From Chlorobiaceae bacterium (GTDB taxonomy: Bacteria; Bacteroidota; Chlorobiia; Chlorobiales; Chlorobiaceae): a stretch of 34,074 bases of DNA. Positions 1 to 34,074 of this stretch are shown here, one piece after another. How positions within the stretch are numbered: position 1 is the first letter of the stretch; the number at the start of each line of letters is the position of its first letter. The stretch covers positions 1 to 34,074 of the forward strand of contig JAAXWL010000020.1 of NCBI GenBank assembly GCA_013334975.1, given 5' to 3'. The notes under the pieces are model-generated. The model worked only from the letters and a program-made list of their open reading frames with translations, was not told the origin of the DNA and ran no database searches. The position numbers and the translations under genes are program-made.

Positions 1-56
1 TTTCCCGGATTGCCGCTGCATGCGCCGTCGGTATAGATGGTGACTGATTTGTCCAT
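1..56 (-). CDS. rnhA: Ribonuclease HI, N-terminal fragment (cut by window edge)
   Basis: The first 18 codons read on the minus strand from an ATG at 54-56 contain TDGACSGNPG, the RNase HI signature with the first catalytic Asp. RNase HI removes the RNA strand of RNA:DNA hybrids such as R-loops and primer remnants in the cytoplasm. The rest of the gene lies beyond position 1. It lies downstream of rpmB on the same strand, but the rpmB terminator separates them, so it probably has its own promoter. The identification rests only on this short but highly characteristic motif. Confidence 0.85.
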   Translation of the reverse strand, partial: MDKSVTIYTDGACSGNPG

Positions 57-60
57 AGAT

Positions 61-91
61 AAAAAAAGGCTCAGCCGTGTGGATGAGCCTT
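61..91 (-). terminator. Rho-independent terminator of rpmB
   Basis: AGGCTCA (67-73) and TGAGCCT (84-90) form a perfect 7-bp stem with a 10-base loop. Read on the minus strand it is followed by seven T (61-67). It lies 40 bases past the rpmB stop and just ahead of rnhA. Confidence 0.88.
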
Positions 92-130
92 GAAATTTCA
101 GAAGAGTGAGAAAGCCGTTTGCGACAACGC

Positions 131-349
131 TTATTTCATGAGCTTGGCGAGTTCGGCAGTGCCGGTTTTCGACATGATCTTCATCGCCTTTGCCGTGAGG
201 CGAACCTTGACCCAGCGCTTTTCTTCCTCGATCCAGATTCTCTTGGTGTGGAGGTTGGGCTCGAAACGGGTGCGGGTATGGTTGTTGGCATGGGAAACGT
301 TATTGCCGTATATCGGCCTTTTTCCGGTCAGCACACAGACTTTGGACAT
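131..349 (-). CDS. rpmB: 50S ribosomal protein L28
   Basis: This is a 72-residue basic protein starting [12 protein letters not shown], with the L28 pattern of an N-terminal V-L-T-G-K segment, a central [16 protein letters not shown] stretch and a C-terminal [12 protein letters not shown] segment. L28 is a small structural protein of the large ribosomal subunit. The length is normal for the shorter bacterial L28 forms. It is followed by a clear intrinsic terminator and preceded by a possible TATACT -10 box, so it looks monocistronic. Confidence 0.97.
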
Positions 350-382
350 GGTTGGATCGATTGGCGTTAAAAAATGAAACGG

Positions 383-388
383 AGTATA
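383..388 (-). promoter_or_regulatory. Possible -10 box of rpmB (TATACT)
   Basis: TATACT on the minus strand lies 34 bases before the rpmB ATG. The same hexamer precedes bchG, ilvE and the M24 peptidase at similar distances. I see no convincing -35 box, so this is a weak call. Confidence 0.3.
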
Positions 389-423
389 CGAAATAACGCG
401 GAAAAACAGAAAAGGTTTTTCCG

Positions 424-503
424 GTGCTCCTTAAGATCAGTAAGATCGGTCGGATCAGTCAGAAGAAAAGGAAGAGAGAATAAAAAAGCTCATTGCTCAT
501 TGC
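424..503. repeat. Degenerate tandem repeats after bchG (period 9 and period 7)
   Basis: Positions 435-461 hold three 9-base units related to GATCAGTCA (gatcagtaa, gatcggtcg, gatcagtca). Positions 488-501 hold two GCTCATT heptamers that abut the bchG stop codon. Read in the bchG sense, the stop is followed directly by AGCAATG-type heptamers, the same unit and orientation found after tonB at 26390-26410. Confidence 0.75.
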
Positions 504-1496
504 TTACGGCCTTATGCCTACGGCGCAGACCATCATGGAGAGGACGTAGAGCAGGGTGCCGAAGGCATTGTACCAGACCGCTTTTTCCGCGGGATGGTCA
601 ATGAGTATTTTCTGCATCGGAAGTTGCATCACCAGAAGCGTTACGGCGATGCTGGTCGGGATCATGGAGCCTTTCGAGACAAGGATGGCAATGGCCGCAA
701 GCTGGGCAGCATCCATCACGACGGACGCGAGGATCGCTGCGTTTTTTTCACCGAGTTGTACCGGAATCGAGGCGACTTTGCGTATGCGGTCACCGACCAC
801 TGACTTGAAATCGTTCAGGGTCATGATGCCGTGTGCGCCTAAGGAGAAAATGATGGCCAGGGCGATCGATTCGGACGAGGGAACCCCCTGGGTAATTGAA
901 AAGCTCCCGGTGAGCCAGGCTACCCCTTCATAGGCGAGGCCGACGATCAGGTTGCCGTACCAGCCGTTTCTCTTTGCCCTGATGGGAGGTCCGGAGTAGG
1001 CGTGTGACATCAGGACGCCGACGAAAGCGATGGCCATGACATAGGGGTGAATGGTCAGGGCGACCAGGAAGCCCGTCAGGATAAGGCCAAAGGTGATCAG
1101 CCAGCTTGCCTGTTTGGAGATTTTTCCTGCCGGAATCGGTCGTTCCGGTTCGTTGATGGCATCGACCTCCCTGTCAAAATAGTCGTTCATGGTCTGGGAC
1201 ATGGCGCACATCAACGGACCAGCAAGGATAATGCCCCGGATCAGGATAGAGATATTCTGTGAAACACTCTCACCGGTGGAGACCACGCCGCAGGCGAACG
1301 CCCACATCGGCGGAAACCAGGTGACCGGCTTCATGAGGGGGACGATCGCAGAGGGCTCGATACGGAAACCGGGCCTGTTGACGTTCTCAAGAGCCTGCTG
1401 AATGATTTTCTGTCTGGACTGGCTTATGCCTGACTGATGCAGCTTTTCGTCGAGGTTCAGGTGCATCTCAGGGTTGACCGTTTCACTTCCGTTCAT
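504..1496 (-). CDS. bchG: Bacteriochlorophyll/chlorophyll synthase (UbiA-type prenyltransferase)
   Basis: This 330-residue polytopic membrane protein esterifies a (bacterio)chlorophyllide with an isoprenoid alcohol diphosphate, the last step of pigment synthesis. The UbiA Asp-rich motif NDYFDREVDAIN is at residues 104-115 and is followed by EPERPIPAGKIS, typical of the ChlG/BchG/BchK branch. The second Asp motif (NDFKSVVGDRIRK, about 228-240) is also present. Most of the remainder is hydrophobic helices. Green sulfur bacteria carry three such synthases (BchG for BChl a, BchK for BChl c, ChlG for Chl a). BchG is my best guess, partly from my recollection that a bchG lies next to trpD in Chlorobaculum tepidum. 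The family is secure, the subfamily less so. trpD lies 71 bases upstream on the same strand. Confidence 0.9.
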   Translation of the reverse strand: MNGSETVNPEMHLNLDEKLHQSGISQSRQKIIQQALENVNRPGFRIEPSAIVPLMKPVTWFPPMWAFACGVVSTGESVSQNISILIRGIILAGPLMCAMSQTMNDYFDREVDAINEPERPIPAGKISKQASWLITFGLILTGFLVALTIHPYVMAIAFVGVLMSHAYSGPPIRAKRNGWYGNLIVGLAYEGVAWLTGSFSITQGVPSSESIALAIIFSLGAHGIMTLNDFKSVVGDRIRKVASIPVQLGEKNAAILASVVMDAAQLAAIAILVSKGSMIPTSIAVTLLVMQLPMQKILIDHPAEKAVWYNAFGTLLYVLSMMVCAVGIRP

Positions 1497-1530
1497 GATT
1501 TACAGATTCTTGCTTCGGCTGGAAACAAAG

Positions 1531-1545
1531 CAGGTAGTATACCTG
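1531..1545. promoter_or_regulatory. Palindrome overlapping a possible bchG -10 box
   Basis: CAGGTA-gta-TACCTG is a perfect 6-bp inverted repeat in the 71-base trpD-bchG gap. On the minus strand the TATACT hexamer (1536-1541) lies inside it, 40 bases before the bchG ATG. This could be an operator over a -10 element, or chance. On the plus strand it is followed by seven T, but no plus-strand gene precedes it. Confidence 0.35.
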
Positions 1546-1567
1546 TTTTTTTGCAAATTATAAGCAT

Positions 1568-2623
1568 TCAGTTGGTTGTTGCTTGGTATTCGAGAGCAAG
1601 CTGCCGGTTCGTTTCGATGATCCGGATCATTTTTTCCATGGCCGCGCCGGTTTCGAGACTCTCCCTTGAAAGGCTCATGCCCTCGTCGATACAGGAGGCC
1701 ATTCCCGAAACATAGCAGGTAATGGCTGAGGCGAAAAGGGCGGCATCGATTTTTGCCTGTGAGGCGGAGCCGTCGAGAATTTCCCTGATGATCTGTGCAT
1801 TGGCGGCACTGTCTCCACCCGACAAGGCATCAATAGTCCATCTTCCCAGTCCGAAATCCTCAGGATGCACCGTATGGTAGCAGAGGCCTCCTTCAGTGAT
1901 CTCGATGATGGAGGTCGCTCCGCTGACACTGGGTTCGTCAAGGCCACTGCCTTTTTCCGTTTTGCCGTGGACAATCATCGCATGTTCGCATCCGGAGAAG
2001 GCGAGCACCTCCGCGTAGATCTCCATGACGGAAGGATCGAAAACCCCGACAAGCTGTCGTTTGACCCTGGCCGGGTTGATGAGTGGCCCAAGCATGTTGA
2101 AGATCGTCCTGATGCCGAGTTCCCTGCGAATGGAGGCTACGGCTTTCATTGAAGGATGGTACATCGGAGCGAACAGAAACGCGAAACCTGTCTGGCAGAA
2201 CTGCTCTTCGGTGAAAGACGGCGGAAGATCGATCTTGTAGCCGAGCGCTTCGAGTACATCGGCACTGCCGCATTTGCTGGTGATCGAGCGGTTACCGTGC
2301 TTGGCTATCGGTACACCGGCAGCGCAGGCGATGAAGGTTGCGGCTGTGGAGATGTTGAACGTTCCCGTATGGTCTCCGCCAGTACCACAGGTATCGACAG
2401 CCTGTGGGTCGATAGTGATCGGGGTGGCTCTGGCGATGAGGCATTCATAAGCGCCGATCGCTTCTGCAGGGGTGACTCCTTTTTTTTGCAGCAGCGCCAG
2501 GATGGCTCCGGTTCCAGCTTCGGTAAACCGGTTTTCCATGATTGAGTTCATGCAAGATTCCATTTCCTGACCGGAAAGATGCTCTCCTTCCAGCAGTTTC
2601 TGTAGAAGCTCCTGTTGACGCAT
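1568..2623 (-). CDS. trpD: Anthranilate phosphoribosyltransferase
   Basis: TrpD transfers phosphoribose from PRPP to anthranilate in tryptophan synthesis. The 351-residue protein has the PRPP/Mg loop DTCGTGGD at residues 77-84, the NIST segment at 90-93 and KHGNRS at 108-113, all standard for the family. The length matches typical TrpD. The frame is open for 18 further codons upstream (to 2677), but the ATG at 2621-2623 gives the normal N-terminus ([11 protein letters not shown]). No clear Shine-Dalgarno is visible. No other trp gene is in the window. It is divergent from the M24 peptidase across a 113-base gap. Confidence 0.95.
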
Positions 2624-2666
2624 GATGCAAGACGGGGTCGAAATGAAGAAAAAGATTAGATTACAG

Positions 2667-2672
2667 TATACT
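2667..2672 (+). promoter_or_regulatory. Possible -10 box of the M24 peptidase gene (TATACT)
   Basis: TATACT lies in the divergent trpD/peptidase gap, 65 bases before the peptidase ATG. It is the same hexamer seen before rpmB, bchG and ilvE. No -35 box is evident. Confidence 0.25.
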
Positions 2673-2736
2673 AACAATTACGTCTTTTACCAACAGACGC
2701 CTCCATATCTGCCCTTTTCACTATTTCAGTCAATTT

Positions 2737-3828
2737 ATGCTTTCCGATCATCTTCATGGCTATCGTCAGGGATTACGAACAACGATTTACCGGAAAATGT
2801 CTGCCGAAGGGCTCGAAGCACTCCTGGTGACCGATCTGGCCTCCATTCGCTGGCTGACCGGATTCAGCGGATCGAACGCGAAGCTGTTACTTGCAGGAGG
2901 TACAGCGGTACTCTTCACCGATTTCCGTTATCAGGAGCAGGTGAGGCAGGAGACCTCCGGTATTGCAACGGTGATTCTGAAGGATACTCTTGCCACCACG
3001 CTTGCCTCGGGCCCTTGGAAGCTCGGTGACCGCATGGCGCTGGAGGCTGATCAGGTGAATTGGCACGAGATGCGTCAGCTTTCCGAAAAACTCGCCAATC
3101 GCGAGCTTGTGCCCGTAACGGCCTTTTTCGACGAGTTTCGCGAACTCAAGCATGTCGAAGAGCTTGAGAGAATGCGTCGGGCTGTTGCCATCAGCGAATT
3201 GGTCCTTGAGGCGGTTATCGGCATGATTGGCCCGGAGGTTACCGAAATCGATATTGCCGCCGAAATATCGTACCGTCACCGGAAGCTGGGAGCCGAAAAG
3301 GATTCATTCGATCCCATCGTGGCAGGAGGCATTCGGGCTGCCATGCCGCACGCCAGACCGACCGCATCGAAATTCGAGCCGGGTACGCTCATTGTCATCG
3401 ATATGGGCTGCCTTGTCGATGGCTACGCTTCCGATCAGACCCGCACGATCGCTTTCGGCAAGGTATCGGAGGAGCAGCGGAAGGTGTACCGTATCGTGCA
3501 GCAGGCGCAGCAGCTTGGCATTGACTTCGCCAGAGCGGGCATATCCGCCCGCGACCTCGACGCAGAGGTGCGAAACTTTATCGCCGCAGAAGGGTACGGC
3601 GAAGCTTTCGGCCACGGGCTCGGTCACGGTGTCGGCATCGAGGTGCACGAAGCCCCGCGTGTCGGCACTGCCGCGACCGGAACCCTCAGGGAGGGCACGG
3701 TTTTCACGATCGAACCAGGAATCTACCTTCCCGGCCGCTTCGGCGTACGCATCGAGGATATGGTGGTACTCGGTCCCGACGGTGCGGAACCGTTGCAGCG
3801 GTTTACGAAGGAGTTGATAGAACTTTAA
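2737..3828 (+). CDS. M24 family metallopeptidase (Xaa-Pro aminopeptidase/dipeptidase)
   Basis: This 363-residue cytoplasmic enzyme is predicted to cleave peptides with proline at the second position. An N-terminal creatinase-like domain (about 1-135, with LTGFSGSNA at 40-48) precedes the pita-bread catalytic domain. All five dinuclear metal ligands are visible: Asp222 (IDMGC), Asp233 (SDQTRT), His297 (GHGLGHGVG), Glu326 (IEPGIY) and Glu340 (RIEDMV). His205 (MPHARP) is also conserved. PepP and PepQ cannot be separated confidently, so no symbol is given. The start lacks a strong Shine-Dalgarno; the ATG at 2797 is a possible alternative but would trim the N-terminal domain. A repeat-rich segment with a 17-bp inverted repeat follows. 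Confidence 0.93.
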   Translation: MLSDHLHGYRQGLRTTIYRKMSAEGLEALLVTDLASIRWLTGFSGSNAKLLLAGGTAVLFTDFRYQEQVRQETSGIATVILKDTLATTLASGPWKLGDRMALEADQVNWHEMRQLSEKLANRELVPVTAFFDEFRELKHVEELERMRRAVAISELVLEAVIGMIGPEVTEIDIAAEISYRHRKLGAEKDSFDPIVAGGIRAAMPHARPTASKFEPGTLIVIDMGCLVDGYASDQTRTIAFGKVSEEQRKVYRIVQQAQQLGIDFARAGISARDLDAEVRNFIAAEGYGEAFGHGLGHGVGIEVHEAPRVGTAATGTLREGTVFTIEPGIYLPGRFGVRIEDMVVLGPDGAEPLQRFTKELIEL

Positions 3829-3957
3829 TGGATAATGGATATTAGGGGAAATTCGACTCCAAATCGGTAACGAAATCGGTATCGGTATCGAGCAGAAAAA
3901 AATCCGACCGAGCAGAAAAAAAATCCGATTTGGATACCGATACCGATTTGGATACCG
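3825..3957. repeat. Post-stop repeats and 17-bp inverted repeat (period-6 family)
   Basis: TAATGGATAATGGATA spans the peptidase stop as an imperfect octamer repeat. It is followed by hexamer-based sequence (atcggt/gatacc units). AAATCGGTATCGGTATC (3873-3889) is the exact reverse complement of GATACCGATACCGATTT (3933-3949). The 43-base interior contains two near-identical 19-20 base units, cgagcagaaaaa(a)aatccga, at 3889-3907 and 3909-3928. Transcribed, this would fold into a long hairpin between the peptidase and cutA. Confidence 0.9.
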
Positions 3958-3981
3958 GGGAAGAGAAAACAATAAACAGAC

Positions 3982-4314
3982 ATGAACACGGACTCAGGCG
4001 GTTATTGCATGGTCATCACGACGGCGCCCAACCGGGAGGAGGCGGAAAAGATGGCGCAGGGGATTCTTGAAAACCGGCTGGCCGCCTGCGTCCAGTTGTC
4101 CGACATTCGCAGTTTCTTTTTCTGGGACGGCGAGATTCAGCAGGACGACGAAGTATCGCTCTTCATCAAGACCACCACCAAACGCTACGCCGATCTTGAA
4201 AGCTACATTCGCGAGTACCACCCCTACGACGTACCGGAAATAATTCAACTCCCGATAACCGCCGGATTACCGGAGTATCTCGCCTGGCTCGACGCCACCA
4301 CCGGGGAGAGGTGA
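3982..4314 (+). CDS. cutA: CutA1-like divalent-cation tolerance protein
   Basis: This 110-residue protein matches the CutA1 fold: VITTAPNREEAEKMAQGILENRLAACVQ near the N-terminus, a central FFFWDGEIQQDDEV strand region, and the hallmark HPYDVPEIIQLPI near residues 80-92. CutA proteins are very stable cytoplasmic trimers historically linked to copper tolerance. Their biochemical role is unsettled, so only the family is claimed. It follows the M24 peptidase by 153 bases of repeat-rich DNA and may be read through from it. The ATG at 3982 gives MNTDSGGY, and no good Shine-Dalgarno is visible. Confidence 0.93.
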   Translation: MNTDSGGYCMVITTAPNREEAEKMAQGILENRLAACVQLSDIRSFFFWDGEIQQDDEVSLFIKTTTKRYADLESYIREYHPYDVPEIIQLPITAGLPEYLAWLDATTGER

Positions 4315-4362
4315 GATGGGAGTGATAGGTCTGATGGTTGTATAAGTCTTATTGGATAGAAG
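4312..4362. repeat. Degenerate period-9 array after cutA
   Basis: From the cutA stop the sequence steps in 9-base units: gatgggagt, gataggtct, gatggttgt, ataagtctt, attggatag. It is oriented in the cutA sense. This is the start of a 600-base gene-free stretch (4315-4914). Confidence 0.6.
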
Positions 4363-4398
4363 ATTTTAAGGGCGGTTTTCCCGAATTCCTTTTATTTT

Positions 4399-4514
4399 CA
4401 GCACTCAGCACTCAGCACTCAGCACTCAGCACTCAGCACTCAGCACTCAGCACTCAGCACTCAGCACTCAGCACTCAGCACTCAGCACTCAGCACTCAGC
4501 ACTTAGCACTCAGC
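4399..4514. repeat. (CAGCACT)n heptanucleotide array
   Basis: Fifteen perfect tandem CAGCACT units (4399-4503) are followed by one TAGCACT variant (4504-4510) and a partial CAGC. An open frame runs through it only because 21 bases of the array encode a repeating heptapeptide; I do not regard that as a gene. The low divergence compared with the other arrays suggests recent expansion by slippage. Confidence 0.98.
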
Positions 4515-4528
4515 CTCATCATTCCCTT

Positions 4529-4552
4529 TATTCAACTATTCAACTATCCATT
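4529..4552. repeat. ATTCAACT octamer repeat with shared 13-mer
   Basis: Two ATTCAACT units are followed by atcc. TCAACTATCCATT (4540-4552) recurs exactly at 4877-4889 and, on the other strand, at 33876-33888, so it is a dispersed intergenic word. Confidence 0.7.
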
Positions 4553-4596
4553 CCTAAGAAAATCATGTACTACCAACGTACTATGATCTTTTTTTT

Positions 4597-4634
4597 CGAT
4601 TTGGATACCGATTTTGATACCGATACCGATTTTT
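4597..4634. repeat. Period-6 GATACC-type repeat
   Basis: Units of gatttg, gatacc, gatttt, gatacc, gatacc and gatttt are close to the arm at 3933-3949. No matching opposite arm is seen within this gap. Confidence 0.75.
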
Positions 4635-4685
4635 CTACTTTCCATTAACATGCACGATCTATCAAGTAATTAGCCTTATTTGGCC

Positions 4686-4779
4686 TGTCATGCTGAATGA
4701 AATGAAGCATCCAGTCGAAACGCCTCGGTGCTACTCGAAAGAACTGGATTCTTCGTCGGCAAGCCTCCTCAGAATGACA
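4686..4779. repeat. Imperfect inverted repeat, about 94 bp, with TGTCATxCTGA ends
   Basis: The left end TGTCATGCTGA...GAAGCATCCAG (4686-4714) mirrors the right end CTGGATTCTTC...TCAGAATGACA (4744-4779). The ends resemble an intergenic palindromic sequence I recall from unrelated bacteria (TGTCATTCTGAGCGAAG...GAATC type). It would form a long imperfect hairpin. It lies in the 600-base gap downstream of both cutA and holB. Confidence 0.8.
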
Positions 4780-4863
4780 CACAAAAACAAGTCTCACATT
4801 ATCCTGTCATCGCGATGGAGCACATTGTTCAAGCTTTGTGTGCGGTAGCCGACCGGATACTGG

Positions 4864-4918
4864 TGGCTATCAACTATCAACTATCCATTGCCCATTCTCT
4901 TCTCTCGTCACTCGTCAC
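4864..4918. repeat. Heptamer arrays abutting and spanning the holB stop
   Basis: CTATCAACTATCAACTATCC (4867-4886) and CTCGTCACTCGTCAC (4904-4918) are both period 7. In the holB sense, GTGACGA repeats start within the last codons and include the TGA stop (4915-4917). GATAGTT repeats follow. The rest of the 4315-4914 gap holds no gene that I can support. Confidence 0.85.
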
Positions 4919-6084
4919 CTCTTCCCCAATATCCCTCTCAATTCGGCGGTCATGCCGGCCATGACGAGAAGGATGCTGGCGTTGCGTTCGAGGGAGCGCA
5001 TGGCTTCTTCGATGACGGTTGATGCTCGGTAGAGGTCTTTGCCGGGGAAGCCTTTGACGAAACGGTTCGTTGAGTCCGACAGGTCGGGGTTGTTGAGTTC
5101 AGGGAAGGCGGAGTCGATGCTGCGGCGGGTGACATCCTGGAAAAAGAGCAGGAGCGAGTCGAGGAAGATGATCTGCTCCGGGCGCGAGAGGTTTTTCGAC
5201 ATCTCTTCGCAGGTGGTGATGGCTTCGTGGAACTTGGATGGGGTGAGGATGTTCCTGAGATAATCGATAGCCTGGTTACGGATGCCGACAACCGCAGGAG
5301 CGGTGCCTGCGCCGGTTTGGGCTTCGATGAGCTCCAGGGCATTGCAGAGGTTGCCGCGCGCGAGGCTGGCGATGAAACGCCGTTCATTTTGATCAAGCTG
5401 AGGCGCACGTTGTGACATCCAGAATTCGATCTCTGCCGGTTTCGGGCGGGCGAAGGAGAGCGTCTGGCAGCGTGAGCGGATGGTGGGCAGCACCGATTCA
5501 GGGCGTGAGGAGACCAGCACGAAGATGACGTGTGCCGGGGGCTCCTCCAGCAGCTTCAGGAGTTTGTTGGCAGCCGTCGGGTGAAGCCGTTCAGCCTGTG
5601 AGATAATGAACACCTTTTTGCCGCCGTCACGAGGCGCGAGCGCGGCTTTCTGCTGCAACATGAGCACCTGTTCGGTCAGGATGCCCATAGAACGCTCCAT
5701 GGCCGGAGTGAAGAAGGGATTCCGCAGCTTCTCTTCAATCAGCGCTTCATAGCGCTCCTTTGCTTCGATAAGCTTTTTGTTCTCCTTTTTAGAAGGATCG
5801 GAGGATTCGAGAAGGGCAGCCTCTACCGGAAAAAGATACTCGACATTTGGGTGCAGGAGCCGATCAGTTTGCCGACAGCTTTCGCATACACCGCACGAAC
5901 CTTCGCCAGGCTGGTCGTGGCTGTTCCGGCAGTTGAGGATTTTAGCCAGTTCGAATGCTACGGTCTCTTTCCCTGAGCCTTCAGGGCCTGCAAAGAGATA
6001 GGCATGAGCCAAGCGATCAGCTCCAAGTGCCGTTCTGAGCACCCGGAGCTGATGTTCGTGACCGATAATTTGCTGCCAGCTCAT
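4915..6084 (-). CDS. holB: DNA polymerase III, delta-prime subunit
   Basis: This 389-residue AAA+ protein of the clamp-loader complex helps load the sliding clamp at replication forks. It shows a Walker-A-like loop GPEGSGKE (33-40), a zinc module with Cys52, Cys64, Cys67 and Cys70, a sensor region (KVFIISQAERLHPTAANKLLKLLEEPP) and the IRSRCQTL arginine-finger SRC motif. The protein is too short for DnaX and begins like delta-prime (IIGHEHQLRVLRTAL). It starts 10 bases after the ilvE stop, so the two are probably cotranscribed. Its stop codon lies inside a heptamer repeat, so the exact C-terminus may vary between strains. Confidence 0.93.
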   Translation of the reverse strand: MSWQQIIGHEHQLRVLRTALGADRLAHAYLFAGPEGSGKETVAFELAKILNCRNSHDQPGEGSCGVCESCRQTDRLLHPNVEYLFPVEAALLESSDPSKKENKKLIEAKERYEALIEEKLRNPFFTPAMERSMGILTEQVLMLQQKAALAPRDGGKKVFIISQAERLHPTAANKLLKLLEEPPAHVIFVLVSSRPESVLPTIRSRCQTLSFARPKPAEIEFWMSQRAPQLDQNERRFIASLARGNLCNALELIEAQTGAGTAPAVVGIRNQAIDYLRNILTPSKFHEAITTCEEMSKNLSRPEQIIFLDSLLLFFQDVTRRSIDSAFPELNNPDLSDSTNRFVKGFPGKDLYRASTVIEEAMRSLERNASILLVMAGMTAELRGILGKR

Positions 6085-6094
6085 GCGTTTAGGC

Positions 6095-7006
6095 TCAGAT
6101 GAAGGTCAGCCAGCTGTACGGATCCTCTCCGGTCTGGACGATTCTGAGGTAGTGATGTTGCAACACTTCAGTCACCGGGCCACGCTTTTCGTCGCCGATC
6201 GGGTATTTATCAACGCTTCTGACCGGAGTTATCTCTGCTGCCGTGCCGGTCAGGAAGATTTCGTCGGCCACGTAAAGGGCTTCACGCGGGATAACCGTCT
6301 CACGTACCTCGTAACCGAGCTCACGGGCGATGTGCATGACCGCTCCACGGGTGAAGCCGGGCAGAATCGATTGGGCGGTCATGGGCGTGTAGATCACCTT
6401 GTCCCTGATGACGAAGATGTTTTCGCCGCTGCCTTCAGCCACATAGCCGTTGACATCGAGCGTCAGCCCTTCGGCGTATCCGTCCATCAGGGCCTCCATC
6501 TTGATGAGCTGGGAATTCAGGTAGTTACCCCCGGCTTTGGCCCACGACGGCATGGTGTTGGGGGCGAGGCGGTTCCATGAGGAGACCCGGACATCGACAC
6601 CGTTTTCCAGGACATCATCGCCGAGGTAGGCGCCCCACTCCCAGGTGGCGATGGCTACTTCGATGGCGGCACGGTGCGGATTGACGCCGAGAGCGCCCAG
6701 TCCGCGATAGACGATTGGCCGGAGGTAGCAGGCTTTGAGGTCATTCGACTTGATGGTGGCGATACAGGCCTCTTTCAGCTCGGTTTCGGAGTAGGGTATC
6801 TCTATGCGATAGATTTTCGATGAGTCCCTCAAGCGGCGGATATGCTCGTCGAGAAAGAGAATCGCCGACCCTTTGGCCGTATCATAACACCGGATTCCTT
6901 CGAAAGTCGATGAACCGTAATGGATGACGTGTGACATGATATGGATCTTGGCGTCATTCCAGTCGATCAGCTCGCCGTTCATCCATATTTTCGCAGACTT
7001 GTTCAT
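6095..7006 (-). CDS. ilvE: Branched-chain amino acid aminotransferase
   Basis: IlvE is a fold-type IV PLP enzyme that interconverts branched-chain amino acids and their 2-oxo acids using glutamate. The 303-residue protein contains the PLP Lys157 in WAKAGGNYLNS, the EGIRCY segment near 36-41 and the EGSGENIFV stretch. The length is typical. The frame is open upstream to 7126, but those codons run into the repeat hairpin. The ATG at 7004-7006 gives the normal start MNKSAKIWMNGE, 28 bases after a TATACT hexamer. No strong Shine-Dalgarno is visible. holB follows after 10 bases. Confidence 0.95.
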   Translation of the reverse strand: MNKSAKIWMNGELIDWNDAKIHIMSHVIHYGSSTFEGIRCYDTAKGSAILFLDEHIRRLRDSSKIYRIEIPYSETELKEACIATIKSNDLKACYLRPIVYRGLGALGVNPHRAAIEVAIATWEWGAYLGDDVLENGVDVRVSSWNRLAPNTMPSWAKAGGNYLNSQLIKMEALMDGYAEGLTLDVNGYVAEGSGENIFVIRDKVIYTPMTAQSILPGFTRGAVMHIARELGYEVRETVIPREALYVADEIFLTGTAAEITPVRSVDKYPIGDEKRGPVTEVLQHHYLRIVQTGEDPYSWLTFI

Positions 7007-7033
7007 GACAATAGCATTGGATTGAAAAACAGT

Positions 7034-7039
7034 AGTATA
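7034..7039 (-). promoter_or_regulatory. Possible -10 box of ilvE (TATACT)
   Basis: TATACT on the minus strand lies 28 bases before the ilvE ATG and downstream of the pfkA 3' hairpin, so ilvE-holB may have its own promoter. No clear -35 box is seen. Confidence 0.3.
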
Positions 7040-7075
7040 CCCTGAAAATAGGTATTGTTCCCGATTTATTGAAGG

Positions 7076-7130
7076 AGAAGTGGACAAAGTGGACGAAAGA
7101 GCACTCTCTTGCCATTCTCTGTCCACTTCA
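7076..7130. repeat. Period-9 GTGGACxAA hairpin after pfkA
   Basis: AAGTGGAC occurs twice in tandem, 9 bases apart (7078-7085, 7087-7094), and is mirrored by GTCCACTT at 7121-7128, an 8-bp perfect stem. It starts 12 bases past the pfkA stop and may act as the pfkA transcript end. The unit is the same as at 9797-9866 and 20775-20834. Confidence 0.8.
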
Positions 7131-7140
7131 TCGGCTATCC

Positions 7141-8346
7141 TCAGTAAATCCTTTCGTAGACGCCGTCAACTTCACGCAGGATAGGGTCGTAAGCGTTCGG
7201 TATCCTGCCGAAGCAGATGCCAAGCGATTCGTACAAGGCTACATGATCCAGATCGACATGTCGCTGGGCGATTGCTTTAGAAGAGTCGATGTACTCGACT
7301 TTCCGTCCCTTGACTTTAGAGATCGTTACACCGGTTTTACCTTCGAGCAGCAGCAGAACAGCAGCGGCTCCGGCTTCAAATCCGAAGTTGATGTCGTAGG
7401 CCGATGAGTGACCGGCGCGGACAAGATGGCCTGGATGAACTTCTCGTACTTCAGGAATTTCATAGATACCTTCGACGAACATGCCGGTCTCTTTCATGAA
7501 GAGGGGCATACGCGCATCGGTCTTGAAGCGCTTCTGTATCTGCTGACAGACAAATTTTCCGGCTCCAGCCAGCTTTTTATGACCGAAAGCATCGATGCCA
7601 GCCGATTCATCGACGATGTCGGTGCCATCGGCGTTTTTCATGCCTTCGGCGACGACAATTGTGTAGGTGCCGCTGTGAACGTCGCTTTGCCTGATGCGCC
7701 GGGTGAAGCGCTCGACAACGTGTTCGTAGACGATATCCCAATCAACCGGAATTTCAGGAATCAGGATGCAGTCAGCCTCTGCGGCAACACCGCTGCGAAA
7801 CGCTGTATGACCGGCGTAACGACCAAAAACCTCGGTGACCAGAACCCTGTTGTGGGTGCGCCCCGTGGTCTTGAGATCTTCGACGAACTGGGCGATGCGG
7901 TTGATGGTTGAGTCGCCTCCTACCGAATAGGTCTGCAAATCGAGGTCCATGGTTTTTGGGGCATGAATGCACTGGACGCCGTTGAGGTTCAGGTCGATCA
8001 TGACGCTGCCGGAGTCATCTCCACCGCTGATGATCAGCGCGTCGAGATCGAACTTTTTCATGCCGACCTTGATGCGGTTATATTTGTCAGGGTTGCTGAT
8101 CGCCTTGATTTTGACCCTCGAATGGCCCGCTTCCGAGCCGGCGAAACCGGCTTCGAACTGGTCGAGACGGGCCTCGTCGAACCTGACCAGGCGATCCTGG
8201 TTCAGGAGGTTATAGAGTCCGGCATAGCCGTTCGGGATGACATAGAGTTCAAGTCCCTTGTTCATGGCCATAAGGGCGGCGCCTTTGATAACGGCGTTCA
8301 GTCCACCGCAGTCGCCTCCGCTGGTAAGGATGCCAATTTTTTTCAC
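7141..8346 (-). CDS. pfkA: 6-phosphofructokinase, probably pyrophosphate-dependent
   Basis: This 401-residue PFK-family enzyme phosphorylates fructose 6-phosphate in glycolysis. The phosphate-donor loop GGDCGG is at 10-15. At the two donor-selecting sites it carries Asp111 (GGDD, 108-111) and Lys131 (PKT, 130-132), the combination known for PPi-dependent enzymes, whereas ATP-PFKs have Gly at the first site. The catalytic motif reads TMDLD instead of TIDND: the acidic residues are kept but Asn is replaced by Leu135. The start is GTG at 8344-8346, chosen because AAGGAG lies 8 bases upstream. It is divergent from the ABC permease. The donor preference is an inference from the motifs. Confidence 0.92.
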   Translation of the reverse strand: MKKIGILTSGGDCGGLNAVIKGAALMAMNKGLELYVIPNGYAGLYNLLNQDRLVRFDEARLDQFEAGFAGSEAGHSRVKIKAISNPDKYNRIKVGMKKFDLDALIISGGDDSGSVMIDLNLNGVQCIHAPKTMDLDLQTYSVGGDSTINRIAQFVEDLKTTGRTHNRVLVTEVFGRYAGHTAFRSGVAAEADCILIPEIPVDWDIVYEHVVERFTRRIRQSDVHSGTYTIVVAEGMKNADGTDIVDESAGIDAFGHKKLAGAGKFVCQQIQKRFKTDARMPLFMKETGMFVEGIYEIPEVREVHPGHLVRAGHSSAYDINFGFEAGAAAVLLLLEGKTGVTISKVKGRKVEYIDSSKAIAQRHVDLDHVALYESLGICFGRIPNAYDPILREVDGVYERIY

Positions 8347-8354
8347 GCTTTACA

Positions 8355-8360
8355 CTCCTT
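8355..8360 (-). promoter_or_regulatory. Shine-Dalgarno of pfkA
   Basis: AAGGAG on the minus strand, 8 bases before a GTG, fixes the pfkA start, since no ATG is available at the family N-terminus. Confidence 0.75.
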
Positions 8361-8514
8361 GGTTGCTCAGGTTAGTTTTTGACGGCTTAATTTGATTTAT
8401 TACACCATTGAAGCCTTTGGGTGTCATATGAATCTCAAGATAGAGGATTCGGATGATATTTCATTGCAGCACGACCAAATACGGTACAGCCAATTTTTCT
8501 GAATCCGCAAGGAC

Positions 8515-9786
8515 ATGACTTTTTCAGACCATCTTCGTTTCGCCTGGGTTCACCTGCGTGAAAGAAAGCGACAGACTGTTCTGACCGCGCTGGGTGTCGC
8601 GGTCGGATCGGCTATGATGGTCACGACGATCGCCGTGGCGCGGGGCTCGTCGCAGAATGTCTTTTCGAAGCTTATCGATACGGCGCCGCATATCACGATT
8701 GGCGCCGACAGGCTTATTGCGGAGGTTCCCGACAACCTCATTGGAATCATGCAGGGCCGTATCGCCTTTGTGAAAAAAAATGTGACGACCGACAGGAAAG
8801 TGGTGATCAGGAACTACAACCAGGTTGTTCGGACGCTCAGTTCTGTCAGGGAGGTCGAGGATATATCGCCTTATGTGACCAGCAAGCTGCTTGCTCGCAA
8901 CAAGAGCCGCTTTACCCCCTGTTTTGCCAAAGGTGTCGTTCCATCGCTTGAAGCTGGCATTGCCGGCCTTAAAAAAAATCTGCTCGAACCTGATGCCCTG
9001 TCTGAACTTGCATGGACGCCGAATGGTATCATTTTAGGCTCCATGCTTGCCGACAAGCTCAAGGCAGGGTACCGCGATAACGTCATCCTGGTGGACAAGG
9101 AAGGCCATGAGTACCCCGTTGTGGTTGTGGGACGGTTCAGGAGCGGGTTCAATGCGAAGGATGAGAAAGAGGGTTATGTCAATCTTTCGCTGGCCCAGCG
9201 CATGGAGGCCCTGTCATCGAGTACCGTGACTGGTATCGGACTGAGGATTTCGGATATAGACCAGGCCGACCTGATTGCGGCAAGGATCAGGAAACTGACA
9301 GGATACGATACCAAAAGCTGGAGCGAAAGCAACCGGAATGTGATCGATTTCTACAATCGTAATGGAGTGATCACCATGGTTCTGGTAAGTTTCGTCTTTG
9401 TTGTGGCTGGTCTTGGTGTCTCATCGGTCATGACGACGGTGGTGCTGCAGAAGATGAAGGATATTGCCATTCTGCGCTCTATGGGAGTGCAGCGAAAAAG
9501 CATCACGATCATTTTCATGCTTGAAGGAATGATTATGGGAAGCTTCGGAGTTCTTGCCGGCAGTCCGGTGGGGCATTTCTGCTGCACGCTTATCGGAGCT
9601 ATACGGTTCGCTCCGAGCAGTGCGGGGGTGATAAGCAGCGATCGTCTTCTGCTCGTGGAAACTTTGGATGCTCACCTGCTCGTCATCTTTTTCGGCATTC
9701 TGATCGCGGTGATCTCCTCTGTAGGCCCGGCAAGAAGAGCCACGAGCTATTTGCCGGTGCAAGTGCTGAGAGGTGAGGTGGGGTGA
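8515..9786 (+). CDS. FtsX/LolC/MacB-type ABC transporter permease
   Basis: This 423-residue inner-membrane protein has the classic layout of one N-terminal helix (about 21-42), a large periplasmic domain (about 43-284) and three C-terminal helices (about 286-311, 329-361 and 388-404). The MKDIAILRSMGVQRKSI coupling loop lies between the second and third helices, and the protein ends PVQVLRGEVG. Such permeases work with an ATPase in lipoprotein release, efflux or cell-wall signalling; LolC/LolE or DevC are the closest types I can suggest. No ATPase or membrane-fusion gene is adjacent, so the substrate is unknown. It is divergent from pfkA and convergent with ispF. Its 3' end forms part of the left arm of an inverted repeat. 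Confidence 0.9.
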   Translation: MTFSDHLRFAWVHLRERKRQTVLTALGVAVGSAMMVTTIAVARGSSQNVFSKLIDTAPHITIGADRLIAEVPDNLIGIMQGRIAFVKKNVTTDRKVVIRNYNQVVRTLSSVREVEDISPYVTSKLLARNKSRFTPCFAKGVVPSLEAGIAGLKKNLLEPDALSELAWTPNGIILGSMLADKLKAGYRDNVILVDKEGHEYPVVVVGRFRSGFNAKDEKEGYVNLSLAQRMEALSSSTVTGIGLRISDIDQADLIAARIRKLTGYDTKSWSESNRNVIDFYNRNGVITMVLVSFVFVVAGLGVSSVMTTVVLQKMKDIAILRSMGVQRKSITIIFMLEGMIMGSFGVLAGSPVGHFCCTLIGAIRFAPSSAGVISSDRLLLVETLDAHLLVIFFGILIAVISSVGPARRATSYLPVQVLRGEVG

Positions 9787-9898
9787 ATGCAAGATTGTGG
9801 ACGAAGTGGACTTTGCGGACGAAGAGGAAAACATATTCTTGCATTGGGGGCGTCCACTTCGTCCACTTTTTACATTCGTCCACCAGCCCACCTCTTCT
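9768..9898. repeat. Inverted pair of GTGGACGAA arrays between convergent genes
   Basis: GTGGACGAAGTGGAC (9797-9811) and GTCCACTTCGTCCAC (9852-9866) are perfect 15-bp reverse complements around a 40-base interior. The similarity extends outward imperfectly (gaatgcaaga against the mirrored gaatgtaaaa, then gaggtgggg against gaggtgggc). Each arm is the sense-oriented post-stop array of its own gene: the permease on the left and ispF on the right. A CTTTTT run follows on the plus strand, so it may also terminate transcription. Confidence 0.92.
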
Positions 9899-9900
9899 CT

Positions 9901-10368
9901 TCACTCGATCAAACACACGGCGTGGGCGCAGGCGCCTTCGGCGCGCCCAACGTATCCGAGCTTTTCATTGGTTGTTGCTTTCACCGATACGGCGTTCATT
10001 TCGAGTTCGAGGCAGCGAGCGATGTTGCGGCGCATGTCGTTGATGTAGGGGGCGATTTTCGGCTCTTCGAGCAGCAGCATGGCATCGACGTTGACCGGTT
10101 TGTACCCTTCACGCTCCAGAAGTTTTCTGACATGCTTCAACAGGATCATGCTGTCGATGTCCTTGTAGTCAGCGCTGGTGTTGGGGAAATGCAGGCCGAT
10201 ATCACCGAGGGCCGCCGCACCGAGCAGTGCGTCGCTGACGGCATGCAAGAGCACGTCGGCGTCGCTGTGACCATCGAGGCCTGCGTGGCCGGGAATTTCA
10301 ACGCCGCCGATGACCAGTGTTCGTCCTTCCGCGAAAGGATGGACATCAATACCTATTCCTATGCGCAT
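9901..10368 (-). CDS. ispF: 2-C-methyl-D-erythritol 2,4-cyclodiphosphate synthase
   Basis: IspF cyclises CDP-methylerythritol 2-phosphate to MEcPP with loss of CMP in the MEP isoprenoid pathway, which feeds carotenoids, quinones and chlorophyll tails. The 155-residue protein has the zinc ligands Asp8 and His10 (GIDVHPF) and His42 within [12 protein letters not shown] (32-43), plus the C-terminal [13 protein letters not shown] segment. The length is normal for this trimer. It lies 72 bases downstream of pyrD, but the pyrD terminator sits between them. It is convergent with the ABC permease. Confidence 0.97.
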
Positions 10369-10394
10369 GGAGTATGAGAGTTAGGGTGAATGAA

Positions 10395-10442
10395 AAACCA
10401 GACCGGCAGGATCGGTCTGAATGGACTGTGATCCTGCCGGTC
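10395..10442 (-). terminator. Intrinsic terminator of pyrD
   Basis: GACCGGCAGGATC (10401-10413) and GATCCTGCCGGTC (10430-10442) form a perfect 13-bp stem. On the minus strand it is followed by TGGTTTTT. The stem overlaps the pyrD stop codon, so the hairpin begins inside the coding region. Confidence 0.88.
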
Positions 10443-11382
10443 ATACAATCAGAGTGCCGACATAGTCGCTGAACAGCGGTGCGTCGGGAGCGGAGAAAAA
10501 GCCGTTAATGGCATCAGCGATCTTTTCTCCGATATCGGGATAGACGAAGTTCATCGTGCCGATCTGGATGGCGCTGGCTCCGACGAGGAAAAACTCCATG
10601 GCATCGGCAAACGATGCTATGCCACCCATGCCGACGACAGGGATTTTCACGGCTTTCGAGACCTCCCAGACTTTAGCCAGGGCTATCGGTTTGATTGCCG
10701 GGCCAGAGAGCCCACCGGTGACGTTTTTCAGCAGCGGTTTGCGGGTGCGGTAGTCCACTGCCATACCGACCACGGTATTGATGAGCGAAACTGAGTCAGC
10801 TCCGGCCTCTTCGGCAGCAAGAGCGATAGCGCTGATTGAGGTGACGTTGGGCGTGAGCTTGACCATCAGGTGCCGGTTAGTGAGGGCCCGCAGGGTGGTG
10901 ACGATCTGGCGAGTCGCATCGGGGCTGACACCCATGATCATGCACTCTCCCTTGACGTTCGGGCAGGAGAGGTTCAGTTCGTACGCGGCGATGCCTTCGA
11001 TGGTGTCGAGCCGTTCGACCACCTGGCAGTAGTCATCGATCGATTTTCCTGCGATGTTGACGATGACCCTGGTGTCGAGCGTCTGGAGGAACGGTACCTT
11101 GTCGGTGACAAACCGGTCAAGGCCGACATTGGCAAGGCCGATGGCATTGATCATGCCACAGGAGGTCTCAGCGATTCTTTGTGGCGGATTGCCCGTACGG
11201 GGTTCTGGTGAGATTGCTTTGGTGACAAGTCCGCCGATTTTTGACAGGTCACAGAGTTGCGAAAGCTCCTGGCCGTATGATACGGTGCCGGAGGCGAGCA
11301 TGACCGGTGAGCGCAGATCGAGCCCCCTGCCGAGGCTGACCGCGGCAGGGGGGGGTTGAGTGGTGTGTACAGATGACGTCAT
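10441..11382 (-). CDS. pyrD: Dihydroorotate dehydrogenase, class 1B catalytic subunit
   Basis: PyrD oxidises dihydroorotate to orotate in pyrimidine synthesis. The 313-residue FMN barrel has TKAIS (54-58), NAIGLAN (79-85), the catalytic Cys140 in ELNLSCPNVKG and VKLTPN (174-179). A cysteine base rather than serine marks class 1, and the overall pattern fits class 1B, which needs a PyrK iron-sulfur/FAD partner. PyrK is not in this window. The start at 11380-11382 is supported by AAGAG just upstream and by the 16-base gap after glgP. The frame is open further upstream only because it runs inside glgP. Probably transcribed with glgP. Confidence 0.94.
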   Translation of the reverse strand: MTSSVHTTQPPPAAVSLGRGLDLRSPVMLASGTVSYGQELSQLCDLSKIGGLVTKAISPEPRTGNPPQRIAETSCGMINAIGLANVGLDRFVTDKVPFLQTLDTRVIVNIAGKSIDDYCQVVERLDTIEGIAAYELNLSCPNVKGECMIMGVSPDATRQIVTTLRALTNRHLMVKLTPNVTSISAIALAAEEAGADSVSLINTVVGMAVDYRTRKPLLKNVTGGLSGPAIKPIALAKVWEVSKAVKIPVVGMGGIASFADAMEFFLVGASAIQIGTMNFVYPDIGEKIADAINGFFSAPDAPLFSDYVGTLIV

Positions 11383-11398
11383 ATTGCTCTTCGGATGC

Positions 11399-13519
11399 TC
11401 AGGGGCGTGGCTCCTTGAGGTAGTAGCGCATGGTATACTCCCTGACCATGCGGTCGGTGTTGTAGACCGGGGCGATGGTTGCAATGGCGTTGCGAATGTT
11501 TTTCAGCCACCGGACTGGCAGGTTGTGCTCGTTGCGCTCGTAGAAGGTCGGGATGATCTGGTGTTCGAGTACTTCATACAGTTTGCCGGCGTCGAAGCGG
11601 TACTGCTCATCATAATTACCGTTCTCTTCACCGCTGCCGATCGACCAGCCGTTGGTGCCGTTGTAGGCTTCACACCACCATCCGTCGATGATGCTGAGGT
11701 TGAGGCCTCCGTGCAACACGGTTTTCTGGCCGGAGGTGCCGCTGGCCTCCATGGGCCTTACCGGGTTGTTGAGCCAGATATCCACACCGGAGATGAGGCG
11801 TTTGGCGACACCGATATTGTAGTTTTCGAGGAAGACAACCTTGCCGACAAATTGAGGACGACGGGAGTGTTCGACTATCTGGCGGATGTACTCCTTGCCA
11901 GCGTCGTCATGCGGATGCGCCTTGCCGGCAAAGATGATCTGCACAGGCATGTTCGCATTGTTGACGATGGCATTCAGTCGGTCGAGATCCTGAAAGATCA
12001 GTGGTGCACGCTTGTAGGTGGCGAAGCGTCGTGCAAAGCCGAGAGTCAGGACGTCGGGTGACAGAGCGCTCTTGACCGAACGGGATGAATCGGTTGACTT
12101 GTACGAGGTGTACTGGTGCTGGTGGTAAAGCTGGTTCGAAAGGTAACGCGAGATATAGTCCATGAGGTTGCGCTTGAGCCGGTAGCGCAGGCACCACAGC
12201 TCACTGTCCGATACTCTTGACAGAACGGCTTCTGCTGATTCCCGCGATAAAAACAGCTCTTCGATGCTTTCGGCATGGTTTTTCCAGAACTGTTCAGTGA
12301 AGCCGCTGCTCCAACTTCTGGTATGGATGCCATTGGTGATGTGGCCAATCGGCACCTGGCGGGTATCATCGGTCGAATAAAGATGTTTCCACATTTCGCG
12401 GGAGACCTCTCCATGCAGTTTCGAGACACCGTTGGCGCAGCGGGAGAGCCTGAGGGCCAGTACGGTCATGGTGAAGAGTCCCGAGGTGTTTTCAGGATTA
12501 TCGGATCCGAGCTTCATGATCTCTTCGAAGTCGATGCCGACGAGATTCAGGTACCTGAAGAAGGTGTACTGCATCATGTCTCTTGAAAAACGGTCATGGC
12601 CTGCCGGAACAGGGGTGTGCGTAGTGAAGACGCATTGCTCCTTGACCAGATTTTTCGCTTCCTCAAGCGTTGCTCCAGCGGCGATCTCGCGAGCAAGCAG
12701 CTCAAGGGTGAGAAACGCAGAGTGTCCCTCGTTCATGTGATAAACGGACGGCTGGATTTTCAGCGCTTCAAGGAGCTTGACGCCGCCGATGCCGAGCAGA
12801 ATCTCCTGGTTGATTCTCATGTTCTGGTCACCTCCATAAACACGCGAGCAGATTTCGCGGTAGTGAGATTCGTTGACCGGAATGTTGGTGTCGAGCAGGT
12901 AGAGTGTGGCGCGCCCCACCTTCAGGCTCCAGGCCTGGGCGAAGACGGTGCTCTGGGCGATGGTGATCTCGATGATCAGATCCTTGCCATCGATGGTGGT
13001 GACTTTTTCAACCGGCAGGCTTTCGGGATACTGCAACGGGTAATCTTCTATCTGCCAGCCGTCATGGTTCAGGAACTGACGGAAATAGCCCTCTTTGTAA
13101 AAAAGTGAGATGCCGATGAAATTGATGCCCAGATCGCTGGCTGATTTGAGGTGGTCGCCCGAGAGGATGCCCAGACCGCCGGAGTAGATGCGGATGCTCT
13201 CGTGGATTCCGAACTCGGCACTGAAATAGGCGACAGGATTTGAAACGACCTGGGGGGCATGTTCTGTCGCCCAGGTTTTCGTTTCGGCCATGTAATCGTT
13301 GAAACGGCGGTTGACACGGTCGATCGTTATGCCCAGCTCACAGGAGCAGCGGGCCTCGAGTTCATCTGTGGAAATGTGTCGGAGCAGTTCGACAGGGTTA
13401 TGGTTGACTCGTTCCCACAAAAGCGGCGAGAGGCTTTTGAAGAGGGTTTTGGCTTCGGTATCCCAGGACCACCAAAGGTTCCGGGAGAGCTTTTTAACGG
13501 CGGAAATATTTTTTGACAT
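11399..13519 (-). CDS. glgP: Alpha-glucan (glycogen) phosphorylase
   Basis: GlgP phosphorolyses glycogen to glucose 1-phosphate using PLP. The 706-residue protein belongs to the shorter bacterial GT35 form (about 700 rather than 800-850 residues). It shows an N-terminal DUF3417-like segment (KKLSRNLWWSWD), YFSAEFGIHES, the GGLGILSGDHLKSASDLG loop, HTPVPAGHD, the FARRFATYKRA stretch and the PLP-lysine motif EASGTSGQK with Lys at about residue 599. The start was set at the ATG at 13517-13519 (MSKNISAVKK); a GTG 39 bases upstream is possible. pyrD follows after 16 bases. It is consistent with the glycogen metabolism known in green sulfur bacteria. Confidence 0.94.
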   Translation of the reverse strand: MSKNISAVKKLSRNLWWSWDTEAKTLFKSLSPLLWERVNHNPVELLRHISTDELEARCSCELGITIDRVNRRFNDYMAETKTWATEHAPQVVSNPVAYFSAEFGIHESIRIYSGGLGILSGDHLKSASDLGINFIGISLFYKEGYFRQFLNHDGWQIEDYPLQYPESLPVEKVTTIDGKDLIIEITIAQSTVFAQAWSLKVGRATLYLLDTNIPVNESHYREICSRVYGGDQNMRINQEILLGIGGVKLLEALKIQPSVYHMNEGHSAFLTLELLAREIAAGATLEEAKNLVKEQCVFTTHTPVPAGHDRFSRDMMQYTFFRYLNLVGIDFEEIMKLGSDNPENTSGLFTMTVLALRLSRCANGVSKLHGEVSREMWKHLYSTDDTRQVPIGHITNGIHTRSWSSGFTEQFWKNHAESIEELFLSRESAEAVLSRVSDSELWCLRYRLKRNLMDYISRYLSNQLYHQHQYTSYKSTDSSRSVKSALSPDVLTLGFARRFATYKRAPLIFQDLDRLNAIVNNANMPVQIIFAGKAHPHDDAGKEYIRQIVEHSRRPQFVGKVVFLENYNIGVAKRLISGVDIWLNNPVRPMEASGTSGQKTVLHGGLNLSIIDGWWCEAYNGTNGWSIGSGEENGNYDEQYRFDAGKLYEVLEHQIIPTFYERNEHNLPVRWLKNIRNAIATIAPVYNTDRMVREYTMRYYLKEPRP

Positions 13520-13717
13520 GTTGGATTTGTCGATTTTGAAGCCTGCTCCAGGTGGCACAGGTTAGGAAAACGAAGTATCTTGTCGCATGTACCCCTGAGG
13601 GAGAGTATCGTGATGAACAAAATGACACCTGAAATTTTTTGGTTGTCAATATAGGTCATGTTTATCAGTTTACTGCCTAAATTTAAAGCTTTCAATCTGT
13701 AAATCAACATTAGAGCC

Positions 13718-14596
13718 GTGTCCTTTGAAAAGAAAGTCACCATAGCGCATCTTTCTGACCTCCATCTGGCAGGCGGAAAGGATCGTCAACAGCTTGTGAG
13801 GCTCGATCGTTTGCTTGCAGAATTCGTTCGCCGGGGGTATGATCACCTGGTGATTACCGGTGATCTGATCGATTCGGCTACTCCTGCTCACTGGTCGATT
13901 GTCCGCGAGGCTCTGGAACGGCACGGGCTGTTCGACTGGCGCCGTACCACGGTTCTGCCGGGCAATCATGACCTGATCGATCTCGAAGAGGAGATGCGTT
14001 TCTACAATGCACTCAATCCGGCTGACAGCTCACGGCAAAGGCGTCTGAACGATCGTCTCCGGCAGTTTGTGGAGGTGTTTCGTCCCCTGATCACCGGCGA
14101 GGGGGATGCAGGAGCCGCGTTGCCTTTCGTCAAGGTGATGCGTTTCGGTGAGGTAACGCTTTCGATGGTTGCGGTCAGTTCAATTCTGTCCTGGTCGGGT
14201 TCGGACAATCCGCTTGGCGCAAGGGGTAATGTTTCGCAGGAGACACTGCTTGCCCTCATGGCGCCGGAGGTCATCGAGGCGATCGATGGCAGTTTTGTCA
14301 TCGGGCTTTGCCATCACGCCTACAAGGTTTATGGTTCCGGGGTTCTGGTCGATCAGGCATTTGACTGGACGATGGAGTTCAAGAACAGGGAAGAATACTT
14401 CAGGGTGATGAAAAAGCTTGGCGCCAAACTGGTGCTGCATGGCCATTTTCATCGTTTTCAGGTCTACCAGGTCGATGAGCTGACGTTTATTAACGGAGGG
14501 AGTTTCCGTTATTTTCCGGAGCGGTTCGGTGAACTGACGATTGGTGCTGATGGCAAATGGTCGCATCGCTTTATCAATCTCAATGTCGGACGGTAG
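13718..14596 (+). CDS. Calcineurin-like metallophosphoesterase
   Basis: This 292-residue protein has every metal-binding block of the family: DLHL (Asp14, His16), GDLID (Asp49), GNHD (Asn83-His84-Asp85), a central HH pair (GLCHHAYK) and GHFH near the C-terminus. It resembles CpdA/Icc-type enzymes, but the substrate (cyclic nucleotide or other phosphoester) cannot be read from sequence. No signal peptide or membrane segment is visible. The start is GTG at 13718 with only a weak AGAG upstream. It is divergent from glgP across about 200 bases and converges on ferritin, sharing a strong hairpin. Confidence 0.9.
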   Translation: MSFEKKVTIAHLSDLHLAGGKDRQQLVRLDRLLAEFVRRGYDHLVITGDLIDSATPAHWSIVREALERHGLFDWRRTTVLPGNHDLIDLEEEMRFYNALNPADSSRQRRLNDRLRQFVEVFRPLITGEGDAGAALPFVKVMRFGEVTLSMVAVSSILSWSGSDNPLGARGNVSQETLLALMAPEVIEAIDGSFVIGLCHHAYKVYGSGVLVDQAFDWTMEFKNREEYFRVMKKLGAKLVLHGHFHRFQVYQVDELTFINGGSFRYFPERFGELTIGADGKWSHRFINLNVGR

Positions 14597-14616
14597 CGGT
14601 GTTGCCATTTATCGAA

Positions 14617-14652
14617 ACCATCGAACCCTGACTGGCGCCAGGGTTCGATGGT
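14617..14652. terminator. Shared hairpin terminator between convergent genes
   Basis: ACCATCGAACCCTG (14617-14630) and CAGGGTTCGATGGT (14639-14652) form a perfect 14-bp stem with an 8-base loop. It lies 21 bases past the phosphoesterase stop and 32 bases past the ferritin stop, and would serve both strands, though the T-tracts are short. Confidence 0.8.
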
Positions 14653-14683
14653 ATTTCGTGAAATCGGAATTTCCGGGATTTTT

Positions 14684-15178
14684 TCAGTTCATGCCGCGCC
14701 GGGCGAGTTGACGGTCCATCATGATCAGGGCATGTCCCTTTTCCCCTGCCATTCTGATCGTCTCAAGTATCTCGTTTGCAGCGGCCTCTTCCTCGACCTG
14801 TTCTTCAATGAACCAGTGCAGGAGAACCTGGGAAGGATAATCTTTCTCGTCGAGGGCCGTTTCGTAAAGGCGGTTGATCAGTCCGGTTATTTTCCGCTCG
14901 TGTTTCAGCACCTCTTCGAAAAGGTGTGCCGGGGATTTGAAGTCCGATTTTGGTTGGGGTATCGGGAGCAGCTCCACTCTTGCTCCGCGTTCGTTGACGA
15001 ATTTATAGAGTTTCATGGCATGGCCCTGCTCTTCCTTGTTCTGGAGTTCGAGCCAATGAGCGAATCCAGGGAGGTTCATGGAATGAGCGTAAGCCGCCAT
15101 CGACAGATAAAGGTAGGCTGATGCCATCTCGTGGTTGATCTGTTCGTTGAACGCTTGATGAAGTTTCTGGCTGAGCAT
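14684..15178 (-). CDS. ftnA: Ferritin (non-haem iron storage protein)
   Basis: This 164-residue four-helix protein oxidises Fe(II) and stores it in a 24-subunit shell. The ferroxidase residues fit FtnA: Glu17 ([13 protein letters not shown]), Glu50 and His53 ([14 protein letters not shown]), Glu93, and the acidic patch of the fourth helix (EEQVEEE, 124-130). No haem-binding Met typical of bacterioferritin stands out. A second ferritin-like diiron protein is encoded 108 bases upstream on the same strand, suggesting a small iron/oxidative-stress cluster. I see no obvious Fur box. Confidence 0.95.
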
Positions 15179-15252
15179 GGGTGGTTTTCCTCAGGTTGAT
15201 GGTGTCTGGTTGTCCCAGGTAACACAAGTATATCTTTCAACAATCAACCATG

Positions 15253-15282
15253 ACGGGCGCCTGAACGTTTCTGTAAGCCCGT
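15253..15282 (-). terminator. Possible weak hairpin after the diiron-protein gene
   Basis: ACGGGC (15253-15258) pairs with GCCCGT (15277-15282) just downstream of the stop at 15287-15289. On the minus strand the tail is not a clean T-tract, so termination here is doubtful. Confidence 0.3.
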
Positions 15283-15286
15283 TTTT

Positions 15287-15778
15287 TCAGGAAAGCGATG
15301 TTGCATTGATGTTCTGTTCTTTCATGTATTGGCGGATGCGATGGGCATGGTTCTGGTCTTCACTGGCAAGTTGCTTGAAAAGGTCGGCAGTCAGCGATCC
15401 GGTTTCGCTGTCCATGAACTCCTGGAAATGGGCTTCACCGGCCGACATCTCGATCCGGAGGGCAAGGTTCAGTGCCTCTGCTCTTGAAAATGGCGATTCA
15501 CTGAAGCATCTGGCCTGTTCGACGATCATCTCGTTGCTCCTCTTCAGGGCGTCGAGGTCTTTTGACAGGAGGTTTTCGGGAAAGAACTGCAAGGGTTGCG
15601 GTTGCTTTTTCTCCTGCTGGAGCAGGGCGGCATGACTGCGCTCCTCCATGCAGAGTTGCCACCAAAACTCTTCGTCTTCCGGGAAATGGTCGTTGAAGAG
15701 GGTATAAAGCCGGGCGAGGTTCAGTTCAAGCTGTATCGATTCGTCCAGGAGGGTCGCTATGGTTGGTGCAGTTGCCAT
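15287..15778 (-). CDS. Ferritin-like/rubrerythrin-like diiron protein
   Basis: This 163-residue helical protein has spaced carboxylate and histidine ligands of the ferritin-like superfamily: Glu18 in the first helix, ExxH at Glu46-His49 (MEERSH), Glu110/Glu115 in the third helix and an acidic-His pair near 140-144 (SEDQNH). It lacks the C-terminal rubredoxin domain of classical rubrerythrin, so a role in peroxide reduction is possible but unproven. It sits between carB and ferritin, all on the minus strand. I do not recognise a named gene. Confidence 0.8.
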   Translation of the reverse strand: MATAPTIATLLDESIQLELNLARLYTLFNDHFPEDEEFWWQLCMEERSHAALLQQEKKQPQPLQFFPENLLSKDLDALKRSNEMIVEQARCFSESPFSRAEALNLALRIEMSAGEAHFQEFMDSETGSLTADLFKQLASEDQNHAHRIRQYMKEQNINATSLS

Positions 15779-15948
15779 GGAGGTAATGGTAAAAATGAGA
15801 AGAGTGAGCTACACAATCAGAGTGCAAGATAATCAACCGGCAGGATATTGCGGAGACCTCTTCCTGCTTTGCCGTTGAGCTGTGTTCAAAGATAGTTGCA
15901 GGAGATCCGGGTATGGTGAACGTCGTTGGAGCGCGGGAGAGATTCAAG

Positions 15949-15974
15949 GCCGGGCATCGCCAAGGATGCCCGGC
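15949..15974 (-). terminator. Hairpin terminator of carB
   Basis: GCCGGGCATC (15949-15958) and GATGCCCGGC (15965-15974) form a perfect 10-bp GC-rich stem with a 6-base loop, 15 bases past the carB stop. The T-tract on the minus strand is poor. Confidence 0.7.
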
Positions 15975-15989
15975 GCTTGGTCGAAATGG

Positions 15990-17846
<1,857 letters not shown>

Positions 17847-18069
17847 GCAGTGTCGTATTGGTAAATCTTGAGAAGAAGACCGTAACACAAGGTAACAATT
17901 CAGGGTCGTTCCTGAAAACCGTCCCAGTATAATAAAATGCCTTTCCAACTCAAAGTTCCCCTTTTTGATGACAGCAGGGAGGCTTGGGCCGGTACAGGAA
18001 GTTTTTTTTACTATTATGTTCTTTTCATGTAATTTCCGACCGGCAATCCAAGTATTTATCAGAATCGTG

Positions 18070-19350
18070 ATGAGCAACAAACAGTTTGATTCCATAGGGT
18101 CAGCACTCGAAGATCTCAGAAACGGCAAACTTATCATCGTCGTCGATGATGAAGACCGCGAGGATGAAGGGGATTTTATCGCCGCCGCCGAGCATGTGAC
18201 ACCCGAGATGGTGAACTTCATTACCAAAGAGGCGCGTGGATTGCTCTGCGTGGCCATTCCCATGCAGCGAGCCCGCGAGTTGCAACTCGAACCGATGGTG
18301 CAGCGCAATACCTCACAGCACGAAACCAACTTTACCGTCTCGATCGATGCCATCGCCGAAGGGGTGACCACCGGTATCTCTGCTTACGACCGTTACATGA
18401 CCCTGAAGATGATCGCCGATCCGGCGTGCTCGGCTGACGACTTTTCACGCCCAGGACACATTTTTCCGCTTCGGGCGATGGATGGCGGAGTGCTCAGGAG
18501 GGTTGGCCACACTGAGGCTGCGGTCGATCTCGCCCGTCTTGCCGGATGCCAGCCCGCTGGCCTGCTCTGCGAAATCCTGCACGACGACGGCAGCATGGCC
18601 CGTCTTCCCGAGCTGCTCAAGCTCAAGGAGAAGCTCGGCATGAAACTCATTACCATCAAGGATCTGGTGGCTTACCGGATGCAGGAGAGCAAGCTCGTGC
18701 TTCGTGCCGTCGAGTCAAAGTTGCCGACGGCATACGGGGATTTCAGACTTCTTGCTTACGAATCGTTCATCGACCAGCAGAACCATATCGCTTTTGTCAA
18801 GGGTGATGTCGGCGACGGAGAGCCGGTACTGGTCAGGGTGCACTCGCAGTGTGCCACGGGCGATACTTTCGGATCGCTTCGATGTGACTGCGGCCATCAG
18901 CTTGAAACGGCTTTGCGCATGATCGAAAAGGAGGGTCGCGGCGTGCTCGTCTACCTGATGCAGGAGGGTCGTGGTATCGGTCTTATCAACAAACTCAAAG
19001 CCTACAACCTTCAGGATGAAGGATTCGACACGGTTGAGGCCAACGAGAAGCTCGGTTTCAAGGCTGACCTGCGTGATTATGGTATCGGTGCGCAGATTCT
19101 CCAGGATCTTGGCGTCAGGAAGATGCGCCTGATGACCAACAACCCCAAAAAGGTGGTCGGACTGGAAGGTTACGGTCTTGAAATTGTCGAGCGCGTGCCG
19201 CTCGAAATCGAACCGAACGAGGTGAACCTCCACTACCTTCAAACCAAGCGCGACAAGCTTGGCCATTTGATCGAATCGGTATCCGGCAATGAACGCATCA
19301 TCTTCGAGCGTCTTGCCGACGAGCAGTTAAAGCAACACAACAAACAGTAA
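18070..19350 (+). CDS. ribBA: Bifunctional DHBP synthase / GTP cyclohydrolase II
   Basis: RibBA supplies both precursors of riboflavin. The N-terminal half (about 1-205) is 3,4-dihydroxy-2-butanone 4-phosphate synthase with the acidic loop [10 protein letters not shown] (26-35) and [13 protein letters not shown]. The C-terminal half is GTP cyclohydrolase II with the zinc site [17 protein letters not shown] and [11 protein letters not shown]. The 426-residue length is typical of the fusion. The start is ATG at 18070; upstream in-frame codons to 17965 are not family-like and there is no clear Shine-Dalgarno. glyA follows after 23 bases and is probably cotranscribed. I see no FMN riboswitch in the 220-base leader. 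Confidence 0.96.
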
Positions 19351-19373
19351 AAACTCCCTCGGGAGAAGGATAG

Positions 19374-20699
19374 ATGATGGACAACGATATCCTCAAACGG
19401 CTCGACCCTGAGGTTTTCGAGGCGATTGCCGGTGAAACGAAACGCCAGACTGAAACCCTCGAATTGATCGCCTCTGAGAACTTCACCAGCAAGGCGGTCA
19501 TGGAAGCGTGCGGATCGGTCATGACCAACAAATATGCCGAGGGCTACCCCGGCAAACGCTACTATGGTGGCTGCGAATATGTCGATGTGGCCGAAAATCT
19601 TGCCCGTGACCGTGCCAAAAAGCTTTTCGGTTGCGACTATGCAAACGTTCAGCCTCACTCCGGTTCCAGTGCCAACATGGCCGTGCTCTTTGCTGTGCTC
19701 AAGCCGGGCGACACGATTCTGGGCCTCGACCTCTCCCACGGCGGCCACCTGACCCACGGGAGTCCGGTCAACTTCTCCGGCCAGATGTTTGACGCCCACT
19801 CCTATGGTGTGGAGCGCGAAACCGGCATCATCGACATGAACAAGGTGGAGGAGAAGGCAATGGAGGTGCGTCCGAAACTCATCATTGCCGGCGCCAGCGC
19901 CTACTCTCAGGGTTTCGACCTGAAAGCCTTCAGAGAGATTGCCGACAAGGTCGGTGCGCTCCTCATGGCTGACGTCGCCCATCCCGCAGGACTCATGGCC
20001 GCAGGTGTACTGCCGAATCCGATGGAGCATTGCCACTTTGTGACCACGACCACCCACAAGACCCTTCGCGGTCCCCGTGGCGGCATGATCATGATGGGCA
20101 AGGACTTTGAGAATCCGATGGGGATTACCATCAAGACCAAGACTGGATCGCGCGTCAAAATGATGTCCGAGGTGCTCGACGCAGAGGTGATGCCGGGCAT
20201 CCAGGGCGGCCCCCTCATGCACATCATCGCCGGTAAGGCGGTGGCGTTCGGTGAGGCTCTGCTTCCGGAGTTCAAGGTGTATGCCCAACAGGTCAAGGAC
20301 AATGCCGCTGCGATGGCAGCCAGGTTCATCGCCCTTGACTACCACATCGTCAGCGGCGGAACCAAGAACCATCTCATGCTGCTTGATCTGCGCAACAAGA
20401 ACGTCACCGGCAAGGTTGCCGAAAATCTGTTGCACGAGGCAGGTATAACGGTCAACAAGAACATGGTGCCTTTCGACGACAAATCGCCCTTCGTCACCAG
20501 CGGTATCCGTGTCGGTACGCCGGCCATGACTACCCGGGGCATGAAGATCTCCGAGAGCGAAAAGGTGGCCGAATTCATCGACCGCGTCATCAGCGCAGCC
20601 AACGATGCCAACGTCTCCGAGGTCTGCAAGGCAGTCAGGGCAGAGGTCAAAGAGCTTTGTCTGGGCTTCCCCCTCAACGACTACGGATCGCTGGTGTAA
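19374..20699 (+). CDS. glyA: Serine hydroxymethyltransferase
   Basis: GlyA is a PLP enzyme interconverting serine and glycine with transfer of a one-carbon unit to tetrahydrofolate. The 441-residue protein shows LIASENF (31-37), [13 protein letters not shown] (54-66), the [10 protein letters not shown] segment and the PLP Lys229 in [20 protein letters not shown] lies just upstream of tandem ATGs at 19374 and 19377, and either could be used. It follows ribBA by 23 bases. A strong intrinsic terminator ends the operon, and a GTGGACGAA array follows directly. Confidence 0.97.
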
Positions 20700-20720
20700 C
20701 GAGCACTGACCTGGCGTTTC

Positions 20721-20759
20721 AAAGGCCGGCGCCCATAGAAGGTGACCGGCCTTTTTTTT
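20721..20759 (+). terminator. Rho-independent terminator of ribBA-glyA
   Basis: AAAGGCCGG (20721-20729) pairs with CCGGCCTTT (20746-20754), and the T-tract runs to 20759. It begins 21 bases past the glyA stop. Confidence 0.93.
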
Positions 20760-20762
20760 GAA

Positions 20763-20834
20763 GAGGTGGATTTTGTGGACGAAGAGAGTATTCGCGGTTT
20801 TTATGTCCATGGATTCCACAACGACTTCGTCCAC
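20763..20834. repeat. GTGGACGAAG inverted repeat after glyA
   Basis: The left part steps by 9 bases (gtggatttt, gtggacgaa). GTGGACGAAG (20775-20784) is mirrored exactly by CTTCGTCCAC (20825-20834) with a 40-base interior. It lies immediately past the glyA terminator. Confidence 0.85.
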
Positions 20835-20912
20835 AGCCCGATGTATCGGTGTTCAACCTCTGTTTTATTGTGGTTATGCTGGGCAAAAAAAGAGCACAAA
20901 AGAAGAAAAACC

Positions 20913-21053
20913 ATGCCGTTCAGTTTTATGATGATTGCCATTCTTGTTCTGGTCGCGATCATCGCCGTGCTGTTGCTTCGCCCTGTCGTGAACTGGCTCC
21001 TCGGCGAGTGGCACGCAGCCAAATGCCGCAATTATCCGAACCGACTGCAATAA
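20913..21053 (+). CDS. Possible 46-residue single-pass membrane protein
   Basis: An ATG at 20913 opens a 46-residue frame: about five polar or aromatic residues, then one long hydrophobic helix (about residues 6-24, rich in Ile, Val, Leu and Ala), then a basic tail with HAAKCRNYPNR. AGAAG lies upstream. The composition is protein-like and unlike the repeat-derived spurious frames nearby. The frame is open upstream to 20742, but that part is repeat sequence. I do not recognise a family. It is followed by a sense-oriented GTGGACGAA array, as many genes here are. Confidence 0.45.
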   Translation: MPFSFMMIAILVLVAIIAVLLLRPVVNWLLGEWHAAKCRNYPNRLQ

Positions 21054-21076
21054 AGCAGAAGAATGATTGCCAGAAG

Positions 21077-21105
21077 AGGTGGTCGTTGTGGACGAAGTGA
21101 ACAGT
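21077..21105. repeat. Period-9 GTGGACGAA array after the small ORF
   Basis: Units gtggtcgtt, gtggacgaa and gtgaacagt follow the 46-residue frame by 24 bases, in its sense orientation. No opposite arm is evident. Confidence 0.7.
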
Positions 21106-21120
21106 GAGAATTTCTTTTAT

Positions 21121-21300
21121 CATCGAAATCGGTTTCCAAATCGGTATCTGTATCGAGTTTCACTTGAATGAGACTATAGAAAAACTCACCGAGCATTATG
21201 GCTTATTGTGATAAATATTTGAAAATCATATAGATACAGCCAGATAGAGGTTTTCTGTTTTTAACAAGAAAGAATCGATCCCGATTCCGATTTCGATTAG
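21121..21300. repeat. Period-6 inverted arms between the small ORF and dnaG
   Basis: TCGAAATCGG (21123-21132) is mirrored by CCGATTTCGA (21287-21296). Both arms extend as degenerate hexamer repeats (atcggt/gattcc units). The interior of about 150 bases is AT-rich with no gene that I can support. Beyond it, 21301-21417 holds nothing I can name apart from a degenerate gtgggcgaag. Confidence 0.7.
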
Positions 21301-21417
21301 GATAAAGTCAATGGTTTATAATAATACATCAGTTTAAGCTTGACACGGCACTATTCTTTGTGGGCGAAGTACAGATATCTCTTCATGCTCTTTGTCCTTG
21401 CAGTCCCTGAAGTTCTT

Positions 21418-23334
21418 TTATTCTCTCCCCAGTATCGTGCTGATTGAGGCGCTTACCTCCTGGTCGAGGGTGCGGAGCTGGTTGTTGAGGTCGTGGAGTC
21501 GGGTGAAGAGCTGCTTCTGTTCCGGTTTCTCTGTGGAACTCTGAAGTTGCCCCAGAACGGCCTGTTTCTCTTTCTGCAGGGGTTCGAGCATGAGAGTTTT
21601 GACGGCGACCAGAAAGTGGGAGAGGCAGCGGCGGGCGTGCTGTTCAATCTCGGCAGGGTTTGGTCTTGTCGTTTCGTTGACCGGGAGACGGAAAAGGATG
21701 TCAAAGGCGATGTTGCGAGCCTCCTCTGTTTCGATCGAACTGATCTCCGAGGTGATGTCGATGTGGCCATCACGGTCGCCCATCTCCCGGAACCGGTTGA
21801 CCAGGTGGGTGAAGGTGGCGTGTGCTGCGGGGTTGTCGAGATGGAACATCGTTTCGTGCGATGCGGCAAAATCAAGCACCTCGTTGCCGTAAAAGGTGCT
21901 TTCGAGCAGCGCCTCAAGGAAGGTGCGTTCCGGGACGGAGAGCGGCTTGTTTTCTGACGTCGGTTTCTCCGGTGCGGCATCGCTTTTCCTTGAGCCGTAA
22001 GGCTCTCTGGAGGGGTCACGTCCGGAAGTGCTGCTGGCAGTCATCACTTTGCGCAGCGTCTGGCGGTTGAGATCGATTTTTTTCGACAGCTCTTCGAGAT
22101 AGAGCTCTTTCTGTACGGGATCGGCTATCAGGGCGATGCTCCGGGTCATGGCTGAGATTGCTTTCGAGGCCGTGTCCGGGTTATCCATGAAACCGGAGTC
22201 GCGGTAGCACTGGAGCTGGAAATCCTGGAAGGAGCTTTTTTCGCTTTCGAGCTCCTCAAGAAAAGCCTCTTTGCCATAGTTCCGGATGAAGCTGTCGGGG
22301 TCTTCCGCGCCGGGCAGCATGACGATCCAGGGGGTGAGCCTTTCCGATAGCAGAATGTCGATACCGGCAAGCATCGATTTTTTTCCGGCGTTGTCGCCGT
22401 CGTACAGGAAGAGCACCCGGGAGGTGTAGCGCTTCAGGATAGTGGCCTGGTAGCGGGTGAGCGAGGTGCCGCACGAGGCTACGGCGTTGGTCAGGCCGGC
22501 CTGGTTCAGGGCGATCACATCCATGTACCCCTCGACAAGGATGGCTGTCTCCTGCCGACGGATTTCGTTTTTGGCGGTGTGCATTCCGTAGAGCAGCTTC
22601 GACTTCTCGAAGATGGCGCTTTCCGGCGAGTTGATGTATTTGGGCGTCTGGGGGTCATGAGAGAGTGTCCTTCCGCCAAATCCGGCGACCTGTCCGCCGA
22701 TTGTCAGGATCGGAAAAATCACCCGGTTGCGGAAGGTGTCGTACAGGGTGTTGCGCTGCGGATGGCGGGTCAGGAGCCCGAGCCCGGTCAGGTGCTCCAT
22801 TGGCACCTTATCCTCTTCTGCGGCCCTGAGCAGGTGCTCCCAGGACTCCGGGGCGAAACCGAGACCGAAGCGGCGGATCGTGGCGGCTTCAAGGCCTCGA
22901 GTGCCGGTCAGGTAGGCGTAAGCCTGTCGTCCTGCCTCGCTTTCCAGGGTTCGGTTGAAGAGTCTTGCCGCCCAGCGCAGGGTGTCGAGAAGGCTGTTCT
23001 CCGTTTTTTCATCCTGCTCTTCTCTCTTCCGGATGTACTTTCCGGTATCGATTCCTGACCGTTTGGCAAGGATTTCAACGGCTTCAGGAAAGGTTACCTT
23101 CTCCATCTCCATGACGAAGGTGAATACGTTACCCCCTTTGCCGCTCGAAAAGCATTTGTAAATCTGCCGGTCGGGGGAGACGATGAACGACGGGGTCTTT
23201 TCCTGGGTGAAGGGGGAGAGCGCCTTGAAGTGCTTGCCGGAGGGTTGCAACTTGACATAATCCGACACGATGTCAACAATGTCCGTGCTCTGGCGGACCT
23301 CGTCGATCATCTGTTGCGGTATCATGCCAGCCAT
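21418..23334 (-). CDS. dnaG: DNA primase with degenerate zinc ribbon
   Basis: DnaG makes RNA primers at the replication fork. The 638-residue protein has the N-terminal CHC2 domain (SPFTQEKTPSF at 40-50), the RNA-polymerase core and a TOPRIM domain (ILVEGYMDVIAL and LFLYDGDNAGKKS), then a C-terminal helicase-interaction region. The zinc ligands of the canonical C-x2-H-x17-C-x2-C pattern fall at residues 40, 43, 61 and 64; here they are Ser, Thr, Cys and Ser, so three of four are lost. I checked this directly on the bases. The rest looks intact and functional. AAGGA lies 7 bases before the ATG. It is divergent from exbB across 386 bases. Confidence 0.96.
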   Translation of the reverse strand: MAGMIPQQMIDEVRQSTDIVDIVSDYVKLQPSGKHFKALSPFTQEKTPSFIVSPDRQIYKCFSSGKGGNVFTFVMEMEKVTFPEAVEILAKRSGIDTGKYIRKREEQDEKTENSLLDTLRWAARLFNRTLESEAGRQAYAYLTGTRGLEAATIRRFGLGFAPESWEHLLRAAEEDKVPMEHLTGLGLLTRHPQRNTLYDTFRNRVIFPILTIGGQVAGFGGRTLSHDPQTPKYINSPESAIFEKSKLLYGMHTAKNEIRRQETAILVEGYMDVIALNQAGLTNAVASCGTSLTRYQATILKRYTSRVLFLYDGDNAGKKSMLAGIDILLSERLTPWIVMLPGAEDPDSFIRNYGKEAFLEELESEKSSFQDFQLQCYRDSGFMDNPDTASKAISAMTRSIALIADPVQKELYLEELSKKIDLNRQTLRKVMTASSTSGRDPSREPYGSRKSDAAPEKPTSENKPLSVPERTFLEALLESTFYGNEVLDFAASHETMFHLDNPAAHATFTHLVNRFREMGDRDGHIDITSEISSIETEEARNIAFDILFRLPVNETTRPNPAEIEQHARRCLSHFLVAVKTLMLEPLQKEKQAVLGQLQSSTEKPEQKQLFTRLHDLNNQLRTLDQEVSASISTILGRE

Positions 23335-23525
23335 GTGATGTTCCTTTTTCTGTCAGTTTATTCCGGATGTTATGATAAACTGAAGATAATGAAATCGCAA
23401 TGCCACCATGAGGGATTTAATCCGGCTCACAGAAGTGCGTTTTTCTGAATTATTTTTGCATTGAAAGCATTTTCATGGCACCTTCTGTGCTTTATCGGTT
23501 GTCGGAATAAGGCTTTATTACTACA

Positions 23526-23540
23526 TTATCACAGTGATAA
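23526..23540. promoter_or_regulatory. Palindrome TTATCAC-a-GTGATAA upstream of the exbB operon
   Basis: A perfect 7-bp inverted repeat with a 1-base centre lies 180 bases before exbB in the 386-base dnaG-exbB gap. It is operator-like in shape and AT-rich. It is not a recognisable Fur box. I see nothing else supportable in 23335-23720; a 264-base open frame there has no protein-like features. Confidence 0.4.
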
Positions 23541-23720
23541 CTCATTGGGTATGAACTGGGGTGCCTGGTTGTCGTTCCGTGCCTTACTGTGCCTTGCATT
23601 CCGGAGATGCAAAATGGTCCGGTGGCTTGTAAATGACCGGTCGGAAGTGGTTTATTGGACAATGAGAGGGAGCTGTTTTTTCAAGGATTCCGATAACTCC
23701 AATATTTCAACACGAAGCAT

Positions 23721-24470
23721 ATGAAGCAGGGCTTTTTTACAGCGATACTGATCGTGGTGACCTACGCAGTATCACTCGGGTTTTATGTCTGGATGGGCAC
23801 AACTCCTCCGGAATCGATGTTCCATGCGGTATTCAAGGGTGGGCCGATTGTCTCGGTGCTCATGGCGCTGATCCTTATGGTCATTGCATATATCGTCGAA
23901 CGAATCGTGGCGCTGAACAAGGCTTCGGGTAAAGGCTCCATCACGGAGTTTGTCCAAAGTCTCAAAAAGGATGTCGATTCGGGTTCGATTGACCAGGCGA
24001 TAGCTCGTTGCGATGATCACCAGAGTTCTCTTTCTGCCGTGCTCAGGGCTGTTCTGGATCGCTCCAAAATTCTCGCCGTGCATCAGGTCACTGATCGTGA
24101 AAAGCGCATCAGCGAGTTGCAGAAGGCCGTCGAAGAGGCGACCGTCATGGAGATGCCGCTGCTTGAAAAGAACCTGGTAGCCATTTCGACCATCGCGTCC
24201 ATTTCGACGATGGTGGGACTGCTCGGAACCACCCTCGGTATGATCAGGGCTTTTGCGGCCATGGCGACCAGCGGTGCTCCCGATGCTGTTCAGCTTTCGC
24301 TTGGTATCTCCGAGGCGCTCTTCAACACGGCGCTCGGCATTCTGGGCGGTATCATGGGCATTGTAACCTACAATGTTTTTACCAACAGGGTGGACAGGTT
24401 CAGTTACCAGATCGATGAGGCTGCATTTTACATCATCCAGACCCTCGGCACCGGAAAAACCCAATCGTGA
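23721..24470 (+). CDS. exbB: ExbB/TolQ/MotA-family proton channel protein
   Basis: ExbB forms the inner-membrane pentamer that uses the proton gradient to energise TonB. The 249-residue protein has helices at about 5-25, 41-60, 152-178 and 196-220, with the signature GLLGTTLGMIRAF (166-178) and the conserved FNTALGILGG stretch. The cytoplasmic loop between the second and third helices is long and helical. The first helix plus loop is an N-terminal addition compared with the minimal three-helix ExbB. exbD follows 3 bases after the stop. The start ATG at 23721 lacks a strong Shine-Dalgarno. Confidence 0.92.
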   Translation: MKQGFFTAILIVVTYAVSLGFYVWMGTTPPESMFHAVFKGGPIVSVLMALILMVIAYIVERIVALNKASGKGSITEFVQSLKKDVDSGSIDQAIARCDDHQSSLSAVLRAVLDRSKILAVHQVTDREKRISELQKAVEEATVMEMPLLEKNLVAISTIASISTMVGLLGTTLGMIRAFAAMATSGAPDAVQLSLGISEALFNTALGILGGIMGIVTYNVFTNRVDRFSYQIDEAAFYIIQTLGTGKTQS

Positions 24471-24473
24471 ACC

Positions 24474-25007
24474 ATGTCCAAAATCAAGGCAAAAAGGGTA
24501 GGGTTCCGGCTCGATATGACGCCGATGGTCGATGTTGCGTTCCTTCTGCTGACCTTTTTCATGCTGACGACCAAGTTCAGACCGCCTGAAGCTGTAACGA
24601 TTGACCTGCCATCGTCACATTCGAACATGAAGCTTCCGGAGTCGGACGTTCTGACGGTAACGGTCGCCAAAGACAACAGCATTTTTATGGGGGTCTCGTC
24701 GCAGGGAACCAGAGAGAAGCTGTTCCACACGGTGATTCGTCCGAAACTCGAAAATGCTGGTCTCTCTTCGGCTGCGGTCGCCGATTCGCTGAAACGTTTC
24801 AGGCTCGACGACAGTTTTCAGATACAGCGCGAAGAGCTTGCCCGGTATATCATGATGTCGCGGTTTGCTGACCAGCGGCTTCGTCCGGTTATCAGGGCGG
24901 ATAACAAGGCCGATTACGAAGCGGTCAACTATGTTATGAAGGTGTTCAAGAAGATGAACCTTCTTAATTTCAACCTGGTGACTGTTCTCGAAAAGGAGGT
25001 TCGCTGA
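24474..25007 (+). CDS. exbD: ExbD/TolR-family protein (first copy)
   Basis: This 177-residue protein has a short cytoplasmic N-terminus, one membrane helix (about 17-33) with the essential Asp20 in [17 protein letters not shown], and a periplasmic domain. It works with ExbB to energise TonB. The periplasmic part is longer than in E. coli ExbD (141 residues). Its helix-coding DNA is nearly identical to that of the next gene, while the periplasmic domains differ strongly. This points to duplication followed by divergence outside the helix. Confidence 0.92.
24993..24999 (+). promoter_or_regulatory. Strong Shine-Dalgarno for the second exbD
   Basis: AAGGAGG within the 3' end of the first exbD lies 9 bases before the ATG at 25009. 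It is the best ribosome-binding site in the operon and suggests strong translation of the second copy. Confidence 0.8.
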
Positions 25008-25008
25008 T

Positions 25009-25539
25009 ATGGGTATGGTCGATTCCCCAATTGAGAGGCGGGGCGGCGCTCGCAAAAGCAGTCATCGAAGAAAGCGTCTTGGTTTCCGGCTCGACATGAC
25101 GCCGATGGTGGATGTTGCGTTTCTTCTGCTGACCTTTTTCATGCTAACCACCACATTCGCCAAGTCGAATACGATGGAGATCAACATTCCTCCAGAGTCC
25201 GGAGAGCTGGCTATCGCCGAACGCAATGTCATGACCCTGAGGGTGCCAGGAGACGGGTTTGCCTACTGGTCTTATGGAGAAGAGGCGCCACGACGTGTCT
25301 CTCTGTACGAAAATACCGGAGAGCATGCCGCGCTTGGTTCCGGACTTCGGCAGGTGCTTCGCCGGGAGTTTTCCGGCAACAGCAAGCTGGTGATCGTCGT
25401 CAGGATCAGCGACAAGGCAAAATACAAAGCGCTGGTCGATATTATCGACGAGTTTAACCTGATGAAGATTGATCGCTTCAGTCTCGACGAGTTCACCCCC
25501 CAGGATGAAGCCGAAACAGCTCGGGCTGTCGTTCTGTGA
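25009..25539 (+). CDS. exbD: ExbD/TolR-family protein (second copy)
   Basis: This 176-residue paralogue of the preceding gene has a longer basic N-terminus ([14 protein letters not shown]) before the helix at about 32-48, with Asp35 in [17 protein letters not shown]. The periplasmic domain differs from the first copy. It starts 1 base after the first exbD stop. Two ExbD copies in one TonB operon are common in Bacteroidetes/Chlorobi and suggest a mixed ExbD dimer in the ExbB pore (inference). Confidence 0.92.
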
Positions 25540-25574
25540 CGGGGGGCCGTTGTTTGTGAACCAGAAAAAGGAGT

Positions 25575-26384
25575 ATGGCCATCGTGTCAAAGAATTTACA
25601 GACAGTGCATGATGAGGCAGCCCGGAAAGCGCTGCGCTGGTCTTTCCGAGAGCAGTATCTCGATACCGACCGGTTGAGGCATATCGATTACGGCAATCTC
25701 GTGCTGCGCAGGGAAGCGCATCTTTTCCTGACGCATGGTGTGGTGGTTTCCGTGCTCTGCCTGCTTCTTTTCTGGCTGGTCAGTGCAAACTGGAGCCACC
25801 TGCTTGCCCTGACCAGCGGCGGGTCAGACAAACAGATGGATGTACAGTGCTACGAGATCGTCACCAATGTGACGCAGTTGCCCCCCCCTCCACCGCTTAC
25901 TCCGCCCGAACCACCGAAAGTCGCTGCGGCAAGCGCACCGGTCGATGCGCCGAAGGTCGGTAAAATCGTTCAGGTTGCCGAAGCCCCTCCCGAACAGACT
26001 CTGGCTACACAGCAGGAGATCAAACAGGCCATACAGCAGGGAGCGCCCCAGAATTCAGGATCGTCAGGCGGCTGCGATACCGTCGTAGAGTTCATGAACT
26101 GCCAGAATCCTCCGACCATCGTCAGCACTCCGAAACTGATCTATCCCGAAATGGCCCGTATCGCCGGTATAGAAGGCAAGGTGTTCGTGAGGGTGCTCAT
26201 CAGCGAGGATGGGCGTTCAATGAAATCCGAGATCGTCAAGCGCGTTCCTGTCGACTGCACCATGTTCGACAAGGAGGCAATCCGTATCGCGATGGAGACA
26301 AAATACACCCCTGGCCAGCAGAACGGCCAGCGAGTCAGAGTCTGGATGACCATCCCGGTACGGTTTACGCTCAGGGAAGGGTGA
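25575..26384 (+). CDS. tonB: TonB energy-transducing protein
   Basis: TonB spans the periplasm and passes energy from ExbB/ExbD to outer-membrane receptors. The 269-residue protein has an unusually long cytoplasmic N-terminus (about 49 residues), one helix (about 50-70), a proline-rich spacer (PPPPPLTPPEPP at 103-114) and the C-terminal TonB domain (IYPEMARIAGIEGKVFVRV). Three cysteines lie in the periplasmic part. The ATG at 25575 is only 1 base after AAGGAG, whereas a GTG at 25584 is 10 bases from it and may be the real start (266 residues). A gene for a TonB-dependent receptor is not in the window. Confidence 0.92.
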   Translation: MAIVSKNLQTVHDEAARKALRWSFREQYLDTDRLRHIDYGNLVLRREAHLFLTHGVVVSVLCLLLFWLVSANWSHLLALTSGGSDKQMDVQCYEIVTNVTQLPPPPPLTPPEPPKVAAASAPVDAPKVGKIVQVAEAPPEQTLATQQEIKQAIQQGAPQNSGSSGGCDTVVEFMNCQNPPTIVSTPKLIYPEMARIAGIEGKVFVRVLISEDGRSMKSEIVKRVPVDCTMFDKEAIRIAMETKYTPGQQNGQRVRVWMTIPVRFTLREG

Positions 26385-26389
26385 AAAGA

Positions 26390-26410
26390 AGCAATGAGCA
26401 ATGAGCAATG
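26390..26410. repeat. (AGCAATG)3 array after the tonB stop
   Basis: Three AGCAATG heptamers begin 5 bases past the tonB TGA. The third is followed by GGTG. The same unit, in the same orientation relative to its gene, follows bchG at 488-503. Confidence 0.9.
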
Positions 26411-26420
26411 GGTGCCAGGA

Positions 26421-26620
26421 GAAATCGGGGAGAATCGTCCTCTTCTTTTCCGTTCCACTCGTCCCATAAGACCCATTGGCCCCACCCGTCCCATTTCCCG
26501 GTTTTCAGGAGAGTAACAAGAAAATCCGACCCCGATTTCGAGAAAACCGGTGATCAGCACCTGACCTCTTCCTCCTATAAGACCTATCTGACATATAAGA
26601 CTTATTCGACCTATTCCTGA
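26421..26620. repeat. Mosaic of period-9 repeats with inverted arms
   Basis: GAAATCGGGG (26421-26430) is mirrored by CCCCGATTTC (26530-26539), and inside this CCGGTTTTC is mirrored by GAAAACCGG. Between the arms 9-base units run cataagacc, cattggccc, cacccgtcc, catttcccg. At about 26573-26620 another set runs tataagacc, tatctgaca, tataagact, tattcgacc, tattcctga. The 26385-26790 gap (406 bases) therefore holds repeats and no gene that I can support. 26621-26756 is plain non-coding sequence. Confidence 0.75.
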
Positions 26621-26756
26621 AATCCTATACCTGAAATTTTGTTCTTAGCTCCTGTTTTTCACCCGGAGTCGCCAGACCAATACAGATAATTCTACCCAGG
26701 CAAAGCTCTGTTCCGTTGAATTATTCTCTTCCTGTTTGGGGTTAGTAGCGTGGGCA

Positions 26757-26790
26757 ATTGGTCGGCTTCGCCCGATCCGCCCGATCTCTT
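26757..26790. repeat. Period-9 array after the small membrane-protein gene
   Basis: Units attggtcgg, cttcgcccg, atccgcccg and atctctttt abut the stop of the minus-strand gene at 26791. In that gene's sense it reads GATCGGGCGGATCGGGCG. Confidence 0.7.
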
Positions 26791-27063
26791 TTATTTCTTT
26801 TTCCCCCGCCAGAAGATCGCGAAGAGAATCCAGAGGTAGGAGCCTACGAGGCTGAAGGGGGCGATGTCGAGGGCGAAGAGGCCGTCAACCTCTTTTTCAA
26901 AATACATGATGGTGTAGCTCAGGGCGATGACCAGCGCTCCCAGCGCGATGAAGAGGTAGTTCATCGCGCCGAGCGGCATGGTGGCAGGGGCAGGTTTTGG
27001 TGCCGGCTGCGGCTTTCCCTTGGGCTCAGGCTTTCGGGTCGCTTTCTTCGCTGAAGATTTCAT
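26791..27063 (-). CDS. Small two-helix membrane protein overlapping argD
   Basis: This 90-residue protein has a Lys/Pro/Ala-rich N-terminus (about residues 5-27), then two predicted helices (about 35-53 and 65-83), ending in WRGKKK. It faintly recalls DUF3098-type proteins of Bacteroidetes, but I cannot confirm that. The ATG at 27061-27063 lies 38 bases inside the end of argD in another frame, suggesting translational coupling. An internal Met (26979) would avoid the overlap and remove the charged tail. Function unknown. Confidence 0.7.
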
Positions 27064-28234
27064 CGAGGGTATCGAGACAGAGTTGCGCCTCCTCACGGCT
27101 GATGGAGAGCGGTGGAAGAAGCCTGATGACGTTGTTGCTTGTGGCGTTGACCAGCACATTTCTCTTCATCGCCTCTTCAACGTAGTACTTCGCTTCGCGA
27201 TGCACCGTAACGCCGATCATGAGTCCGTACTGGCGGATTTCGAGAATCTGCGCGTGCTTTTCAGCCATCTTTTCCAAAGCAGCTCGTATCATGGCGCCGG
27301 TTTCGAGGGCGTTCTGCATGAGTCCGTCAGTGTAGATCGCCTCAATCATGGCAAGACCAGCCGCGCAAGCGACCGGATTGCCGCCGAAGGTCGTGCCGTG
27401 GCTTCCGGGGGTGAATACCTCGGCCACCTTTTCGGTGCCGATGATCGCTCCAAGTGGCAGTCCTCCGCCAAGAGGCTTGGCTGCGCAGACCAGATCAGGC
27501 TGGATGTCGTAAGGCATGTAGCTGAAGAAGGTGCCGGTACGTCCGCAACCGGCCTGGATTTCGTCGGCCACAATAAGGAAGTCATGCTCCTTTGCCAGCT
27601 CCTTCAGGCGGGCAACGAAGGCTTCGCTGACCTTGTGGATGCCCCCTTCGCCCTGAACGATCTCGACAAAGACCGCCGCAGTGTGAGAGGAGACTTTTCT
27701 TTCGAGGTCTTCGACGTCGTTAAAATCGATCATGCCGGTTTCCGGAACGAGCGGCTCGAATCCACCGACATACTTCGGCTTGGCCGTCAGGGAGAGCGCT
27801 CCGTAGGTTCTGCCGTGGAAGCAGTTGGTCAGGGAGAGCACCTGGGTTTTGGTGGCGTCGCCGTTGCGGACAGCAAATCTTCTCGACAGCTTTATGGCCG
27901 CCTCGATCGCCTCGGTACCACTGTTGCAGAAAAAAACCTTTGAGAATCCAGAGATCTCCAGAAGTTTTGCGGCCAGATTGAACTGGGGCTTCTGCATGAA
28001 GAGGTTCGAAATATGGATGTACTTCTCAGCCTGTTCCGAGATGGCCTGCCGGAGACGCTGGTCACCATAGCCGATGGCATTGACGCCGATGCCGGCAATC
28101 ATGTCGAGGTATCGCTGGCCATCGGTGGTGTACAGGAACGATCCTTTTCCATACCCGACGTCGAGTGGCAACCTGGAGTAGTTGTGGAAGAAGAGTTGCT
28201 GTTCCGTTTCAAGGTTTATTGCAGGAGTCTTCAT
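27026..28234 (-). CDS. argD: Acetylornithine aminotransferase (class III)
   Basis: ArgD transfers an amino group from glutamate to N-acetylglutamate semialdehyde in arginine synthesis. The 402-residue PLP enzyme shows NSGTEA (104-109), the FHGRT stretch (139-143), EIVQGEGG, the [13 protein letters not shown] Asp site and the PLP Lys253 in [14 protein letters not shown]. Class III enzymes for ornithine or succinylornithine look similar, so the exact substrate is inferred from overall pattern. The ATG at 28234 gives [11 protein letters not shown] small membrane-protein gene overlaps its 3' end by 38 bases. Confidence 0.9.
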
Positions 28235-28269
28235 CGTATTGGTTTGTTCTTGAAAAAATCAGTTTTATG

Positions 28270-28325
28270 TTTTTTTCCTTGTCGGTATCGGTATCGAAAT
28301 CTTTGTCCTTGTCGCGATATTGTTC
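28270..28325. repeat. Period-6 GACAAG/GATACC array after the small membrane-protein gene
   Basis: Read on the minus strand, 6-base units run gacaag, gacaaa, gatttc, gatacc, gatacc, gacaag, downstream of the gene ending at 28351. It is again in the sense of the upstream gene and belongs to the same family as 3861-3957. Confidence 0.75.
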
Positions 28326-28350
28326 AATTTTCGATGACGACAACGATCGG

Positions 28351-28617
28351 TCATTCTCCCTCTTCCATTCGTTTCTGGCGATACCTGATCACACTCCTGA
28401 TCGCACGCCAGAGGCCGTAAGCGCCGAGAAGTATCGAGAACCAGAACAGATCGTGTCCGTTTTTTCCACTGACGCCCGGGGCGTAGTACCAAATATACGT
28501 GGCGAGCACCAGAAATGTTACTGAAAGAAGTGAGTCGAGTGCCATAATGAGTGTCACCCGAGCTTTAAGCAGGCGCTGCCGGGCTTCACTGAAGCCGCTC
28601 TCAGTCGCTTCGCTCAT
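28351..28617 (-). CDS. Small two-helix membrane protein overlapping ndh
   Basis: This 88-residue protein has a charged N-terminus, helices at about 22-45 and 57-74, and a basic tail (RYRQKRMEEGE). The ATG at 28615-28617 lies 17 bases inside the 3' end of ndh in another frame, so it is probably made from the same mRNA by coupled translation. I do not recognise a family. A membrane partner or anchor for the NDH-2 enzyme is a speculation based only on position. Confidence 0.75.
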   Translation of the reverse strand: MSEATESGFSEARQRLLKARVTLIMALDSLLSVTFLVLATYIWYYAPGVSGKNGHDLFWFSILLGAYGLWRAIRSVIRYRQKRMEEGE

Positions 28618-29890
28618 TATCTTCCGTTTTTGGCTCGTTGTAGAATCGCCAATCCTTGTTGACGATCAGTCGGGCGCCGTGGCCGAAGGTGAAGTAGGAC
28701 CAGCCCCACTGCATCAGCACAAAGACGCGATGCTTGAAGGTCGAGAGGTAGTAGATGTGCACCAGAAGCCAGGTGAACCAGGCCAGTGCGCCATCAAATT
28801 TCAGGTTGCCTATCTCGACGATCGCCCTGTTCCGTCCGATGGTGGCCATCTGCCCCTTGTCGCGATATTTGAAGGGTTTGCGTGGTTTGCCCCAGATGTC
28901 TTCGAGGATGGCACGGCCAATGGCGTTGCCCTCCTGCATGGCCGCTGGTGCCATACCGGGCAGGGTCGTACCGTTTTCAAGGGTGAAACAGGCCTGGTCA
29001 CCGCCGACAAAAACCTCCGGATGGTCGGGCAGGCTCAGGTCGGCCTCGACCACGATTCGTCCGCTGCGGTCGGTTTCTACCCCCATGTTTTTGCCGATCT
29101 CCGACGCCATCACACCTGCTGCCCAGAGCACCGTCGCCGCTTCGATGCGTTCGCGCCCGATTTGCACGCCGTCGGCATCGACATCGCTGACCATGCTCGA
29201 TGTCCAGACCTGCACGCCGAGTTTTTCAAGTTCCCGGGTAGCCTTGCTCGAAAGCTCCGGAGAGAAAGAGCCGAGGATTCTCTCGGCGGCTTCGACGATG
29301 AAGATACGGGTCAGTTTGGGGTCGATGTGACGGTAGAAGCGTGACAGGGTGAAGCGGCTCATCTCGCCGATCGAGCCGGCAAGTTCCACGCCGGTCGGAC
29401 CGCCGCCAACAATGACGAAGGTGAGTTGTTTTTTGCGCTCCTTTGGGTCATTGGTCCTTTCGGCGGCTTCGTATGCCTCCATTACCCTGCGCCGGATCTC
29501 CGTCGCCTGGGCAAGGTTTTTCAGCCCCGGCGCAAACTCCTCCCATCGGTTATTGCCGAAGTAGTGGTGCTGGGCGCCGCAGGCCAGGACGAGATAGTCG
29601 TATTCGATCTCACCGAAATCTGTGTTCACCGTTTTCGATTGCAGATTGACACCGGTGACCAGACCTTTGAAGACGGTGACGTTATCGAATCCCGCCAGCA
29701 TGTTTCGCAGCGGAGTGGCAATATCGCCTTCGCCGAGGGCGGCCATGGCTACCTGATAGAGCAATGGCTGGAAAAGATGGTAATTTTTCCTGTCGATGAG
29801 GGTCACTTCGACCTCTTTGCGGTTGCTCAGGATTTTAGCGGCATTCAGACCGGTAAAACCTCCACCGACAATGACGACCTTTTTTTTCAT
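28601..29890 (-). CDS. ndh: Type II NADH:quinone oxidoreductase
   Basis: NDH-2 is a single-subunit peripheral flavoprotein that oxidises NAD(P)H and reduces quinone without pumping protons. The 429-residue protein has the FAD-binding GGGFTG (9-14), a second dinucleotide site VIVGGGPTGVELAG near 165, the GDQA segment (VFVGGDQACF) and a hydrophobic/aromatic C-terminus (WFTWLLVHIYYLSTFKHR) typical of NDH-2 membrane contact. The start at 29888-29890 gives MKKKVVIVGG; a GGAG abuts it. The frame runs 20 codons further upstream without family features. A small membrane-protein gene overlaps its end. Confidence 0.9.
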   Translation of the reverse strand: MKKKVVIVGGGFTGLNAAKILSNRKEVEVTLIDRKNYHLFQPLLYQVAMAALGEGDIATPLRNMLAGFDNVTVFKGLVTGVNLQSKTVNTDFGEIEYDYLVLACGAQHHYFGNNRWEEFAPGLKNLAQATEIRRRVMEAYEAAERTNDPKERKKQLTFVIVGGGPTGVELAGSIGEMSRFTLSRFYRHIDPKLTRIFIVEAAERILGSFSPELSSKATRELEKLGVQVWTSSMVSDVDADGVQIGRERIEAATVLWAAGVMASEIGKNMGVETDRSGRIVVEADLSLPDHPEVFVGGDQACFTLENGTTLPGMAPAAMQEGNAIGRAILEDIWGKPRKPFKYRDKGQMATIGRNRAIVEIGNLKFDGALAWFTWLLVHIYYLSTFKHRVFVLMQWGWSYFTFGHGARLIVNKDWRFYNEPKTEDNERSD

Positions 29891-30081
29891 CTCCAACGGT
29901 TTCTCACATTTCTGATTATGGTAGAGCGCATCAATTTCATAGGTCAACAATCATCGAAAGTTCTCTGTTCAGGGAAAATAGTTTCAGACTCACGCAACCT
30001 TCAGGGTATGCAAACGCTGGAAAGTAATAAAAAAGAGATGAATATCACTATTCCGGAGATCACTGAGACGGGGATGACTCA

Positions 30082-30585
30082 TCAGGTCAATTGACTTATC
30101 AGGAGCTTGTGCTCAGGGAACCTCGCGTCCAGTTCCCTGCGGTCAGCGAAGGTGAAATCACGGAAATCGAATCCCGGCGCTACGACGCAACTGACCAGAG
30201 AAAAAGGGGGTGGCGTTGCGGGCTGCGAGAGGAGTGCTCCGAAAAAGCAACCGGCAGGCACCCAGGCGCTGAGTCTCTGCATCTCGGCAGGCGCTTCGCC
30301 GAGGGTGAACGATGAAGGAGCGCCGGTTTCGGGAAAAAGGTGTACCTCAAGGGGAGCGCCGGCATGGAAAAACCAGAGCTCGTCCGACAGAATACGATGC
30401 AGTCGTGAGCGGTCGCCCTTTTCGAGCAGATAGTGAATGGCGGTGGCACAGGAGCGCGGAGAGCCGAAGGGAGTGGTGGCGTCAAAAGCGTATGATGCTT
30501 CACTGCGATAGGTTTCGCGATACCATCCCCCTTCGGGATGCCGTTCAAGACCGAGATTGTTGATCCAGAAATCAGCCGATTGCAT
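30082..30585 (-). CDS. DUF985-type cupin protein
   Basis: This 167-residue protein carries the Cupin_5/DUF985 pattern: [14 protein letters not shown] (15-28), [24 protein letters not shown] (about 60-83) and a [13 protein letters not shown]-terminal strand. Proteins of this family have no firmly established role; some annotations suggest sugar epimerase-like cupins. The start overlaps the purE stop by 14 bases, so the two are probably translated from one transcript. The 190-base stretch between its stop and the ndh start has no evident gene. Confidence 0.85.
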
Positions 30586-31099
30586 ACAGCTTTTCTCTTA
30601 CTTTGGCGGTTTTCTGGCGAGAGGCATCGGCAAGGCGTTCACGGAAAGCTTTCAGTTTTGCCATGAGTGCTGCATCCGAAAGGGCAAGCATCTGCACGGC
30701 AAGCAGTGCGGCATTACGGGCATTGTCGATGCCCACGGTAGCTACAGGGATGCCGGCGGGCATCTGCACGATGGAGTAGAGCGAATCCTGGCCAGAGAGT
30801 TTCTTGCTGTATACCGGCACGCCGATAACCGGCAGCAGGGTCATGGCAGCGGTAACTCCAGGCAGGTGAGCCGCCCCGCCCGCTCCGGCAATGATGGTTT
30901 TGAGACCTCTCGCTTCTGCCGTTGAAGCATATTTTTCAAGGTCGACCGGAGTTCGGTGTGCCGATATAACCGAAATTTCAAACGGAATGCTGAACTCATC
31001 GAGCACGATGGCGGCCTCTTTCATGATGTCAAAATCGGAATCGGAGCCCATCAGGATTCCGACGAGCGGTGTCTGTGCTTCAGTGGATGGTGTTGTCAT
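30572..31099 (-). CDS. purE: N5-carboxyaminoimidazole ribonucleotide mutase (PurE class I)
   Basis: PurE moves the carboxyl group of N5-CAIR to give CAIR in purine synthesis. The 175-residue protein has MGSDSD (17-22), SAHRTP (46-51) and [15 protein letters not shown] (71-85), and the [13 protein letters not shown] segment typical of class I. The start ATG at 31097-31099 gives [10 protein letters not shown]. The open frame extends to 31702, but that part lies opposite hemN and is not family-like. Class I PurE normally needs PurK, which is not in the window. It is divergent from hemN and overlaps the cupin gene at its end. Confidence 0.95.
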
Positions 31100-31225
31100 G
31101 AAAAAAATGATCGGGCCGATTGAAAAGACAATGCAGCTGGTTGCAGTTAGAAGGCTATGAATTTGCGGAGTTTTTGTATTTTCCCCAATGAAACAAAAAA
31201 ATAACACTTGCCAAGGAAGAATACA

Positions 31226-32656
31226 ATGACAACAGACGTCGTCGCAAAGCTGGCCTTGAAATACAGCAATCCCGGACCGCGTTACACCAGTTATCCCACC
31301 ATTCCATCCTGGAGCGAAGACGGCGTGAGCCAGGAGCAGTGGAAAGCGGCCATGGTCAAAGGCTTCAATGAAAGCAACGAGACCTCGGGTATCAGCATGT
31401 ACATTCATATACCTTTCTGCGAGAACCATTGTTACTTCTGCGGCTGCAATGCTCACAGAACCACAGACCACTCGTATGAAGAGCCATACATGAGTGCGCT
31501 CATCAAGGAGTGGCAGATGTACCTCGACGTGTTCCCCGGCAGACTCAACGTCAAGGAGTTGCACATCGGTGGCGGTACACCGACCTTCTTCAGTCCCGAA
31601 AACCTTATCAAACTGGTTAATACCCTTTTCAAGGATGTCAACCGGATGGACAACTACATCTTCAGTTTCGAGACCAACCCGCGTTCGACGACCAAAGAGC
31701 ATCTCGAAGCGCTTTTCAGTGTTGGATTCCGCCGCATGAGCTTCGGTATTCAGGATTTCGATCCGACGGTGCAGTCAGAAATCAACCGTCTTCAGTCTTT
31801 CGAACTGGTAAAGGAGAAGATCGATCTTGCCCGCCAGATCGGTTTCACCTCGATCAACTTCGATCTCGTCTATGGCCTGCCCAAGCAGACCCTCGCCACG
31901 GTTACCGACACCATTCAGAAGGTGATGGAGCTGAAGCCAGACCGTCTTGCCTTCTACGGTTACGGTCACAACCCGCACCTCTATGAAGGACAGCGCCGTT
32001 TCAAAGAGACCGATCTTCCGGTTGGCGATGTCAAGCAGGAGCTCTATGACAAGGGTCGCGCCATGCTCGAATCGATCGGGTATCATGAGGTTGGCATGGA
32101 TCACTTCGCGCTTGAAGGTGATACCCTCTACCTTGCCTTGAAGGACGGCTCCCTGCATCGTAACTTCATGGGCTATACCGAGAACACTACCCAGATGATG
32201 ATCGCGCTTGGCGCCTCTTCGATCAGCGATACCTGGTATGCCTTCGCCCAGAACGAACGAACCGATGAGCGTTACATGGAAGAGGTGGGCAAGGGACGTT
32301 TTCCGATCATGCGCGGCCATCTGCTGACCGCAGAAGATCTGGTGCTGCGTCGCCACATCCTGAACCTCATGTGTCGTCTGGAGACCTCATGGGAAAACCC
32401 GGAGTACTACACCGAGGAGCTCGATATTGCCCGATACCGTCTCGAAGACATGCAGAATGATGGTATGGTGGTGCTCTCCGAGTATGGAGTCAAGGTTACC
32501 GAAATCGGCGTACCGTTCCTCAGGAATATCTGCATGGCCTTTGACGCACGACTTTGGCGATCCGACAGCCTTTCGAAGGCATACAATGTTTCGCGAGACA
32601 TCCAGAAAGAGTATATTGAACGTGCCCGTCAGGCCAAGCTTCAGCAGCTTAACTGA
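31226..32656 (+). CDS. hemN: Oxygen-independent coproporphyrinogen III oxidase
   Basis: HemN is a radical-SAM enzyme that decarboxylates coproporphyrinogen III to protoporphyrinogen IX without oxygen, feeding haem and (bacterio)chlorophyll. The 476-residue protein has the cluster motif [10 protein letters not shown] (Cys65, Cys69, Cys72 and the HemN-specific Cys74), GGGTPTFF and the C-terminal HemN domain. The length and fourth Cys separate it from shorter HemW proteins. AAGGA lies upstream of the ATG at 31226, which I prefer over an in-frame TTG at 31208. An intrinsic terminator follows. Confidence 0.96.
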
Positions 32657-32682
32657 CAAGAGCCGTAAAAATTCTGAACCAT

Positions 32683-32712
32683 AAAGGGTGATCCGCAGGT
32701 CACCCTTTTTTT
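32683..32712 (+). terminator. Rho-independent terminator of hemN
   Basis: AAAGGGTGA (32683-32691) pairs with TCACCCTTT (32700-32708) around an 8-base loop, with T up to 32712. The first possible ATG of the next gene is at 32713, directly after the T-tract. Confidence 0.92.
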
Positions 32713-33870
32713 ATGCACAGGATGATGAAAAAGCGTATAAATATAGGATTCATAGGAAGCGGTTGGGCTCAGGTCGCCCAGGCGCCAGCGTTTTCGCTTA
32801 TGGAAGAGGTCGATCTGGCTGCGGTTGCCAGCCCAACGGAAAGGAACCGCCAGAAGTTTATGGAGCGATTCGGTATCACCGAAGGATTTGCCGACTGGCG
32901 CGACATGCTGGAGCAGTGTGATCTCGATCTGGTGTGCGTGACGACCCCTCCCTGGTTGCATGAACCAATGGTGGGCGGAGTGCTTGAAAGTGGCCGCGGT
33001 GTGCTGTGCGAGAAGCCTTTCGCGCTGACTGTTGAAGAGGCAGAGCGCATGAACGCTCTGGCTTCCAGGTCGCCCGGGTTTGCCCTGATCGACCACCAGC
33101 TTCGTTTCCACCCATCGGTCAGGAGTATGAAGCAGATGATCGACAGCGGTGAGATCGGCAGAGTCTACGAAGTGCGTGCCGTGGTGAACCTCGCTTCGCG
33201 AAACCGCATTGATATGCCCTGGTCGTGGTGGAGCGATGCCGCCAGAGGCGGAGGGGCGCTTCGGGCAATCGGCTCTCACCTGATCGATCTGAACCGCTTT
33301 CTGGTAGGGGAGATCTCGGAGGTCTGCTGCAACCTTTCAACCTCGATTTCGCAACGCCCCGATTCTACAATGCCTGGCCGGTGTCTGCCGGTCACTTCAG
33401 ATGACAGCTTCGCCATGTTCATGAAGTTCGGTCCATCATCGATCGCCCTTGGAGCCTCCTCGCTCATGCATGTGACCACGGTCGGTTCCTACACCTGGTT
33501 TTCGCTTGAAGTGGTCGGCAGTCTGAAAACCATCAGGCTCGACGGCGCAGGTCGTCTCTGGGAGATTGCCAACAGCGAAGCCAAAGGTGGCCGGAGCCTC
33601 ATCGATGCACCCCGCTGGAAGCAGGTTGAGCCGATTCTGCCCTGGGACGAACTGGTGCTCCAGGCCAAGATCAAGCTCTCATCGCTTGCCGTGCACGGCA
33701 TCTTTGCAGTCGGCTTCGCTTTTCTGGCCCACCGGATCGTCAAAGCGCTCAAAAGCGGCGACCCGATCGTCCTGCAGGACGCCGCCAACTTCCGCGACGG
33801 CCTTTGCATCCAGAAAGTCATGCAAGCTGGTCTCGACTCCGACCGCGAGAAGCGGTGGGTGAAAGTTTAA
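32713..33870 (+). CDS. Gfo/Idh/MocA-family NAD(P)-dependent oxidoreductase
   Basis: This 385-residue enzyme has an N-terminal Rossmann fold ([12 protein letters not shown], 9-20), the family motif CEKPFA (Glu100-Lys101-Pro102) and the GSHLIDL stretch with the likely catalytic His/Asp. Family members oxidise sugars, inositol or biliverdin; the substrate cannot be read from sequence. Position after hemN is not enough to assign a tetrapyrrole role. Starts at 32713, 32722 and 32725 are all possible. The first abuts the hemN T-tract and no good Shine-Dalgarno is visible, so the N-terminus and promoter are uncertain. Confidence 0.9.
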
Positions 33871-33985
33871 TTGATAATGGATAGTTGACAGTTGATAATG
33901 CCGGGACTGCCCTGATCAGTCCGATCCGTCAGATAAAATAGATCAGTCCCATCCGTCCAATCCGTCTGATCAAAGATCCTTTAAC
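33871..33985. repeat. Post-stop arrays after the oxidoreductase gene (mixed, then period 9)
   Basis: TTGATAATGGATAGTTGACAGTTGATAATG follows the stop in two related units (33871-33900), containing the dispersed 13-mer AATGGATAGTTGA (33876-33888). Then 9-base units follow: gatcagtcc, gatccgtca, gataaaata, gatcagtcc, catccgtcc, aatccgtct, gatcaaaga. A small GGACTG/CAGTCC hairpin lies near the start of the second part. Confidence 0.85.
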
Positions 33986-34003
33986 TCTCTTAAAAAAAGT
34001 GTT

Positions 34004-34074
34004 ATGCCGTGGGTGATGCTGTTTGTTGCCGGGCTGTTTGAGTGCGCCTGGGCGGTGGGGCTGAAATATTCCGA
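34004..34074 (+). CDS. SMR-family exporter (SugE/Gdx type), N-terminal fragment
   Basis: The last 71 bases encode MPWVMLFVAGLFECAWAVGLKYS, the first helix of a small multidrug resistance protein. It has the essential membrane Glu13 followed by CAWAVGLKYS, closest to SugE/Gdx guanidinium exporters. The gene continues past the window end. I see no guanidine riboswitch in the 133 bases upstream, which consist mainly of tandem repeats. Confidence 0.85.
   Translation, partial: MPWVMLFVAGLFECAWAVGLKYS

Follow-up and report, generated by a model that had tools for sequence, protein, structure and literature searches.

Directional hexamer arrays behind stop codons in Chlorobiaceae: candidate sites for a trans-acting factor

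Introduction

Arrays of the direct-repeat heptamer TAACTGA occur in Beggiatoaceae, Cyanobacteria and Bacteroidetes, in up to 169 intergenic sets per genome and mostly in few copies, and have been suggested to bind a post-transcriptional regulator (MacGregor 2015, PMC4679880). The arrays described here, from green sulfur bacteria of the family Chlorobiaceae, are likewise short intergenic direct repeats with a fixed place relative to genes. Whereas the TAACTGA heptamers lie just upstream of start codons, the Chlorobiaceae units combine a hexamer with a variable triplet, follow stop codons in gene sense, and are spelled in lineage dialects.

Other known repeats resemble these arrays in part. The neisserial and Pasteurellaceae uptake sequences (DUS/USS) are also short exact words with lineage dialects and inverted pairs behind genes, but they are single 9–12-mers at high density, whereas the Chlorobiaceae repeats form sparse arrays in a 9-bp register, next to stop codons and in sense. 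The short tandemly repeated repetitive (STRR) units of Cyanobacteria are near-identical heptamers. The Chlorobiaceae arrays share with them a short period, an intergenic location and multiple copies, but differ in that each unit has six fixed and three free positions and that neighbouring spacers differ more than expected by chance. Enrichment at gene 3' ends is shared with the intergenic REP/BIME repeats, which go with RAYT (Y1-type) transposases; unlike these, the Chlorobiaceae arrays contain no conserved palindrome and most have a single arm. Bidirectional intrinsic terminators likewise place a hairpin between convergent genes, and at the locus studied here a T5 tract follows on one side; in contrast to such terminators, the array sequence is constant, spacer pairing is not conserved and U-tracts are uncommon. 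A search of the open-access literature (subscription journals lay outside its scope) returned no description of GTGGAC/GTCCAC repeats or of tandem repeats in green sulfur bacteria.

Results

Two arrays face each other between a permease gene and ispF

The window, by which we mean the whole 34,074-nucleotide stretch of Chlorobiaceae DNA analysed (contig JAAXWL010000020.1), contains an FtsX/MacB-type permease gene and ispF in convergent orientation (Table 1). Between them, GTGGACGAAGTGGAC at positions 9797–9811 of the plus strand has its exact complement at 9852–9866, with 40 nt between the arms. This perfect 15-bp inverted repeat had been recognized in a first-pass annotation, which also assigned to each convergent gene an array in its own sense. 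Both observations hold, and the palindrome is the outcome of the two arrays facing each other. Both arms contain the hexamer and one common spacer, but their spacers come in a different order. Both arrays are short and degenerate, with 2–3 exact units per side, and GTGGACGAA occurs seven times in the window against 0.33 expected.

Table 1. Features of the permease–ispF junction and two further array members in the window.
Feature	Position	Strand	Description	Basis
FtsX/MacB-type permease	8515..9786	+	left convergent gene; stop codon facing the junction at 9786	ORF; Pfam FtsX/MacB_PCD
ispF (2-C-methyl-D-erythritol 2,4-cyclodiphosphate synthase)	9901..10368	-	right convergent gene; stop codon facing the junction at 9901	Pfam YgbB, E 7e-66
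Companion word	9786..9794	+	AATGCAAGA; shares the last base of the permease stop codon	sequence
Permease-side array	9797..9823	+	GTGGAC-GAA-GTGGAC-TTT-GCGGAC-GAA; units at 9797, 9806, 9815	sequence, exact matches
Loop	9824..9851		separates the two arrays	sequence
Second companion word	9837-9845		TCTTGCATT, inside the loop	sequence
ispF-side array	9852..9883	-	in ispF sense GTGGAC-GAATGTAAAAA-GTGGAC-GAA-GTGGAC (then GCC); GTCCAC units at 9852, 9861, 9878	sequence
Tract past the plus-strand stem	9867..9876	+	TTTTTACATT; T5 tract; its minus strand gives AATGTAAAA, a variant companion word	sequence
Array member	7080..7123	-	behind a phosphofructokinase-family gene; in gene sense one GTGGAC, then GTCCAC-TTT-GTCCAC	
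Array member	20764..20834	+	GTGGATTTTGTGGACGAA ... TCCACAACGACTTCGTCCAC; downstream of the gene that ends at 20699 and of a canonical terminator-like hairpin (T8 tract)	

The words flanking the arrays had also been noted as mirrored. One of them, gaatgcaaga, belongs to a genuine companion word, AATG(T/C)AAGA, which recurs beside many arrays. The mirroring of the other, gaggtggg, is coincidental, since its plus-strand copy is coding and specifies the conserved C-terminus of the permease (GAG GTG GGG TGA). Loop words closely related to the TCTTGCATT loop recur at the same junction in three other genomes (G020, G015 and G008). Rfam covariance models run on the window gave no gathering-level match; the only hits at the junction were to plant miRNA models, below threshold.

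Many arrays follow a stop codon and share the sense of its gene

The statistics that follow are based on 337 kb of array-bearing stretches from the genome of the window (G000) and on 1.2 Mb from the complete genome of a relative, G020. The G000 stretches were picked for containing arrays, so unbiased rates come from G020 only. Arrays were defined by exact hexamers, and genes were predicted with a home-made codon-model gene finder, not a standard annotator. In the G000 stretches, neighbouring GTGGAC units are spaced by 9 bp in 72 close pairs and by 18 bp in 29, and other distances are rare. The pattern GTGGACNNNGTGGAC has 72 matches in this genome, compared with none for the reversed control pattern. 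Facing units have a consistent polarity: within 120 bp, GTGGAC..GTCCAC outnumbers GTCCAC..GTGGAC by 22 to 0 in G000 and by 34 to 1 in the G020 sample.

Of the 51 arrays in G020, 24 lie at convergent, 20 at tandem and 3 at divergent junctions, and 4 fall within predicted genes. Convergent junctions make up 15% of the intergenic bases, and the enrichment there is significant (p 1e-8). In 24 of the 51, the array begins no more than 12 bp from a stop codon and has the sense of that gene, as compared with one antisense case (p 1.5e-6; about 1.7 expected by random placement). Adjacency to the stop is looser in G000, with a median of about 29 bp, but shows the same tendency, and in G006, a genome with the ATGGAC spelling, the arrays are behind stop codons as well. 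Antisense positions in tandem junctions and sites between divergent genes together account for about one quarter of arrays.

Several other repeats were seen in the course of this analysis. Intergenic positions 4398–4518 of the window hold 17 copies of the 7-mer TCAGCAC, and arrays with periods of 7 and of 6/12 (GATACC/GATTTC) are common in the intergenic DNA of the same genome. At 33914–33972, behind the gene ending at 33870, a degenerate repeat (GATCAGTCC/GATCCGTC) represents a further family with a 9-bp period located at the 3' end of a gene. A second dispersed element, composed of two hairpins (AGGAGGGTTTTAACCCTCCT ... CCCCGGTCTTCAGACCGGGG), is present in intergenic regions of G020 and G013 (L163, L164). 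BLAST found 24 matches across 1.2 Mb of G020; a 400-kb sample of G013 gave 15 matches, of which 14 lie between convergent genes.

Spelling and number of arrays differ among related genomes

The convergence of the two genes is conserved across the Chlorobiaceae: the permease adjoins ispF in 33 of 35 ispF loci, the exceptions being L156 and a contig-end fragment (L172). The DNA between them is variable. Two-sided GTGGAC arrays are found in G000, G001, G008 and G020, reduced or one-sided ones in G009, G012 and G015, ATGGAC arrays in G006, G007, G013 and G018, and unrelated sequence in G002, G003, G011 and G016. In Chlorobium ferrooxidans and its relatives the two genes are separated by a short gap or almost none. 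Junctions L165, L167, L168 and L169 (C. tepidum-like species, G011) contain an imperfect palindrome of about 80–100 bp, TTTTCCGC...GCGGAAAA. We considered this palindrome (TTTTCC..GGAAAA) of the C. tepidum-like junction as a replacement for the array family and rejected it, as only one copy was found in 400 kb of G003.

Genome-wide counts show strongly skewed use of three dialects, GTGGAC, ATGGAC and A(A/G)GGAC. The ATGGAC dialect characterizes the same four genomes that carry it at the junction; the A(A/G)GGAC spelling occurs commonly in G005 and also in G019, where it is used alongside GTGGAC. In a tree of the permease and ispF proteins, on which G008, G010 and G019 were not placed, the GTGGAC-rich genomes form one clade with 100/100 support. 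ATGGAC is found in two lineages outside this clade and therefore looks older than GTGGAC. The different spelling in different lineages suggests that a component of the cell reads the array, although genome-wide dialects could also come from a copying or homogenising process.

Searching 297 genomes of the phylum placed nearly all matches within the Chlorobiaceae, the remainder coming mainly from one genome with an unrelated 54-bp repeat. Several related species have almost no arrays, including G003, which we take to be C. tepidum TLS, indicating that the arrays are dispensable. Sister species G011 and G012 have 5 and 44 GTGGAC pairs, respectively, the latter in an assembly with 9% contamination; this contrast is a recent loss or gain and is suited to finding a putative reader. 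Two protein families were compared with this distribution. The Y1_Tnp domain is present in G000 and other array-rich genomes and absent from G002 and G003, yet it is also found in the array-poor G004 and G011. The domain thus does not track array number, and mobility of the RAYT/REP kind appears less probable. The Rho RNA-binding domain is uninformative, as it was found in 20 of 21 genomes.

The hexamer is constrained and the spacer is free

The arrays might be dispersed short repeats without host function, generated by local duplication or copying, homogenised within each genome and tolerated in the 3' regions of genes, where they would disturb little else. We regard this as a realistic possibility, albeit a doubtful one. 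Convergent junctions are without promoters and tolerate insertions, and other repeats with periods of 7 and of 6/12 occupy the same intergenic regions. Numbers that range from almost none to 126 pairs among related species also fit repeats of this kind. Tolerance, however, does not predict the 24:1 sense bias beside stop codons.

The units themselves are also informative. Constraint was measured on middle units, which have exact hexamers at -9 and +9 and were not themselves selected. Identity is 95–100% at each hexamer position beside freely varying spacers, a combination that neutral repeats leave unexplained. They also leave unexplained why adjacent spacers differ more than chance: agreement is below that predicted by composition, and a permutation test gave 52 base matches between neighbours, compared with 80.3 (sd 6.8) expected. 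Such divergence is not the trace left by simple tandem duplication, and the near-identical slippage units of a short tandem repeat (SSR/STRR) are not the rule here. Some arrays in genomes of the ATG and A(A/G) types nevertheless contain slippage runs, as does G012, and the existence of pure slippage expansions (33 units in G013) counts in favour of neutral repeats. In that G013 case, at the permease–ispF junction (L158), one ATGGAC arm has expanded to 33 spacers (GGA/AGA).

Orthologous gene ends point the other way, as they often keep the hexamer and not the spacer. Among 14 array-bearing ends of G000 with an ortholog in the G020 sample, eight have an array and two a single unit, with different spacers; in G013, ATGGAC arrays are present at two of four comparable ends.

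Facing arms are independent of each other

The first-pass annotation explained the two arms as copies of one inserted element, or as one array that had inverted. Neither origin agrees with the spacers, which pair between arms no better than when shuffled among sites: 29 positions matched against 28.8 expected at 12 GTGGAC sites, and 46 against 46.0 at 19 ATGGAC sites. At these 12 and 19 sites, compensatory changes that keep the stem paired were thus not seen. Orthologous junctions, moreover, show the arms changing independently. GAA is a common spacer (24 of 154), and the 15-bp perfection in the window arises from two fixed hexamers plus this one matching spacer. The palindrome is thus two facing arrays with one spacer that happens to match.

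It had also been proposed that the paired arms form a bidirectional hairpin serving as an intrinsic terminator, and that this explains how 3' arrays become terminators. In favour of this view, the window site has a stable GC-rich 3' hairpin, arms of fixed polarity, and a fold far more stable than that of shuffled sequence on either strand (z -7.3 and -8.0). A T5 tract follows the stem, in the plus direction alone. Two-arm sites are also frequent at convergent junctions (19 of 39). As an account of the family, the terminator is nonetheless improbable. Beyond the chance-level spacer pairing, 50 of 82 testable arrays (~60%) have no exact GTCCAC partner arm, and a search for hidden degenerate partners, comparing duplex energy with dinucleotide-shuffled flanks, gave p < 0.05 in 4 of these 50, with no signal for the group. 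Only five of 21 two-arm sites in G020 have a T-rich tail, with 5 or more T among the 8 nt that follow the stem. Terminator-like hairpins are about equally common at convergent ends with arrays (9/32) and without (71/206), giving no clear depletion of canonical terminators where arrays are present. Some arrays lie past a canonical terminator and so are not the primary terminator there. Because spacers match at chance level, ~60% of arrays are one-armed and U-tracts are uncommon, we consider the directional array, rather than the hairpin, to be the element.

Discussion

Recognition sites that act outside transcription, either a DUS-like uptake watermark with dialects or nucleoid-binding sites, and that sit at 3' ends because they do least harm there, are a very improbable explanation: neisserial uptake sequences do have dialects (PMC3630211) and frequently occur as inverted pairs a short distance apart that function as terminators (PMC2397512), but they are spaced about 1.1–1.5 kb apart, whereas G020 has an array about every 23.5 kb, tandem units repeated every 9 bp with spacers that vary do not resemble a single 10–12-mer, the sense-oriented adjacency to stops is left unexplained, and C. 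tepidum has been treated as having no uptake-sequence bias (PMC1939737), though arrays are absent there anyway.

Based on the sequence comparisons above, our preferred but tentative reading is that the arrays are sites for a putative trans-acting factor at gene 3' ends, following the stop codon and oriented with the gene. A putative sequence-specific factor would read the fixed hexamer (GTGGAC in the clade of the window) every 9 bp across variable 3-bp spacers. Reading could take place in the nascent 3' transcript or in DNA, with GTGGACNNN as the candidate target in the GTG dialect and ATGGACNNN as its dialect counterpart. The factor may mark or secure the transcript end, through factor-assisted termination, processing or insulation. 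Facing arrays of convergent genes could in addition pair as a hairpin, which would be a secondary effect. A more specific form of this proposal is that a lineage-specific Chlorobiaceae factor recognizes hexamers with a GGAC core, spaced by 9 nt in 3' UTRs (or in their DNA), as a new kind of transcript-end signal, that factor and signal co-evolved through genome-wide changes of dialect (from ATGGAC to GTGGAC, and to A(A/G)GGAC), and that the system was lost in the C. tepidum-like clade. In this full form we think the proposal unlikely.

With six fixed and three free positions, sense orientation, placement behind stop codons and clade-wise spelling, the arrays look like a read signal and not like a structural hairpin. 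If they are not a read signal, the junction is a warning that a textbook-looking perfect palindrome can come from two independent one-sided arrays. If they are, the Chlorobiaceae would possess a lineage-specific 3'-end code with natural dialects, and the reader could be found by setting genomes of the GTG, ATG and A(A/G) types, and those lacking arrays, side by side.
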